Shown in pieces: positions 1-55,856 of a stretch of 55,856 bases of DNA; within the stretch, counting starts at the first letter, position 1; each line of letters starts with the position of its first letter. This DNA comes from a virus. Both the position numbers and the translations under genes were made by a program. Below the pieces are notes generated by a model, which saw only the letters and a program-made list of their open reading frames with translations, did no database searches and was not told where the DNA came from. The DNA is taken from IMG/VR virus record IMGVR_UViG_3300031951_000193, positions 1 through 55,856 of that record. One strand, 5' to 3'.

Positions 1-1
1 C

Positions 2-73
2 CAGCGTATCGCAGGTCTGCACTGGGTAGACATGGATTCGCTTGGGATCACTGAACTCTCTCGGGAGTGGTGA
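2..73 (+). CDS. C-terminal end of a gene cut by the left edge
   Basis: An open frame enters from the left edge and gives 23 residues ending in ELSREW before a TGA. The TGA is three bases before the next start codon, and the ribosome site of that gene (GGGAG) lies inside these last codons, as expected for consecutive genes of an operon. The fragment is too short to assign a function. Confidence 0.5.
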   Translation, partial: QRIAGLHWVDMDSLGITELSREW

Positions 74-76
74 CCC

Positions 77-286
77 ATGAGGTGCCTCTACTGTTCCAGC
101 CAAGTCCCCGCTATGCGGGTGAGGTTTCTGCGGGACAACGGCAGGCCGATGGTCTGCGTGGATTGCTCCCAGGAAACGCCACGGATGGTGTTGATGGAGT
201 ACGGGCACAAGACGGCTGGCTATGCCGTGATTGTGCCCCGTGGTGCCGAGCAGCGTGCGTTGCGTTGCTTCAAGCGTGCCCGGTAA
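77..286 (+). CDS. Small zinc-ribbon-like protein, 69 aa
   Basis: Two CxxC pairs (C3/C6 and C27/C30) separated by about 20 residues give a short four-cysteine zinc ribbon, followed by a basic C-terminus ending in KRAR. The ATG follows a GGGAG ribosome site by about 8 bases. Small zinc ribbons of this kind are common in phage early regions and usually bind nucleic acid or another protein. No specific family is recognised. It is the first complete gene of the rightward region and is followed by a hairpin-containing leader. Confidence 0.7.
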   Translation: MRCLYCSSQVPAMRVRFLRDNGRPMVCVDCSQETPRMVLMEYGHKTAGYAVIVPRGAEQRALRCFKRAR

Positions 287-302
287 GCCACTCGCGTCCT
301 CT

Positions 303-333
303 GCCGATACGCCCTATTGGGTAGGGCGTCGGC
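303..333 (+). other. GC hairpin in the leader of the 119-aa gene
   Basis: An 8-bp perfect stem (309-316 with 322-329, loop 317-321) is extended by GCCG/CGGC (303-306 with 330-333) across a two-base bulge. It lies just after a stop codon. A T-run is not adjacent, so it may be an RNA-stability or processing element rather than a simple terminator. Confidence 0.6.
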
Positions 334-338
334 CGAGA

Positions 339-356
339 CGGGTCGGCAAGTGCCGG
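339..356 (+). repeat. 18-nt leader repeat, copy 1
   Basis: The 18 bases CGGGTCGGCAAGTGCCGG are identical to positions 1853-1870. In both places they lie in the untranslated stretch about 70-85 bases upstream of a start codon and near GC hairpins. Internally GGC-AAGT-GCC can fold into a very short stem. The duplicated position suggests a shared cis element of the early leaders. Confidence 0.7.
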
Positions 357-361
357 GTGAC

Positions 362-393
362 GGGGCGACGGTGCCAGCGTGGCACTGTGCCCC
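362..393 (+). other. Second hairpin in the leader of the 119-aa gene
   Basis: The inner perfect stem GTGCCA/TGGCAC (371-376 with 380-385) is enclosed by GGGGC/GCCCC (362-366 with 389-393). It is followed by a pyrimidine-rich tract and then GGGAGG before the start at 428, the same order of elements seen before the next early genes. Confidence 0.55.
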
Positions 394-427
394 ATGGTTC
401 TTTCCTTGTTCCGGGAGGTTATTTGCG

Positions 428-787
428 ATGAGTGCTGATGACATGATGTCCCGCCTGATGGCTATGGCGGGTGACGATGCTGCGGTGGCCGAGAAGCCCG
501 AGCCCAAGGCGAAGGCCAAGGCCGAGCAGGCCGTGGCCCGTGCTGCCCGACCTGTTACCGCAGCGGTTGCCCAGCAGCCCGTTGCCGTGCCGTCTGGCAC
601 TGTGATCCCCGTCGTTGTGCTGGATGACGGGGCGACGTTCTCTGACCTGACTGGCTGCAAGGTGTGCTTCGTGCCACCTGACTGCGAGCAGGTCACCGCT
701 GATGACCTCGCCAGCGGCGTGGACATCAACGAACTGCTGACGCTGCGGGACGCCATCGAGACGATCCTGAAGATCGCTCGGCGGTAA
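428..787 (+). CDS. Hypothetical protein, 119 aa, with K/A/P-rich linker
   Basis: The start at 428 is chosen because GGGAGG lies about 8 bases upstream. An upstream in-frame ATG would run through the leader hairpins. Residues 1-20 form a short Met-rich helix, about 25-60 are a Lys/Ala/Glu and then Ala/Pro linker, and about 60-119 form a compact domain with two cysteines (around GCKVCF) and a C-terminal helix rich in Leu and Ile. I do not recognise the family. The next gene starts after a long perfect inverted repeat, so it may form its own transcript. Confidence 0.75.
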   Translation: MSADDMMSRLMAMAGDDAAVAEKPEPKAKAKAEQAVARAARPVTAAVAQQPVAVPSGTVIPVVVLDDGATFSDLTGCKVCFVPPDCEQVTADDLASGVDINELLTLRDAIETILKIARR

Positions 788-815
788 CAGCCGCTGCATA
801 CCTGTTCATCGTGCC

Positions 816-850
816 GGCCGTAAGTACCTATCGGGAGGGTACTTACGGCC
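816..850 (+). terminator. 13-bp perfect hairpin, terminator-like
   Basis: GGCCGTAAGTACC (816-828) and its exact reverse complement (838-850) flank a 9-base loop. A T/C-rich tract (GTTCTCTTTCC) follows. It lies between the 119-aa gene and the 305-aa gene. The stem is strong enough for intrinsic termination, but the T-run is interrupted, so it could equally be a processing or attenuation element. Confidence 0.65.
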
Positions 851-914
851 GTTCTCTTTCCATCCCGCTCTTGACTCGTTCGTACCCTCAAAAGAAAGGC
901 AGGGAGTGATAGAC

Positions 915-1832
915 ATGGCCACAGTAGACATGCCCATGACCGCCAAGATGCTGGCTACCACCGGCAGCGTGGCGTTCTGGACGGCATACCGGGTTCTCCG
1001 TACCACCGTGATCGCTGCGTTGGCGAAGGTGGGGGAATCCCAGGTGCCGCCCGTTGACCACTACGATGCGCTGGTCGAAACCGGCAAGAACATCGTGGAC
1101 GCCGCGAATCTGCGGCAACGCAAGTGCCCCATCAAGTCCGACTCGCTGTCTCGCAGCGGCGTTGGCGTGGAGTTTTACCAGACGTTCAAGGGCGACAAGC
1201 AGAACCAGCGTGAGTCGCTGTTCAGCCTCGTCGTTGACAAGAACGGCGACAACGATGCAGTGGGCACGGTGCGGATCGTAGCGACGGGCACCAACCCCTC
1301 GCTGCAATCGTTCTTCGCCAAGCCCAACGTGCAGACCGTCCTCCAGACGCTGTACGAAAAGCATCTCCAGTACATGCCCAGCCGGGATGTCACGGATGCC
1401 CTGGTGGGTCTGGTCAATCGCAGCAAGGGTGTGCCCATGAAGGACACCGGCGGCGTGTACTTTATCCCCGACGTTTCCATCGCAAAGGTGGACACGGTGT
1501 TCCATGCCCTGAACGCTGCCGGGTGCCGCTGCACCCTGCTGATTCAGGACTTGGAGAACAACACCGAGTTGGTCAAGCAAGTCCTCGACGCAACCAACGA
1601 CAAGTTGCTCAAGGAAATCGGGGACATGACCGACGCCATGCAGGACATCCTCGACAACAACAAGTTGCCGAGGGGTAACGGCATGGCTACTCGCAAGAAG
1701 CAGTTGGCGGACTTCGCCAACTTGGCGGCGTACTACGAGCAGCAGTTCGGGGCGAACCTCGACGCTGCCCGTGAGGGTATGGCCAAGGCCCACGAACTTC
1801 TGGCCGAACTGGAACTGCGTAAGCAGTCCTAG
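915..1832 (+). CDS. Hypothetical protein upstream of MoxR (possible DUF6744-like), 305 aa
   Basis: The ATG at 915 has GGGAG 8 bases upstream. A GTG at 906 is in frame but overlaps that site. The N-terminal part is hydrophobic/helical, the middle has alternating beta-like segments, and the last third (around residues 200-300) is a long predicted helix or coiled coil with a basic ATRKKQ stretch. From memory it resembles the DUF6744-type proteins found beside MoxR ATPases and VWA proteins in phages and plasmids, but I cannot confirm this. Its position directly before the ATPase suggests a partner role, perhaps substrate or adaptor. Confidence 0.75.
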   Translation: MATVDMPMTAKMLATTGSVAFWTAYRVLRTTVIAALAKVGESQVPPVDHYDALVETGKNIVDAANLRQRKCPIKSDSLSRSGVGVEFYQTFKGDKQNQRESLFSLVVDKNGDNDAVGTVRIVATGTNPSLQSFFAKPNVQTVLQTLYEKHLQYMPSRDVTDALVGLVNRSKGVPMKDTGGVYFIPDVSIAKVDTVFHALNAAGCRCTLLIQDLENNTELVKQVLDATNDKLLKEIGDMTDAMQDILDNNKLPRGNGMATRKKQLADFANLAAYYEQQFGANLDAAREGMAKAHELLAELELRKQS

Positions 1833-1852
1833 TAGGTGGGCCGCCGGCCCGG

Positions 1853-1870
1853 CGGGTCGGCAAGTGCCGG
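1853..1870 (+). repeat. 18-nt leader repeat, copy 2
   Basis: Identical over 18 bases to 339-356. Here it follows the stop of the 305-aa gene by about 20 bases and precedes the MoxR gene by about 80. The bases downstream remain similar between copies (ACGG-GGCGRCG pattern), which points to duplication of a whole leader segment. Confidence 0.7.
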
Positions 1871-1880
1871 TCGGACGGCG

Positions 1881-1899
1881 GGGCGGCGCGTTGCCGCCC
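1881..1899 (+). other. Leader hairpin before the MoxR gene
   Basis: GGGCGGC (1881-1887) pairs perfectly with GCCGCCC (1893-1899) across a 5-base loop. A pyrimidine tract rich in TTTC follows, and GGGGAG lies just before the ATG at 1953. This repeats the hairpin, pyrimidine tract, ribosome-site order of the neighbouring leaders. Confidence 0.6.
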
Positions 1900-1952
1900 T
1901 GCCTGCGTTCTCTGGTTTCGTTTCCTGTTTCTTTTCTCTAGGGGAGTGTGTC

Positions 1953-3053
1953 ATGGGTATTCTGAATCTGCCGTATTACGTTGCGGCTCAAGTGGGCATC
2001 CCGTCCATTGCGTGGGGCGGGACTGGCGTAGCAAAGACTGCATCCATCGAGGCTTGTGCCCGAGGCTGCGGTCGCACGTTTCATGCGTTCCTGCCAACGC
2101 ATCATCTGCCCGAAGAGATCGGCGGCATGCCCGCCATCTTCCGGGAAGAGCAGATCGTGCGGATGCTGCCGTTGGACTGGGTTCACGGCATGACCCAGCC
2201 CAGGTACTGGCTGCATCTGGACGAGTTCAACACCGGCTCGGCCATGATGCGTGCCTTCCTGCTGTCGGTCATCAACCCCAGCGAACGCCGCATCGGCACG
2301 CTGAAGTTGGCCGATGACCTGATCGTGACGAGTGCGGCTAACCCGCCGGACATCGCGCCGAACGCTGCCAGTCTGGAGGGATCGGTTGCCAACCGCTTCT
2401 TCCACTGGCGGTGGAAGACTCCGGTGCATGACTTCTACGTTGGCATCGAGACTGGCGTGTACCCCACGCCAACCGTGCCGGTGGTGAAGAACTCGGAGAT
2501 CGGTGAGAAGGCGTGGGGCCGCAAGATCCGGCTGTTCTTGGAGAGCAAGCCGGACTTCGTGGAAACCAAGGAGATCGAGCCCGACGCCCTGTCGTTCCCC
2601 AGTCTGCGGACATGGAGTTACGTCAAGCGTGGCTGTGCCGCCATGGAATCCGTTGGTGCTACCGCCAACGAGTTCGTGGAGTTCGTCACTGGCTGCGTTG
2701 GCCAGACGGCAGCGGCACTGTTCGTGCCGTTCGCCCAGGCCATGGACTTGTACTCCGCACGGGAAGTGATGGAGGGCAAGTCCACGGTGAACTTCAACGA
2801 CAAGTTGGACCGGCTCTTCCAACTGCCGTCTGCCCTGATCTTCCATGCCCAGCAGGCCATGGACGAGGGCACGCTGACGGATGACATGGTTGACCGTGCG
2901 TTCGTCGTGCTGCTGACGTTGGGCGAGAAGGGGTTGGTGGATGCGGTGAAGCAGCCCATCTCTGCCATCGCCCTGCTCAAGCCCGGTTACAAGCCGCCTC
3001 GCCAGTACAAGGACCGCTTCGGTGCCTTGCTGGCACAGATCATGAAGGTCTGA
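1953..3053 (+). CDS. MoxR-like AAA ATPase, 366 aa
   Basis: Walker A is GGTGVAKT at residues 22-29. Walker B is LHLDEF at 87-92. A sensor-1 Asn is in TSAANPP near 130, and an arginine-finger-like NRFF lies near 148. The order and spacing fit the MoxR branch of AAA+ ATPases, which remodel partner proteins and are usually encoded beside a VWA protein, as here. About 200 further residues follow the ATPase core and may form the lid and a partner-binding region. The start is set by GGGGAG before the ATG at 1953. The substrate cannot be read from sequence. Confidence 0.88.
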   Translation: MGILNLPYYVAAQVGIPSIAWGGTGVAKTASIEACARGCGRTFHAFLPTHHLPEEIGGMPAIFREEQIVRMLPLDWVHGMTQPRYWLHLDEFNTGSAMMRAFLLSVINPSERRIGTLKLADDLIVTSAANPPDIAPNAASLEGSVANRFFHWRWKTPVHDFYVGIETGVYPTPTVPVVKNSEIGEKAWGRKIRLFLESKPDFVETKEIEPDALSFPSLRTWSYVKRGCAAMESVGATANEFVEFVTGCVGQTAAALFVPFAQAMDLYSAREVMEGKSTVNFNDKLDRLFQLPSALIFHAQQAMDEGTLTDDMVDRAFVVLLTLGEKGLVDAVKQPISAIALLKPGYKPPRQYKDRFGALLAQIMKV

Positions 3054-3067
3054 CCGTCCACTCCCGG

Positions 3068-3114
3068 CCATGGGGGCGTAGCCCGCAGCAATGCGGCTGC
3101 GCTCCCATGGTTTT
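3068..3114 (+). terminator. Intrinsic terminator after the MoxR gene
   Basis: A long hairpin begins and ends with CCATGGG/CCCATGG (3068-3074 with 3104-3110), continues through an imperfect GC stem to a small GCAA loop near 3088-3091, and is followed directly by TTTT. It lies 15 bases after the MoxR stop. It is the best intrinsic terminator candidate in the rightward region. Confidence 0.7.
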
Positions 3115-3154
3115 GGAGTACCAACCCAACCCCCTCTTTCCCAGGAGTTTTCCC

Positions 3155-4513
3155 ATGACCCGTGTCAAGTTGCCGCCCCATGTCGTGGCGGTGTCCAAGG
3201 CAAAGGACGTTGCCATGCAGTGGATGAAGTACCTCGGCGGCTACCTCGCCGGCGTGCCCACTGTCTTCGATGATCGCGTTCCCACCATGGGCGTTGATTC
3301 TTCGGGGCGACTCTACGTCAACCCGGAGTGGTGCCAGAAGTGGACCGACGAGCAGAACGCCTACGTTCTGCTGCATGAGATGTGCCACAACCTGCTGGGC
3401 CACGCCGACCGGCGGCAAGCGTACCTGCCCAACGCCACTCCCGAGCAGTTGGAGTGCTGGAACGTGGCTGCTGACCTGTGCATCCAGCAGATTCTGGATG
3501 ACCATGACCAGCACCGGCCCCGGCCATCCGTGGAACTGGCCAACTACCGGCATGTCAAGGGCATGGTGCCGGGCCTGTCCACCGAGCGGTACTACGGGAT
3601 CCTGTGGAACAACGGCAGCCCTGTCCCGCCACCGCCGCCGCCCCCCGGCAAGCCAGGGGATGACGATGGCGAGGGTCCGGGTGGGCAAGGCCAGCCGTCC
3701 GACGAGCAGGGCGACGATGAGCCCGGCAAGTCTGGCGGCAACGGTCCGCCGAGCAAGGGCAAGGGCAAGCAGCCGCATACCCAGTCCGGCTCTGCTGCGG
3801 ATGGGGTCAAGCAGGACTACGAACTGGAGTCTGACCTGACCTCGGCTGCGGCAAACCTGTCCCGGCTGGAGGAAGTACGGCAGCAGATGGAATCCGATGG
3901 GTCCATCGGCAGGGGCAGCGGTGCCGGCCAGTTGCGGCAATCGCTCAACGTCAGGCTGCGTCGGCAGCCCGATCCGTTCGACCAACTCAAGGCCATCGTT
4001 GGCAAGGAAACGTCGAGCCCCATCGGGGTGGATGAGTTCACCTACCGCAGGCTGTCCCGGATGCAGCAGCACCCGGACTTCCCCATGCGTGGCGTTATCA
4101 AGATGACCCCGGAGTGCGTCATTGTGCTGGACACTTCTGGCTCAATGGGTGCGGGCGCCAAGGGCGAGCGAGTCTCCCGTGCCGTGACGGCTATCGCCCA
4201 TGGCGTGAAGCGGCTTCGCAATCCACGGGTTATCTCATGGGACGGCAGGCTGCGGGATGACGCACGGTGCGAATCCATCCGCAACTTCCAGTGGATCGGC
4301 GGTGGCGGAACGTCCATGGAGGAAGCCGTGGAGTACGCAGACCAGAAGTACAAGCCGGACTGCATCGTGCTTGTCACGGACTGCGGTACGGGATGGCCGA
4401 GCAAGCCCACCCGTGCCCGGCTCGTTGTCGCTGCCGTCGCCATGGATTGCAAGCCGCCGGCGTGGTGCCGTGTCGTTGACCTGACGAAGGAGGCGCCCGG
4501 CTATGTCGGATGA
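3155..4513 (+). CDS. HExxH peptidase-like plus VWA protein (DUF2201-type), 452 aa
   Basis: The N-terminal domain has HEMCHNLLGH at residues 74-83, an HExxH zinc motif with a further His, followed by a WNVAADLC segment. This combination is typical of the DUF2201 N-terminal peptidase-like domain. A Pro/Gly/acidic low-complexity linker covers about residues 150-220. The C-terminal VWA-like domain carries the metal-binding DTSGS at 326-330. VWA proteins bind partners through a metal site, and MoxR ATPases often act on them. The start has AGGAG at the right distance. Whether the peptidase centre is active, and on what, is unknown. Confidence 0.85.
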   Translation: MTRVKLPPHVVAVSKAKDVAMQWMKYLGGYLAGVPTVFDDRVPTMGVDSSGRLYVNPEWCQKWTDEQNAYVLLHEMCHNLLGHADRRQAYLPNATPEQLECWNVAADLCIQQILDDHDQHRPRPSVELANYRHVKGMVPGLSTERYYGILWNNGSPVPPPPPPPGKPGDDDGEGPGGQGQPSDEQGDDEPGKSGGNGPPSKGKGKQPHTQSGSAADGVKQDYELESDLTSAAANLSRLEEVRQQMESDGSIGRGSGAGQLRQSLNVRLRRQPDPFDQLKAIVGKETSSPIGVDEFTYRRLSRMQQHPDFPMRGVIKMTPECVIVLDTSGSMGAGAKGERVSRAVTAIAHGVKRLRNPRVISWDGRLRDDARCESIRNFQWIGGGGTSMEEAVEYADQKYKPDCIVLVTDCGTGWPSKPTRARLVVAAVAMDCKPPAWCRVVDLTKEAPGYVG

Positions 4514-4580
4514 CTTCATCGCACTGCTCATCGCCATCGTGACGGTGGGCTTCTTTCTCTCCGCAGGGGGCAACAAGTGA
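4503..4580 (+). CDS. 25-aa single-span membrane peptide
   Basis: The frame starts ATG at 4503, about 10 bases after AAGGAGG, inside the last codons of the VWA gene. It encodes a short acidic N-terminus (MSDD), a hydrophobic segment of about 16 residues (FIALLIAIVTVGFFLS), and a short polar end. Its TGA overlaps the GTG of the next gene (GTGA), so it fits the chain of coupled starts. A one-span micropeptide beside a VWA/MoxR pair could be a membrane anchor. Function is unknown. Confidence 0.55.
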   Translation: MSDDFIALLIAIVTVGFFLSAGGNK

Positions 4581-5002
4581 AGCGTGAACACATCATCATG
4601 CGGAACTACCTGCTGCACGTTCGCAAGAGCATCAGGTCTATCGTGGCTGATGCTTGTGCGGAAGCGAAGCAGTCCGCAACGCGGCGTGTCCTGCCGGACA
4701 AAACCTACACCCTGTTCGGGGAACTGGTTCGTCTGGCTACCGATCTGCTGGTTTCCCGTCTCCGGGAAGAGCAGATCCGCGTGGCACGCCGGCAGTCCAA
4801 CTACGAGCCGCTGTTCTCCATACCGCCGGCACGGCGGCAGCCAACGCCAGCCAGTAAGCCGCTGACGCTGGTGGAAAGCAGGGCTCTGGCTGCCAAGAGG
4901 AAGGTCATCGAGTGGCAGCGCAAGCAGAAACTTGCGGCCACGAAGGTCAAGCAATACCGCAAGAAGGTTTCCTACTACACGAAGAAGGGGGTGGTTCCAT
5001 GA
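4577..5002 (+). CDS. Basic hypothetical protein, 141 aa
   Basis: A GTG start overlaps the previous stop (GTGA) and GGGGG lies just upstream. The protein is helical and strongly basic, with a Lys/Arg-rich last 40 residues (AAKRKVIEWQRKQK and further), consistent with binding nucleic acid. An internal ATG 7 codons later is an alternative start. No family recognised. Its stop overlaps the next ATG (ATGA). Confidence 0.7.
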   Translation: MKREHIIMRNYLLHVRKSIRSIVADACAEAKQSATRRVLPDKTYTLFGELVRLATDLLVSRLREEQIRVARRQSNYEPLFSIPPARRQPTPASKPLTLVESRALAAKRKVIEWQRKQKLAATKVKQYRKKVSYYTKKGVVP

Positions 5003-6087
5003 TTGGCGTTGCAGAGGTTCAGCCGCAGGGCTGTGTAACTGAAACCGTGCGAGGCAAGACGCACGGCAAGTGGGTAACGGTGAGCGAACTCCTTGACGCT
5101 TACGGCGTGAATCAGCGGAGCGAAGAGAAAGAGCAGGCTCTGCACCAGTGCCCGCCACTGGTGCGGGCTGCGATGGTCGGGCATATGCAACTGTGGTTTC
5201 TCGCTCGCAGTTACAGCCCCATCGTCCGCACGTTTGCCCATGCCGTGTCGGCAGCGACTAACCAGAAGCATGGCGTGCCCTCGCTGGGCATAACGTACAG
5301 CCAAGCAGGGGCCAGGGGTGTGCTTGTCACCGCTCGCCACATGAAGGCTGGACGAGATCGCCGGCTGCTGCCTTACCGGGTGCTGCACTATTTCGGCAAC
5401 TTCCTCGCCAAGGCTTCTGCGGCTGGGGCGAAGGCCGAGTTGATGGCACCTAACGAGTGGGTTGAGTCGGTGCGTTGCAACCCCAGCGTGCGTGCCACTC
5501 ACCGGGACAACGACACCGAGGTTGCCTACGGATCGGTAGCACGGATCAGCCAGGATTACTACGAAGAGGCGCTCCAGGCTGGCAGCATGGTGCGGTCTAA
5601 CGTAGGGCGGATGCAGGACTTCTGTGCGGCTGCCTCGATGGTCATGCAGCCGTTTCTTGGCGGCGAGATGTCGTTCATGCCGCACTGTACGGTTGCCCCG
5701 ATGACGTTCGTCAATCGCCCACGGTCCGACACTACGAAGACCATGATCCCCCGCTATCTGGCGTATGGCATGGAGCAGTTGGCCGAGGAACTTCCGCTTG
5801 CAGTGCGGTGGATCCAGAGCCGCACCGACTGCCTGCGTTATGTCACCCGCGAGGCACGGAAGTACGCCGAGACGCGGGAGGACGAGGCGCTGAAGGCCAT
5901 GGCGGCAAGGGACAACGTGTCGGACTGGCTGCATCAGTACGACACGGTGGCGGCACTGCACTGGTCTACACCAACAGTGGAGTCCCGTGAGGTTTCGATG
6001 CGTTATGCCAAGTTCAACGAGCCTGCGTTCAACCACATCCCGACGCTGGAAATCCCGGGGCTGTGCGTCAAGCGTTGGCAGGACTAA
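4999..6087 (+). CDS. Hypothetical protein, 362 aa
   Basis: The start at 4999 is the ATG of an ATGA overlap with the preceding stop and has GGGGGTGG upstream. It is a mixed alpha/beta soluble protein without membrane segments or a motif I recognise. The middle contains several Met/Cys-rich stretches, and the C-terminus (LEIPGLCVKRWQD) is basic. It is co-transcribed with the small basic protein before it and the 334-aa protein after it. Confidence 0.75.
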   Translation: MIGVAEVQPQGCVTETVRGKTHGKWVTVSELLDAYGVNQRSEEKEQALHQCPPLVRAAMVGHMQLWFLARSYSPIVRTFAHAVSAATNQKHGVPSLGITYSQAGARGVLVTARHMKAGRDRRLLPYRVLHYFGNFLAKASAAGAKAELMAPNEWVESVRCNPSVRATHRDNDTEVAYGSVARISQDYYEEALQAGSMVRSNVGRMQDFCAAASMVMQPFLGGEMSFMPHCTVAPMTFVNRPRSDTTKTMIPRYLAYGMEQLAEELPLAVRWIQSRTDCLRYVTREARKYAETREDEALKAMAARDNVSDWLHQYDTVAALHWSTPTVESREVSMRYAKFNEPAFNHIPTLEIPGLCVKRWQD

Positions 6088-6102
6088 CCAAGGAGACTAG
6101 CC

Positions 6103-7107
6103 GTGCAGTTCAACGACTACTTTACCCATTACCAACTCGCCAAAAGTTCCGCCCGCCAGGACAGGGTATTGCAGAACCTGTCGGCACAAGAGTTTGCGAG
6201 GGGGTACATCACGCAACTGGAGTCCATTTGTCGAGCCAGTTACGGCAAGCAACTGGTGCAGGTGGACCCGTTTACGCCAACCCTTATCCAGTTAGAGGCA
6301 GACTGGCATGACGCGGGACGGCCCTATTACAACCTCTGGCCCAGCATCATTACGTCGCTTACCAAACTGCGCATGGATGCGGACGCCTCGTTCTTCCGGC
6401 TGCCGCTGGATCAACTGCTGATCCGGTTCCCGAAGCAGGACAACCCCTTGGCGTGGACCGACAAGGGGCAAGAGTGGAGTGTCAGGGCTGTGCTGTGTAA
6501 CAACGCACAGTTACTTGAGGGTAAGCGTGCGATGCGTTGGATCGAGCCTCGCATTGCGGCAGACCTTCCTAGCAAAAGAGGCATCGCGTTTTGGATAGAT
6601 GTCAACGAGCCACTCGACCCTGATCTTGCATCGGGCCACCCTGGACGGTTGCACAGAATGATGTACAAACACATCGTCTGCGACGAGGGCAAGAGCATCG
6701 AGTGGTCGTTCGATAACATTCCTGCCCACGATTCCGCCGACATCGGCGTGCAGTACCCGGACCACATCGTTCGTGATGTTGCCCGTATCGTTTGCACGCT
6801 CTGCCTCATGGCCGAGGACAAAGAGATCGTGGAGCCGATTGTTCTCAAGGCAGACGAGGACAAGTTCGACCGCACTGGAGACTTGGCATTGGTGGCCAAG
6901 GCCATCCGGCGCGGCAACTACGGATTCAACGTCGGGCGATCCATCGAGGTGGTCCCGCATGTTCGCTCTGCCTGCCCTGCTGCCCTGTATTGGACGGGCG
7001 AGGGCAGGAAGATTCCCAAGATACGGTTCCGTCGTGGCACCGTTGTTCATCGCAAGCGGTTGGCGCAGGTGCCAACCGGGTTTCTCGACAAGGAGAAGAC
7101 TGAATGA
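6103..7107 (+). CDS. Hypothetical protein, 334 aa
   Basis: A GTG start follows AAGGAG by about 8 bases. The first 100 residues are helical. The centre (about 100-200) is beta-rich. The C-terminal 80 residues contain a G-R-S-I-E-V-V-P-H-V-R block followed by WTGEGRKIP and a basic end, a pattern I associate with widespread uncharacterised phage and plasmid proteins. No catalytic motif is evident. It overlaps the next gene by ATGA. Confidence 0.75.
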   Translation: MQFNDYFTHYQLAKSSARQDRVLQNLSAQEFARGYITQLESICRASYGKQLVQVDPFTPTLIQLEADWHDAGRPYYNLWPSIITSLTKLRMDADASFFRLPLDQLLIRFPKQDNPLAWTDKGQEWSVRAVLCNNAQLLEGKRAMRWIEPRIAADLPSKRGIAFWIDVNEPLDPDLASGHPGRLHRMMYKHIVCDEGKSIEWSFDNIPAHDSADIGVQYPDHIVRDVARIVCTLCLMAEDKEIVEPIVLKADEDKFDRTGDLALVAKAIRRGNYGFNVGRSIEVVPHVRSACPAALYWTGEGRKIPKIRFRRGTVVHRKRLAQVPTGFLDKEKTE

Positions 7108-7421
7108 TTCGGGCTATCGTGACCAAGGAAGTGACCGTGAATGACCGCAACGCCGCCGACATCCTGACCCTGATCCGGTCGGGGTTCAACGTGCGGTTCG
7201 TGGATAGCAGTGTCCACAAGATCGAGCCGGCGGTTCGTATCCGGCGGCGGCGGCGTGCCCCTAACTTGACCAAGGAGCAACTGACCGAGATGGTGGCTCT
7301 CCGCAAGAAGGGCTTGCCGACACGCTCGCTGGCACGGCGTTTCAAGTTGAGCGTCAGCGGCGTGCGTAACGCACTGGCTCGCGTTCAGAACGGCGTCGTG
7401 AAGAAGGGGGCCGCAACGTGA
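7104..7421 (+). CDS. Small DNA-binding protein with resolvase-type helix-turn-helix, 105 aa
   Basis: Residues about 55-92 read LTKEQLTEMVALRKKG then SLARRFKLSVSGVRNAL, matching the helix-turn-helix of Hin/resolvase-type proteins. It is preceded by an Arg cluster (RIRRRRR). No recombinase catalytic domain is present, so it is a free-standing DNA-binding protein and a candidate regulator of the early region. The ATG overlaps the previous stop. An in-frame GTG at 7137 is an alternative start. Confidence 0.75.
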   Translation: MIRAIVTKEVTVNDRNAADILTLIRSGFNVRFVDSSVHKIEPAVRIRRRRRAPNLTKEQLTEMVALRKKGLPTRSLARRFKLSVSGVRNALARVQNGVVKKGAAT

Positions 7422-7675
7422 AGCCAGCACGCAGGCGGGTGTTGGGGCTGTGCCCTGACCTTACAGATCGAGAGTTGGCGCTGTTGTCCTACGCCGCTGG
7501 TGTCATCGACGCCAGCGGCGTGCAGCCCACCTACCGACAGTTCGTCAAGAAGTTGGGGTACAAGTCCACCAACTCCATCACGGCAATCATTCACAGCCTA
7601 CTTCTCAAGGGGGTGATATGGGAAACTTCTGGTCACGGCTTCGCATTCGACTGGAAGGCGTACCTCCAAGCCTGA
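7418..7675 (+). CDS. LexA-like winged helix DNA-binding protein, 85 aa
   Basis: The sequence around residues 38-70 (RQFVKKLGYKSTNSITAII then LLLKGVIW) matches the N-terminal DNA-binding domain of LexA, where a similar YKSTNSI block forms the recognition helix. The LexA autocleavage domain is absent. It overlaps the preceding gene by GTGA. It could compete for SOS-type operators or regulate phage promoters. The target is unknown. Confidence 0.72.
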   Translation: MKPARRRVLGLCPDLTDRELALLSYAAGVIDASGVQPTYRQFVKKLGYKSTNSITAIIHSLLLKGVIWETSGHGFAFDWKAYLQA

Positions 7676-7689
7676 AAGGGGACGATGGC

Positions 7690-8073
7690 ATGACCGGGGA
7701 CGAAAGAGAAACTCTGCAACTGCTGGTTGCAGTCGCTAACAAGGAAGTCTCCGGGAGAGTGACACTGACTCTCCGACAGTGCAAGGATTTGTACAGGCTG
7801 TACGAGGCCGAGCCTCTCTACGTCTTGTGGGACTACCCACTGGACTTGAAGGAGACTATGGGCCGATACGCCCGCCGTCGCAGGAACAGGCAGATGAACG
7901 CTCTGCTAATTACCTACCTGCTGCGGGCGGCGGAAGGGATGGTGCAGTTGCATGTTGGCAGGCGAATGGCGTTGGGGCTGCTCGCCATGTTAGATGCCGA
8001 TGTCAGGGCCGACGCCCTGGTACTCGCGGATCGGTGGAGAAAGCAACGCGAAAGAGGGGAGACTGATGGCTAA
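7690..8073 (+). CDS. Helical hypothetical protein, 127 aa
   Basis: The start at 7690 has AAAGGGG upstream and only 14 bases separate it from the previous stop. An in-frame ATG at 7618 also has a good ribosome site but would overlap the previous gene by 58 bases. The protein is mostly alpha-helical with an Arg-rich centre (RYARRRRNRQM). No family recognised. Confidence 0.65.
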   Translation: MTGDERETLQLLVAVANKEVSGRVTLTLRQCKDLYRLYEAEPLYVLWDYPLDLKETMGRYARRRRNRQMNALLITYLLRAAEGMVQLHVGRRMALGLLAMLDADVRADALVLADRWRKQRERGETDG

Positions 8074-8368
8074 ACTGACAGCGAAGAAGGCGAAGAAGAG
8101 GGTCGTGCGGGATGGCCGGCGGAAGATTCCCGCCGTGAACTACCTGCCCATACCGCCGACTCGGTTCTACGATCCTGCCGTAGACGCCGGGCTGGTGTTT
8201 CTTACTGGCAATCAGGCCAAGGCAACAGCCGAGTTGCTGGCGCAGGCGATCAAGTGGTGGAATTGGGCAGGGGATGGTTCGGACCAGCACGCCATGCGTG
8301 CGCTGGAAGGAACACTGGCCCGGCTGGAGGCCACGTTTGAATTGCCGACGTTTGGGAGGGAGTTCTAA
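8066..8368 (+). CDS. Hypothetical protein, 100 aa
   Basis: The ATG at 8066 overlaps the preceding stop by 8 bases and has GAGGGGAGA directly upstream. The N-terminus is very basic (AKLTAKKAKKRVVRDGRRK), followed by a beta segment and two helices (around QAKATAELLAQAI). The basic tail suggests nucleic-acid binding. Its TAA overlaps the start of the serine recombinase (TAATG). Confidence 0.65.
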   Translation: MAKLTAKKAKKRVVRDGRRKIPAVNYLPIPPTRFYDPAVDAGLVFLTGNQAKATAELLAQAIKWWNWAGDGSDQHAMRALEGTLARLEATFELPTFGREF

Positions 8369-9141
8369 TGAGCCGTGCTTTTTTGTATGGGCGGCACTCC
8401 ACGGACAAGCAGGAGTTGACCGAGGACATCCAGAAGGATCGGTGCATGGATTTCTACACTCGCCACCTGAAGCCGGCGGGCGTGGATCTGGCCAAGCCTG
8501 GGTGGTTCTATGACGATGCCGAATCGTCTGCCGTGCTGTTCGGGGAGCGAACGCATGGCCGTGTAGTGCTGGCCAGTTTGCAGCCGGGCGACCATCTGGT
8601 GGTGGCCAAGATGAGCCGGACGTTCCGGTCGGTGCGGGATGGGGAGAACACCCTGCACCAACTGAAACTCCGCAACGTCATCGTGCATCCACTCGACCTG
8701 CAAGTGGACACAACCAAGGCCCACGGCAGGTTTGTCCGGCAGGTCTGGATGGCGGCGGACGAACTATGGCGGGAGGTCAGCCGGGAGGCGGCGCAGGAAA
8801 CGCTGGCATACCGGCGGGCCAAGGGCTTGCCCACCAGCAAGTCCATCCCGATTGGCTGGCGTAGCGTAGGTGAGAAGCCCCGTCGAACCTACCAGTTAGA
8901 CCAGCGCGAGCGGGTGCTGGCCGAGCATATCGCCAGCCTGTACGCAGGCGGCATGTCGCTCGACAACATCGCTCTGTGGGGGATGCGTCAGCAGGAGTTC
9001 CACAACAAGCGGCAGTTCACCCACCGGGATGCCGTGAAGTGGGTGCTGAACGCCCGGTCGCTGGGCTATCCCAAGATCGAGGGTTACAAGGCTGTGCGGA
9101 AGATCATCCGCGAACAGCGTCAGGCGTCAGGGCAGGTTTGA
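8368..9141 (+). CDS. Serine site-specific recombinase, 257 aa
   Basis: The catalytic N-terminus reads YGRHSTDKQ, with the nucleophile Ser at residue 11, followed by conserved resolvase blocks (AKMSRTFRS near residue 85). The region after about residue 165 resembles the recombinase domain of large serine recombinases (SLYAGGMSLDNIA), but the protein is far shorter than phage integrases of that class and lacks the long zinc/coiled-coil part. It could be an invertase or resolvase, for example for fibre variation or dimer resolution. Its last codons overlap the convergent sigma-factor gene. Confidence 0.9.
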   Translation: MSRAFLYGRHSTDKQELTEDIQKDRCMDFYTRHLKPAGVDLAKPGWFYDDAESSAVLFGERTHGRVVLASLQPGDHLVVAKMSRTFRSVRDGENTLHQLKLRNVIVHPLDLQVDTTKAHGRFVRQVWMAADELWREVSREAAQETLAYRRAKGLPTSKSIPIGWRSVGEKPRRTYQLDQRERVLAEHIASLYAGGMSLDNIALWGMRQQEFHNKRQFTHRDAVKWVLNARSLGYPKIEGYKAVRKIIREQRQASGQV

Positions 9142-9645
9142 TTCTGCCTTCCGCAGCCGCTCGATGGCTTCTCTGACTCGCTTGGCGATGGTGCGGGGAT
9201 CGAGCCCCTGCTCTTCGCCCAACTGCTCCAACGTGACGGCTTCTATCAGCCGATCCTCCAGTAGCGTCCGGTCATAGGCGGACAGCATTCTGATTGCCTT
9301 GAGGGCACGCATCTCTTGTCGCGTGCGATGCCTCGGCGGTTCCGGGTCCAGTATCTTCTCGACCGTGACGTACCTGCCGTCCTGCTTGGCCTGCGTTAGA
9401 ACCTCCCGGTACAGGGCATGCCTGATGGCAGACCCGAAGTAGGTGGTCGGCAGGCTTTTCCTTGGATCGTAGGTGGTCGCCGCCATCACGACCGCGTGCA
9501 TAGCCACGCTCTCTAAATCCACCCGGCGGGCACTCGCCCGAAGGTCGGGGTTTCTCCGCATGAACGAGGCGATGGCCGGGTTGCAGAACCGCAGGCTATC
9601 TTCTGCGATCCGCTGCTGCGCGGCGGTCAGCCGGCGTTTCTTCAT
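9127..9645 (-). CDS. Sigma-70-family RNA polymerase sigma factor, 172 aa
   Basis: Region 2 features lie around residues 43-82 (DLESVAMHAVVMAAT then YDPRKSLPTTYFGSAIRHAL), like the core-binding and -10-binding helices. Region 4 is at about 121-165 (LSAYDRTLLEDRLIEAVTLEQLG then DPRTIAKRVREAIERLRK), a helix-turn-helix for the -35 element. The short length without region 3 is like ECF or phage sigma factors. It would direct host polymerase to phage promoters, probably late ones. It is the last gene of the leftward lysis block, coupled by ATGA. Confidence 0.85.
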   Translation of the reverse strand: MKKRRLTAAQQRIAEDSLRFCNPAIASFMRRNPDLRASARRVDLESVAMHAVVMAATTYDPRKSLPTTYFGSAIRHALYREVLTQAKQDGRYVTVEKILDPEPPRHRTRQEMRALKAIRMLSAYDRTLLEDRLIEAVTLEQLGEEQGLDPRTIAKRVREAIERLRKAESNLP

Positions 9646-9872
9646 CGCCCTTCTTGGACGCGAATTAGGGTGTCTAGTTTCTCCCCGATGTCCGACAGCC
9701 TGTCTGACTGCTTCTCATGGGCGTCGGAGATTTTGTCGAGAAACTGGAAGTGTGCGTCCAGTAGTGGCTGTATCAGGTCATTGCGTGCCCACCAAAGCAC
9801 GAACCCCAGGATCACAACCGGGATGCCGAACCTCTCGGCGGCTCGGTAGACGAACTCCCAGTGGGGGCTCAC
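9642..9872 (-). CDS. Small membrane protein with cytoplasmic-type coil, holin-like, 76 aa
   Basis: I place the start at the GTG at 9872 because it overlaps the preceding stop (GTGA), matching the coupling of the whole block. An ATG at 10034 in the same frame lacks a ribosome site and would overlap the previous gene by 166 bases. One membrane segment (about residues 15-30, FGIPVVILGFVLWW) is followed by a charged helix (DKISDAHEKQSDRLSDIGEK). Its position next to a peptidase and other membrane proteins fits a holin or accessory lysis protein. Confidence 0.65.
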   Translation of the reverse strand: MSPHWEFVYRAAERFGIPVVILGFVLWWARNDLIQPLLDAHFQFLDKISDAHEKQSDRLSDIGEKLDTLIRVQEGR

Positions 9873-10075
9873 CGGGGGCGGGCCGGCGGCGTTTCCTGCG
9901 GCTGCGGCGGCTTGATCTGGCACGTTCCCGTGGTACACGGCGCTTCCACCACCTGCTTGGATGGCGAAGGAGGCGGACCCTTGGGTCTGTGGGATGCCGC
10001 AATGCCCGCGTGAACCGCCATCTCTATCTGCCATGCCAGCACCGCTAGTTGAAGGAACGTCGAGAGGGTCTTCAT
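9869..10075 (-). CDS. Secreted or anchored Pro-rich peptide, 68 aa
   Basis: The ATG at 10075 overlaps the stop of the peptidase gene (ATGA). A hydrophobic N-terminus (MKTLSTFLQLAVLAW) could be a signal or anchor, followed by a Pro-rich tail with two cysteines (C47 and C52, PCTTGTC). The layout, a small N-anchored Pro-rich protein after a lysis enzyme, is reminiscent of small spanin subunits, but a normal lipobox is missing. Role is unproven. Confidence 0.6.
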   Translation of the reverse strand: MKTLSTFLQLAVLAWQIEMAVHAGIAASHRPKGPPPSPSKQVVEAPCTTGTCQIKPPQPQETPPARPR

Positions 10076-11070
10076 ATGATGTCGCCTAGCCCCCAGTCGG
10101 GAAGGTTGTTGGCTGGCCAGCCCTTGCTCGGGCCAATAGCGACCATGTACCTGTCCTTCAGGTCGGTCCACTTCGCCCAGAAAGAACCTTGGGGAATGCG
10201 GTACTTGGTGCCGTATATAACGTCCGGGCCGGACAGGTAACTGCTCGGCCAACTGTTTTGGATCAGGAGCAAGCCGCAGCCGAAGCGCTGCACTGTTTCA
10301 GACCTGTCATCAACAGCGATAGCCGCCATCGCGTGGGCCCAAGAGTCGCCATGGTTTCTCTTGCACACGCCAAACGCATCACGCTGCGACACGAACGCTT
10401 CCATGCCGCAGGTGGACAGGGCGTAGCCGTTGGCCAGCATGTCCCTGGCCTGCTCGTAGGTCTTGCAGACGGTGGCGTTAGAGCAGAGATGCTGGGCACA
10501 GGCTTTCCGCACGCTCTCTGGTGGAGCAGTGGCGCCCCACTTGCCCTCTACCTTGGGATCATACTCGGTGAGGTCGAGCCCCAGTTCCGTGTACTTCTGC
10601 CGCAGCAGCAGGCCGCACTGATTGATAAGAACCTGGGCTGCCGCAGAACATTGCCAGCCGTCCCCGCCGTGCCCGCGAAACCAATACACCCCGTCCGTAC
10701 TGGCAACGCCATTACGCATGGCGACGGGGCTCACCACCGGGAACGTGAACCGCTCTTCGTTCTTACCGTAGGCAATGTAAGAGCAGTAGGAAACGAGGGC
10801 CGCGTTGCGAGAACTCCACGCCACGCACGACCCACGCTTCTGGTAGCCGCCCGGCAGACAGTCCGGGTACTGCTGCAATGCCGCAAGGTACGGCAGCGAG
10901 AGTTTGCCGGCCCCGCTGTCACGCAGGTGGTAGTCATCAATGGCATCGCCGGCATCGGCGTAGCCACCGTGGTCATTCAGGAACGCTGACAGTTCAGCGT
11001 CCGCACGGGGGTCAGGGATGTATCCCTTGAGCCGCCCCGATTCATAATCCAGAAGGATCTCTGGCTTCAT
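10072..11070 (-). CDS. Papain-like cysteine peptidase, candidate lysis enzyme, 332 aa
   Basis: Catalytic motifs of the C1 papain fold are seen in order: Cys82 in RGSCVAWSSRNA, His246 in SWAHAMAAIAVDD, and Asn272 in LLIQNSWPSSY. Between them a GWQCSAAAQVLI block matches the papain region after the active-site helix. No signal peptide is visible. Papain-like enzymes are unusual as phage lysis enzymes, but the gene lies inside a run of small membrane proteins. It may cleave peptidoglycan peptides or a protein cell wall. A virion or host-directed peptidase is the alternative. Confidence 0.8.
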   Translation of the reverse strand: MKPEILLDYESGRLKGYIPDPRADAELSAFLNDHGGYADAGDAIDDYHLRDSGAGKLSLPYLAALQQYPDCLPGGYQKRGSCVAWSSRNAALVSYCSYIAYGKNEERFTFPVVSPVAMRNGVASTDGVYWFRGHGGDGWQCSAAAQVLINQCGLLLRQKYTELGLDLTEYDPKVEGKWGATAPPESVRKACAQHLCSNATVCKTYEQARDMLANGYALSTCGMEAFVSQRDAFGVCKRNHGDSWAHAMAAIAVDDRSETVQRFGCGLLLIQNSWPSSYLSGPDVIYGTKYRIPQGSFWAKWTDLKDRYMVAIGPSKGWPANNLPDWGLGDII

Positions 11071-11483
11071 TTGAGGGAGGCGCTCATGGAGAGGAAGGTC
11101 TGTGCAACTTCACGTTGCAGGGCTGGGTTCAGCGGAACATCCGCCGTGCCCAAACTCCGTTCGACCTCTCCCTCCAGCGCCTCCCGCAGGCCCGGGTACT
11201 TGCCCGGCTTGTTGTCGAATACGCCAGCCCACACCACCAGCAAGGCCGCTCGATGGGCTCTCCTGACGGCGGCGGTGTCCACGAATACTGGCTCTGTCTC
11301 TGGGTCCGCCTCGACCGCACGGCCGAGGACGGCGTAGGCATCCGACAGGCCGGACCGCTCGGCCGCTGTCATGCGGGCTGCCACGGCCGACAGGGCGTTG
11401 GTCGGCTTGGTGCCTTGTTCCGCCGGCTGCCGGAACAACAGGTATCCAAGGGCGAGAATAGCGCACAGGAGAAGGCGAATCAT
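11067..11483 (-). CDS. N-anchored hypothetical protein of the lysis block, 138 aa
   Basis: The ATG at 11483 overlaps the previous stop (ATGA), so the longer frame from 11528 is not used. The N-terminal segment (IRLLLCAILALGYLLF) is a membrane anchor or signal, followed by a soluble helical domain rich in Ala and Glu. The topology, one N-terminal span and a periplasmic domain, would suit an inner-membrane spanin-like or lysis accessory protein. There is no sequence match I recognise. Confidence 0.65.
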   Translation of the reverse strand: MIRLLLCAILALGYLLFRQPAEQGTKPTNALSAVAARMTAAERSGLSDAYAVLGRAVEADPETEPVFVDTAAVRRAHRAALLVVWAGVFDNKPGKYPGLREALEGEVERSLGTADVPLNPALQREVAQTFLSMSASLK

Positions 11484-11776
11484 GCCACCGGCCCCCCTCC
11501 CAGGATCTCCCATATCAACTGCTTGCACAGTTTCAGGGATGACTGCTGCTTGCCCTTGGACTCCAAGTCAGCCTGCAACTGCATGAGGGTCTGCACCCAC
11601 TTGTTCCGCCAGTTGGCGGCGGACTCTTCCTCCGAGGCTACCGCCGCCGCAGGACTGGAGGACATGAAAGTGTTCCAGCCTAGCACGGCCCAGTTGGCGA
11701 TCAGCGGGTACGCCACGACAGCGACCAACGCCACGGCCACCAGATAGTCAGCGGGCTGGAGACTCATGTCCGTCAC
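11480..11776 (-). CDS. Small membrane protein of the lysis block, 98 aa
   Basis: One long hydrophobic segment at about residues 11-34 (LVAVALVAVVAYPLIANWAV) is followed by a polar helical tail. The start is either the GTG at 11776 (GTGA overlap) or the ATG at 11767 with AAGGTG upstream. Holin or spanin-like roles are possible from size and context alone. Confidence 0.65.
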   Translation of the reverse strand: MTDMSLQPADYLVAVALVAVVAYPLIANWAVLGWNTFMSSSPAAAVASEEESAANWRNKWVQTLMQLQADLESKGKQQSSLKLCKQLIWEILGGGPVA

Positions 11777-12066
11777 ACCTTCGGGTCGTGCAGTCGCACC
11801 GGCGGAACTTCGTTGAACACGTTGTTCAGGATGGTTGCCAGATAGTCTAGCAACTCACCCCCCGCTGGCGTCAGCAACACTGACCGGCAGTGGGCGAGCA
11901 ACTCGTTGTCCAGCCCGGTCGGAGTCTTGGTAGCGAGGAAGTCCAGCAGGTCGATGGCCCGGTAGACGCGATCCCTACCCGGGGGTGCCGACGAGATGGC
12001 GATCAGGTAATTGAGGGCTGGTGACCACTGGAGCAGGATTTTGATTTTGTCTGCAACTGATGGCAT
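11773..12066 (-). CDS. Hypothetical protein, 97 aa
   Basis: A helical soluble protein without membrane span or known motif. GGGAAG lies about 8 bases before the ATG. It is the first gene of the coupled leftward chain that leads to the peptidase and sigma factor. Its start lies inside the last codons of the 137-aa frame upstream. Confidence 0.6.
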   Translation of the reverse strand: MPSVADKIKILLQWSPALNYLIAISSAPPGRDRVYRAIDLLDFLATKTPTGLDNELLAHCRSVLLTPAGGELLDYLATILNNVFNEVPPVRLHDPKV

Positions 12067-12416
12067 GGGTACTTCCCAAATATGAGGCCGGGAGTCCCCT
12101 TGTTTATGGGGCGCTTGGCCCTCGATTCGGCATGTTGCAGAAGCCCCCGTTTTACGGCGTCCCGGTCCATATCCAGCCCCTCGCAGGCCGCAGAAAACGT
12201 GATGATTCCGGTCCCGTCATTGAGCCAACGCATGGCCGTCTGCTTCTGGCAGGCGTTTTGCTTGCGGTCGTGGTGCCCGACATGCAGAAGGTTTGCCGTG
12301 CGGAGCAGCATCATGGCGCAGAGCGAGCGCCAGATACCCTCCAGTTCCTCCCGGTTGAGAAACTCCAACTCCTCGTCAATGATCCGCTCGGCTGCCGGGT
12401 CCACGATCAACTCCAT
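12003..12416 (-). CDS. Hypothetical protein, 137 aa
   Basis: The ATG follows GGAGG at good distance (CTGGAGGACGCCAAGG). The N-terminal 60 residues are acidic and helical (PAAERIIDEELEFLNREELE). The centre has a His/Cys-containing basic part (HVGHHDRKQNACQKQ). The last 20 residues overlap the 97-aa gene out of frame. No family recognised. Confidence 0.6.
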   Translation of the reverse strand: MELIVDPAAERIIDEELEFLNREELEGIWRSLCAMMLLRTANLLHVGHHDRKQNACQKQTAMRWLNDGTGIITFSAACEGLDMDRDAVKRGLLQHAESRAKRPINKGTPGLIFGKYPCHQLQTKSKSCSSGHQPSIT

Positions 12417-12702
12417 CCTTGGCGTCCTCCAGTGACTTGATGTGGTAGTCCAGATACCACCGGGCCTTCTTCAGGTCCGGCAGCGGATCTGTGGACTTCA
12501 GCCCTGCCCGCCAGACGTACTTGATGACGTTGCCAAGCACGAACCCAAACCCAGAGGTTACGGTGATTGCCTCGATGCCAGAGGGATGGCTGGTGTAGTG
12601 GGCGGGATGGTTGACTTGCTCTTCCTTCTTGACTTCGGGAGCCTTGTCATCTCCTTCGTGTCGGCGGAACTTCCACAGGGACGGCTGGGGGTCGAATGGC
12701 AC
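12376..12702 (-). CDS. DUF3310-family protein, 108 aa
   Basis: Residues about 30-90 carry the DUF3310 signature: VNHPAHYTSHPSGIEAIT, then GNVIKYVWRAGLK and DLKKARWYLDYHI. The family is common in phages next to nucleotide-metabolism and recombination genes and is of uncertain activity. I prefer the GTG start at 12702, with GGAG 8 bases upstream, over the TTG at 12804 whose first 34 codons look out of frame. The end overlaps the 137-aa gene by about 40 bases. Confidence 0.8.
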   Translation of the reverse strand: MPFDPQPSLWKFRRHEGDDKAPEVKKEEQVNHPAHYTSHPSGIEAITVTSGFGFVLGNVIKYVWRAGLKSTDPLPDLKKARWYLDYHIKSLEDAKDGVDRGPGSRADH

Positions 12703-12851
12703 AGGGTAAACTCCGGGCAGCGGCAGTGGGGGCAGGGGGCAGTTGGGTTGTAGGCGTGGCAGCGGTTGCACTGTCTGTTGAATCCGACAGGCACGCGGCG
12801 ACAATTTGTTTCTTCAGGTTCAAACAGCGGCAGCAGCAGTTGTCCTGGCAA
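12558..12851 (-). CDS. Candidate zinc-ribbon protein, start uncertain
   Basis: Between the EExxH gene and the DUF3310 gene one frame encodes a plausible four-Cys ribbon (CNRCHAYNPTAPCPHC). A TTG at 12851 has GGAGG close upstream, and a GTG further in is another option. A competing frame (12647-12865) is coupled by ATGA to the previous gene but reads as Cys/Thr-rich without a motif. The ribbon frame then runs 145 bases into the DUF3310 gene, where it looks like a shadow. Only one of the two is likely real. Confidence 0.35.
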   Translation of the reverse strand: MPGQLLLPLFEPEETNCRRVPVGFNRQCNRCHAYNPTAPCPHCRCPEFTLCHSTPSRPCGSSADTKEMTRLPKSRRKSKSTIPPTTPAIPLASRQSP

Positions 12852-12861
12852 ATACCTCCGC

Positions 12862-13164
12862 TCATTCGCCGCGATACTCCTTTGTAATCCTGGCGAGGAT
12901 CGACCAGAACACGGGGTCATGGGCGTCTTCCCCTTCGTAGGGAACCGGACATTCGTGCCGCAGAACGTGGGCCCATTCCTCCAGCAGAGTCTCGGCCATC
13001 ATGTGTTCCGATGTCTTGCTCAATCGGATGATGGCTCTCTCGTTGGTTACATGGCAGAGCCCGTACATCCCCGGCAGGTTTGGCACCACCCGTATCCTGA
13101 CCGGGGTCGTTGTTGGGAACTTGCGGCGAAGCCAGCGGGACACCTTGCGCAACGTCGAAGGCAT
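12862..13164 (-). CDS. Metallopeptidase-like protein with altered EExxH motif, 100 aa
   Basis: The core reads AETLLEEWAHVLRHE, in the place where small phage metalloproteins (SprT-like) have HEWAH, so the first zinc His is replaced by Glu. A later EDAHDPVFWSIL segment corresponds to the usual third-ligand region. It may be a degenerate or differently liganded member. The ATG at 13164 is chosen. A TTG at 13185 is in frame. Its first 248 bases lie inside the tail of the nuclease frame. Confidence 0.65.
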   Translation of the reverse strand: MPSTLRKVSRWLRRKFPTTTPVRIRVVPNLPGMYGLCHVTNERAIIRLSKTSEHMMAETLLEEWAHVLRHECPVPYEGEDAHDPVFWSILARITKEYRGE

Positions 13165-13480
13165 GGGCGAGTCTCGGTAGGTCAATGAGTCGGATAGTCA
13201 GTAGCCATCCAACCGGACTTCGGTTGGTGCGGTGCAGCAAGACGGGGGTCTTACGCCCAGCCTGCTCCACCGCCTTCTTCATGGTTTTTGGTACTGACAA
13301 CGCCTCAACACGCTTGACCTCAAACCAGAGTCCGGGAGTGTCTGAAACACGCAGGTCCGCAGAGTCTTGCGTTCCCGAGTGCTGTACGCTACGCCCGCAC
13401 TCCCACCCAAAAAGTTCCCGTAAAACCTGGGCTGCCTCTAATTCCCCGACCTTCCCCTTGCGACGGCTGTTCACGGCCAC
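12917..13480 (-). CDS. PD-(D/E)xK nuclease, Holliday-junction-resolvase-like
   Basis: Residues 1-107 form a compact nuclease domain with Glu13 (VGELEAAQVL), Asp42 (SADLRV) and FEVK at 53-56, the classic E-D-ExK set of archaeal-type Hjc/VRR nucleases. The basic start (NSRRKGK) suits branched DNA binding. After about residue 108 the frame continues for 80 residues with shadow-like composition over the next gene. The true protein may end near 13155 if the sequence carries a small indel, or may really overlap. It probably resolves recombination intermediates. Confidence 0.75.
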   Translation of the reverse strand: MAVNSRRKGKVGELEAAQVLRELFGWECGRSVQHSGTQDSADLRVSDTPGLWFEVKRVEALSVPKTMKKAVEQAGRKTPVLLHRTNRSPVGWLLTIRLIDLPRLAHAFDVAQGVPLASPQVPNNDPGQDTGGAKPAGDVRALPCNQRESHHPIEQDIGTHDGRDSAGGMGPRSAARMSGSLRRGRRP

Positions 13481-13857
13481 GGCTTGCCTCCATGTTGTCG
13501 CCTGTCCCGCAGGAACTTGTCTGGGATTGGCTCTTGCTCATAGGGCAGGGCCTTGCGGCGACGAAGGCTGGCCAACTTCTCCACGTTGACCGACCCGTCT
13601 ACCTCTTCCTTGGCTGTGAGGATCGCCCCCCGGGGGATCTCGCCGTAGTCCATCAACTTGTTGTGGACGGCGTGGTGACAACGGTTGCACAGGCTAATCC
13701 AGTTTTCTGGGATGTCCTTGCGTCCCGCGCCACCGACGATGTGGTGCAGTTCCATCCATCGTCCGCGACGGTCTGCCGGCCAGTGGCACACCGCGCAGAA
13801 CGGGTGCAGCATCATGTAGTCGCGGCGGGTGAACTGTTCGTCCGTGTCTTCAGACAT
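13471..13857 (-). CDS. HNH endonuclease, 128 aa
   Basis: The HNH signature is complete: CAVCHWPADRRGRW, then MELHHIVGGAG with the catalytic HH, the central Asn in ENWISLC, and CNRCHHAVHN. Four cysteines form the structural zinc site. The ATG at 13857 overlaps the previous stop. HNH proteins of this size can be packaging-associated nickases or homing nucleases. Here it sits in the recombination cluster far from the terminase, so a repair role or mobile status is possible. Confidence 0.85.
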   Translation of the reverse strand: MSEDTDEQFTRRDYMMLHPFCAVCHWPADRRGRWMELHHIVGGAGRKDIPENWISLCNRCHHAVHNKLMDYGEIPRGAILTAKEEVDGSVNVEKLASLRRRKALPYEQEPIPDKFLRDRRQHGGKPWP

Positions 13858-14290
13858 GCCGCTTGACCCACCCGTCATCCACTCGCTTGTAACGAACGAC
13901 CTGCTCGACTCCAGCCCAGGCTGCGATCTTCTCAAACTCGTCCGAGAACACGCCTACCTCGGTGGACTGCAACGGAACTGACTGCAACAGCACTGCCGTG
14001 CAGGCGGACGCCAGACGCTTCCTGCGATGCTCCGGGGCTACGAACCCTTCCAGGCACGGGATGCCGTCCCACAAGTGCAGGCTTACCCACGCCACGGGCG
14101 TCAGGTCGAACTCGTCATCCAGCATGCACACGGCAAAAACGAGATCATCTGGAACATCGTCCGGTCGGCGTCCTTCAGCGATGCCAGTAATCCACTTGCG
14201 GTGCAGGGAGTCCGGGTTCGTTAGCCCAGCCATGCCGTGGGCAAGGAACGGCGGCAGAGTGTCAGCACTCGTCGTTTGAATGTTCAGCAT
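13850..14290 (-). CDS. GNAT-like acetyltransferase, 146 aa
   Basis: The segment PVAWVSLHLWDGIP followed by LEGFVAPEHRRKRLASAC matches the GNAT beta strand and acetyl-CoA-binding motif A (RxxxR/A loop and helix). The substrate is unknown. Phage GNAT enzymes may modify host proteins or act against defence systems. The ATG at 14290 is preferred over one at 14335. GGAGGAG lies about 13 bases upstream. Confidence 0.65.
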   Translation of the reverse strand: MLNIQTTSADTLPPFLAHGMAGLTNPDSLHRKWITGIAEGRRPDDVPDDLVFAVCMLDDEFDLTPVAWVSLHLWDGIPCLEGFVAPEHRRKRLASACTAVLLQSVPLQSTEVGVFSDEFEKIAAWAGVEQVVRYKRVDDGWVKRHV

Positions 14291-14465
14291 GTTCGCCACA
14301 CCACTCCTCCTTTTTGACCACCGGCCATCCACCATTCAGGGCTCCAGGCTCTATGAATTGCGGGGGTCCACGCAGGCAGCGTCCGTATTCGCCGTCATAC
14401 CGCTCGGGTATCCAGTCAAAGAACAAGCAGGTCTGGCAGGACGGATGATCCGGTTTGGCAATCAC
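14262..14465 (-). CDS. Cys-rich small phage protein, 67 aa
   Basis: Four cysteines in a CQTC, GRC and WCGEH arrangement, together with a WP-V motif, form a typical small phage metal-binding domain. A GTG start with AAGGGAG six bases upstream is clear. Its last codons overlap the acetyltransferase gene. Function unknown. Confidence 0.65.
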   Translation of the reverse strand: MIAKPDHPSCQTCLFFDWIPERYDGEYGRCLRGPPQFIEPGALNGGWPVVKKEEWCGEHAEHSNDEC

Positions 14466-14928
14466 TGAACTCCCTTTCAGTACCAGCCTACGGGGCTGTC
14501 AAGATCGGGTTGTCCAACACTTCCTCTTTGCAGATGTGTAAGACCAGATGCCCAATCGGTCGCAGATGCCATGTCCCCCCGACTCCCTGGCTGTGGCCGC
14601 CTTGACCAACACGGCACCCTTTGGTGAGGGCAGACCGACTCCCCGTTACCGGAGAGTCGTTTCTGACAGGCACCCTTCGGAGCCGGGCAAAACCGGGAAG
14701 TGTGTGTTGGTTTCGGGGTTCACTTCCTTGCATCCTTCGCCCCGTGCGGAGGGCCCCGTGGGCCTTTGAGTCCCGGCTGGAGTCGGCAGCGTGCCGGGCT
14801 AATTCCGCATGCCGCTGGATTTCCCTGTGCCCCAGGGTTGGTCAACAGCGGTGCTGTGCCCTCTTGTCGCACTCCATGCGGAGCCGGTTGGCGGGGCACC
14901 GATCTTCAGGCCAGTCGCCCAACGGGGG
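14466..14928. other. 463-bp gap without a convincing gene
   Basis: Between the helicase stop and the Cys-rich gene no frame on either strand combines a ribosome site, sensible composition and length. A minus-strand frame reads as charged helix (GHREIQRHAELARHAAD) but has no start after a TGA. The stretch holds several GC hairpins, including 14636-14659, and two related GGCACCCTT boxes. It may hold a structured RNA, regulatory sites or a decayed gene. Confidence 0.5.
14636..14659. other. Hairpin in the gap upstream of the nuclease block
   Basis: CGACTC-C-CCG and CGG-A-GAGTCG pair around a TTAC loop with one mismatch. TTTCT follows on the plus strand. On the minus strand no T-run follows, so termination of the leftward transcript is not obvious. 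Confidence 0.5.
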
Positions 14929-16512
14929 CTATTTGCTAAATCCCTTGTTCTTGCAGTGCTTCCTGCGTTCCATCTCGTCCGTGCATGCTTTTAGAACAGC
15001 GCGGTCACGGCAGTCGGATTTGTTGACCACCCACCACAGGTACGGGTGCGGGATCACGCTGAAACTCATTCGCTTGTAGCGGCCGAACGGCATCGCAGTG
15101 CAGACACGCACGCGCTCGGGCTGCTCGGCAGAGCGGTAGACATCGTGCTGGTAGTTGCCGTAGCGGGCCTGCACGACATGCCCCTGGCGACGGCTCCACT
15201 CAAGTTGATCGCGGGCGTGCTGCTCCCGGGCCTCGGCCTCCCGCTCGGCCTCTATTACAGGATCGAGCGTCCGGCCCGTTTGGGCCCCCGCGTTCTCCTG
15301 CTTCTTGCGGACCCGCCGCATAACCGTGGCGTCGAGGTCGGGGTACAAAACGTCGAGCGAGGTACACAGGTCGTTGTGCCTGGACGAGTCTGTAATATCG
15401 AACACTTCAAAGTACGGCTTGGCCGAGTTGGCAATGGCCACCTTCCGCTGCTCGGCAGACCCGTAGCCGTCAACTACGCCTGTCAGTGGCCGCGTCCCAC
15501 GGCCAAACATCTGGACGTACTTGGCCTTGCTTCTCGTCGGCTTGGCAACGAACAGTTTCCTTACCGGGGGCCAGTCCCAGCCAAGCGTTAGGCAGCCCAC
15601 GTTCAGAACAATGTTGACCACGCCTGTCTCAAAATCAGTCAGGTGCTGGCGGCGTTCGATGTCATCCATCTGCGAGTGAACGATGGAGGACTCGATACCC
15701 CGACGCTTGAGGTTGTCCCGCAGAGCCTCGGCCTGAAATATGCCCTGGCAGAACACTACGCTCGGGTCGCCCTCATGGTGCTGCTCCACCAGTGAGCCGA
15801 TCTCCTGCACGGTCTGTTCCTGTGCCATGACGCGGGCCAGTTCGTCAGCGTTGAAGTCGCCAAACTTCTGTGCCCGCATCCGTGCCGTGGACAGGTCAAG
15901 GCTTTCAAGGACCGATAGCCAAACCTTGGCTGGCACAAGCCAGCCATCCTCGGTGGCCTGACTAATCGGGTAGTAGAACCCGATGTTGCCGTAGTAGGCC
16001 GTGAGCGGATCTCCCTTGGATCGCTCGGGGCTGGCAGTCAGCCCGACCAACCTAACGCCACCCTGCGTCAGGTTGGTGAGCATCTCCAGTGCGCGCTTGG
16101 AGAAGTTCTGGTGAACCTCATCCACGATAATCAGGTCTACCGCGTTGATGTACCTTTCCCACCGCTTGCGTGAGAGCAGGGATTGGTAGCAAGCAACCGT
16201 GACCTTCTCGTCGGAACGTAGTCCTCCCTGTTCGACGCCGCACTCGATGCCCCGGCTTCGCAGCCGCTGGGCCGTCTGTCCAACCAGTTGAATCAGTGGG
16301 GCAATGAACAATGCCCCCTTGACGCACTCCCGAATCAGTTCCGCAGCGATCTCTGTTTTTCCGGTTCCCGTGGCAAGCACGCCCAGCGTCCTGCCGCTGG
16401 AGTTCAAGGCCATCCTGATCCCTGCCAGCGCGTCACGCTGGTATGGGCGCAGGCTGATTGGCTTGCAGTTATCAACTGGAAACAGGGTCTGCTGGCTCGT
16501 TATCTCGCTCAT
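14929..16512 (-). CDS. Superfamily 2 DEAD/DEAH-box DNA helicase, 527 aa
   Basis: Walker A ATGTGKT is at residues 47-53 after a Q-like RPYQRDAL block. Motif II is DEVH at 131-134. Motif III-like TASPERSKGDP follows, and motif VI QMFGRGTRP is near residue 340. The set is that of SF2 helicases of the ResIII/RAD25 type seen in many phages. It probably unwinds recombination or replication forks. GGGAG precedes the ATG. It lies in the same leftward group as ERF and exonuclease, which supports a recombination role. Confidence 0.9.
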   Translation of the reverse strand: MSEITSQQTLFPVDNCKPISLRPYQRDALAGIRMALNSSGRTLGVLATGTGKTEIAAELIRECVKGALFIAPLIQLVGQTAQRLRSRGIECGVEQGGLRSDEKVTVACYQSLLSRKRWERYINAVDLIIVDEVHQNFSKRALEMLTNLTQGGVRLVGLTASPERSKGDPLTAYYGNIGFYYPISQATEDGWLVPAKVWLSVLESLDLSTARMRAQKFGDFNADELARVMAQEQTVQEIGSLVEQHHEGDPSVVFCQGIFQAEALRDNLKRRGIESSIVHSQMDDIERRQHLTDFETGVVNIVLNVGCLTLGWDWPPVRKLFVAKPTRSKAKYVQMFGRGTRPLTGVVDGYGSAEQRKVAIANSAKPYFEVFDITDSSRHNDLCTSLDVLYPDLDATVMRRVRKKQENAGAQTGRTLDPVIEAEREAEAREQHARDQLEWSRRQGHVVQARYGNYQHDVYRSAEQPERVRVCTAMPFGRYKRMSFSVIPHPYLWWVVNKSDCRDRAVLKACTDEMERRKHCKNKGFSK

Positions 16513-16538
16513 GCTGCGACTCCCTTCGCCTTGTCCTG

Positions 16539-16799
16539 CTAGGCCAGTTGCCTACCCCGGGCTCCCACCCACCGACTCTGCCGTACTTCCGGCGTCCACC
16601 GCCGGCGCAGGGCTCTGGCCTCCTTTGCGATTTCTTCTGGGCTTGGATCTTTTGGCCCGTTCCCCATTAGCCCCGCCTGCTTGAACCTCGCCACCAAGTC
16701 CTGCGGCGTCAGCCCGAACCTCGCCGCCACTTCCCCCACCCGATGGTCCCTGCACAACTTCCACAGTTCCTCTATGGCCGGCATCAATACCTTGGGCAT
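16539..16799 (-). CDS. Helix-turn-helix protein with DPSPEEI motif, 86 aa
   Basis: The start at 16799 has GGGGAG upstream. Residues 5-45 form a helix-turn-helix (HRVGEVAARFGLTPQDLVARF). The C-terminal part contains DPSPEEIAKEARALR followed by RRWTPEVRQSRWVG, a recurring motif I associate with small proteins of planctomycete-type phages. Probably DNA-binding. It lies largely within the 3' part of the 159-aa frame. Confidence 0.7.
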   Translation of the reverse strand: MPKVLMPAIEELWKLCRDHRVGEVAARFGLTPQDLVARFKQAGLMGNGPKDPSPEEIAKEARALRRRWTPEVRQSRWVGARGRQLA

Positions 16800-17031
16800 C
16801 ACTCGTACTCCCCGTTGGAAACAGTTCCGCACCACTGGCGGCGCGGAGCATGTCGATTTCTGCCAAGAGGGTTTGGATGTCCTCTCGGTTGCGTGTCAGT
16901 GCGTCGAAGACCAGCCCGTAGGTGGACTCGTCAAACCGCACCTTGTCCGGCGTGCGGACCACTAGGTCAGCAACGTCCGCCGTAAGCAGCAGCCTTTGCT
17001 TGAGCGCGAGGTAATCGCCTGGAGGGATCAC
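16552..17031 (-). CDS. Hypothetical protein, up to 159 aa, overlapping the next gene
   Basis: A GTG at 17031 overlaps the ERF stop (GTGA) and AAGGAG precedes it. The first 70 residues are normal helical protein (DYLALKQRLLLTADVADLVV). The rest turns into Gly/Ala/Arg-rich sequence exactly where the 86-aa gene is read in another frame. Either the two overlap by about 248 bases or the gene really ends earlier and an indel hides its stop. Confidence 0.6.
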   Translation of the reverse strand: MIPPGDYLALKQRLLLTADVADLVVRTPDKVRFDESTYGLVFDALTRNREDIQTLLAEIDMLRAASGAELFPTGSTSDAQGIDAGHRGTVEVVQGPSGGGSGGEVRADAAGLGGEVQAGGANGERAKRSKPRRNRKGGQSPAPAVDAGSTAESVGGSPG

Positions 17032-17657
17032 TTGCTCTCCTTTTTGGTCTTGAGCAGCCGCTCCCGCTGGGCCACGAACGCCTTCTCGATGTCGGCCAGT
17101 TGGCCTGGGGGCAGGTCGTGTTCCTGCACCCGGGCCCACAGGGCATCGAGCCGCTCCGGGGTTGCGGCCTGCTTGACGGCCGACTTGATGGCATTTAGAT
17201 CCGGGCCCGGTCGCGTGGGTGCTGGGGCAGGCGACTCGCCGGCATCGGCGTCCGCGATGTCTTCGCCATCACTGGCGTCATCTACCGACAGGCAGAGGAT
17301 GCGGCTGTAGCCGAGCCTCGCCATGTAGGTGCAGAACGAGTGGGTGTGCTGCGGATTGGGGAAGTAGGGAATCGGAATAGCGCTGACGCACCACTCTCCC
17401 TTGCAGGACAGCCGCGTCACCAGCAGCATCGACCGATCATCCTGCGACACGAACGTCTGCCGCACCGACAGCCCGTACTTGGACAGGGCTGGCTTCGTCG
17501 CGTCCTCCATGGCCGACAGATCGGCAAACATCCCGTAGGGGCCTTGCCGATTGCGCGTGACCTTCTTGAACTCCCCCTGCGCTTTGGCGAGCGCAACATC
17601 CAACTCCAGTGACGTTGGGCTGCACTCCTGATAGACGTATGTCGCTGACCTCACCAT
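17028..17657 (-). CDS. erf: ERF-family single-strand annealing protein, 209 aa
   Basis: The start at 17657 has GGAGGG immediately upstream. Residues 15-75 match the ERF N-terminal domain: a helical LELDVALAKAQGEFKKV, then GPYGMFADLSAMEDATKPAL and KYGLSVRQTF. The middle holds a beta-rich core, and the C-terminus is an Asp/Ala/Pro linker and a helical tail. ERF proteins anneal complementary strands during phage recombination and genome circularisation. It overlaps the exonuclease stop by 7 bases, as expected for an exonuclease-annealase pair. Confidence 0.85.
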   Translation of the reverse strand: MVRSATYVYQECSPTSLELDVALAKAQGEFKKVTRNRQGPYGMFADLSAMEDATKPALSKYGLSVRQTFVSQDDRSMLLVTRLSCKGEWCVSAIPIPYFPNPQHTHSFCTYMARLGYSRILCLSVDDASDGEDIADADAGESPAPAPTRPGPDLNAIKSAVKQAATPERLDALWARVQEHDLPPGQLADIEKAFVAQRERLLKTKKESK

Positions 17658-18514
17658 GGCTTCCCTCCAAGGAATGGCTTGCTGGGCATCTCGATGACTT
17701 CGCCGTATCCCTTCGGTGCCCACCAATCCAAGGCACGGCGTTGATCCAGTTCGCGGAGCAGTTCGCTCACGCGCTTTTCCGCATGGCGGTGAACGTCTTG
17801 CGGCAGCACCATCACGGCACAGTGGTGCGGGTAGGTGTTGCTGGTGGCGATGAAGTGCATCCGGTGCTTGGGCCATCCGGCGGCTACCGCTGCGAGGCCG
17901 TAGAGAGCGGCCTGCAATTCGTACTTCCACTCCTTGCACGACCACACGAACTGTTCGGCTGGGTCGGCATCGCGCGTGGTCTTCAGGTCATAGAAGACTT
18001 CCGGCGTGGCACCATCGACACGGCAGCGGCAGGCATGCCCGTTGTGCGAGAACCGCACGTTGAACTCGGCGTCCACTCTCGCCGCGAGCAGGTCGGCCGC
18101 AGCGGGGTTGGCGAGAATCTGGTCGGTTTGCAGCCGCAGTTGGTTGAAGTCCGCCGGGCTGATCGGGATGTCTTCTGGCGACAGCGTGGCCAGCCAGAGA
18201 GCCGCTGACTTTGCTAACTGTCCCGTGCCAGTGACATGATCCGGCGGGCAGACTTTGACGCGGCTCCAGAACTGGTCTGGGCCGATCTCATGCCAACTGT
18301 GAAGAAGTGTCCCGTAGGACAACGCCGCCGATGTCTTGGGCGGGGCGTCTTTCGCCACGAACCGCCGGTAGTATGCCAGCGGTGATGTGGCCAACTCTTT
18401 CAGTTGGGACGCACTGGTTTCGGGCCAGCCGTGGTATTCCTCGGCTGGTTCGTGCGAGACAGATGCTGATGATTCTGTCGAAAGTAGCGGCGGCCGGACT
18501 TGAACCGGCGACAC
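17651..18514 (-). CDS. PD-(D/E)xK exonuclease (RecE/lambda-exo-like), 287 aa
   Basis: In this numbering Asp167 (RVDGATPE) and YDLKTT with Asp176 and Lys178 form the nuclease centre. YELQAALYGL provides the helix with Gln201 and Tyr205 typical of RecE/RecB-like exonucleases. The N-terminal block EYHGWPETSASQLKELATSP is characteristic of phage exonucleases. The likely start is a GTG at 18514, inside the tRNA-derived segment. Longer frames would translate the tRNA fragment. It degrades one strand to feed the ERF protein. Confidence 0.82.
   Translation of the reverse strand: MSPVQVRPPLLSTESSASVSHEPAEEYHGWPETSASQLKELATSPLAYYRRFVAKDAPPKTSAALSYGTLLHSWHEIGPDQFWSRVKVCPPDHVTGTGQLAKSAALWLATLSPEDIPISPADFNQLRLQTDQILANPAAADLLAARVDAEFNVRFSHNGHACRCRVDGATPEVFYDLKTTRDADPAEQFVWSCKEWKYELQAALYGLAAVAAGWPKHRMHFIATSNTYPHHCAVMVLPQDVHRHAEKRVSELLRELDQRRALDWWAPKGYGEVIEMPSKPFLGGKPW
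18475..18481. repeat. Inverted TCGACAG copy, left of the tRNA fragment
   Basis: CTGTCGA at 18475-18481 is the reverse complement of TCGACAG at 18543-18549. The two copies face each other across the tRNA-derived core, at distances suited to recombinase binding sites. Confidence 0.45.
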
Positions 18515-18531
18515 CCGGCTTATGAAGCCGG
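18485..18531 (-). other. attP: tRNA-Met 3' half, probable attP core
   Basis: Read on the minus strand this stretch gives an intact anticodon arm (CCGGC stem, CAT anticodon in TTCATAA), a 5-base variable loop, a perfect T-arm (GCCGG-TTCAAGT-CCGGC), the acceptor 3' strand CGCCGCT and discriminator A. CCA is not encoded. The matching acceptor 5' strand and a D-arm are absent upstream. A tRNA 3' half beside an integrase gene is the usual form of attP in phages that integrate into a tRNA gene. Confidence 0.75.
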
Positions 18532-18542
18532 ACCGCCCACTC

Positions 18543-18562
18543 TCGACAGGCGCTGGCCTGTC
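18543..18562. repeat. TCGACAG copy and perfect 7-bp palindrome right of the core
   Basis: TCGACAG at 18543-18549 is the partner of the inverted copy at 18475. It overlaps a perfect hairpin GACAGGC-GCTG-GCCTGTC (18545-18562). Possible integrase or excisionase binding sites, or a transcript hairpin. Confidence 0.5.
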
Positions 18563-18583
18563 CAACTGTGCCGTCTCCCAGCC

Positions 18584-18598
18584 GTAATAACCCATATC
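18584..18598. promoter_or_regulatory. AT-rich patch between divergent exonuclease and integrase genes
   Basis: This is the only AT-rich stretch (GTAATAACCCATATC) in the divergent intergenic region between the exonuclease start and the integrase start. It is a reasonable place for a promoter on either strand. No clear paired -35 and -10 can be read. Confidence 0.25.
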
Positions 18599-18671
18599 CC
18601 TCGCACGGGGTACGGACCTCCCGCGGCGAAAAACCCCCTCAAGGAGTTTGCCCCCCCAGAAAGAGCATCCC

Positions 18672-19541
18672 ATGTTATCTGCATCGTCAGCATCCTTGCC
18701 TTACGCCACGATGACGCTACGCGATTTGCTCAATGCCTACACGGCATCGGTGGCCTGCGGTCCCCGCTACCAAGAATCCCTGCAACGAACCGTCGCCAAG
18801 GCGGCAGGATACGGCCTGATTCGGGTGTGTCAACTCTCGCCCGAGAAGGTCAACGATTTCCTGGGAAAACTGCCTCTGGCTCCCACGACGCGGCACAACA
18901 TCCGCCGCGAGTTGATGACGCTCTGGCGATGGGCGTATGAGGAGAGGCTGACCGACAGTCAACCCACTCGCGTCAAGAGAATCGCGGCGCGCCGGGGGCC
19001 ACCGCAGGCGTGGAGCAGAGAGCAGGTGACGAGTTTGCTCGACGCGGCTGAACGCGACGAGCGGCGGGTCAACGCTCTCCACCCACACGCCAAGCGGTGC
19101 CATGTGCTGCCGGCCTGGATTTCCGTGGGGTGGGAAACCGGCCTGCGGCTGACGGACATGCTCTCGCTACGGCAGGAGCATTTCCGGCACGACTGCATCG
19201 TTACCGTCGCCCACAAGACCGGCAAGCCAACCGTCCGCCGAATAGGCGAGTACGCCCAGCGGCGATGTGAGTGGCTTTTGGAGAACAGCCCTGACGGCAC
19301 GCTACTCGCGTGGCTCTTGCCTCGCCGCCGGGCAATACTGCTTTGGCGAGACTTCCTGCGAGAGCGGCGACTTTCCGGCAGCAGCAAGTGGTTGCGGCGA
19401 GCGGGTGCGACAGAACTTGAGCGACTCGCCCCAGGCTCTGCCGCACGGTGGCTCGATCACTCCAATCCCGCACTGTGCAGCCTTCACTACATTGACCCCA
19501 CGCTGTTGAGCCCGCCGATAGGACCGCCGCCGCTGCGATAG
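18672..19541 (+). CDS. int: Tyrosine recombinase / integrase, 289 aa
   Basis: The N-terminal SAM-like core-binding domain covers residues 10-100. In the catalytic domain Arg159 lies in GWETGLRLTDML, Lys182 in VAHKTGKP, Arg242 in KWLRRAGATEL, His263 in LDHSNPA and the nucleophile Tyr273 in LHYIDP. The usual first His of the HxxR box is replaced by Lys239, a variant I associate with planctomycete integrases. The ATG at 18672 has AAAGAG upstream. A TTG at 18648 is an alternative. It lies next to the tRNA-Met fragment. Confidence 0.88.
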   Translation: MLSASSASLPYATMTLRDLLNAYTASVACGPRYQESLQRTVAKAAGYGLIRVCQLSPEKVNDFLGKLPLAPTTRHNIRRELMTLWRWAYEERLTDSQPTRVKRIAARRGPPQAWSREQVTSLLDAAERDERRVNALHPHAKRCHVLPAWISVGWETGLRLTDMLSLRQEHFRHDCIVTVAHKTGKPTVRRIGEYAQRRCEWLLENSPDGTLLAWLLPRRRAILLWRDFLRERRLSGSSKWLRRAGATELERLAPGSAARWLDHSNPALCSLHYIDPTLLSPPIGPPPLR

Positions 19542-19569
19542 CAAACATCATCTGACGCATCGAGTGCAT
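19201..19569 (-). CDS. Antisense frame with a signal-peptide-like start, 122 aa
   Basis: An ATG at 19569 follows CAGGAG by 8 bases and begins MHSMRQMMFAIAAAAVLSAG, an excellent secretion signal ending STAWG, then a Cys-containing stretch. The frame continues antisense through the 3' third of the integrase gene, where it looks less like protein. It may be a short secreted product, a host remnant carried at the element junction, or chance. Confidence 0.3.
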   Translation of the reverse strand: MHSMRQMMFAIAAAAVLSAGSTAWGQCSEGCTVRDWSDRATVRQSLGRVAQVLSHPLAATTCCCRKVAALAGSLAKAVLPGGEARATRVACRQGCSPKATHIAAGRTRLFGGRLACRSCGRR

Positions 19570-19659
19570 GGAAATGCTCCTGGGGAAAACAGGCCAGCCA
19601 ACGGCCAGCCCGGGACAGGCTACGGCATGGACGCCGGGGGCCTTCAATCCGGCTTCCGC

Positions 19660-19824
19660 CTATGACTTGGCGGTCTTGGCTGAATCCCGGAACGCCTTTT
19701 CTGTAGGCGCACCCTTGCTTCCGGGATCCCGCATCCTTTCTCCAGACCCGTCTGCAATACGCTTTCGCTTGGCGTGGATGTTGGCGTACAAGCCCTTGCG
19801 AAGTTTGCGGATCTTGTCAGTCAT
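19660..19824 (-). CDS. Small basic virion-type protein, 54 aa
   Basis: The ATG at 19824 follows the previous stop by one base. The basic Lys/Arg-rich sequence has the pattern YANIHAKRKRI followed by GSKGAPTEKAF, which recurs in small phage proteins encoded near structural genes. It is the last gene of the long leftward block. A role inside the virion is inferred from context. Confidence 0.65.
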   Translation of the reverse strand: MTDKIRKLRKGLYANIHAKRKRIADGSGERMRDPGSKGAPTEKAFRDSAKTAKS

Positions 19825-19825
19825 G

Positions 19826-20092
19826 TCAGCAGTCCCAGGCACGCAATGATTTGTTGATGCGAGAGTTCGGGTCGTTGGCCGTCTTTTTGCTGGTGAGTTT
19901 TCGCTTCATGCCCTGCATCCGGGCGCAGAAACTGCGTTTGCGGGGTCCGCCCTCTGGCTGCGGCGGCTTGAGGTTGGCCCCGTGTTCCTCGTTGTAGGAC
20001 CGCCGGCCCTTGTCATTCAGGCCACCCTTGGGGTTCTGGCCCTCCTTGCGGGACCACGCGCCGGACTTGAGTTTGCGTATGGTGTCGCTCAT
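19826..20092 (-). CDS. Small basic protein, DUF6321-like, 88 aa
   Basis: The pattern GLNDKGRRSYNEEHGANLK, followed by RKRSFCARMQGMKRKL and a final LRAWDC, matches from memory the DUF6321 family of small phage proteins (GLSxKGRxxYN, SFCARMxGM, LRxWxC). It is strongly basic. It overlaps the large 1156-aa gene by ATGA. Function is unknown, but its position among virion genes suggests packaging or structural use. Confidence 0.75.
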   Translation of the reverse strand: MSDTIRKLKSGAWSRKEGQNPKGGLNDKGRRSYNEEHGANLKPPQPEGGPRKRSFCARMQGMKRKLTSKKTANDPNSRINKSLRAWDC

Positions 20093-23000
20093 GGCATCAG
20101 GGGGTTCATGGGTCGGTATCCGGGTGGCAGCCGCATCGTGTTGTTTGCGCCAGACTTCTCTGCGTTACGCATCTGCTTGTTGCGTTCGCGTTGACGCTGG
20201 GCGATGTTCTCCCGCAACTGATTCAGTTGCCGCTGTCGCGGCGTGAGCGTGGGCTCCAGTTCGTCGGGGATGTAGGCCCGCGTAAACTCAAACTGCACGG
20301 GCGCCAGTTCCTTGTCGATCTTTTGCGTCTGGTCCGCCTCTTCGTACCGCCGCGTCACTGTCGCCTGCTTGATGCCGCTGGCGTAATTGATGCCGGCCTT
20401 GAGTGCCCGCTGGCCCATGTCCGGGAGACGGTCATCGGCCAGCGTGCCCAGGATGTTGAGGGGGACTTGCAGGCCGGGGATCAGGCCAACGCCGACCTTG
20501 GCCACCGGCGAGAGCCCTTGCGGGTCGCCCGTGATTGCCTTGTAGATGCGGTCCTGCGGCGTCACTGACTCGTCCAGCGGCCGGTCATAGAACAAGTCCC
20601 GACCGGTCGCCAGCGACATCAGTGCCTGAATGGGCGGCGACGTTTGCTGGGCGAGGTTCTGGATCAAGTCCATCAGGCTGGTGCCAGGGAGATTGGCAAC
20701 GTCGATGCCCGGGAAGTCAACGTCCGCTGCAAATTGATTGGCGTCTGGGACATACATGCCCAGTGCCTTGGTGATCTCGTCCGGGATGCGGATGGCGAAC
20801 TTGGACTTCAGGTTCTCCGGGATGTAGGTGTCTTCGCCGGTTTCCTGCAACGTGTTGCTGGCCCGAATCATCTGGCCGTAGGCACCACCCGGACGGGTCG
20901 TGAGCGAATCGAAGACGTACTTGCCGATGCGGCTGTTGTAAGCCCACCACGGAAACACGCCTCTCATCCACTTGCGCTCGGTAAGCGTAAGGGACTGGTA
21001 ATCCACGAGCGCCTTCTTTACCCGTGCGGCAGCCTCTACCGGGCTAATGCCTTCCTGCATGAGGGCGATGAACGTGCCGAGCCGACCCACCGAGTCCACC
21101 GTGTCACCGATTTCGGCACTGGCCCGCAGGATGGGGTTCTGCGTGTCATAGGCGTCGGTTACGCCGTAGATGCTGGCGAAGTTCTTGAGTTTCTGGCCTA
21201 CCGTAGTGCTGCCGTCCGGCACCAGTTCGGATAGCCCCTTGCCGATAGAGATGGGCGTCGATCCGGGGATCAACTGGCTCATCTTGCCTTCGCGGGCGCT
21301 GGCCAAAAGTTCGGTGGACTGGAGCCCTTGCAGCACGCCAGTGCCACCAGCGTCCATGATGAACGCATCCTTGATGGCTTCGTCGCTGCCGAGCGCGGCG
21401 TAGCGCGGGATCTTCCGAAGAGCGTCGATGCCGCCCGCGTAATCACCGGCCAGGATCTTGCTGGCGGCGCTCATGCCGCCGAGTTGGCGAGCCGCCGATC
21501 CCGTCTCTAGGAACCCGGAGATGGCGTTACTGTAGGCGTCCCTCACGAAGCGACGGGGAGTTGCGAGGACAAAGCCTTTGAATAGTTTCGTCCAGCCGTC
21601 GAGAAACCCGGCGACTTCTTGCTGGGCTTCGGGGGCAGAGTAGAAGTCCGCCACCTTCTCCAGCCGCCGCACGACACGTTCGGGGATCGAGTATTGGGCG
21701 AGGTCGATCTGGTCTATCGGCTGCCCGCTCGCTTGGCTGATGCTCTGCTTGAGAGCGTTGACTGCTTCGGCACCGGCACTGTTCCCGTCGCCTTTTTGAA
21801 ACCCTGCCTTGCCGGCGATCTCGTCCCAGGATTCCGCGAGATTGCGGAACCGGCCCGCTTGCTGGGACTTGGGGCCGGAAACCGCTGATTCAGACAACGC
21901 TTCCAGAATGAAGTTGGCCCGCGACTTCGCCACCTCATGGTTGATGATGCGTCTGGCCTGGGTGTTAGCCGGGTGGGCGGCAAACACGGGCACGCCCGGC
22001 GGCAGGTCTTGTGCCCGGCGTGCCATGACGCGGGCGATGGCAATAGCCTGCGGCTCTTTGATTTGCTCCGTGGGGTGGTTGGCAGCAAACCAGTCCATGA
22101 TGGTCTGGCCTGCTTGCTGGTCCGTAATCCCCGACTTGGGATTGGAGTATTCGATGATCTCGGGGAGCAGGCTGATTTTGCGCAGGTCATCCGTGCCGCC
22201 CGGCGTCATCAACGCCTGATTGCGGCCGTATGCTTCGGCCTCGTTGGCGTTGTAGAGCAGTCGGCCCGTGCCTTGCTCCATGTCATCGAACGAGAACTCG
22301 TCGCCGTATCGTGGGTTGTACAGCGAGTCATAGCGGTCCTTGTACGAACCGCCGGACAGGCCCAAGGCTTTGCGTTCCGCAAACTGCCGGTTGCGAATCG
22401 CATCCCAGGACTGATACCAACGGTCAAACTCTGGGACGCTGTTGATGATCTGCAAGTCAGTGGGCGTTGACTTGTTCTCGGCGTATCGCAGAAGCAGGTC
22501 GTTGCCTTGTGGGCTGAACAGCGAGTCCGCCCCAAGGATCTGCTTGGCGTTGTCGGTGAGCGGAATCTTCGTCAGAAGCAGGTTGTGAGCCGTGGCTGCC
22601 GTAAGCCCCTGCTGCTTATACAAATCCTCCAGGGCGTTAGCCCGCAAGGCAAACGCCTGATCGCCAAAGTCAGTCGCCCCCTCGACAGCCTTGCTGAAGA
22701 GTCCGGTGGCTACGCGCCCGGGGTAGGAGAACCGGATGCGGGCGCCGAGGGCGTCCATCGAGTCCAGAATCTTGTCAGCCCCCGGCGGCTTGAAAGCGAG
22801 GTTGATGCCGCCGGCGTTGATGCCGAACAGTCCCCCAAGCGTGTCGCCCTTCACGCGGTCATAGTCGGCCATGCTGCCGAGTCGATCCACGACAGCCTTG
22901 ATAGCCTCGTCGGAGTTTGGGGCTGCCTTGATTACATCCTCCAGCGTGACGTTGGCTTGCGCCAGACGCTGCCCGACTGGCGGGATGGCCTGATAGAAGC

Positions 23001-23559
23001 CCGAGGTCTTGGGGACGTAGTTCTCGTCAAACAGGCCGGGGATGGACTTGCCGCCCCTGGTGGTGCTGCCTGTGAGGTAGCGGCCCCGGAGCGTGTTCTC
23101 GGCGGCATCGACGCCGTACTTCTGCATGTACGCCAGCGGGGCACTCTTCAGCAGCCCGGCCGCACGGGCGGCGTCCCCGGCCTCGCTGACGGCCGTTAGC
23201 GGACCCGAGAGCCAAAATAAGGGGTCTGTGACCACCTCGGTCCCGAAGCCCGCTGCGGCCTTCAGGTACGGGTTCTTGGGCCTGATCCCGTAGGACTCCA
23301 GCAGTTCCGCCCCGCTGACCCGACGTTCGTTATCCCAGGAGAAGCCGCTGTAAGGGTCGCCTGCCAGGACGCCACGGGCGATGGCCCCGGGTGTGTCCAA
23401 GAGCAGGCCGAGTTGCTCGATAGTCTGGCCGGTCTTGGAGGCCAACTCCCGGAGCAAGGACTTCTCACGCTCGGGCGTCAGTGCCTCGTCTTCCAGCCCT
23501 GCGAGAGGGCTGCCCGCTAACTGATAGCCACGGGCGACTTGCAGCGGAGCATAGGCCAT
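20089..23559 (-). CDS. Large probable internal virion protein, 1156 aa
   Basis: A very long, mostly helical, Ala/Gly/Leu-rich protein without signal peptide. Segments such as GVFPWWAYNSRIGKYVF and WLSGPLTAVSEAGDAA suggest amphipathic helices that could insert into membranes. Short-tailed phages carry large internal proteins, often more than 1000 aa, that form an ejection channel, and this gene sits at the late end of the structural block. A polyvalent-protein-type role is an alternative. No enzymatic motif was found. Confidence 0.75.
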   Translation of the reverse strand: MAYAPLQVARGYQLAGSPLAGLEDEALTPEREKSLLRELASKTGQTIEQLGLLLDTPGAIARGVLAGDPYSGFSWDNERRVSGAELLESYGIRPKNPYLKAAAGFGTEVVTDPLFWLSGPLTAVSEAGDAARAAGLLKSAPLAYMQKYGVDAAENTLRGRYLTGSTTRGGKSIPGLFDENYVPKTSGFYQAIPPVGQRLAQANVTLEDVIKAAPNSDEAIKAVVDRLGSMADYDRVKGDTLGGLFGINAGGINLAFKPPGADKILDSMDALGARIRFSYPGRVATGLFSKAVEGATDFGDQAFALRANALEDLYKQQGLTAATAHNLLLTKIPLTDNAKQILGADSLFSPQGNDLLLRYAENKSTPTDLQIINSVPEFDRWYQSWDAIRNRQFAERKALGLSGGSYKDRYDSLYNPRYGDEFSFDDMEQGTGRLLYNANEAEAYGRNQALMTPGGTDDLRKISLLPEIIEYSNPKSGITDQQAGQTIMDWFAANHPTEQIKEPQAIAIARVMARRAQDLPPGVPVFAAHPANTQARRIINHEVAKSRANFILEALSESAVSGPKSQQAGRFRNLAESWDEIAGKAGFQKGDGNSAGAEAVNALKQSISQASGQPIDQIDLAQYSIPERVVRRLEKVADFYSAPEAQQEVAGFLDGWTKLFKGFVLATPRRFVRDAYSNAISGFLETGSAARQLGGMSAASKILAGDYAGGIDALRKIPRYAALGSDEAIKDAFIMDAGGTGVLQGLQSTELLASAREGKMSQLIPGSTPISIGKGLSELVPDGSTTVGQKLKNFASIYGVTDAYDTQNPILRASAEIGDTVDSVGRLGTFIALMQEGISPVEAAARVKKALVDYQSLTLTERKWMRGVFPWWAYNSRIGKYVFDSLTTRPGGAYGQMIRASNTLQETGEDTYIPENLKSKFAIRIPDEITKALGMYVPDANQFAADVDFPGIDVANLPGTSLMDLIQNLAQQTSPPIQALMSLATGRDLFYDRPLDESVTPQDRIYKAITGDPQGLSPVAKVGVGLIPGLQVPLNILGTLADDRLPDMGQRALKAGINYASGIKQATVTRRYEEADQTQKIDKELAPVQFEFTRAYIPDELEPTLTPRQRQLNQLRENIAQRQRERNKQMRNAEKSGANNTMRLPPGYRPMNPLMP

Positions 23560-24062
23560 CAGACATACCTGGGACGATTCTGCGGCGGCAGGAACGACAT
23601 CTTGGGCGGCTCTTCTACTTCAACCGCTACGCCTTCCACGCCTGCCTTGAGTTGTGGGTACTGGGAAAACGGATTGCGCACGTTGTTTTTCACGAACGTC
23701 CCGCCCGCCTGAAGGTTGCCTCGCGTCTTGGCCATCCGGTCCCGCATTCGCTGAAGCATGGCCACCTGTGGCCCCTGGTTCTTGGCGGCGACAGAGGCCG
23801 GCGGCAGAGGAACGTAAGCGTTCTCGGTGTCCGGCTGGTACTGCGACGTATCGTTACTTCCTGGCCCGCCGTCAGGCTCCTTGTAGGGATTGGCCATGGC
23901 CCTTTCAAACTCGAAAGCCGACATGGGCGCAGACTCCCGCTGCCGCTTGGCTTCTTCGCGGCGCATCGCCTGCTCCTTCTCCTCCCGCAGGTGCGACTGC
24001 TTCAGGGTTTCAAACGCGCGCTTCTCCCGTCGCGCATCAAGAAGCATCGGAATCAAGCCCAT
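23559..24062 (-). CDS. Probable internal virion protein, 167 aa
   Basis: The start at 24062 begins MGLIPMLLDARREKRA with GAGGT upstream. The longer frame is rejected as shadow. A charged coiled-coil half (EEKEQAMRREEAKRQRE) is followed by Pro/Gly/Asn-rich disordered sequence. Its position between two larger internal protein genes suggests a virion role. Confidence 0.65.
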   Translation of the reverse strand: MGLIPMLLDARREKRAFETLKQSHLREEKEQAMRREEAKRQRESAPMSAFEFERAMANPYKEPDGGPGSNDTSQYQPDTENAYVPLPPASVAAKNQGPQVAMLQRMRDRMAKTRGNLQAGGTFVKNNVRNPFSQYPQLKAGVEGVAVEVEEPPKMSFLPPQNRPRYV

Positions 24063-24072
24063 GACGTTACCT

Positions 24073-25149
24073 CTACTGCGGGGGACCGATGGACACGATG
24101 GCGAGTTTGCGGAAGTACGCCGCAATCTCCGGGTCGCCGTGCTGGTTGAACATGGAGTTGAACGCATGTTCGATGTTGGCAATGCTCTTCTTGCGGTCCA
24201 CGATTCCCTTGTCATCGCGGACTGGCGGGAAGGCGTATCGCACCGCCTGCATCAGCGTGGCCCGCTTTTCAAGGTCAGCGATGCCGCCCAGTCCGTTGTG
24301 GTCTTTGAAAACCGACCACACCCGCTTGGCTACCTGCGGCTGGGCCATGCGCGGCCCGATTTCGTTGTCCACGAACGGGCCTGTTTTTGTCATCAGCGTG
24401 TTCTGCGAAGTCACATGCCGATGAAACGTCTCCCAGTCACCCGTCTCAAACGCACGCTGAATGAGTTTGTCTTGCTCCCCGATGCGGTACTCGGGCGAGG
24501 CTTGATGCAGCGCCTCCTGCCGTCGCAACTCCGCGTCGGCGTCCCGCTTTTGCGCCATGATGCCAACCATGACGTTCTGGTCGCGGTACTTGTCGCCCGT
24601 GGAAGTCGCCAGCATCTTTAGCCCTGCCTCCGCTCTCGCGCTGGCAGCCGCAGCGTTCTGCCGGGCCCTGTCCAGCGGTGACATCGACTGGGGCTGGGCT
24701 GCACCAGACGGGGGCGGAAGAGCAATGGTTTCGGACTGGACAACGGGAAGAGCGGCCGTGCCAGCGGTGCGGTCCGGGTTCTCTGGCTGGGCGTTGCGCG
24801 GACGCGCATACGCAGTGGACTGCATCGGCGTCCCCGTGCCGTCGCCGTCATAGGCCCGCGACATCGTGGTGTCGGGCCCGGCGGGGTCTTCCTGCATCTG
24901 GCGTGGCGCAGGCATGATCTGCTCGCGCCCCTTCATGTCATGGCGAGCAGTCTGTACCCCACCCAGCGATGCGAACACGCCGCCCCGGCGGACTGGTCGC
25001 CGGAACACCCGCACCCCCTGCATCTCGTCAGCGTCCCCGATGGACCGCATGGGATCAATCAGGTCGCGGATGAAACTTCTCCGCGCCTCGATGCGGGCAG
25101 GAGCGTTCTCGCGGAACCGACGCAGGGCTTCGATGATGGGGCCAGCCAT
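24073..25149 (-). CDS. Probable internal virion protein, 358 aa
   Basis: The N-terminus is basic and helical, the middle (about 80-150) is Pro/Thr/Ala-rich and disordered, and the C-terminal 200 residues are helical with repeated Arg/Ala/Gln patterns (RARQNAAAASARAEAGL). There are no membrane spans or known motifs. It is collinear with the neighbouring internal virion genes. Confidence 0.65.
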   Translation of the reverse strand: MAGPIIEALRRFRENAPARIEARRSFIRDLIDPMRSIGDADEMQGVRVFRRPVRRGGVFASLGGVQTARHDMKGREQIMPAPRQMQEDPAGPDTTMSRAYDGDGTGTPMQSTAYARPRNAQPENPDRTAGTAALPVVQSETIALPPPSGAAQPQSMSPLDRARQNAAAASARAEAGLKMLATSTGDKYRDQNVMVGIMAQKRDADAELRRQEALHQASPEYRIGEQDKLIQRAFETGDWETFHRHVTSQNTLMTKTGPFVDNEIGPRMAQPQVAKRVWSVFKDHNGLGGIADLEKRATLMQAVRYAFPPVRDDKGIVDRKKSIANIEHAFNSMFNQHGDPEIAAYFRKLAIVSIGPPQ

Positions 25150-25194
25150 GTTCTACCTCTGCCTGATTTATGGGGTTGACCAGGGGTTTTCCGA

Positions 25195-26613
25195 CTATGG
25201 GATTGTCAGTGCCGTGTACGTTCCAGCCCCGCCGGCCCCGCCGCTGGCTGTTCCGCCTGTCGAGGTTCCGCCGGCCACAGTGTTGGTAATTCCGCTCACG
25301 GACTTGTTCATAAGGACGATGATGCCGCCGCCCGATCCGCCGCCGGACAGGCCCGAGGCCGGCACGATGGAAGACCAAGCCGAGTCGATGTTGCCGCCGC
25401 GTGCGGCCAGTTGCCCGCTGCCGCTCACAGTGCCGTTGACGATGACGATAAGCGTTCCGCCGGTGCCGTTTTCAATAGAGCCGTTATTGACGTTGGTTCC
25501 TGAAGGATTGCCAACGCCACCGCTGGCGCCTCCCGCACCGGCACCGCCCGCACCGCCGTTGGATCCGCCGGCTGTGCCCGTGTTTCCCGAGCCGTAGGCC
25601 GCGCCACCGCCGGGACCACCGCTGAAGCATGTGCCGGCTGCGCCGTTCCCGCCCACGCCGGAATTAGAGCCCACCCCCTTGCCGCCGCCGCCGCTGCCGA
25701 GGCTGGGGCCAGCGGTGCCCGTCGAGGATGTTCCGCCAGCACCGCCTGCGGCAGGGATGGTCGGATTCTCCGTAGACGAGAACGTGCCGTTGGCCACGCG
25801 GATCGCCACGGCGGGCGTTGCGGAGTGATTGGCTCCGCGAAGCGACATGGAGATGTTGCCGTTCAGCGTCAAGTTTCCGTTGACGTACACCACCACGAAC
25901 AGTTTGCGGTTGGTCGGCTGGAGCGTCACGCCGGCGTTGATGGTCAAATTGCCGTTCACCACGATCCACGCACTGGCCGTGTCCTCGGTGGCGGTGAACC
26001 AGTCCGAGTTCGTAAACGACGAAATGGTTGTGGCCGACGATTTGATGACGTAATCGTGGCTGCCGACAGCCTGATTGTTGATTGTCAGGGCACCGCCCGC
26101 CGTAGGCGTAGAGGCCGTCTGCGTGAGGAGGTATTCCGCATACGCCTTGAGCGATGCGTACTGGATCTGGACCGGGCTGGCGTTCTGCGGGCTGGCTTCA
26201 ACGTGCCATGTAGTGGCGGCAATCTTGACCACTGTCAGCGCGCCGTACCGCTGGGATGCCACGTTGGTGTTTTGGGCGTACAGCGAACTACCGTCTGCTG
26301 GCTCCACCGTTAGCGTAGCCGTGCCCGTGCGAACGAACCGGATGACCGTGCCCAGTGGAACAGCCGTGGCGTCCAGTTGAATTGTCGTGGCAGTAGAGCC
26401 AGTAAACAGCACTACACGGTCGGCCATCTGGGCCGTGGTTTGGCTGGAATAGGTGATGACTCGTTCGGTGGCGGACGTTAGCGGCGTCACGGCCCCCGAT
26501 GAGTTGCGGTAGTAGAGGACGCCATCGGCCTCGTTGATGGCCAGTTCGCCCGTCACCAGAGAAGACGGGACGGCCCCGGCCGTTGTGGACCGTCGAATCT
26601 TGATGGTAGCCAT
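25195..26613 (-). CDS. Tail adhesin with Mtd-like N-terminus and glycine-rich domain, 472 aa
   Basis: Residues 1-45 (IRRSTTAGAVPSSLVTGELA, then GVLYYRNSSG) match the N-terminal fold of the major tropism determinant, which attaches tail receptor-binding proteins. The middle is beta-rich with Thr and Val. Residues about 290-390 are almost pure Gly with Ser/Ala/Asn interruptions (GSGGGGKGVGSN), like the polyglycine-II adhesin tips of other phages. It probably binds the host surface. Confidence 0.8.
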   Translation of the reverse strand: MATIKIRRSTTAGAVPSSLVTGELAINEADGVLYYRNSSGAVTPLTSATERVITYSSQTTAQMADRVVLFTGSTATTIQLDATAVPLGTVIRFVRTGTATLTVEPADGSSLYAQNTNVASQRYGALTVVKIAATTWHVEASPQNASPVQIQYASLKAYAEYLLTQTASTPTAGGALTINNQAVGSHDYVIKSSATTISSFTNSDWFTATEDTASAWIVVNGNLTINAGVTLQPTNRKLFVVVYVNGNLTLNGNISMSLRGANHSATPAVAIRVANGTFSSTENPTIPAAGGAGGTSSTGTAGPSLGSGGGGKGVGSNSGVGGNGAAGTCFSGGPGGGAAYGSGNTGTAGGSNGGAGGAGAGGASGGVGNPSGTNVNNGSIENGTGGTLIVIVNGTVSGSGQLAARGGNIDSAWSSIVPASGLSGGGSGGGIIVLMNKSVSGITNTVAGGTSTGGTASGGAGGAGTYTALTIP

Positions 26614-26616
26614 GGA

Positions 26617-27846
26617 CTAGAACGTCCCGCCGTCAATGTCCGACGAGGGCGAAAGATAATCGGTGCCGGCCACAGCGGCAGAATATGCCGACCCGTTGCC
26701 CTTCACCAATCCGTTTATAGCGCTAGTCAAGCCAGTCCCGCCGTAAGCCACGCCAATCGTGGTGGCCTGCCATGTGCCCGTCGTGACCGTACCCACCGTG
26801 ACGATTGTGTTTTGTCCGGCGTAGTTGGCAGGCACGCCCCCGCCAGAGAATTGCGCGAACGTCAGGGCGGTCGTGCCCACAGTAATCGGGTCGTTGGTGG
26901 ACAGCACCCATCCGGTGTCGGCCTGTGTCGTTCCCTCGGTAACGAAGGTGAACATTCCGGCATGCACTTCGGCGTCGGCGTCGGCGTCCGTGGCCCGAGC
27001 CCACGATCCGGCTGCCACCGCATAGATGCCGTTCTGCGACCCCGTAGTCTGGTTCTTGACCAGTACGCGGTCGCCGGCCACGACACTCACGCCGTCGATG
27101 GTTTGCGTGCCGGACAGTGTGATATTGGCGGTAGTGGCTACGCGGCACGACGCCTTGACATCGAGCCCGGCGCGGGCGGCGTCTACATACGCCTTCGTGG
27201 CGGCGTCGGTGTCGGCCGTTGGCGTGCCAAGATTGGTGATCTTGTTGCCGCCCATGCTGTAGTTGCCGGTGGCGGCGGCGTGCGTGTTGAGTGGGTTGGT
27301 TCGGACTTGCGTGTCGAAATCGGAAATCTTGGCTGCCGTCAGCGTGGGAATGTCTCCCGCCACTAGAGCGCGAAACGATGGCGTCCCGGCAGCCCCGCTT
27401 GGAGCGGCGAAAACAGTGCTGGCGGTTTGGCTTGCCAGGGACGCCGTGAGCGTGCCGCTCGATGTGACCGGGGAGCCGGTGACGGTGAAGATCGCTGGCA
27501 GGGACAACGCCACGCTAGTGACTGTGCCAGCGGCGTACCCCTGTGCCTTGACATACGCCGTGGTCGCCACGGTCGTGCTGTTGTCGCTAGTGGCCGGTGT
27601 CGTTGCAGACGCAGAAGATCCCAGCGCAACGGTGCCGCTGAAGGTCTTGTTGCCAGAGATGGTCTGCGTGCTGGTCAGCGTGCAAAACGCCCCCGTCCCG
27701 CCCATGGCGAGAACGGTTCCGCCCGTGATCCCGATGTACAGGATGTTGTCCACTTCCGAGTAGGCCGGCTCGCCAACCAGCAGGCTGGATGGGGCACCGG
27801 ACGCACCGCCGGTGGCACGCCGCTTGAGTCTGACTGTATTGGGCAT
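26617..27846 (-). CDS. Tail fibre with Mtd-like N-terminus, 409 aa
   Basis: The first 50 residues (VRLKRRATGGASGAPSSLLV, then ILYIG) are related to the start of the next gene and to the Mtd N-terminal domain. The rest is Thr/Ser/Gly/Ala-rich beta sequence typical of fibres. It contains a common fibre block, GGNKITNLGTPTADTDAATK followed by AYVDA, which forms trimeric helices. It ends with DIDGGTF, similar to the end of the 96-aa protein. Confidence 0.8.
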   Translation of the reverse strand: MPNTVRLKRRATGGASGAPSSLLVGEPAYSEVDNILYIGITGGTVLAMGGTGAFCTLTSTQTISGNKTFSGTVALGSSASATTPATSDNSTTVATTAYVKAQGYAAGTVTSVALSLPAIFTVTGSPVTSSGTLTASLASQTASTVFAAPSGAAGTPSFRALVAGDIPTLTAAKISDFDTQVRTNPLNTHAAATGNYSMGGNKITNLGTPTADTDAATKAYVDAARAGLDVKASCRVATTANITLSGTQTIDGVSVVAGDRVLVKNQTTGSQNGIYAVAAGSWARATDADADAEVHAGMFTFVTEGTTQADTGWVLSTNDPITVGTTALTFAQFSGGGVPANYAGQNTIVTVGTVTTGTWQATTIGVAYGGTGLTSAINGLVKGNGSAYSAAVAGTDYLSPSSDIDGGTF

Positions 27847-27879
27847 CTGTAGTTCCTTCGGGGGCTACTGGGTTATGGG

Positions 27880-28170
27880 CTAAAAATTGCCCCCGTCTAC
27901 CAAATCAGCGTCGTTTCTCGGCCGCCACGCGCCCGACTGATAACTCAAAACCTCGTTTGCCGCCGGGGACGGGGCCGTCACATCGGACAGGCTGTCCAGG
28001 GACGCAACCCCGGCGCTGATGCCAGCGGCAACGATGTTGCGGACGGTAGACCGATACTGCGAGTAGGTCGTGACGCCGCCAACCGTGGCCGCTTCGATGA
28101 TGGGCACAGACCCGTTGTCCGGGCTCGGATTGGAATTGTTGGCGAGTTCACTGATTTTGCGGTCGGCCAT
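27880..28170 (-). CDS. Short tail-fibre-type protein, 96 aa
   Basis: The N-terminus MADRKISEL followed by GSVPIIEAA is the common beginning of phage fibre proteins. The second half has the SLSDVTAPSPAANEVLSYQS block found in fibre stalks, and the end VDGGNF resembles the adjacent fibre end. It could be an adaptor or an alternative fibre segment. Confidence 0.7.
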   Translation of the reverse strand: MADRKISELANNSNPSPDNGSVPIIEAATVGGVTTYSQYRSTVRNIVAAGISAGVASLDSLSDVTAPSPAANEVLSYQSGAWRPRNDADLVDGGNF

Positions 28171-28173
28171 CGG

Positions 28174-28314
28174 TCACTCCAGCATCAAATAGCCGGACCC
28201 GTCTTCTAAAAAGATGAACGCACTGTCCTCCCACAGCAGCCGGCCGCCGGCTGGGGCGGGGATGGCTTGGTCGAAGAACGAAGGCGGAAGCAGCAGGGCA
28301 TTAGCGAGAGTCAT
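28174..28314 (-). CDS. Small hypothetical protein, 46 aa
   Basis: The ATG at 28314 overlaps the previous stop (ATGA), so the longer frame from 28374 is not used. The sequence begins MTLANALLLPPSFFDQ and ends in an acidic/aromatic stretch. It lies between two small beta-rich proteins and the fibres. Function unknown. Confidence 0.55.
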   Translation of the reverse strand: MTLANALLLPPSFFDQAIPAPAGGRLLWEDSAFIFLEDGSGYLMLE

Positions 28315-28637
28315 GTCTTGGCCATCACGACGCCCGTGAACGCTGTTCCGGCCACGCCCCGGACAAACATGCACGCGAACAGTTCAGGAGGGGCGATATA
28401 GACCCGGCCGGCAACCACCGCTGTGGTGGCGTTGTTGCCGCTAGAGAGCGTGACCGGGTAATACGGGCCTTCGTCCCTGTGCGAGGCGTACCACTGAATC
28501 GTTGTCGAGGTAGTTTCGGCCGGCACAACCACGGCAAACGCCGCCGATGTGGATAGGCAGATGGTTTCGCTGGCAGCAACAGAGGTCGCAAACGCGACCT
28601 GTGAGGCAGGCGCTGACCGCTGTATCTGCGTGGGCAT
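28311..28637 (-). CDS. Small beta-rich virion-type protein, 108 aa
   Basis: It begins MPTQIQRSA and is built of alternating Thr/Ala/Val beta strands. The next upstream gene has the same size, a similar start (MPTAIIRQG) and similar strand pattern, so the two look like a duplicated pair. Likely virion or tail-associated. Confidence 0.6.
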   Translation of the reverse strand: MPTQIQRSAPASQVAFATSVAASETICLSTSAAFAVVVPAETTSTTIQWYASHRDEGPYYPVTLSSGNNATTAVVAGRVYIAPPELFACMFVRGVAGTAFTGVVMAKT

Positions 28638-28639
28638 GG

Positions 28640-28984
28640 CTACCCCTTGGTGGCGTACCGCACCACGGCTGTGCCAGAACTGACCACCGGAAGGATGAAC
28701 CGTGCGGCAAACAGGCCGTCAGGCAGCGGGAATGCCTGCCCAGCGGCCGTCACGGTCTGCGTGATTGCCGCGCCAGAAGAGTCCACCAGTTGGTAGGTGT
28801 CGCTGAACCGCTCGTCGCCCTTCACATAGAAGGAGATCGTGATGGTGCCGGCGGCTGACTTGCTGTCCAGCAGCAGCATCCCGCCTGCCGCTATGTTGAG
28901 GCTAAATCCCGCCGTCGTGGCAACGCTGGCCGTCAGCGTGATCGGCTCGTACAGACTTCCCTGGCGGATGATTGCGGTGGGCAT
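28640..28984 (-). CDS. Small beta-rich virion-type protein, paralog of neighbour, 114 aa
   Basis: A Ser/Thr/Val-rich beta protein (ITLTASVATTAGFSLNIAAG) likely duplicated with the following gene. It contains YQLVDSSGAAITQTV, a beta-sandwich-like stretch. No catalytic features. Probable structural or decoration protein. Confidence 0.6.
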   Translation of the reverse strand: MPTAIIRQGSLYEPITLTASVATTAGFSLNIAAGGMLLLDSKSAAGTITISFYVKGDERFSDTYQLVDSSGAAITQTVTAAGQAFPLPDGLFAARFILPVVSSGTAVVRYATKG

Positions 28985-28998
28985 GGATGCTCCTGTTC

Positions 28999-30432
28999 TT
29001 ACTGCGGGGTGGCGGTCCTAGTTTTGACCATGGGCTCCGACAGCCCCTTGAGGGCTGCGTTGTATTCGTCCATCTCGTCCTCGGACTCACTAAACATGGC
29101 CTCTCCGATGGAGTCCTTCATTTTGCCGAGCGCACGGATGCCGTGGCCTCCTGTCGTAAAGTCTATGACGGCAAACGGTGCCACCCACCCAGCGGCGTTG
29201 GCGAGCCCAGCGCCGATGCCCGGCAGGTTGCGATACCAACCCGGCCGTGGATCTTTCTTGGTTGGGTTCATCCCAGCCCCCTCGATGAGCCGCGATACTA
29301 GCGACTTGGCCTGCGGGGGCTGCGGCCCCGTCCCCTGTGTTACAGCCCCGGCGCCTTGGCCGGTGGGCTGATACGGCTGATAGCCGGGCGGAAATGCCAT
29401 AGCGCCAACTGGTCCGCCCCCGCCGCCACCAGCCTGATACGGCTGATAGCCGGGCGGGAATGCCATGGCGCCAGCCGGCCCGGCGAGCCCAGCGACCGGG
29501 CTTGCCTGCGGCGTTGCTGGCGCGGCTACAGCGGGGGCGGGAGGAGCGGCTGGAGTTACCGCACCGTTGGCGGCTGCGTTCTGTGCAGCCTGGGCAGCCG
29601 CTGCCTGGGCTGCGGCTTTTCGGGCAGCCTTGGCCTGCGCTGCCGGCGATGGGCTGGCAGCGGGGGCAGCAGCCGGCGCGGGGGTGACCGCTGCCGCAGG
29701 GGCGGGGGCAGCCGCCACCGGCGCGGGAGAAGCGGCTGGAGCAGCGGGAGCCGCCGCAGGCTTGCCGATGACCGAATCAATGTACTCACGAAACTCCTTG
29801 GCGTTCGCAGCGCGCTTGAAGCGAATGCCAATAGTTGTTTCGTCAATTCCGGCAGCCAGAAGGGCATCCCGATTGTCTTCCAGTAACTGACGCTTTCCGG
29901 GCGCACCGGAACGCTTGCCTGCGGCGGCGGGCTTGCTGGCCGCAGGGGCGGGTGTCGCTGCGGCAGGAGGCGGCGGCAGAGCGTTGTCTGCCGAGGTCAC
30001 CGGGTCCGCGTCGGCCGGCATGTTGGTTGGCGGGGCTTCTGGGGCAGGCGTGCTTGTCACAGCCCCGTCTGCCTCAACAACACCCCACCGTTTCGTTTGC
30101 GGGTTGTAGCCGACAGGTGCGTTGCGACCTCGCAACTCCATGACCACGGTAGCCGGGTTTAGGCTGTAACGGCTCACCAAGGCGTCCAGCGCGGCTTGCA
30201 GCCGGTCCGCATATCCCGAACCGGGCCTGTTGAGTTGTTCGGCTACCGAGTCCAGACGGGCAGCAACGTCCGGCGTGATCTTGGAATCGCCGCCGCCACG
30301 CACCGTGCCGCCCGGCGCAGGCTTGGCTGGAGTAACTGCGCCAGGCTTCACCGGAGTCGCCGGTGTAGTACCGGGCTCTACGATGGGAATGTGAACTTCT
30401 GGGGTGGGTGGCCGGCGAGATCCGCGTCCCAT
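28999..30432 (-). CDS. Ala/Pro-rich probable virion protein, 477 aa
   Basis: It starts MGRGSRRPPTPEV, identical for 13 residues to the next upstream gene. The body has two folded helical segments separated by Ala/Pro-rich low-complexity stretches (about residues 130-380), including a repeated GAMAFPPGYQPYQ block. The C-terminal 90 residues are folded. Low complexity of this type occurs in internal virion proteins. Function unknown. Confidence 0.65.
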   Translation of the reverse strand: MGRGSRRPPTPEVHIPIVEPGTTPATPVKPGAVTPAKPAPGGTVRGGGDSKITPDVAARLDSVAEQLNRPGSGYADRLQAALDALVSRYSLNPATVVMELRGRNAPVGYNPQTKRWGVVEADGAVTSTPAPEAPPTNMPADADPVTSADNALPPPPAAATPAPAASKPAAAGKRSGAPGKRQLLEDNRDALLAAGIDETTIGIRFKRAANAKEFREYIDSVIGKPAAAPAAPAASPAPVAAAPAPAAAVTPAPAAAPAASPSPAAQAKAARKAAAQAAAAQAAQNAAANGAVTPAAPPAPAVAAPATPQASPVAGLAGPAGAMAFPPGYQPYQAGGGGGGPVGAMAFPPGYQPYQPTGQGAGAVTQGTGPQPPQAKSLVSRLIEGAGMNPTKKDPRPGWYRNLPGIGAGLANAAGWVAPFAVIDFTTGGHGIRALGKMKDSIGEAMFSESEDEMDEYNAALKGLSEPMVKTRTATPQ

Positions 30433-30435
30433 GTT

Positions 30436-32445
30436 TCAACCTATGAGCGAGGCGAGGGGGTTCATTGTCTGCTGAAAGCGGGGGCCCGTCATGCCGAAAT
30501 CCAGAGCCCCGGGTCGCTTCAGCGGGTTGGGCCTGCTCTGTATTTCTGGCATCGGGAGCCCACGGGACTCATAGAAGTTCTGCACATCCTGCTTGTAGGC
30601 ATCGGATGGGTCGAACAGGACGGGAGGTCCGGCGGGGTCGCCGCCCTCCATGAAATCCAGCATTCTTCCGTGGGCCGGGAACCGCTGATAAATCTCCATG
30701 GACCGCCTGACGGCTGGCTCCAAAGAGGTCATTACGCGCGGGTCATCGAGCAGCAACTGCTGGGCAATCGTCTGCGATAACATTTCCGGGGGGAGTGGGC
30801 CTTCGTACCGCTTGGCGTCCACGGGGTCGAGGTAGCCACGGAACTCGGCCGGGAAGTAAGGCGACACGCTCTCCAGTGGCAGAATGCCGCCAGATGCGAT
30901 GGCGTTCTGCACCCAACTATCGTCGCGGTCTGCCTTGTTGATGAGTCCTTGCCGCAGCGAATCCACGGTTTCTTGCAGTTGTGCCGGCGACATGGACCCG
31001 ATCTGCTCGGATGTGAAGCCGGCGTCGAACAGCAACTTCTCTGGCGGCACCGCCATGACCTGGGCGGTCGATGGAATGAGCCGTTGGATGCCTCTTGGGG
31101 CCGTCCTGGCAGACCCTTCTAAAACAGAGAACACGCTGTCGCGGTGCTTTTTCAGTGGCGAGCGGCCCGCTCGCATGATCGCTCGCTCGGCAGACGCATA
31201 GGGGCTGGACGATGTGCCGTATCGCAGCATGACACGACCGCCAGTTGGCCCACCGGCAAGCAGTTCCCGGACTTGGTGTGGCAGGGTCTGCTCGTACTGC
31301 TTTTTGATGAGCAGAGCCCGGGGGTCAAAGAGCGACGAACCCTCCCCCAAGTCCATCGCGGCCGGATCTGGCTCGTAGGCCGGATTCATCTTGGTCTGCT
31401 GGTCGATCAGCGACAGGGCCTTCTGGACTTCCGGCTCTTGGCCGACATCGTATGCGTAAGAATCCCCCACGCTGCCTTCGGCAGACGGGGATCCGGCCCG
31501 CCCCTTGTTGAGTTTGCCGACCGTCGAGGATTCCGGCGGCAGAGCCGGGACGAAGTTTCCCCCAGACAATTCTGATAAAAGGCGGATGTTGTGGGCCGGC
31601 TTGATGAGCGGATAGAAAACCCGCTGCGCACCCGGGTCACGATCTTCAAAATAGAACTTCTTGGCCTCTGCCTTGCTGCCCATCAGGGCTTGCAGGCTAA
31701 CTGGGAAGTCCATCCGAGAGGCGCTTGCCGGCGAATCTACTGGCGCGGGGGCGTAGGCCGAGCCGGCGTCTACAAGGTCCGCAATCTGCGGGTTCTGCAT
31801 CTCCAGATTGGCAAGTTGCCGAATCAGGTTGCGGCCTGCCCGCGTGTCATCAAACACGGGCACTTCCTCGGCAAGCCCTGCCCTCTGCATGCCCTCAAGA
31901 TTCGGGGCAGCCTCCTGCGACATGGACAGTTGCCGACCCGTCTGGATGGTGCTGCTCAAGTCCTGTGCGTCTTGCAGGACTGCCGCGTCTTCGGGCGACA
32001 GGCTCTCCACCTTGGCTTGGAGTTTGGGGGAGTCAACGTCTTGGAACAGCGCCATCTCCACTTGCGGCGGCAAGTTGGCCGCGTGGAGTATGCCTTCCGC
32101 CTGCATGGGGTCTTTTTGCATCAGGCGCTGCATGGCCTGACGGTACGGCTCCAGTAAGTTCTCGCCGGGGGCCTTCTGATGCTCGATTGCAAGCCGCTGC
32201 AATGACTCCGCAAACTGCGCCATGGCGGGCCGTGGCTTGCCCTTGGCGTCCGGCGAAGTGTCCAGGCGGCTCATGTCCTCAAACAGAGCGCCGGCGACCG
32301 TCAGGTTCTTCTTGGCGTCTCGCCCCGCACGCACGGCCCCCCGAAACTCCTTGGGGTCAATGTCCAGAGAGCCGCTTTGCGTTCCGCCACCTGCCAGCGG
32401 TACGGTTACTTCGGGCGTCGGGGGCCTACGAGAACCTCGTCCCAT
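30436..32445 (-). CDS. Probable internal virion protein, 669 aa
   Basis: It shares the N-terminal MGRGSRRPPTPEV with the downstream gene, then is a helical Gln/Leu/Arg-rich protein without motifs. The size and position fit an internal or ejected virion protein. A segment near residue 405-425 (GRVMLRYGTSSSPYASAER) stands out as conserved-looking. Confidence 0.65.
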   Translation of the reverse strand: MGRGSRRPPTPEVTVPLAGGGTQSGSLDIDPKEFRGAVRAGRDAKKNLTVAGALFEDMSRLDTSPDAKGKPRPAMAQFAESLQRLAIEHQKAPGENLLEPYRQAMQRLMQKDPMQAEGILHAANLPPQVEMALFQDVDSPKLQAKVESLSPEDAAVLQDAQDLSSTIQTGRQLSMSQEAAPNLEGMQRAGLAEEVPVFDDTRAGRNLIRQLANLEMQNPQIADLVDAGSAYAPAPVDSPASASRMDFPVSLQALMGSKAEAKKFYFEDRDPGAQRVFYPLIKPAHNIRLLSELSGGNFVPALPPESSTVGKLNKGRAGSPSAEGSVGDSYAYDVGQEPEVQKALSLIDQQTKMNPAYEPDPAAMDLGEGSSLFDPRALLIKKQYEQTLPHQVRELLAGGPTGGRVMLRYGTSSSPYASAERAIMRAGRSPLKKHRDSVFSVLEGSARTAPRGIQRLIPSTAQVMAVPPEKLLFDAGFTSEQIGSMSPAQLQETVDSLRQGLINKADRDDSWVQNAIASGGILPLESVSPYFPAEFRGYLDPVDAKRYEGPLPPEMLSQTIAQQLLLDDPRVMTSLEPAVRRSMEIYQRFPAHGRMLDFMEGGDPAGPPVLFDPSDAYKQDVQNFYESRGLPMPEIQSRPNPLKRPGALDFGMTGPRFQQTMNPLASLIG

Positions 32446-32447
32446 GG

Positions 32448-32768
32448 TTACTTCTTCTTGGAGGCTTTCTTGGAGTAGGGCTGTGCCTTCTTGTAGATAG
32501 CCTTGGGCATGGCCAGCGAGGGTAGGTCAGCCGGCGTCACCTCGGGGGCATTGCCGGGTCGAGTGGCCTCAACAAGATCCGCACGGGCCTTGCGGTCATC
32601 TTCGGCGTACTTGTCATCCTCGTCCTCTTCGTCATCTTCCTTCTCTTCCCGGGCCTTCTTCCGCTTGTGCAGCGGCAGTTGGCGGACAGCCTCGTTGGAG
32701 GCAACGTCCTTCAGCATCCGGTCCATCGCGTCGGGCGTGAGAGTGGTGAAGGTGATGTGCAGTGCCAT
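32448..32768 (-). CDS. Charged hypothetical protein, 106 aa
   Basis: After a short N-terminal fold it has an alternating Lys then acidic stretch (KKAREEKEDDEEDEDD) and a Lys-rich tail ending SKKASKKK. Such charged small proteins occur among packaged virion proteins. No function recognised. Confidence 0.6.
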   Translation of the reverse strand: MALHITFTTLTPDAMDRMLKDVASNEAVRQLPLHKRKKAREEKEDDEEDEDDKYAEDDRKARADLVEATRPGNAPEVTPADLPSLAMPKAIYKKAQPYSKKASKKK

Positions 32769-32771
32769 GGG

Positions 32772-33257
32772 TCAACTCCTAAATAAACCAGCCAAGATTC
32801 CGCCAACTGAAGCCTCGCGCTTGAACCGAGCCGACTCGTTTTCGACACGACGCTTGTAGTCCGCTAGTCCCCGGGAGATGCGGTTTTCTCGCAGGTCGAG
32901 CGAGGCTCCCTGGTCAATCTGCCGCTGCTTGAGAAGCAGGTTGGCGATCCCGGCCTGCTCGTCCGCCACGTTGGTCTGGTAGCCCAGTTGGGCGTTAGCC
33001 AGCATGGTTTCGTAATCACCCATGGCCTGCTGCGCCTGGGCGTACCCCTTGGCGCGCTCAACGTCCGACGCGATGCCGCCCTGATGTCGCATCAGCCCGC
33101 TGCCAGCGCCCATTCCAAGCCGCATGGGGCGGAAAGCCCGCTCGTTCCCCGCATACTCTGCCTGGGACATGGCGGTGTTTCTGTTGCGGCGCAGCAGGTC
33201 GCCGGAAGCCGTGATCGGCCCGGAGTACGTCGGCGTAAAAGATGCGGCAGAGAACAT
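32772..33257 (-). CDS. Helical probable virion protein, 161 aa
   Basis: The N-terminal 60 residues are Gly/Met-rich. The rest is a long amphipathic helix (around QAQQAMGDYETMLANAQLG and LLLKQRQIDQGASL) ending with a hydrophobic GGILAGLF tail. Resembles the small coiled internal virion proteins of short-tailed phages, but no family match. Confidence 0.6.
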   Translation of the reverse strand: MFSAASFTPTYSGPITASGDLLRRNRNTAMSQAEYAGNERAFRPMRLGMGAGSGLMRHQGGIASDVERAKGYAQAQQAMGDYETMLANAQLGYQTNVADEQAGIANLLLKQRQIDQGASLDLRENRISRGLADYKRRVENESARFKREASVGGILAGLFRS

Positions 33258-33265
33258 CGTGTCGC

Positions 33266-33883
33266 TTACCGTAGGCCGGACAGGACCGGAGCCCCGCCAT
33301 ACAGGTCGTAATACGAAGGCGATCCGGCGGCTTCCATGCCCGCGTTAGCCGCGCCCCCACTAAACAGTGAGCCCAGTCCGCTGGCGCTGCTGGCAGCCTC
33401 GGCAGCACTCGCTATCGGGCGGGCGGCCGACCACGCCCTGTACATGCTGCTCGCAGTCGGCTGAACAAACATGCCGCCTTGGAGCAGCAAGTTCACCAAG
33501 TTGCTCATGCGGTTGAGTTTGTAGTCCTTGCGGGCACGGTCCATGTAGGCGGACAGGTCTGCGCGGGCGATGTCGCGGCGGTTGTCTTGCTGTCGCCGCG
33601 TGACCTCCCTTTCGCGGTCCATGCCATAGCGGGTGGTCTGCCGCTCCCGGGCAGCCTGAACGTCACGCGCACGGGCCTCTTCGGACTTCTGCCGAAACGC
33701 CCGGTTTTGCTCGTCAAACGTGTTGCGGATGTCCGTGCCGGTTTGGTCCGACAACGCACGGGCAAAAGCAGATCGGCTTTGGCTCGGCTCACGATGCACC
33801 TGCGGGGCCATCGAGGCCCGTCGCAGGAAGTTCTCCTTGAACGGAGCGTCGGTGCGGATCTGGCTTTGGAAAGCGTCGTACAT
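33266..33883 (-). CDS. Arg/Gln-rich coiled-coil protein, probable virion, 205 aa
   Basis: Residues 50-120 form a long charged coiled coil (RAFRQKSEEARARDVQAARE). The C-terminal 60 residues are Ala/Ser/Gly-rich with a weak hydrophobic stretch (NLVNLLLQGGMFV). It is collinear with the internal virion genes. Confidence 0.6.
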   Translation of the reverse strand: MYDAFQSQIRTDAPFKENFLRRASMAPQVHREPSQSRSAFARALSDQTGTDIRNTFDEQNRAFRQKSEEARARDVQAARERQTTRYGMDREREVTRRQQDNRRDIARADLSAYMDRARKDYKLNRMSNLVNLLLQGGMFVQPTASSMYRAWSAARPIASAAEAASSASGLGSLFSGGAANAGMEAAGSPSYYDLYGGAPVLSGLR

Positions 33884-33925
33884 AGCAACCTGTTTTTGGG
33901 CCCTATCGCAGGCAAAACTGCACGA

Positions 33926-35071
33926 TCAACTCGCCGCTAAATACCCAACCGCAAACGAAACGTAGGCGGTAGCCGACAAATTGGCCTGCGTTATCAGGCC
34001 GATGGTTGTGGGCAGGTGGTAGCCCAGAACCAATACGCCGGGAGATCCGGCCGTAAGGATCTGGGCATAGCAGGTCTGCGGTCCTTGCGTAGTCCAGTTG
34101 AGCATGTAAGCCACGTTGCCGGCCCAAATAAACTGATTGGCCGTGCCGGCCATGGCGAGCGATGGCGGGATGTTCTGAATGCACAAAACCCCGTTTCCGC
34201 TCGACGCCATGCTGGCCAACTGAATCGCCCCGGTCAGGTAGACGAACTTGCCAATCTTGAAGTAGTGCCCGTACTGCGTGCTGTAGGTGACCGTAGGGTT
34301 CGTGGTCAGCGCGCCAATCTGCGGCGTCCATGTGCCTGAATAACTGTCTACGCCACCGAGAGCGGACAGAACGGCGTCCGCACTGGTCTTGGCCATCAGG
34401 TTTTGCTGGGCCCAAGTGGTGAACACCGTCGAGGAAGCAACGGCCGCGTCGGGCCACACCTTGGTGCCCACGCTGGTCCCGTCTGCCAGCACCACGGTCT
34501 TGTCGGCCAGTTGCCGCACAACGAGTTCGATGTCGTTGCTGTTGGTGTTCTCTGCGATCTCTGCCGTGACCAGACCCTGCGGGCTGGAAAACTGCATGGG
34601 CACGGCATCTACCGCCTTCGTGGCCGGATTGATGCGCAAATGCCTGCCGGCCTTGCTGCCAAACTTCATGCCCACGGTGGCTATGGGCGTATTGTCTTGG
34701 ACACTGTTGTCTACGCTGACGTAATCCCCGCCGCGAACGGACGGCTGCGACAGTGGCGGCACCGGCGCCACTGGCTGTGCGCCCTTGTAGGGGTGGTCGG
34801 CCGTGTTGGCGTTGAACCTGCCGGGATGGGCCTGAAGCCGATCTTGGTAGGGGTTTTCTGACGAGTAATCCAAGTTCGTTAGCAAATACTTGCGGGTGTC
34901 AGAGTCGATCATCCGCAGTTGGTCGCGCGGGGTAGCGTCCGAAACATCCCGCGACTGCGAAAACTGCGGGGTGGCTGCGTTGGCGATGGCGTTGGCAATG
35001 ACGCGGCTGGAGGCCGGATCGAGCCCGCCGTTGATGAGCGCCTGCACTAGAGCGTTGGAGTCAGTTGCCAT
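33926..35071 (-). CDS. Tail fibre/appendage protein, 381 aa
   Basis: The ATG at 35071 begins MATDSNALVQAL. The longer frame from 35176 is out-of-frame shadow of the nozzle gene. The C-terminal 130 residues hold the fibre-tip pattern GTWTPQIGALTTNPTVTY, followed by HYFKIGKFVYLTGAIQ, found in many phage tail appendages. The N-terminal part is helical and likely the attachment region. It directly follows the tail nozzle gene. Confidence 0.75.
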   Translation of the reverse strand: MATDSNALVQALINGGLDPASSRVIANAIANAATPQFSQSRDVSDATPRDQLRMIDSDTRKYLLTNLDYSSENPYQDRLQAHPGRFNANTADHPYKGAQPVAPVPPLSQPSVRGGDYVSVDNSVQDNTPIATVGMKFGSKAGRHLRINPATKAVDAVPMQFSSPQGLVTAEIAENTNSNDIELVVRQLADKTVVLADGTSVGTKVWPDAAVASSTVFTTWAQQNLMAKTSADAVLSALGGVDSYSGTWTPQIGALTTNPTVTYSTQYGHYFKIGKFVYLTGAIQLASMASSGNGVLCIQNIPPSLAMAGTANQFIWAGNVAYMLNWTTQGPQTCYAQILTAGSPGVLVLGYHLPTTIGLITQANLSATAYVSFAVGYLAAS

Positions 35072-38000
35072 CGCCCAGCACCCCCGCGACTTCCAGTGCG
35101 TAGATGGTCGGCCGCGAAGGCACGGGGTCGCTGGCGTTAGCGGACTGCCCGCCGCCGGCCAGTTCAACAGCCACATGCCTGTCGGCCCCGCCCATGTCGC
35201 TGTAGTTGCGGCCCGCGAACTGGGCGGTCGCCACCCCTGTGGCGGTGCCTAGCGACGAGCGGTCGGCAGCCATGTTCAGCGAGGTTTTTGCCCCTTGCGT
35301 GTCATGGACAAACCCCGTGCCTCGATCCCGTGGCATGACGTTGGCCCGAGGGGTCGAGGCGTTGTTGAAATACTCCCGCAAATACAGGTCGCTGTCGGTT
35401 TCGGTGGGGCGGTACACCACGGTCACGCTTCTGTTTATCAGGCGGTCCTTGGTCTGCGCGTTGGAGTCGTTGATGAGTTCCAGAGCCTTGGTCCGCACCG
35501 CATACTGCACCGTCCGCTGCGGGTACTCGTTGGCGTTGAGCAGCGGCGGCACGCAGGCTGCCGTCGCCGTAGCCGTAGTCCCGGACGGCGGCGGGCTGAT
35601 GGTCAGGCTGACGTTGGTCAGGAACGTGCTGCCCGAGTATTGGCCGTACCCAAACCCGGGCTCTTCGATCAGGATTTCCGTGACCGTTCCGTTGGCCATC
35701 AAGGCAGTGAAGCGAGCCCCGGCACCGCTTTGGCCAGCCGCCACTGCTACCGTTGGGGGCGTGGTGTAGCCGCTGCCGCCGTTAGTGACGGACACCGAGG
35801 CAATCGAGCGATAGCACTGGTCCCGGAGCCCGGCTGCCCGGTAGATGTCGCCGTCGATGCAGCCGTAAGCGGGCCGATTGGACTGACTGGCCAGCCGCCG
35901 GTAGTCCACGCCGCAGGTCAGGCTGTTGGGCCATGATTCAGTCCACCACGTTTTTTGCTCGATGTGGTAGCAGAGTGCCAAGTTAGGCGAGGTTGCCCCG
36001 GAACCCTGCGTAATAACGAACGCCCGCAGGATGCCGGCCTGCTTGTCCACTTTGACGAAGAACCTGTGCTTGTTGGTCAAGTCGAGTTCGCCGTTGTCGA
36101 ACAGGTTGCGGATTGGCTCTGACAGGCTCTGCACCGCCCCCGAGCGATCCATCACATACACGCCCCGCTCGTCCATGGCGTACAGACTGTCATCGAATAG
36201 GTCGTGGCATGTCTGCGACAGCATCCCCCGATTGGCGAGCAGATTGATGTTGGCGTCTACGCTGGGGTCGGTGTTGTAGGACAGGGCGTAGCAAAACGAG
36301 TTCTGCATCACCAGCAGGTACACCGAGAACGGCACCAATCCCGTAATGGAGTCCGTGGTTTTCTGGTTGTTCTGGATGGTCAGTTCGTTCTCGGCCGGGC
36401 ACGACTCAAACTCGTCATACTCCGAGAAAAATACGCTGTTGGGATACTGCCCGCTGGTGCTGGCGGCGTACCACAGCCTGTCCCCGTATGCCGCACACGA
36501 AGACATGTCTGCACGCGGCACCCCAAACCTGTAGGCATTGAGGTTGCCGTTGGGCAAAACCACGGGGACCGCCGCGTAGAACGGGCGATCAGGATTGAAC
36601 AGGTCTTCGTCCGTAAGCGTGTCAGTCCCCACGACAGAGATCGTGCCGTTGCTGACACGGGCGTATTGCTCCAGCCTGTAGAACACCAGCGACTGGTCGC
36701 CGCTTGTCCTGTAAAACTCCACGATAGTCGCGCGTCCCGGGGCCGTCAGCGTCGGGAGCGTCCACTGCATCTGCGTGGCATTCGGGCTGGCCGTGAACAG
36801 CGTCGTGTCAACGTCCGTTATGGGCGAGAAGTCTGAATAGAAGATCGGCTTGGTCATGTCCCGCACGGTGGAATTGACCGTTCCGGTGGCCGTGGCTTCT
36901 GCCGATAGTGTCAGTTGCAGCCCGTTGACCGACACCACCTTGGCCATGAACGGCACGTTGGCTGCGTCGATGACCATGCCGGGCTCTATTCCAGAGGCGC
37001 TTGCAACAGTGACCTGCTTGGAGCCAATCGTGGTCGTGATGCTGCGGGTGGCGATTTCAGTCATCGACCAGTCGGCGTAGCGGTACGCGCAGCGGTACGT
37101 TCCGCGCATCGCTGGACGCATGACAGGCAGCACGCGAGCGGTCTGCGAGACGGCCGTGATCGTGGGGCTGGCCGTAAAGTTGTCGCCGCCAGACACCACG
37201 TTGACGGCCGTGATGCCACCGTTGGACACGATAGCATCCATGGTCAGCCCGTAGCCGCCCCCGCCGCCCGTGTACTGGAGTTGCGGGACTCCGTAGTAGT
37301 TCGCGCCGCCGCTGGAGATGGTGACCGAGCCAATGCTTGTCGTTTGGCCGGGCTGCGTGATCTGCCGGGCCGTAAACGAGTAGGTCTGGCCGGCAGAAAA
37401 CGTGGCTGCCGATGTGAGGCTGGAACGCTGCCGCAGCGTGAACGACGCCCTGTCGTTAGTGACGTACCCCGTGCCGGGCACAAGCACGGTCGGGGTTCCA
37501 ACAACCGCCCCCGGCGGACCCTGCTGGCCAGCCGCCGCCTGGGCCGCCCAAAAGTAGAGTCGCTGCCGATAGAGCCCGAACGGCTTGGTCAGGGCGGCGC
37601 TGTTGGGGGTTTCCTGATACTCGTCGGAGAACTGGGGGAACACGGGCGTTTTGAAAAACCCGCCCCAGGTCATCGGATACGAAACGCTGTACCCTGGTCC
37701 CGGCCGATAGATGGAGCCGTCCGAGTACACCGACTGGCTATAGCCTGTCGATCCAAACACGATGTTGCCGGCGTTGATCTGGTCGAACTGGAGGGCGAAA
37801 AACGTCCCCTGTTCCATGCCGGCGCCTGCCCGGATGATCTGCACTGTCCCGAGGCCCAGCCCGGCCGCATCGTTGACGCCGGACCCCTGCCGGAAATCCA
37901 CGATGGGTCGGTACGCCGCGCCGTTCTCGGCCGCACCGGCACACCACCAACCCTTGTAGGAGGTCTGCGTATGGTCGCGCACGCCGCCCTGCACTCGCCG

Positions 38001-40070
38001 CCAGCCCACATTCAGGGTGTTGTCGAGGGCATGTACCCAGGAGTCGGGGCAATACTTCAGGTAAATGCGAATGATCGGGGTCTGATAACCGGAATACTGG
38101 GAGTAGGCAGTGCTGCCCGTCTTCTTGGCCGGTTGCAGTTCGACCTCGATGTACGGCTGCGTGCCGTGAACAACCGGCACCGTCACCCACACCCACTTGT
38201 CTTCCGTATCCGTAGCCGACTCTAGTTCCGCACGGCTTCCGGTGTAGTACCGCAAAGACACCTTGGCGTAGTCATAGGCGTAGAACTCGGTGTACCGGTC
38301 CTGCGCGGGGGTCGGGCCTGACCCCACCACCGCCGCCGAGCCGCGCGAAGAAATCCCGCGCCCATGAAACCGGATGCTGAAGTCCGGCACGAACGCCGCG
38401 AAGAAGTCCGCGTTGTTGCGAGGGAACTTGTACGCCTCGTAGTAATTGCCCCAGATGCTGGTGGCGTTGTTCGGATACAGGGCAGCATTGTCTGTGTCCA
38501 CCCAGTAATCGGGGGCGTAAAGACCGCTGCCTACGCCCTGCGTAGGCGACAGCAGCGTAGACCCGGAGGCTCCGTAGAACGCCCCCGTGGGCCGCACGGG
38601 CCAAGTCGAGTCTTGCGATCCGCCCAGTTGATGCGACAGCGAGTCCGCGATCATCCCGAACGTGACGCGGGCCGACGCCCCGGAACCCTTGGATGCTGCT
38701 CCGGTGCCGGAATTAGTTCCGTTGTTCAGGGGGATGACGGCAGAGTATTGAGCCAACGCGGGGTCGAATGAGGCGTTTGCTCCCTGCGTAAACGTCACTG
38801 ACCCCGTGGTGCCGGAAGTTGCTGATGGGGCGGCTGACAGGGTGACGGTCTTCGCCGCGACGTTGACCGCCGTAACGCTGGTAGTGTTGGCTATTCCTAG
38901 CGTCGTGTCCTGGCAACGAGCGCCGACCGCCACCCTGCTTACTTCGGCCACGTTATTGAGGACCGTAGTCCCTGAAGTGGTAGCCGCAGACAGGAAACTG
39001 TAGGCGATGGATGGCGCAGTCGTTTCGATAGAGAACCCGTGCGACAGAGAAGCATTGGTCGTGCCGCTCGTCGTGGACTCGTTGAGCGTCAGCATGGTGC
39101 CGATGGCCGACGCGGTGGCCGTGGCACTCATGGTGAAGCGCGAGTTGGCCGCGTCCACGCTCGACACCACAGCGCCCGCCGGCACCCCGGACGCCGCCTT
39201 GACGGTAGAGCCCACTCGGACAAGAGAGATATTGGAAACGTCGGTAACGGTGGCACTGGCAGAAGTCAGCGTGCCCAGCGTGGTCAGCACCGGCTCAAAG
39301 CCCTGAAGGCCGGGGTCAATGCCGATGACGCCGTACCCGAGAAATCCCACCCCCTTCACCGTGGAGTCATCAATCGTGAGTGTCGGTGGAGACGAATACC
39401 CAGACCCACCGTCAATGACATCGACCGCGACGATGGCACCGCCTTGAATGATGGTCTTGAGCCTTGCCGACCGCGCTGGCGACCCGCCCCCGGAGATGAG
39501 GATTGGGGGAGGGGCCCAGTACGATCCGCCGCCGTCGATGACATCGACCCGCTCGATGAAGTATCCGTTTCCTGTCGGCGTTACCGTGGGGGCTATCGTG
39601 GGGGCGGGAATACCAACGTCTACGGCCGTGCGGGTCGAGGGCGTAATGACCTTGGGCTGCACGCCGTAGCCCATGAACGCATAGATCCGGCCGTGACGGT
39701 CTTCAGAAAACGCCGGGCTCGCCCGCGAGGGCGTTGTTACCGTCGCCATGGTCTGCGATGACCAGCCAGTGGGGTCTGTCGAGTCGGATGGCTGGAGGTA
39801 GCGGATTTGGGTCTGCGTGTCGCTGGTTCTCACGCAGGAGATCAGGTCATCCAGGGCGTTGACGCCGTTGGACACCCGATACAGTCCGACAATCTCGCTG
39901 AAGTCGAGCGTCGAAAACACCGCGTCCATGCCGGGCCGAGGACGCAATTCGCCCGGACGCCAGACTTGCAGGTTGTTGTGCCGGACCGTGGCTCCGGGCG
40001 GCAAAACGTAGGGGCTGATTGCCGTGGCCAGACCAGCCCAGTTCTCGATCCTTACGCCAGCCATCGTCAC
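35061..40070 (-). CDS. Tail nozzle / tail tubular protein B-like, 1669 aa
   Basis: The N-terminus GLATAISPYVLPPGATVRHN, followed by ELRPRPGMDAV, matches the opening of T7 gp12-type nozzle proteins. The long beta-rich body includes at least four GG-x-GY-x-PP type repeats (residues about 180, 220, 960 and 1490), probably inserted beta domains, making the protein about twice the size of T7 gp12. Start is the GTG at 40070 (GTGA overlap) or the ATG at 40064. It follows the tail-tube A gene, as in podoviruses. Confidence 0.8.
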   Translation of the reverse strand: MTMAGVRIENWAGLATAISPYVLPPGATVRHNNLQVWRPGELRPRPGMDAVFSTLDFSEIVGLYRVSNGVNALDDLISCVRTSDTQTQIRYLQPSDSTDPTGWSSQTMATVTTPSRASPAFSEDRHGRIYAFMGYGVQPKVITPSTRTAVDVGIPAPTIAPTVTPTGNGYFIERVDVIDGGGSYWAPPPILISGGGSPARSARLKTIIQGGAIVAVDVIDGGSGYSSPPTLTIDDSTVKGVGFLGYGVIGIDPGLQGFEPVLTTLGTLTSASATVTDVSNISLVRVGSTVKAASGVPAGAVVSSVDAANSRFTMSATATASAIGTMLTLNESTTSGTTNASLSHGFSIETTAPSIAYSFLSAATTSGTTVLNNVAEVSRVAVGARCQDTTLGIANTTSVTAVNVAAKTVTLSAAPSATSGTTGSVTFTQGANASFDPALAQYSAVIPLNNGTNSGTGAASKGSGASARVTFGMIADSLSHQLGGSQDSTWPVRPTGAFYGASGSTLLSPTQGVGSGLYAPDYWVDTDNAALYPNNATSIWGNYYEAYKFPRNNADFFAAFVPDFSIRFHGRGISSRGSAAVVGSGPTPAQDRYTEFYAYDYAKVSLRYYTGSRAELESATDTEDKWVWVTVPVVHGTQPYIEVELQPAKKTGSTAYSQYSGYQTPIIRIYLKYCPDSWVHALDNTLNVGWRRVQGGVRDHTQTSYKGWWCAGAAENGAAYRPIVDFRQGSGVNDAAGLGLGTVQIIRAGAGMEQGTFFALQFDQINAGNIVFGSTGYSQSVYSDGSIYRPGPGYSVSYPMTWGGFFKTPVFPQFSDEYQETPNSAALTKPFGLYRQRLYFWAAQAAAGQQGPPGAVVGTPTVLVPGTGYVTNDRASFTLRQRSSLTSAATFSAGQTYSFTARQITQPGQTTSIGSVTISSGGANYYGVPQLQYTGGGGGYGLTMDAIVSNGGITAVNVVSGGDNFTASPTITAVSQTARVLPVMRPAMRGTYRCAYRYADWSMTEIATRSITTTIGSKQVTVASASGIEPGMVIDAANVPFMAKVVSVNGLQLTLSAEATATGTVNSTVRDMTKPIFYSDFSPITDVDTTLFTASPNATQMQWTLPTLTAPGRATIVEFYRTSGDQSLVFYRLEQYARVSNGTISVVGTDTLTDEDLFNPDRPFYAAVPVVLPNGNLNAYRFGVPRADMSSCAAYGDRLWYAASTSGQYPNSVFFSEYDEFESCPAENELTIQNNQKTTDSITGLVPFSVYLLVMQNSFCYALSYNTDPSVDANINLLANRGMLSQTCHDLFDDSLYAMDERGVYVMDRSGAVQSLSEPIRNLFDNGELDLTNKHRFFVKVDKQAGILRAFVITQGSGATSPNLALCYHIEQKTWWTESWPNSLTCGVDYRRLASQSNRPAYGCIDGDIYRAAGLRDQCYRSIASVSVTNGGSGYTTPPTVAVAAGQSGAGARFTALMANGTVTEILIEEPGFGYGQYSGSTFLTNVSLTISPPPSGTTATATAACVPPLLNANEYPQRTVQYAVRTKALELINDSNAQTKDRLINRSVTVVYRPTETDSDLYLREYFNNASTPRANVMPRDRGTGFVHDTQGAKTSLNMAADRSSLGTATGVATAQFAGRNYSDMGGADRHVAVELAGGGQSANASDPVPSRPTIYALEVAGVLGDGN

Positions 40071-41206
40071 CCCACATCAGGCAGGATCGGTGAGTAGTAG
40101 CCCATCGTTCGCGGAGTCGGGTACTGGCGGCGGGTTCGTCCAGACTGCGGACTAATAACGTCGTTTTCCAGGGCCAGCCGCAGGTCGCGGTTGAACACCT
40201 GCGTGGCCTGCCCCGCATCCTTGCCTGCCAACCGGGCGTACCACATTTCCGACGCGGACAGCACAGCGGTGTACATGGTCTGGCTGGCGTCGATGGTGTT
40301 GGCGATGGCGTACTTCACGCCGGCCATGGCTGGCAGGGCCGAGTCCACCGTAAGGGTCGTGTCGCTGACCCGCGAGATGATTCGCCGCTCATGCACAAAC
40401 GGGGCCAGCGACCCAACGGGATCGGCTTCCGTTGTAGTCGTACCAAAACGGATCACTGCCCCAGTCAGGTCTGGCGGAAGCGTGTTGCCCGTGATCGTGA
40501 CGGTCGTGAGGTTGGGGGACGCCACCGTGGCCGTGCCGGCCCGGCACGACTGCTCGTACCCCATCAATCGCACGGGGGCGGGCGTGTATCGGTAGGTGTA
40601 GTACACCACCGTGCCATCGGTAGGGACGCCGACGAACCGAACCTGAAAGCGCTGCGGATCCGTGTCGGACCGCATGATCGTGTAGTAGTAGGGCTCGCCG
40701 GCCCCACGGGTGTTGATCTGGAGTTGCTGCCACTCCTGCGGGGAGATGTAGCAGTACAGCGTGCCTACCGTTTCGGTGATGAGGGAGTCCACATCCTTGA
40801 CGTTCAACGGCAGGTCATAGAACGTCTGCGGCATGACAGTCACCCCCGTACCGCTGCCTACGGCATTGCGGTCAAGGGTCACCGTGCTGTTGGCCACATT
40901 GACCGACACAACGCGGGGCGTGAGGCTGAAGTATCCGTTGCCGCCAAAAATCACGATCCGCCCAGGGGCGAAACCCGTGGTGCTGGCGACCGTAATAGTG
41001 GGACTGCCAGTCGTGATGGTGGCTGTGGTGCTGATCTGCTGGGTGGTAAACGTGCCCTCGGTCGTGTGCCAGAGCCAGTCCCTTGTCTGGAAAACCTCCC
41101 GGACACCGTGAACCACGGCGGATCGCACGGCTCGATGCTCGCCATCTTGGGCCCCGCCGCCGGTGGCCGTTAGTAGGTAGTCCACAACGTCCTGGGCGGT
41201 GTTCAT
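40067..41206 (-). CDS. Head-to-tail adaptor / tail tubular protein A-like, 379 aa
   Basis: The helical N-terminus (HRAVRSAVVHGVREVFQTRD) resembles T7 gp11-type adaptors. The middle and end form beta-rich structure with FYDLPLNVKDVDSL and a VRFVGVPTDG stretch. It precedes the nozzle gene, the usual podovirus order. Its ATG overlaps the stop of the 181-aa gene (ATGA). Confidence 0.75.
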   Translation of the reverse strand: MNTAQDVVDYLLTATGGGAQDGEHRAVRSAVVHGVREVFQTRDWLWHTTEGTFTTQQISTTATITTGSPTITVASTTGFAPGRIVIFGGNGYFSLTPRVVSVNVANSTVTLDRNAVGSGTGVTVMPQTFYDLPLNVKDVDSLITETVGTLYCYISPQEWQQLQINTRGAGEPYYYTIMRSDTDPQRFQVRFVGVPTDGTVVYYTYRYTPAPVRLMGYEQSCRAGTATVASPNLTTVTITGNTLPPDLTGAVIRFGTTTTEADPVGSLAPFVHERRIISRVSDTTLTVDSALPAMAGVKYAIANTIDASQTMYTAVLSASEMWYARLAGKDAGQATQVFNRDLRLALENDVISPQSGRTRRQYPTPRTMGYYSPILPDVG

Positions 41207-41748
41207 CGACGCACCTTCCTGCCGTACTTCTCCTTGACCATCTCCTTCAAATCGCCGTCTTTGATCTTGGAGCCGGGGTTCTTGCGGCGCTCGTAGGCCA
41301 TCATCTCGCGGGTGAGTCTTGCGCTAAGCCGCTTCTGCTTGGGAGGATCGACGGGGGATCCCTTGTGTTCCACGATCCCCTGCACGGTCAGGTTCCGCTC
41401 GCGGGCCACCTGCTTGATGTCCGACACGGAGTCGATCCACGCGGCTGGGTCGCGGTGGCCTCGCTTGTCGGCCAGACCGCTCATATAGAACCGACCACTT
41501 ACGTTGATACCGGCGGCTTTCGCCTCCCGCAGCATTCTGTCGGCGTGATCCTTTGGCATTTCGTCCAGCCACTGGCCGTTGTACCGGCCCTGCATCACCG
41601 CCCGGTCGCTTCCCCGCACGCCCGGCGGCTGCTGGAGGGCACACATCTCCGCGAACTTGGGAGTCTGGCCTTCGGACAGCAAACGCAAGTACATATCCTT
41701 CACCGCGTGACCGGCTCTTTGGATGCTTGCTGGAACTTCGTCGCTCAT
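41203..41748 (-). CDS. Hypothetical structural-region protein, 181 aa
   Basis: A basic helical protein with several aromatic and charged patches (HAVKDMYLRLLSEGQTP, then WLDEMPKDHADRMLREAK) and a Lys/Arg-rich end. No known family. It lies between endonuclease VII and the adaptor gene. Nearly four-fifths of it is also read, out of frame, by the endonuclease VII frame. Confidence 0.65.
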   Translation of the reverse strand: MSDEVPASIQRAGHAVKDMYLRLLSEGQTPKFAEMCALQQPPGVRGSDRAVMQGRYNGQWLDEMPKDHADRMLREAKAAGINVSGRFYMSGLADKRGHRDPAAWIDSVSDIKQVARERNLTVQGIVEHKGSPVDPPKQKRLSARLTREMMAYERRKNPGSKIKDGDLKEMVKEKYGRKVRR

Positions 41749-42004
41749 GGGCCTTCAAATACCTCACTACACGCATGACGCCGGCAAGGTTGTCACCGAA
41801 CCGAGCCAGGGCGGCGTTGCAACTGGTGCAGAGCAGCCCGCGTATGGTTTCCGTTTGGTGGCAGTGATCGACGCACATGCGACGGTCGCAGTTGCATATC
41901 TCACACTTCCCCTTGTTTCTGGACGCAATGCTGGCGAAGGCGGCTTCGCCAATCCGATAGCGAGTCCAGAGGTTCTGCCACCGCTTTCTCTGCTTGGGGT
42001 CCAC
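41324..42004 (-). CDS. Recombination endonuclease VII, HNH-type
   Basis: Residues 30-75 contain the endonuclease VII zinc and catalytic set: CEICNC (C34, C37), VDHCH with D46-H47-H49, RGLLCTSCN with C59 and C62, and N72. These enzymes cleave branched DNA before packaging. The first 90 residues look like real protein. After KAHERRSSSKH the frame runs 257 bases past the next start and loses protein character, so the end is uncertain. Placement before the portal stop supports a packaging role. Confidence 0.82.
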   Translation of the reverse strand: MDPKQRKRWQNLWTRYRIGEAAFASIASRNKGKCEICNCDRRMCVDHCHQTETIRGLLCTSCNAALARFGDNLAGVMRVVRYLKAHERRSSSKHPKSRSRGEGYVLAFAVRRPDSQVRGDVCPPAAAGRAGKRPGGDAGPVQRPVAGRNAKGSRRQNAAGGESRRYQRKWSVLYERSGRQARPPRPSRVDRLRVGHQAGGPRAEPDRAGDRGTQGIPRRSSQAEAA

Positions 42005-42008
42005 TGGG

Positions 42009-44003
42009 CTACGCCGGGGGCTGCGTGCCCTCCCCGCCAGCCGCTGCCTGCTCGTCCGGGGGAGGAACCGGGGGCGGCGCGGCGGGCGGGGGAGGGGGCG
42101 GAATCATGTACGGGGTGGCGTCGATGTCGAGGCTATTGGCCCAGTCGCGCATCAGGGCGTTGTAGGGTTCCACGATGCCGGCACCGACAAGCCCGGACAC
42201 GATGGGTCCGAGCGTCTGAACGCTCATCTGCATCTGCTCGACGCGCGTGGCCTTGTTGGGCTTGCGGGCACTTCCGGCCTCGACGCGATAGATGTAGTCC
42301 CTGGTCAGGCCCACCAAGTCAGCCTGCTGCACAGTCTTCTGCCAGCCGATGGCCCCCACCGGACCCAGCACCGGCAGAACGTCCTCTGGCTCCAAGAGCC
42401 AGCGTGCCGCCAACGCTTCGCGGCGGGCTAGGAGCGACATGGCGTCCTCCAACTGGTTCGCCATGTTGTCCGGGCGCACGCTCACGTTCTCTTGCTTGAT
42501 CGTGGCTTCGCTGGCACTCCTGAAGGAACTTCTGGTGTAGCCATAAACCAACTCGGAGAGGCCGGTGCGTTGGGCGAAAAGGTCCGCGACAGCGGTAATT
42601 ATTTCCCACAAGTCCCGCGTAACCTGCGGGAGTTGGAACACCGACATGATGTCGCCAACCCCTCGGCCAAGCAGTTCGCTCAACTCGATGATCTTGAACC
42701 CACCCTCCGAAGGCGCCAGGATCTGATCCTTGATCGTTTGGTCGGCTGCCTTCTGCACGGCGATCATCGTCTCGCACGACGTTGCGATCCGCGTGGCGGC
42801 GAACGACATTGCCCAATTCAAAAGCCGCAATTCCCCGATAGCCGGCCGGATGTGGCTGATGGGGTAGGCGTATCCGGGCTTCCAATGAAACCACAGCGGG
42901 GTGAAAGGCCAACCCTGCGGGTCGCAGTAAAACGGAATGGGCCACGCCACCTTGGCAAGAAGTTCCTGGGGCATCTGGGCCTCGGGGCCCTCGTTCAGGT
43001 ACTCCATGTCCGATGGCTTCATGTTGAGGGGGTAGTCCAGCCCCTCGCACACCACGATGTAGCAGTGCCGGCCCAACTGATCGAAGACACCGCGATGTTC
43101 TTTGGGGGCGTTCTTGAACCGATCCCCCATGCCACACTTCGACCAAATCTTGTAATAGGTGACAAGTTCGTTGGTGTTCTCGATCTTGTCCTTCTCTTTT
43201 TTGCCCCGTGGCTCCCGGTCGAGTTTGATGTCGCGGCCGGCTTGGTTGTGCTTTCGCAGTTCCTCTTCCGGGATGTCGAACTCCTCGGCTACCTGTTCCA
43301 GGGGCATGACGCACTTGCGGGCACACCACAAGATGTCATCCATGTTGTCCCAGTCAGGGTCCATCAAGAAGTTGTCGATGGTGTCATAGAAACTGCCCAC
43401 CATGCGAGTGGGCGGACGCGAGCCGTCGCCGGAAGTCTCCAGCGTCACCATCTCGGTCCACATGACCCCCATGCCCTTCATCAGGGCTTCGCGGACCCAC
43501 TTCTGCCCCTGCAACTTCAGGTTCAGTTCCTGCGGGGTCCAGTTCAGGTACTTCTCTAACAACAGGGCCGTACCGCGCCGCAGTTCCTTGTTGGCGTACT
43601 CCTGGGCCGCCATCTGCACGATCTGGAGTTGCTCCGGGGGCATCATGGACGGGTCCATGCCCGGCTGCATCTGGATGCCCAGCGTCTCGGGCGGCAGGTC
43701 GGGGTACTCCATCACGGAGACAGTCCGCGTTGGGTTGCGGTGGTACATGACTGCCCCATAGATGTCGAGCAGTTCAAAAACCTTGTTGACCTGCATCCTA
43801 AAATTGGGAGGCGCGATGCTGGCGTTGTAGCCCTTCTCGCCCCGGGCGTAGGAGTCACGCCACATCCAATTCGTTTCGCCATCAAAGAACATGGCGGCTT
43901 CCTTCGCGTCCTCCGCGAAAGACCGCTTGTACTTGACGGCTGCGTTCAACTTCTTGACCCAGGTCTGGGTCAACTGCCGAAGCAGGTCACTTACTGCTGA
44001 CAC
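42009..44003 (-). CDS. Portal protein (podovirus-type), 664 aa
   Basis: The long helical protein has features of head-tail connectors: an N-terminal DLLRQLTQTWVKKLNAAVKY, then MWRDSYARGE, central WVREALMKGMGVMWTEMV and NFLMDPDW segments, and a C-terminal Pro-rich tail (residues 630-664). It lies directly after the large terminase and the 110-aa gene. Length and composition fit portals of short-tailed phages of 600-700 aa. Confidence 0.85.
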   Translation of the reverse strand: MSAVSDLLRQLTQTWVKKLNAAVKYKRSFAEDAKEAAMFFDGETNWMWRDSYARGEKGYNASIAPPNFRMQVNKVFELLDIYGAVMYHRNPTRTVSVMEYPDLPPETLGIQMQPGMDPSMMPPEQLQIVQMAAQEYANKELRRGTALLLEKYLNWTPQELNLKLQGQKWVREALMKGMGVMWTEMVTLETSGDGSRPPTRMVGSFYDTIDNFLMDPDWDNMDDILWCARKCVMPLEQVAEEFDIPEEELRKHNQAGRDIKLDREPRGKKEKDKIENTNELVTYYKIWSKCGMGDRFKNAPKEHRGVFDQLGRHCYIVVCEGLDYPLNMKPSDMEYLNEGPEAQMPQELLAKVAWPIPFYCDPQGWPFTPLWFHWKPGYAYPISHIRPAIGELRLLNWAMSFAATRIATSCETMIAVQKAADQTIKDQILAPSEGGFKIIELSELLGRGVGDIMSVFQLPQVTRDLWEIITAVADLFAQRTGLSELVYGYTRSSFRSASEATIKQENVSVRPDNMANQLEDAMSLLARREALAARWLLEPEDVLPVLGPVGAIGWQKTVQQADLVGLTRDYIYRVEAGSARKPNKATRVEQMQMSVQTLGPIVSGLVGAGIVEPYNALMRDWANSLDIDATPYMIPPPPPPAAPPPVPPPDEQAAAGGEGTQPPA

Positions 44004-44319
44004 TGTTCAGCCGCTCCTTGGCGCTGGCGAACGAAGCCGCTGCCGCCGCCTTGTAGATGGCCTGCGTGAGAGGGGCGAAATCCCAGCACCCCAGTTCCGC
44101 CCAGCCGTGGTCCCCGTGAATGTCGGGGTCATCCTTGTGGTGGACTGACGGGCGATCCACCCACCCGGTTGGCGTGAACGTCAGGATGCGGACCGTTGAA
44201 TCGCCCGGTTCCTGAATAACGAACCCGACCGTGGGGCTGTTGAAGGTGTGGATGTCGGTGCTAAACAGAACGATGTCGCCCAGAGCCGGCCTGGGCATAC
44301 GCCATTTATCGGTTGTCAT
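43987..44319 (-). CDS. Hypothetical protein between terminase and portal, 110 aa
   Basis: A beta-rich first part (GDIVLFSTDIHTFNSPTVGF) with His/Asp clusters (PSVHHKDDPDIHGDHGW) is followed by a helical Ala-rich end. Cupin-like or small packaging-accessory folds are possible. No match. It overlaps both neighbours slightly. Confidence 0.6.
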   Translation of the reverse strand: MTTDKWRMPRPALGDIVLFSTDIHTFNSPTVGFVIQEPGDSTVRILTFTPTGWVDRPSVHHKDDPDIHGDHGWAELGCWDFAPLTQAIYKAAAAASFASAKERLNSVSSK

Positions 44320-46006
44320 TGCTCCCTCCGAAGGATGGTCCCAAGTTTACGAATGAGCCCTGCTCTGCCCCAAGCCGCTTCTTGCGCTGCTCCAGCCACT
44401 TGACCCACCATGGCTCGGCCTCTGGGCGGGGCGGTGGCTTGTGGTACTTGGGCCGGTACGCACACAGGTACTCCATGCACTGAACCAGATGGCACTCGCC
44501 CCGTGTATTGGGAGCGTCTGTGACAACGGCTATACCGGAGACGTAGTTGACCTTCTTCCGGTATCGCTTGATCTCACGCTCCAAGTCCGGGCACGCCCCG
44601 CTCAAGACTCGGAGGAGCGGAGTCCCTGTCTTTGCCCTGATGTGCAGGCTGACGCGAGTGGCTTCTGACCGGGCCGGAATGTCATCGCAGCCCGCAAGAA
44701 AACTGGATCCCGTGATGGCCGACCGGATGTTCCGGCTCGCCATCTGCTCGGTGTACTGCTCGGAGGGCAGACGGCCGGATCCGATGTCCCGGATGCGGGC
44801 ACCGTGGGCATCAATGATGAAGGCGTGGAAGTGCAGGTCGCGGACCTTCTTCTCAAACTCCTCCCCAAACACCGAGGCGTTGCACTGCCGTAGGTAGAGT
44901 TGGTCATACAGCAGGATGGTGCTTTCGTCGGGCGGGACGGCCGCGAACAAGATGGCCGTCACCGAATGCCCGGGGTCGATGACCGCGTACCGAGTCCAGT
45001 CCTTCGGCACTTGCCCGTGTTCCAGGCTTTCCCGCGAGTAGCCGTGGACCGACATATCGAAGTTCGGGTACATCAGCACCGAGTCAACGATGAAGTCGCC
45101 CTCGGCTCGCTGCCGCAGAACGTCCGGCCCAACGGCCGCCCAGCGGGCAATGGACTTCTGCTTCTCTGCTTCCGGCAGGAACGGATTGTCCAAGAACCGC
45201 AGTTTGAACAGCCGGATCGTTGACTTCTCGCCGTGCAGGGCTTCTTGTTCTTCCGCCCGCTCCTTCAAGCCTATGAGAGCGTTATTGGTCGAGTGCGGCA
45301 TGGCCGACCATGTAAACACTCCACGCCGGTCAACAAGGCGAGCCTGGAGTTCCGGCACCCAATTCTCGTTGTTGATGTCCTCGTCAACGTGGCATCTGTC
45401 GGCGGAAAACCCTTGCACAGGGTCGCCTTCGCTAGAGAAGAAGTAGATCGTCCAGCCGGTGTGCAGCGTGCATTGCTGGATGTACTGGGCCGACTTCAGT
45501 ACCCAGGACACGCTTTTGATAAGCCGCTTGGGTATGAGGGCCGGGGCTGGCCGGGCCTCCCATCGCCTGTCCTCGTCGGTGGCGGGATTGAACGCTCTCC
45601 AATCGCCGGTCTTCAAATCCTTGATGATCTTGAAGGCGCCGGGGCGGAACAGGAGCGGATACACGACCAGACCGATGTGCTTCCAGTCCTTGCCGACGAT
45701 GACCAGCACGCCGTCTTTCTCGGGGTACTTCTTGTACGGGTCGCTGCCCGTAACGGCCCGAGCGTCCTCGACAAACGTCGAGAGGGATTTGCCAGAACGA
45801 TTGCCACCGATGACGAGGACTTCACTCGACCGGCACTTGTGGATCTCGTCCTGCTGGGGAGTCGGCTGATAGAGTTTCAGCCCCTCCAGTTGGCGTTCCC
45901 GCAGTTCCGACTGGAGTTCCTTGATCTTCTCCACCTGATGCTGCGTCAGGGTGGGGATCTTCGGAATCTTCGGGGGATTCGCCTTGGGGTGTCGGCTTGG
46001 CATCAA
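44306..46006 (-). CDS. terL: Terminase large subunit, 566 aa
   Basis: Walker A VIGGNRSGKS is at residues 65-74. Walker B-like CHVDED (D208, E209) follows an adenine-type FFSS motif, and the ATPase coupling region is around FTWSAMPH. The RNase-H-like nuclease has Asp344 (AVIDPGHS) and Asp399 (FIIDAHGAR). This is the packaging motor that moves and cuts DNA. The start at 46006 lies inside the small-subunit frame. Confidence 0.9.
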   Translation of the reverse strand: MMPSRHPKANPPKIPKIPTLTQHQVEKIKELQSELRERQLEGLKLYQPTPQQDEIHKCRSSEVLVIGGNRSGKSLSTFVEDARAVTGSDPYKKYPEKDGVLVIVGKDWKHIGLVVYPLLFRPGAFKIIKDLKTGDWRAFNPATDEDRRWEARPAPALIPKRLIKSVSWVLKSAQYIQQCTLHTGWTIYFFSSEGDPVQGFSADRCHVDEDINNENWVPELQARLVDRRGVFTWSAMPHSTNNALIGLKERAEEQEALHGEKSTIRLFKLRFLDNPFLPEAEKQKSIARWAAVGPDVLRQRAEGDFIVDSVLMYPNFDMSVHGYSRESLEHGQVPKDWTRYAVIDPGHSVTAILFAAVPPDESTILLYDQLYLRQCNASVFGEEFEKKVRDLHFHAFIIDAHGARIRDIGSGRLPSEQYTEQMASRNIRSAITGSSFLAGCDDIPARSEATRVSLHIRAKTGTPLLRVLSGACPDLEREIKRYRKKVNYVSGIAVVTDAPNTRGECHLVQCMEYLCAYRPKYHKPPPRPEAEPWWVKWLEQRKKRLGAEQGSFVNLGPSFGGSNDNR

Positions 46007-46499
46007 TCAGCACCCGCTGGGACAAGACGGCCAGCCGGAAGCGTTCTTGCAGTTCCGCTTCCAGTTCGTCCTCGGTCCACAGTGTCAGCGGCTTTTTGGC
46101 TCCACCGCTATCCACATTGCTTTGGATGAGCCGGCAGATCGTCTCCAGCACCTTGTTTCTGGTACTGGTCCCTGGTTTTGCATCGTAATACTGCTTCACC
46201 ATGATGGCGGCGAAGCCCGACACGCCGCCAAAGTATTCGCAGACCTTCTCGACCAGTTCGGCCGAGTGCGGGATGTTGGATCCCCCAGCCTGGGCCAACT
46301 TGGCGTACAGGTCGATGCCAGAAGCCTCGATCTTCTTGAGGGCCTTGGCTCGCTTGGCCTTCTCGGCCTGCCGCTGGTGACGCCGCTGGGCCTTGTGGCA
46401 GGACAGGCACACGCTGGACAGCCCGTCGCTCTTGTGCCAGTAGAAATGCTCCCGGTCGTGCGGGTACTCCGTGGCACAGTGGATGCACAGTTGGGACAT
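45822..46499 (-). CDS. Terminase small subunit-like with zinc finger, 225 aa
   Basis: The start at 46499 is MSQLCIHC. C5, C8, C31 and C34 form a zinc finger at the N-terminus, followed by a basic helical part (KAQRRHQRQAEKAKRAKAL) and an acidic-helical C-terminal oligomerisation-like region (WTEDELEAELQERF). This arrangement and the position before the large subunit fit a small terminase that recognises packaging sites. The last 60 residues overlap the large-subunit gene and may be out of frame. Confidence 0.72.
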   Translation of the reverse strand: MSQLCIHCATEYPHDREHFYWHKSDGLSSVCLSCHKAQRRHQRQAEKAKRAKALKKIEASGIDLYAKLAQAGGSNIPHSAELVEKVCEYFGGVSGFAAIMVKQYYDAKPGTSTRNKVLETICRLIQSNVDSGGAKKPLTLWTEDELEAELQERFRLAVLSQRVLIDAKPTPQGESPEDSEDPHPDAASGGEDQGTPVGTAGTPTGGAETLSADSPAGRDPQVPVE

Positions 46500-46512
46500 G
46501 CCTGAAATGATA

Positions 46513-46545
46513 GCAGCCCGCCGGGGCTGCCTCCCGGCGGGCTGC
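46513..46545 (-). terminator. 13-bp perfect hairpin upstream of the small terminase
   Basis: GCAGCCCGCCGGG (46513-46525) pairs exactly with 46533-46545 around a 7-base loop. On the minus strand it is followed by TATCATTTC. It lies between the head-protein stop (46580) and the small-terminase start (46499), so it could end or attenuate the capsid transcript and set lower terminase expression. Confidence 0.65.
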
Positions 46546-46579
46546 ATCGTGGCGAAGGAGAAGCGCTGGCCTTCGTGCT

Positions 46580-47197
46580 TCAGATCATGTCGCTGTGCAG
46601 GTTGACGCGAACCAACGCACCGGCCGTTGCACCGGCCGAGGCGCCCGCAATCTGCGAGGCGATGTGCTTGCCGGTCGCGCGGGTGGCGATCCGCCCCGCC
46701 GTGCCCGTGACCTCGATGGCCGCACCCGCCGCGACTGCCGTACCGCCCGACTGGATCGAGCAGGGGCCCTTCACGACAAGCCACACGATGTCGTTCTTGC
46801 GAACGGGCTCGGTCAGGTACTCGTCCAGCACACCGTAGTACCGCAGGTCCGTGTTCACGTTGGTCGCCGTAGCGACCGCCGAGAACTCTTCCAGCGGCCC
46901 GCCCGAAGCCTCGGTGCCCTTGGCCCCGGCGGCGGTGGAGAAGGCGAACACCTTGCCGGCGTCGGCCGTGGTCAGATCGCTGGCGCCCGTGTAGCGAGCC
47001 GCTACGCAGTACACCAGACGATTGCTGTACCGCTTGCCCGACGAGGGGTCAACATCTTGGAAGATTTTGACCTGCCCCACCAGTTCCTTGCCGGCGGTGG
47101 GGATGGAGTTCGTCGGAGCATCGTCGTACTCGACAACTTCACGGTTGAGCAGCGTGCTGCCGCGGCGCCAACCCGGATCGCTAAAAATCGTGGACAT
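46580..47197 (-). CDS. Head decoration-type protein, 205 aa
   Basis: Beta-rich, with a RRGSTLLNREVVEYDDAP start, KGPCSIQSGGTAVAAGA and a final Ala/Thr-rich segment (TGKHIASQIAGASAGATAG). It follows the capsid gene and has the composition of decoration or head-stabilisation proteins. The exact role is inferred from position. Confidence 0.7.
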   Translation of the reverse strand: MSTIFSDPGWRRGSTLLNREVVEYDDAPTNSIPTAGKELVGQVKIFQDVDPSSGKRYSNRLVYCVAARYTGASDLTTADAGKVFAFSTAAGAKGTEASGGPLEEFSAVATATNVNTDLRYYGVLDEYLTEPVRKNDIVWLVVKGPCSIQSGGTAVAAGAAIEVTGTAGRIATRATGKHIASQIAGASAGATAGALVRVNLHSDMI

Positions 47198-47225
47198 GAT
47201 CTCTCCTGTGTCAGGAAGTGATGGG

Positions 47226-48398
47226 TCAGACCGTGGCCGCCGGCGCCGTCACCGGGGCGAGCAGGAAGAAGTTGCGAGGCGAACGGAAACGCATGTTGCC
47301 GAGGGTTGAACAGGCGTACCTGTACGATTGCGTTTCCTCGGAAAAATACGGTCCCTCGGCCATGAACAACTGATTCTCCAGGCACCGGAGTTCCATGTTG
47401 CCGATGGAGAGTCCGAAGCCAAGGCCGGACGGAACGGCCGCCTCATGGCAGATTTCGCAGCCGTCCTGCTCAAACACATCGGAGAAGCCGTAGGACCGCA
47501 GGCCGTTCTCACGGGTGACGATGGCCCGCTCCTTGCTCTCCAGACCGTTGAGGTACTGGATGAACAACTTGCGGTCCAGCACCACCATGTCGATCTGCGA
47601 CTCCTTTGTGTCATTGCGTTTGCATTGCACAATGCCTTCGCGCGTTGCCATCACGCAGTTGTCCTGCCAGTTGCGCTGGCCCTTGAACGACGAGGCGTTG
47701 TAGTTGACGATGATCGGGCTGTAGAAGTCGAACTCGGGATCGACCGCAACGTCGGGGAACGTGCCGGTCGAGGCGTTGTTCAGACGGCCACCGCCGTAGT
47801 ACCCGAGTTGCGTCGAGAGCCCGGCGTAGGTGTCGGACGGGTAGCCGAAGCGGTCGGCCGTGCCGCCCTTGTAGTTGCCGCTGGCGGTAACGTCGGCCGT
47901 AGCCACGCCGGCGTTGTCCTCGTCGATGGTGCCGTTGTAGCCCAGGAACGACAAAGCGCCGTGGAAGAAGTTCTCGTTGCCCGGGGCGTTACCATCGACG
48001 TAGGGCTGGTAGGAGAGGTACTGCTCAAGGCTCTCCTGAAGCCGCTGCGCCATCTGGGACGCGACGTTGACAAGGGCTTCCTTGCCACGGTTCTCCAGCA
48101 ACTCACGCCGGTAGATGGCATCCGTGGTCGTGAACCCACGCCACGGGAGTTCCGCCCGCTTCCACATGTTGATGCGGGAGAACGTCCTGGGAGTATCGCC
48201 CGTGTTGCCCGTTACGGGGGCGTTGCGGTAGCGAACATTCCAGTCGAAGCCTCTGCCGGACTGGTTCATCAGGATGTTGCCGCTGGCTTCCAGCATGGCG
48301 AAGACTTTGAAGCGCCGGAAGACGGCAATCTCTTCTTCCCGCGTGTGCTGCACGATGGTCGTGGCAATCGCGCGGGCCCAGTCGTTAGGAGAGGCCAT
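47226..48398 (-). CDS. Major capsid protein, HK97-fold, 390 aa
   Basis: It follows the scaffold gene and has the features of an HK97-type capsid: an N-terminal helical arm, SGRGFDWNVRYRNAPVTG, a long spine-like MAQRLQESLEQYLSYQ region and beta-rich P and A domains (VVLDRKLFIQYLNGLESK, then NMRFRSPRNFFLLAPV). Large Asn/Gly/Tyr content is typical. Start has AAAGGG upstream. Confidence 0.85.
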   Translation of the reverse strand: MASPNDWARAIATTIVQHTREEEIAVFRRFKVFAMLEASGNILMNQSGRGFDWNVRYRNAPVTGNTGDTPRTFSRINMWKRAELPWRGFTTTDAIYRRELLENRGKEALVNVASQMAQRLQESLEQYLSYQPYVDGNAPGNENFFHGALSFLGYNGTIDEDNAGVATADVTASGNYKGGTADRFGYPSDTYAGLSTQLGYYGGGRLNNASTGTFPDVAVDPEFDFYSPIIVNYNASSFKGQRNWQDNCVMATREGIVQCKRNDTKESQIDMVVLDRKLFIQYLNGLESKERAIVTRENGLRSYGFSDVFEQDGCEICHEAAVPSGLGFGLSIGNMELRCLENQLFMAEGPYFSEETQSYRYACSTLGNMRFRSPRNFFLLAPVTAPAATV

Positions 48399-48418
48399 GG
48401 TACGTTAGCCCTTTCTTG

Positions 48419-49468
48419 TCATTCCATGCCTTGCAGATTGGAGTACATCCGATCTGCGAAAGACATTGGCTTTTGGGGTACTCGGGAGTCGGTCGTTGGG
48501 TTGGCCCGTCGCGCTGGCGCCCGTGAGGCTTGCTGCCTCAAGAACTCCATGTTGCGTTGGGCGGTGTCCTGCTGTGGTGCCGGCGGCGGGACGGCAGGGG
48601 CAGCGGGCTGCACCTGCGGGGCTGGCGGCTGCATGGCTGTCTGAAGGTTGGCCAGGGCCAGTTCCCTCTCGACCATTGCTGTCGCGTAGTCCCAACGAGC
48701 CTTGGCACCACTGATGCCAAGACCCCTTGCGTCCTCAATGTATTTCTGGACAAGCAGACCCTCCCGGGATACACGCCCCTGCTCGTCATAGAGCCAATCG
48801 CGGTTTTCGGCCTCGATTTGCTGAACGAGCGACTCTTCCTTGAGCCCGGAAATCTGGCTTTCAGCAATTTCCTGGGCCCGAGACGCCACGATCTTCTCGA
48901 TCATGGGGCCAAGCGTGGCTTGCGGATCGTCCAGAAACTTCCTGGCGAACTCTGCCTTGTACGCCTGATAGGCAGCGAGTTCGTGCTGGGCCTCTAGCGG
49001 AGCCCCGTCTGCGATAACCTCGCGGCCCTGCTGGTCGCGCGTGAGGTACTGGCGATAGATGTCCTTGACCTTCGGCGGATTCCACCACGCCGGCTCTTCC
49101 TGCTGCTGCGGCTGCTGGGCAGCCTGCGGCTGGCGTGACGAGGCTGCCTGGGACTGCTTCCACTGCTCGTACATCGGGCGGTTGGAGAGATACTCCGACG
49201 CGGCCGGGATAATGGACTGGTACTGCTGAAGGGCCCGGGACGCCTGCTGCTCCCGACGCATTGTTTCCTGAAGCCGCGAGGCGATCTCTTCGTCGGAAAC
49301 TCCCTGAAATTGCGGGAGTTGGCGAAACGAACCCCATACGTCCTGCTGCGTCTGGGCCTCCGGGGATTCGCTGGCCGTGGCCTGCGAATCGGGCTCGGCC
49401 TCTCCACCCGGATCCAGAACGTCGGGGAGTTCTTCGCTAACCGCTTCGGCGGAATCTTCTGGTGGCAT
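48419..49468 (-). CDS. Scaffold-type protein, 349 aa
   Basis: Acidic N-terminus, long Gln/Glu/Ala-rich helices (ASRLQETMRREQQASRALQQ) and a Pro/Gln-rich linker, with no hydrophobic core. It lies directly before the capsid gene, as capsid-assembly scaffolds do. The C-terminal AFADRM-like basic end could bind the shell. Confidence 0.75.
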   Translation of the reverse strand: MPPEDSAEAVSEELPDVLDPGGEAEPDSQATASESPEAQTQQDVWGSFRQLPQFQGVSDEEIASRLQETMRREQQASRALQQYQSIIPAASEYLSNRPMYEQWKQSQAASSRQPQAAQQPQQQEEPAWWNPPKVKDIYRQYLTRDQQGREVIADGAPLEAQHELAAYQAYKAEFARKFLDDPQATLGPMIEKIVASRAQEIAESQISGLKEESLVQQIEAENRDWLYDEQGRVSREGLLVQKYIEDARGLGISGAKARWDYATAMVERELALANLQTAMQPPAPQVQPAAPAVPPPAPQQDTAQRNMEFLRQQASRAPARRANPTTDSRVPQKPMSFADRMYSNLQGME

Positions 49469-49547
49469 GCGGCCCTCCTGTGGTTACCACTAGAGTCCGC
49501 CGTAAGCCCCGAGGGCATCAATCCAGATTGTGCCGCGACCCTCCCGG

Positions 49548-49868
49548 TCAGCCGTCCTGGGGCGGTTCTGGCGGCAGCAGCGCGACTGCCTCGCCCCAAG
49601 GAATCACCTCGACGGAGGACAACAGAATCGCCTTGTCTGCCGCTTCCCACATCCCCTGTAGCAGCCCGCCTTCGACCACCTCTGTCAGAACGTCCGCCGA
49701 CAGCATCAGCCTGCCGTCCATCAAGACGCGAGGCACAGGCACGCACTTGCTTGTGCCATGCTCTGCGTGGAGTTCCGCGAGCCGCTGGGCCAACTGCGGG
49801 GTGAAGACCAGCGCCAGTTCTTTGGCGTCGGCATAGGAGATCGGGAGTGTGATGTCGGAGAGGGTCAT
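49548..49868 (-). CDS. Hypothetical protein, 106 aa
   Basis: A small helical protein (SYADAKELALVFTPQLAQRL) with no motif. Its ATG overlaps the stop of the adhesin gene (ATGA), so it is co-translated with it. It may be a chaperone or small subunit for the adhesin, but this is only from position. Confidence 0.6.
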   Translation of the reverse strand: MTLSDITLPISYADAKELALVFTPQLAQRLAELHAEHGTSKCVPVPRVLMDGRLMLSADVLTEVVEGGLLQGMWEAADKAILLSSVEVIPWGEAVALLPPEPPQDG

Positions 49869-52096
49869 GGGATGGCGGCTCCGATGGCGGTCATCAGCGC
49901 GGAGACGCGGGCGTCAAGCAGGGCGAGGTCGATAGACTCTCCGAGCGAGTAAAACGACAGCCGTGCGTTTGAGTATTGCGTGTTGTTGTCTCTCGCAAAC
50001 ACGCGGATGTTCGCAGACGTTGGCAATGATGACGCAGACGAAAGCGACGAGGTAGTGCCGTTCTTTCTGGCAGACACGCTCGCCGCACTACTTCTGCTCA
50101 AGCCAAACAGCGTGCCGCTCGTTATCGCGCCGGTAAGAACGGCACCCGCTCCGTGCAGGGAGACATCCTGCGCCGTAAGACCTTCTATGCCGTATGTGTT
50201 GCCTGCGCGGAAATAACTTGTCGTACCAATAGTAGCCGTAGAGGCGACCCAGACGGCGATGTGCGCGTTGTCCTGGGGGTCGGCATTTTCCAGCCGGTTG
50301 GTGGTGATGCTCTTGGTTGATCCGTTTCCAACCAGCCCCGTCTTCCTGTTGTAGTCTCCGCTGACGAAGTTGTTATTCACATTCGTCGGCGCACTGCCAA
50401 CCAGCGGCGTCAGCGCCCCCGACAGCGTGCGAGCGCCTGCGAGGATGCAGGAGGCTTTGATGGCAGACCAGATGCCGTCAGCCTTGCAGCCGGTGATGAA
50501 CGTGTTGATGGCATCGCGGACGCCAGTTTCTAGCGTTACATACCCATCGGCGTATTCGACTGCCGTGATGTAGGCGTTCACATCGGCGTCGGCATAGGCC
50601 GGCGGGACATAGAGGGCCACGCCCCACTTGGCCGCGAGGTAGCGTTCGATCTGCGTCACCTGCGATGCCGTCAGGGTGTTGTTGTAAAACAGCGCCTCTA
50701 GCATTTGGCATGGGTAGGCTCTTGCCGGGTCGTATGGCTCCAAGCCAACAAAGTGCGCCCAGTTGGCGGCGTTCGATGAAGCGGTTTCAACGTACACCAG
50801 ATTGACCGCTGTGGTGTCCTGCGCCGCCCTAAAGCCGACCAGATAGTTGTTGGCGTCGGCGGTGGCGATGTTGGCGGCGTTATACCGCAGTGCGGTCGCT
50901 TTGTTGCTTGCGGTGTTGGCCGAGTAGTGTGTGAGGGAGTTGTACCATGTGATGCTTGCGGCATCAGATGACGAATACCCAGAGCCACCAAGCGTAGCGG
51001 CATTGATGGTCAGGTTGTTGGCCCCAATAGGCGAGGAGAAGTTTGCGGGCGTGCCGGTTCTGCGCCACACAACAAACATCCCTCGCCGCTGGTAGTTCGT
51101 CCGCTCCTGTCGCATCCACTGCGTTGTGCCGTTGAGGGCGATTGACCTTCGACTGCCCTGCGTCCCAACAGTCGGGCGAAGCGAGCCGGTTGGCTGGAGC
51201 ATGTGCCGCCCGCTGCCGCTCTTGTCGCGCCAGTACCCCACCGGATCGCTGGTCACCGTTGCCTGTGCGTGGACGGCAGGCACACCCCACTTGTCGGCCA
51301 GATATTTCTCCAGCCGCCGCAGGTCACTCGCGGACGGCACTGACGAGAACAGCAGCACCTCGCAGAGTTTGCCGTTGAGCGGAAGGCTAAAAACTCCGCT
51401 GATGTTGCGCGTCCCAAACCACGCGCCAAGGACGTTGTTGCCTGTTACGCTGGCGGTTCCTGTTTCCGCCGCACCGCGCACGCGAAGCGAGGTGGCAGAC
51501 CCGGAGAACGAAGACACTGCAAGCGATGGCGTGCCAGCAGACTGCGAGCCGCCGCTGGCGTTGTATCCGGTAGTCACGCTGAAAAAGCGTGTGGCGTATT
51601 CGCCTACAGACGTGTATTGAATCGACCCAATCAAGAAGGTTGCGCCGCTCCCCCTGCCAAACGCTACAAGCGCCTGTCCGACGTTCGTCACATCGCACAC
51701 ATGGACGCACAGCATGGCAGCAAAGACCGGCGGCTCCGATGTGGTGGACAGGTAATCGTCAGTGCCGTCGAAGTCGATGGCGTTCCTGCCGTTGACCGTC
51801 GCCACGCCCGGTTGCAGGCCAGAGGTCGCCTGCGAAACATGCAGGCCGCTGCCACTCTTGTCATTCCACTGGCTCACCAGCCCGCCAGACTGCGTGATGG
51901 TGCCAGTGTCGCTGGCATCCCACCAGCCCACGCACCCGCCCACATCCAACGGCGAATCGACCGCCGTCACCGGCCCAGCGTCGGTGGTGTAGAGCGACGA
52001 GGCGTCAGCCGCGTCCAGCCAGAGGGCGAGGCCAGAGATGGCCTTCGGATCGAAGCCCGTCGCACGCGGACAGAGAAGGCGAGGGTCGATGCCCAT
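49865..52096 (-). CDS. LamG-like jelly-roll adhesin, 743 aa
   Basis: The sequence LALWLDAADASSL near residue 22 and later WNDKSGSGLHVSQ, INDFDGTDDYL-type blocks are typical of concanavalin/LamG-like sugar-binding domains in phage adhesins. At least two such units are present (about residues 60-270 and 280-500), each ending EKYLADKWGV or ERYLAAKWGV. The C-terminal third is beta-rich. It lies beside capsid genes, away from the main fibres, so it may decorate the head or tail. Confidence 0.75.
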   Translation of the reverse strand: MGIDPRLLCPRATGFDPKAISGLALWLDAADASSLYTTDAGPVTAVDSPLDVGGCVGWWDASDTGTITQSGGLVSQWNDKSGSGLHVSQATSGLQPGVATVNGRNAIDFDGTDDYLSTTSEPPVFAAMLCVHVCDVTNVGQALVAFGRGSGATFLIGSIQYTSVGEYATRFFSVTTGYNASGGSQSAGTPSLAVSSFSGSATSLRVRGAAETGTASVTGNNVLGAWFGTRNISGVFSLPLNGKLCEVLLFSSVPSASDLRRLEKYLADKWGVPAVHAQATVTSDPVGYWRDKSGSGRHMLQPTGSLRPTVGTQGSRRSIALNGTTQWMRQERTNYQRRGMFVVWRRTGTPANFSSPIGANNLTINAATLGGSGYSSSDAASITWYNSLTHYSANTASNKATALRYNAANIATADANNYLVGFRAAQDTTAVNLVYVETASSNAANWAHFVGLEPYDPARAYPCQMLEALFYNNTLTASQVTQIERYLAAKWGVALYVPPAYADADVNAYITAVEYADGYVTLETGVRDAINTFITGCKADGIWSAIKASCILAGARTLSGALTPLVGSAPTNVNNNFVSGDYNRKTGLVGNGSTKSITTNRLENADPQDNAHIAVWVASTATIGTTSYFRAGNTYGIEGLTAQDVSLHGAGAVLTGAITSGTLFGLSRSSAASVSARKNGTTSSLSSASSLPTSANIRVFARDNNTQYSNARLSFYSLGESIDLALLDARVSALMTAIGAAIP

Positions 52097-52098
52097 GA

Positions 52099-53811
52099 CT
52101 ACAGTTCCCCTCGGCTGTTGGAGGCGCTCGGGCTGTAGTATTTTTTGTGGTACTCGATGATGTCCTCAAGCAGTTTTTGCTGGCCCTCTCTCCAGCGTTC
52201 GTAGTGCTTCGGATAGTCGGGCGAGTTCGGGTCCGCCATGACGCGCTGGCCGTCATCGGTGAACTCCGAGGGGAACACCGGGACCACGCCCTGCACCTGC
52301 GGGTCCATGGCCTCAAACAGTTTCTGCGGCTCGGTGCTGTACGGCGGATTCGCCGCATACAGGGCGGCGCTGAAGGGCTGCTCGGTGGTGACCTGATCGC
52401 GGCCGAAGTCCCCGGCCAAGCCCGCCAGCAGGCTCCGCACGCCACCCCTGGCGATAGCCCAAGGCGCCATCACGCCGGCGGTCGCAATCGTGGGAACGTC
52501 GATCCAGTTCTTTGGAGCCATGGCCACGCTCTCGTTGGCCGGGGACGGCAGGGAATACTCCCTGACGCGAGCCCAGTCCCCCAGTTGGCCTACCGAATCG
52601 TTCCAGTTCCGCTGGTACAGGGGGTATTCAGCAACGTATTTCTGCTGCTCCCCGCGCAACCACCGCTCCAATTTCTCGGAAATCTCCTCCACTTCCTCCG
52701 TGGTAGCCCCTTCTGGCACTAGCGGAGCGGCCCTATGGAGGTCGCCAATAACGTCCTGAATGGCCTGTCCTTGCCCCCCGGCGAGGCTGTTTACGCCAGA
52801 AAAAGCGAGGTTTTTGAGGTTCTCGGCGTAGGTCAGGTAGTTGGCAGCGTCCTTATCGCCCTCATTGGCCATGCCCTGCGTGGTCATCCACGATTCGCTG
52901 GGGCCAAATCCACCAAACGAACCGCTGCGGTACTGGTTGCGTGCGTTTCGTTCGTCCGCCATCCGGTCCCAGTAGGTTGCTTCGGCCATGCGGGCCTCGG
53001 CGGGGTTTGCGGCGGACAACAAGTTCCGCAAATACCCCAGGTGCAGGGCACCACGGGCCCAGTTGTTGGTCGAATACTCGTCTTCTGGCGTGACCTGGGC
53101 GTCCGTGATGGCGTGGCGGGCGGTTTCCTTGAGTCCAGCCAGGGCAGCAGCAGGCAGGGCTATGAGGGAAGAGCCTGTGGTAGACCAGTCTGGCCGGTAG
53201 TACGGATCTTCTTGCAGGGCCGACAGCACATTGAGCGTGCGTTGCGTGTCGAGGTTAGCCCGCAGCCCGGGGCTCATCATGTACCGGGTTTCTTGCCCAG
53301 AAGGGGCCTTGGCTACGTCCCGTTCGCTGCGGGTCCAGCCTGGAAACCTCGCTTCCTTGCCGCCGGGAGACTGTTCCCGCAGTTGCCCCAGCAGTTTCTT
53401 GGAATACGCCTCAAACTTCGGCTCTTTGGCCGTGCCGCTGGTCAAATAGTCGAACACGCCCTCTTGGATGTACGGAACTTCCAGGGCATCTTCGTTGTTG
53501 GCCTCAACTTGACGGGCGACCCACTCGTTCGGGGTCATGGTTTTGCCAGACTCGTCCCGCAGAGATGGGCTGGCGAAGTATTGGTACTCGGCCCGGTTGC
53601 GAAAATCCTTCTGCACGGCCGGCGATGCGGAGCCCACGAAGGTGGACACTGGCTTGACCAGGGGCTCCGGGGCACCCGGATCGGACTTTGGGTCCACCAG
53701 CCCGGTCTGGGGGCCGAAAAACTGCTCCTGCAACGGACGCGGAAGGTACGGCTGCGTCCAAACCGGGGGTCGCAGCCATGAATCGCGGAGCCCAGAGACG
53801 GGGCTGCTCAT
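52099..53811 (-). CDS. Large hypothetical virion-region protein, 570 aa
   Basis: A helical Pro/Tyr/Trp-rich protein with many charged segments (DERNARNQYRSGSFGGFG, ISEKLERWLRGEQQKYV). A hydrophobic IATAGVMAPWAIARGG segment may touch membranes. No recognised domain. Its position among structural genes suggests a virion protein. Confidence 0.65.
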   Translation of the reverse strand: MSSPVSGLRDSWLRPPVWTQPYLPRPLQEQFFGPQTGLVDPKSDPGAPEPLVKPVSTFVGSASPAVQKDFRNRAEYQYFASPSLRDESGKTMTPNEWVARQVEANNEDALEVPYIQEGVFDYLTSGTAKEPKFEAYSKKLLGQLREQSPGGKEARFPGWTRSERDVAKAPSGQETRYMMSPGLRANLDTQRTLNVLSALQEDPYYRPDWSTTGSSLIALPAAALAGLKETARHAITDAQVTPEDEYSTNNWARGALHLGYLRNLLSAANPAEARMAEATYWDRMADERNARNQYRSGSFGGFGPSESWMTTQGMANEGDKDAANYLTYAENLKNLAFSGVNSLAGGQGQAIQDVIGDLHRAAPLVPEGATTEEVEEISEKLERWLRGEQQKYVAEYPLYQRNWNDSVGQLGDWARVREYSLPSPANESVAMAPKNWIDVPTIATAGVMAPWAIARGGVRSLLAGLAGDFGRDQVTTEQPFSAALYAANPPYSTEPQKLFEAMDPQVQGVVPVFPSEFTDDGQRVMADPNSPDYPKHYERWREGQQKLLEDIIEYHKKYYSPSASNSRGEL

Positions 53812-54197
53812 CAGGCTGCCCCTCCCTCACGCCACTGCTTCTGCCACTGAAGCATGGCCACGCGATTGTCCTTCTTCTCGCGCCACCACTGGAGGATCAA
53901 CTTGATGATCTCCCAGATCAGGGCCTGCAAGATGATCGTCCAGATGAATCCGAACTCCTTCTCGCCGTAGGCCAGATGGAGATGCCGTTTGACGCTCTGC
54001 ATCAGCCCCCGGACCACGATGCCTTCGGCCTTGCGGTCAGCGGCGTCGGACTGGGCGAACTGATCGTCGGGCCACTCCTGCACAAGAATGGCTAGACAAT
54101 CGTTGACGCGCTCCCGCCCAGCCAAGAGTTTGCGGAGCGGGAGCGCGTCCCACACCTGCTGCTGAAACTTCGCGTAGGTAGCGTCTTCTTTGACCAT
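53811..54197 (-). CDS. Small protein with C-terminal membrane segment, 128 aa
   Basis: Residues about 80-105 form a hydrophobic span (FGFIWTIILQALIWEIIKLI), followed by a basic tail with Trp and Gln. The N-terminal half is helical and charged. It could be a membrane-attached phage protein or a holin-like protein. Its stop and the next start share a base. Confidence 0.65.
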   Translation of the reverse strand: MVKEDATYAKFQQQVWDALPLRKLLAGRERVNDCLAILVQEWPDDQFAQSDAADRKAEGIVVRGLMQSVKRHLHLAYGEKEFGFIWTIILQALIWEIIKLILQWWREKKDNRVAMLQWQKQWREGGAA

Positions 54198-54244
54198 AAC
54201 TGGGCGAATCTCTGGGACTCACCCTGATTTATGGGCACGAAGCC

Positions 54245-54634
54245 CTACCAAGGCTCGTTCCGGGAAGCAGTGCGCTGCGGGGGCCGTTGCCGTGGCTCGG
54301 AGCCCCCTTGATCCTGCTCCTGTTTGGAGCGGACACACAGCCCGATGTCGTTGGCAACCATCCGCAAGGCGGTCCCTTCAGCGCCGTCGTTGCGCTTGAA
54401 CGTCTCCAGCGACAACTCGCCGGTGAGCAAGACCTTCATGCCCTTGCGAAACGTGCCAGCCGCGTCCTCGGCCAGACGGTCGAAGCACACAACATCGAGC
54501 CATGTGGTTTCTGGGTCGCGGCCTTCACGCTTCATCGTGCTGGCCACGGAGAACGTGACCATCTTCTTGCCAGATCGGGTGTCCTTGAGTTCCGGGTCGC
54601 GGCCCAAGTTGCCCGTGACGGTTGCTCGGATCAT
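54245..54634 (-). CDS. ssb: Single-stranded DNA-binding protein (OB fold), 129 aa
   Basis: The pattern MIRATVTGNLGRDPELKDTR, then KKMVTFSVAS, TTWLDVVCFDRLAEDAAGTF, KGMKVLLTGELSLETF is the bacterial SSB OB-fold. The C-terminus is short, Gln/Arg-rich, and lacks the usual acidic DDIPF tip. It protects single strands in replication and recombination together with the ERF and exonuclease. Confidence 0.88.
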   Translation of the reverse strand: MIRATVTGNLGRDPELKDTRSGKKMVTFSVASTMKREGRDPETTWLDVVCFDRLAEDAAGTFRKGMKVLLTGELSLETFKRNDGAEGTALRMVANDIGLCVRSKQEQDQGGSEPRQRPPQRTASRNEPW

Positions 54635-54638
54635 CGGT

Positions 54639-54749
54639 TTACTTCTTCTTGCTAGAGGCCGAGGGCATCGTCTTCTTGGCCTGCGACACCTTGTCGGCCT
54701 CGGTCTTCTTCGACTGGCCGGAATGGCCGCAGGAACGATTCTTTGCCAT
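54639..54749 (-). CDS. 36-aa basic peptide
   Basis: The ATG at 54749 has AAGGAG 7 bases upstream. The peptide starts MAKNRSCGHSGQSKK and is Lys/Ser-rich to its end (PSASSKKK). It directly precedes the SSB gene. The longer in-frame extension has shadow composition. Function unknown. Confidence 0.6.
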   Translation of the reverse strand: MAKNRSCGHSGQSKKTEADKVSQAKKTMPSASSKKK

Positions 54750-54814
54750 GGGTCTGACTCCTTGGAGAAACATCGGGCACTGACGCCAATCCGGGCCACA
54801 CGCCAGGACGGTTT

Positions 54815-55093
54815 TCAGGAAATCATCCAGATCATCACCGCCACCGCTGCCACCACCGCGAGGCCCGCGAAGTACCAAGCCGTGTCTGGGTGCGGCTGCT
54901 GGGAGCGAATCATATCGGTCAAGTCCACGTTGGCGCAATGCAGGCCGTGGATGATGTCATCCTTGGCGGCAATCATTTTCCGCAGGTGGCGAATCTCCTT
55001 GGCCCCCAGCAGGAGCAGGTTTCGCGGGTCATGCTCGGAGGACATGGGGTTGTCCCAGCACTCAATCATCTGGTCGGAGATGCAGCCCATCAA
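54815..55093 (-). CDS. C-terminally membrane-anchored small protein, 92 aa
   Basis: A soluble helix (LLLLGAKEIRHLRKMIAAKD) is followed by a C-terminal span (AGLAVVAAVAVMIWMIS) ending at the last residue, giving tail-anchored topology. Cys and His residues near the start could bind metal. The ATG overlaps the previous stop (ATGA). Confidence 0.65.
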   Translation of the reverse strand: MMGCISDQMIECWDNPMSSEHDPRNLLLLGAKEIRHLRKMIAAKDDIIHGLHCANVDLTDMIRSQQPHPDTAWYFAGLAVVAAVAVMIWMIS

Positions 55094-55365
55094 TCGGCCT
55101 TGTGGATCTTGGACCGGAAGATTCGCTCGTCCTCTTCCTCTTCTGGTTCGTGCGTGATCGTGATCGGAGACAGCGACTGCGGGCCGTCAATGTAGGCCCG
55201 GATGCCCTGCTCCAAGATCGCTTTCTCCACCCGCAGGACATGGATCGCCCGGATCGCGTCCTCGATCAGGGAGCCGATGCGGGCCAAGTGAACCTGCCGC
55301 CAGTCATTCAGGCGATCCACGATGTCGCGTTCGTCAATCACGGTGTCTTCGGCAGTGGTACTCAT
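55090..55365 (-). CDS. Helical acidic hypothetical protein, 91 aa
   Basis: The ATG at 55365 (MSTTAEDT) has AGGTGA upstream. The frame further upstream is rejected as it would cross the structured intergenic hairpin. A helical domain (DRLNDWRQVHLARIGSLIED) ends in an acidic run (EPEEEEDE). No family recognised. Confidence 0.65.
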   Translation of the reverse strand: MSTTAEDTVIDERDIVDRLNDWRQVHLARIGSLIEDAIRAIHVLRVEKAILEQGIRAYIDGPQSLSPITITHEPEEEEDERIFRSKIHKAD

Positions 55366-55383
55366 GGTCACCTGCGGTGTGCT

Positions 55384-55454
55384 GCCCGCCCCCGGCGCCA
55401 CGCCCAATGCCAGGGGAGGGGCTTGAGCGTGAAGCAAAGCGCCGGGGAGCGGGC
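55384..55454 (-). other. Large GC hairpin between nuclease-like gene and 91-aa gene
   Basis: GCCCGCCCCCGGCG (55384-55397) pairs with 55440-55454 across one bulge, a 14-bp stem. Inside the 42-base loop CACGC (55399-55403) pairs with GCGTG (55427-55431). The element fills most of the 113-base intergenic gap. It may be a terminator without a T-run, a leader or a structured RNA. Confidence 0.5.
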
Positions 55455-55478
55455 TGCCATGGAAGTTGTACCGGCGTG

Positions 55479-55856
55479 TCAAGATCGGAGCAGGCCAACG
55501 GGCACGACCTTGTAGCCACCGGGACGCGACTCCCCGAGTTGCCATCCCAGCGACCCCGGTATCCACCCCAGGAGTTCTACGTCACGAAACTCCCCCGTAG
55601 TCTTTGCTCCCCATATCACACGCCCTCGGTCCCGCTCCCTGACGGCAGGCCCAACGTCAGTCCTTACTCGCCGCACTTCCACGTTAGTCCCTACGTCCGG
55701 CTGGTTGCGGTGCAGCCCGTGTTCGGACGCATGCCAGATCGAGGCGTGCCAGTACCGATTGATGTGCTTGGCGACCGCCAGTTCGCAGACCGCCGCCGCC
55801 ACCTGGGCCTCCCGGTCCAACTCCATCCGGGAGCGGTCATAGTACGGGGCGTCCTG
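55479..55856 (-). CDS. Nuclease-like protein, cut by the right edge
   Basis: The frame stays open through the edge: upstream of the ATG at 55826 the codons read QDAPYYDRSR in frame, consistent with a longer protein. The body has GTNVEVRRVRTD, then GRVIWGAKTTGEFRDVELLG, with E and K spaced as in small PD-(D/E)xK nuclease-like phage proteins, and ends GYKVVPVGLLRS. Whether it is active is not clear. Confidence 0.65.
   Translation of the reverse strand, partial: QDAPYYDRSRMELDREAQVAAAVCELAVAKHINRYWHASIWHASEHGLHRNQPDVGTNVEVRRVRTDVGPAVRERDRGRVIWGAKTTGEFRDVELLGWIPGSLGWQLGESRPGGYKVVPVGLLRS

Follow-up and report, generated by a model that had tools for sequence, protein, structure and literature searches.

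The locus studied here raises the question of what becomes of a phage gene when the site at which the phage integrates appears to lie within the 5' part of that gene. The window, by which we mean the whole stretch of DNA analysed (55,856 nucleotides), is a virus record in IMG/VR (IMGVR_UViG_3300031951_000193). A preliminary description, made from its letters, placed a tRNA-Met-derived attP beside the integrase gene and over the start of an exonuclease gene, and proposed that in the lysogen the promoter of the host tRNA gene might express the exonuclease together with the ERF and helicase genes. The features on which the argument depends are as follows.

14929-16512, minus strand: DEAD/DEAH-type helicase, in the same gene run as the exonuclease (ResIII 3e-19, phrog_16 1e-63)
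17028-17657, minus strand: ERF-like single-strand annealing protein, next after the exonuclease (phrog_155 1e-14, phrog_2324 1e-13)
17651-18565, minus strand: RecE/ExoVIII-like PD-(D/E)XK exonuclease, likeliest start TTG 18565 (Pfam DUF3799 2e-14, PDDEXK_1)
18437-18484, minus strand: P'-side arm of attP, exonuclease codons from the core to the first conserved motif (YH)
18475-18481, minus strand: copy of TCGACAG beside the core, at chance level
18485-18531, minus strand: attP core, 3' part of tRNA-Met(CAT), within the exonuclease frame
18512-18514, minus strand: GTG within the core, in the exonuclease frame, without a Shine-Dalgarno (SD) sequence; the start given in the preliminary description
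18532-18671, minus strand: P-side arm of attP, from the integrase to the core, holding the upstream exonuclease starts
18543-18549, plus strand: copy of TCGACAG beside the core, at chance level
18672-19541, plus strand: tyrosine integrase, divergent from the exonuclease (phrog_1 integrase 4e-12)
19826-20092, minus strand: conserved 88-aa gene beyond the integrase (tblastn)

The window exonuclease also matches phrog_412 exonuclease VIII (7e-38) and reaches 54 bits with the nuclease-domain profile DUF3799, the cut-off being 26, while the integrase catalytic residues R..K..KxxR..H..Y become visible on aligning the protein with 14 relatives. In INPHARED the exonuclease has distant cyanophage matches only and the integrase has none, and a viral single-protein scan with the window integrase as the query gave no match. 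The window phage carries a second recombinase (8368-9141, plus strand) that matches DNA invertase and integrase families (phrog_125, phrog_95).

The tRNA-derived core and its host genes

The core, lying between the divergent tyrosine integrase on the right and the exonuclease on the left, has the full sequence CCGGCTTCATAAGCCGGGTGTCGCCGGTTCAAGTCCGGCCGCCGCTA. It is composed of CCGGC-TTCATAA-GCCGG-GTGTC-GCCGG-TTCAAGT-CCGGC-CGCCGCTA, corresponding in order to the anticodon arm (CAT), the variable loop, the T-arm and the acceptor 3' strand. The same core is present in 22 other IMG/VR contigs, none of which has the host 5' half, and the similarity among the core-bearing viral contigs ends sharply at the first anticodon-stem base (CCGGC) and past CTA. 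These edges and the missing host 5' half fit recombination in the anticodon loop.

It is noted that ARAGORN calls a tRNA-Met at 18484-18554 on the minus strand, extending the core to a full tRNA, from which it could be argued that the phage encodes a degenerate yet functional tRNA-Met gene. Against this, the Rfam tRNA score of the window segment is 23.9 bits, under the gathering cut-off of 29; the bases preceding the anticodon stem are unlike those of the host tRNA and vary among the relatives; and the 5' acceptor strand and D-arm of the ARAGORN call match no host gene. Since the D-arm, and hence a complete cloverleaf, is absent from every phage examined, the segment is an attP core rather than a tRNA gene. 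The sub-cut-off Rfam score and the missing D-arm rule out an intact phage tRNA gene, and a degenerate but functional one is exceedingly improbable. An intact tRNA gene with a conserved D-arm in related phages, which the preliminary description had named as an observation that would speak against it, was not found.

The other such observation, that no host tRNA-Met gene would match 18485-18531, is contradicted by the host genomes. A scan for the core in 84,980 species genomes gave 33 loci, nearly all labelled Planctomycetota, and in 32 of them the tRNA-Met(CAT) is complete, with GGCRGCGTAGCTCAGTTGGTTAGAGCA followed by the core. While 33 is the number of matches within the scan pattern, full identity to the window core at 47/47 positions is seen at 12 loci, all in Planctomycetota MAGs, with 21 more being near-identical. 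This confirms the tRNA-Met 3' part that had been claimed on the minus strand beside the integrase, and the matches in Planctomycetota MAGs support the planctomycete hosts that had been supposed. With the identity to the host tRNA 3' end, the adjacent tyrosine recombinase and the host-phage junctions found in relatives (see below), the site has the features of a tRNA-targeting attP.

In two relatives, L118 and L129, the same layout is present with a different core, that of tRNA-Gly(CCC); among 397 genomes of the host order, 53 have a match to this core segment, and three of the matches that were fetched proved on checking to be complete tRNA-Gly genes.

Downstream of tRNA-Met in different MAGs (L024-L056), a few flanks recur, and on two contigs of one MAG (L045 and L049) the tRNA and the upstream DNA are identical while the downstream DNA differs, which suggests that several mobile elements may use the tRNA-Met site. 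Among distant relatives of the integrase (L081, L085, L086, L087), the integrase has upstream of it either a complete tRNA-Leu-like gene (L081) or tRNA-like 3' pieces.

The exonuclease frame across the core

In 22/22 distinct phages with the core, namely 20 with a tRNA-Met core (window included) and two with the tRNA-Gly(CCC) core, the exonuclease frame is open across the core to an in-frame start upstream, so that the claimed overlap of a tRNA-Met-derived attP with the exonuclease 5' end is supported. The tRNA-Met core is read as RLHKPGVAGSSPAAA in 16 phages, the commonest frame, and as GFISRVSPVQVRPPL or a variant of it in four, the window among them; the third frame, which has TAA in the anticodon loop, is used by none of the phages. 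The tRNA-Gly(CCC) core is read as QLPKLDVEGSSPFAR in its two phages. The layout is kept across strongly diverged exonucleases, which are about 30% identical between the two main groups.

The candidate exonuclease starts are situated in the arm towards the integrase, with clear SD matches of 5-7 nt in 11 phages; strong ribosome-binding sites are exemplified by taaggagcggataATG in L013, aaggagagatacATG in L059, gggaggataacgATG in L005 and cggaggttcagacATG in L119. The start/SD scores exceed those of dinucleotide shuffles of the same arm (combined p 1e-11), the probability of all 22 frames reaching a start is about 10^-5.4, and by the same score the exonuclease frame is ahead of the other two (p 3e-4); the three values are uncorrected for the relatedness of the phages and thus exaggerate the significance. 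In the 16 tRNA-Met phages of the commonest frame there is no start codon inside the core, and from the core to the YH...SxSqL motif the sole ATG, GTG or TTG is an SD-less TTG in L007 and L021. It is thus likely, as judged from these sequences, that the true exonuclease starts precede the core, on its integrase side. In the window, L011, L061, L066 and L118 the upstream start is a weak one, and L118 has a TTG just past its core. In L006, L015, L017, L020 and L021, the start codons of the divergent integrase and exonuclease genes share bases or are almost adjacent (CATG), and for some of these five the exonuclease ribosome-binding site is antisense to the first integrase codons.

The preliminary description had the exonuclease starting at GTG 18514 inside the core, with the host tRNA promoter transcribing the exonuclease-ERF-helicase genes in the lysogen. 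The GTG does exist, and in the window (where it would give 287 codons), L005 and L061 it shares the exonuclease frame and would survive integration; the tRNA gene of the prophage also points into the gene run. By contrast, the core is start-free in the 16 tRNA-Met phages that use the other frame, the GTG is mutated to GGG in L119, and where present in the window it has no SD sequence. Moreover, tRNA 3'-end processing would sever the core GTG from the mRNA. As a start for the whole family, GTG 18514 is therefore rejected. The window itself is one of the weaker cases: the in-frame starts upstream of the GTG are TTG 18565 (GGAG, spacing 9), ATG 18595 and ATG 18673, the P'-side arm (18437-18484) has no in-frame ATG, GTG or TTG, and TTG 18565, ATG 18595 and GTG 18514 are all possible starts. 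Since the window retains the GTG in its core, a start there with expression from the host tRNA promoter is possible for the window phage alone; taken as the explanation of the layout, it is very unlikely, and the integrated junction described below argues further against it.

The arms of the window attP themselves give few signals. The inverted TCGACAG copies said to flank the core both exist, but at chance level: TCGACAG is found 6 times in the window, where 7.9 copies would be expected, and 16% of shuffles attain an inverted match of 7 bp between the arms, so that TCGACAG is rejected as a specific flanking site. In six relatives (L005, L059, L011, L013, L065, L119) there are inverted matches of 8-9 bp (shuffle p 0.007-0.043), too weak for a claim of arm sites. 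A search of the window's P-side arm for a sigma-70 consensus promoter gave none, and the P-side arms of the temperate relatives contain one possible promoter only, TTGACG-18-TACGAT in L005 (p 0.145); in the integrase-less L112 and L113, a consensus promoter, TTGACA-16-TATCCT, is present upstream of the exonuclease.

The integrated state and relatives without the cassette

A search for planctomycete prophages with attL at tRNA-Met, as the preliminary description had called for, gave one natural case, belonging to a related phage. It came from an exonuclease search of 397 genomes of the host order (genome G201, contig C271); the same search gave no match in the 32 genomes that the tRNA scan had identified at first, nor did a scan of genome contigs for the core plus the exonuclease motif. 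In this contig an intact tRNA-Met (7007-7082, minus strand) is followed by the exonuclease (6166-6969, minus strand; E 3e-98), downstream of which are ERF and then a replication initiator. The exonuclease keeps the read-through frame, with LSWLEHRLHKPGVGGSSPPAAISDRPAPVTRGRAVIHRVAATEYFEW upstream, ending at the TAG of TAGCTCAG in the tRNA D-arm, and between this TAG and the motif the frame has no ATG, GTG or TTG. Directly after the tRNA-Met (L089, reverse complement) there is a 16-bp hairpin of -38 kcal/mol, missing in most other phages, which could insulate this prophage from tRNA read-through. The start-free frame and the hairpin both count against a core start fed by the host tRNA promoter, and exonuclease expression of that kind in the lysogen is not supported, the frame meeting TAG.

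The other type of junction, attR, is found in a different MAG (L026), where an integrase 47% identical to that of the window is followed by the P-side arm, the core and a host-type flank, the sequence past the core being that found downstream of intact tRNA-Met in several hosts. The attL and the attR thus come from different genomes, both of relatives of the window phage, rather than from a single complete prophage. In the L026 contig, the attR-type core adjoins a tandem pair of related tyrosine integrases (1600-2472 and 2746-3666), which looks like the outcome of element accretion at this tRNA-Met.

The junctions were also constructed in silico, each of the 20 tRNA-Met phage cores being joined to 5' halves of real host tRNA genes. 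In 15/20 the stretch from the tRNA stop to the YH motif has no ATG, GTG or TTG, in L007 and L021 only an SD-less TTG remains before the motif, and in the window, L005 and L061 the core GTG is kept in frame.

Based on these data, we propose the following pathway. Translation of the exonuclease from the circular or virion genome would start on the integrase side and run straight across the tRNA-derived core. Strand exchange would occur in the anticodon loop and the tRNA 3' half would come from the phage, so that on integration into tRNA-Met the host 5' half and the phage core would rebuild the tRNA. The start codon and ribosome-binding site of the exonuclease would then be left at the opposite prophage end, its frame in the prophage would abut the stop codon in the tRNA D-arm, and the integrase gene would stay whole and available for excision. 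With the start codon severed by integration, the exonuclease would be on after infection or excision and off in the lysogen. That attP lies inside the 5' coding part of the exonuclease and that integration gates the exonuclease in this way we consider quite probable, given the core, the read-through frame, the one natural attL with the severed frame, the one attR and the cassette-free relatives, all of which are read from sequence. The mechanism first proposed would then probably be reversed. It is possible that ERF and the helicase are transcribed from the host tRNA in the lysogen. We infer that the exonuclease protein would be absent in lysogens, the benefit being a lysogen free of the exonuclease or recombination functions coupled to the circular genome.

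The relatives without the tRNA piece bear on a further explanation, that the read-through reflects the packing of the integrase and exonuclease genes, with the splitting being neutral because a repressor silences the operon anyway. Phage genomes are compact, and once attP abuts the exonuclease, no exonuclease could be made unless the P-side arm were open. However, the integrase-less relatives start ordinarily. In L112, L113, L122-L124, L127, L143, L146 and L148 the tRNA piece is absent and the exonuclease starts ordinarily, just ahead of the YH motif; L112 and L113 are the closest relatives of the window exonuclease (71-72% identity) and its sister in the exonuclease tree (100/100). In the integrase-less L112, L113 and L122-L124 the 88-aa gene directly precedes the exonuclease (tblastn), and the distant homologue of cyanophage KBS-S-2A starts shortly before the motif (VNNAEYHAD). 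In L144 (IMGVR_UViG_3300027769_000049), a 61%-identical integrase adjoins an exonuclease with an ordinary start and no recognisable tRNA core. The ordinary starts in the cassette-free relatives imply that the N-terminal extension is tied to the integrase-attP cassette and dispensable for the enzyme family. In L085, an outgroup integrase locus, the gene that follows begins past the att-like piece with its own ribosome-binding site, which also argues against packing, as does the persistence of the layout in such divergent exonucleases and with a second tRNA target. We thus regard packing with neutral splitting as unlikely.

On the exonuclease tree, at least 4 changes are required between having att inside the gene and having none. 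Returning to the proposed gating by integration, we lean towards a widespread gate, repeatedly gained or lost and using two tRNA targets, in which insertion would switch the exonuclease off and excision would switch it on.

Comparison with known systems

In the open-access papers that were searched we found precedents for attP within a gene but no case of an exonuclease. In mycobacteriophage BPs and its relatives, attP is in the repressor gene, and integration trims the C-terminus and activates the repressor (PMC4557955). Our locus is similar in that attP is inside a phage gene whose output depends on integration; unlike BPs, the gene is for an exonuclease rather than a repressor, and the start is lost, so that integration should inactivate it (PMC4557955). 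Compared point by point with the BPs type, attP is in the coding frame in 22/22 phages and a change of the encoded product is seen at the attL and in 15/20 junctions, while the gene is not that of a repressor.

In the suicidal integrases of the SSV1 type, reported only in archaea, where archaeal viruses and plasmids have them, the att site is in the integrase gene (PMC8371274). Both there and here the att site is within a reading frame that is split by integration, but here the integrase is whole, the core being outside 18672-19541, and it is the neighbouring exonuclease that is split (PMC8371274). As the att site is inside an open reading frame that encodes neither a repressor nor an integrase, the present system belongs to neither the BPs nor the SSV class. 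If the proposed gating is true, control that depends on integration, exemplified by the BPs repressors and the archaeal SSV integrases, would include a recombination gene as well, and the attachment site itself would provide a repressor-independent coupling of a recombination exonuclease to the integration state. It would also add to what is described of temperate phages of freshwater planctomycetes, the host phylum having few described phages, and would mean that in phage contigs the exonuclease start will be misplaced by gene callers, which in prophages may overlook or shorten the gene.

The filamentous phage XacF1 integrates by XerC/D at a dif site, with a putative regulator gene of this inovirus being split (PMC5666396). 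It is alike in that integration splits a phage ORF holding attP, and it differs in the XerC/D and dif recombination, in being an inovirus and in the gene being that of a putative regulator (PMC5666396). In Tn916, genes that are severed from their promoter in the integrated element are expressed after excision, and an end-proximal terminator insulates the element from host transcription (PMC11658703). Similarly, expression here would be tied to the circular form, and the hairpin at the natural attL is a possible insulator as in Tn916 (PMC11658703). By contrast with the transcriptional control in that conjugative element, here the element is a phage and it is the start codon itself that is lost (PMC11658703).
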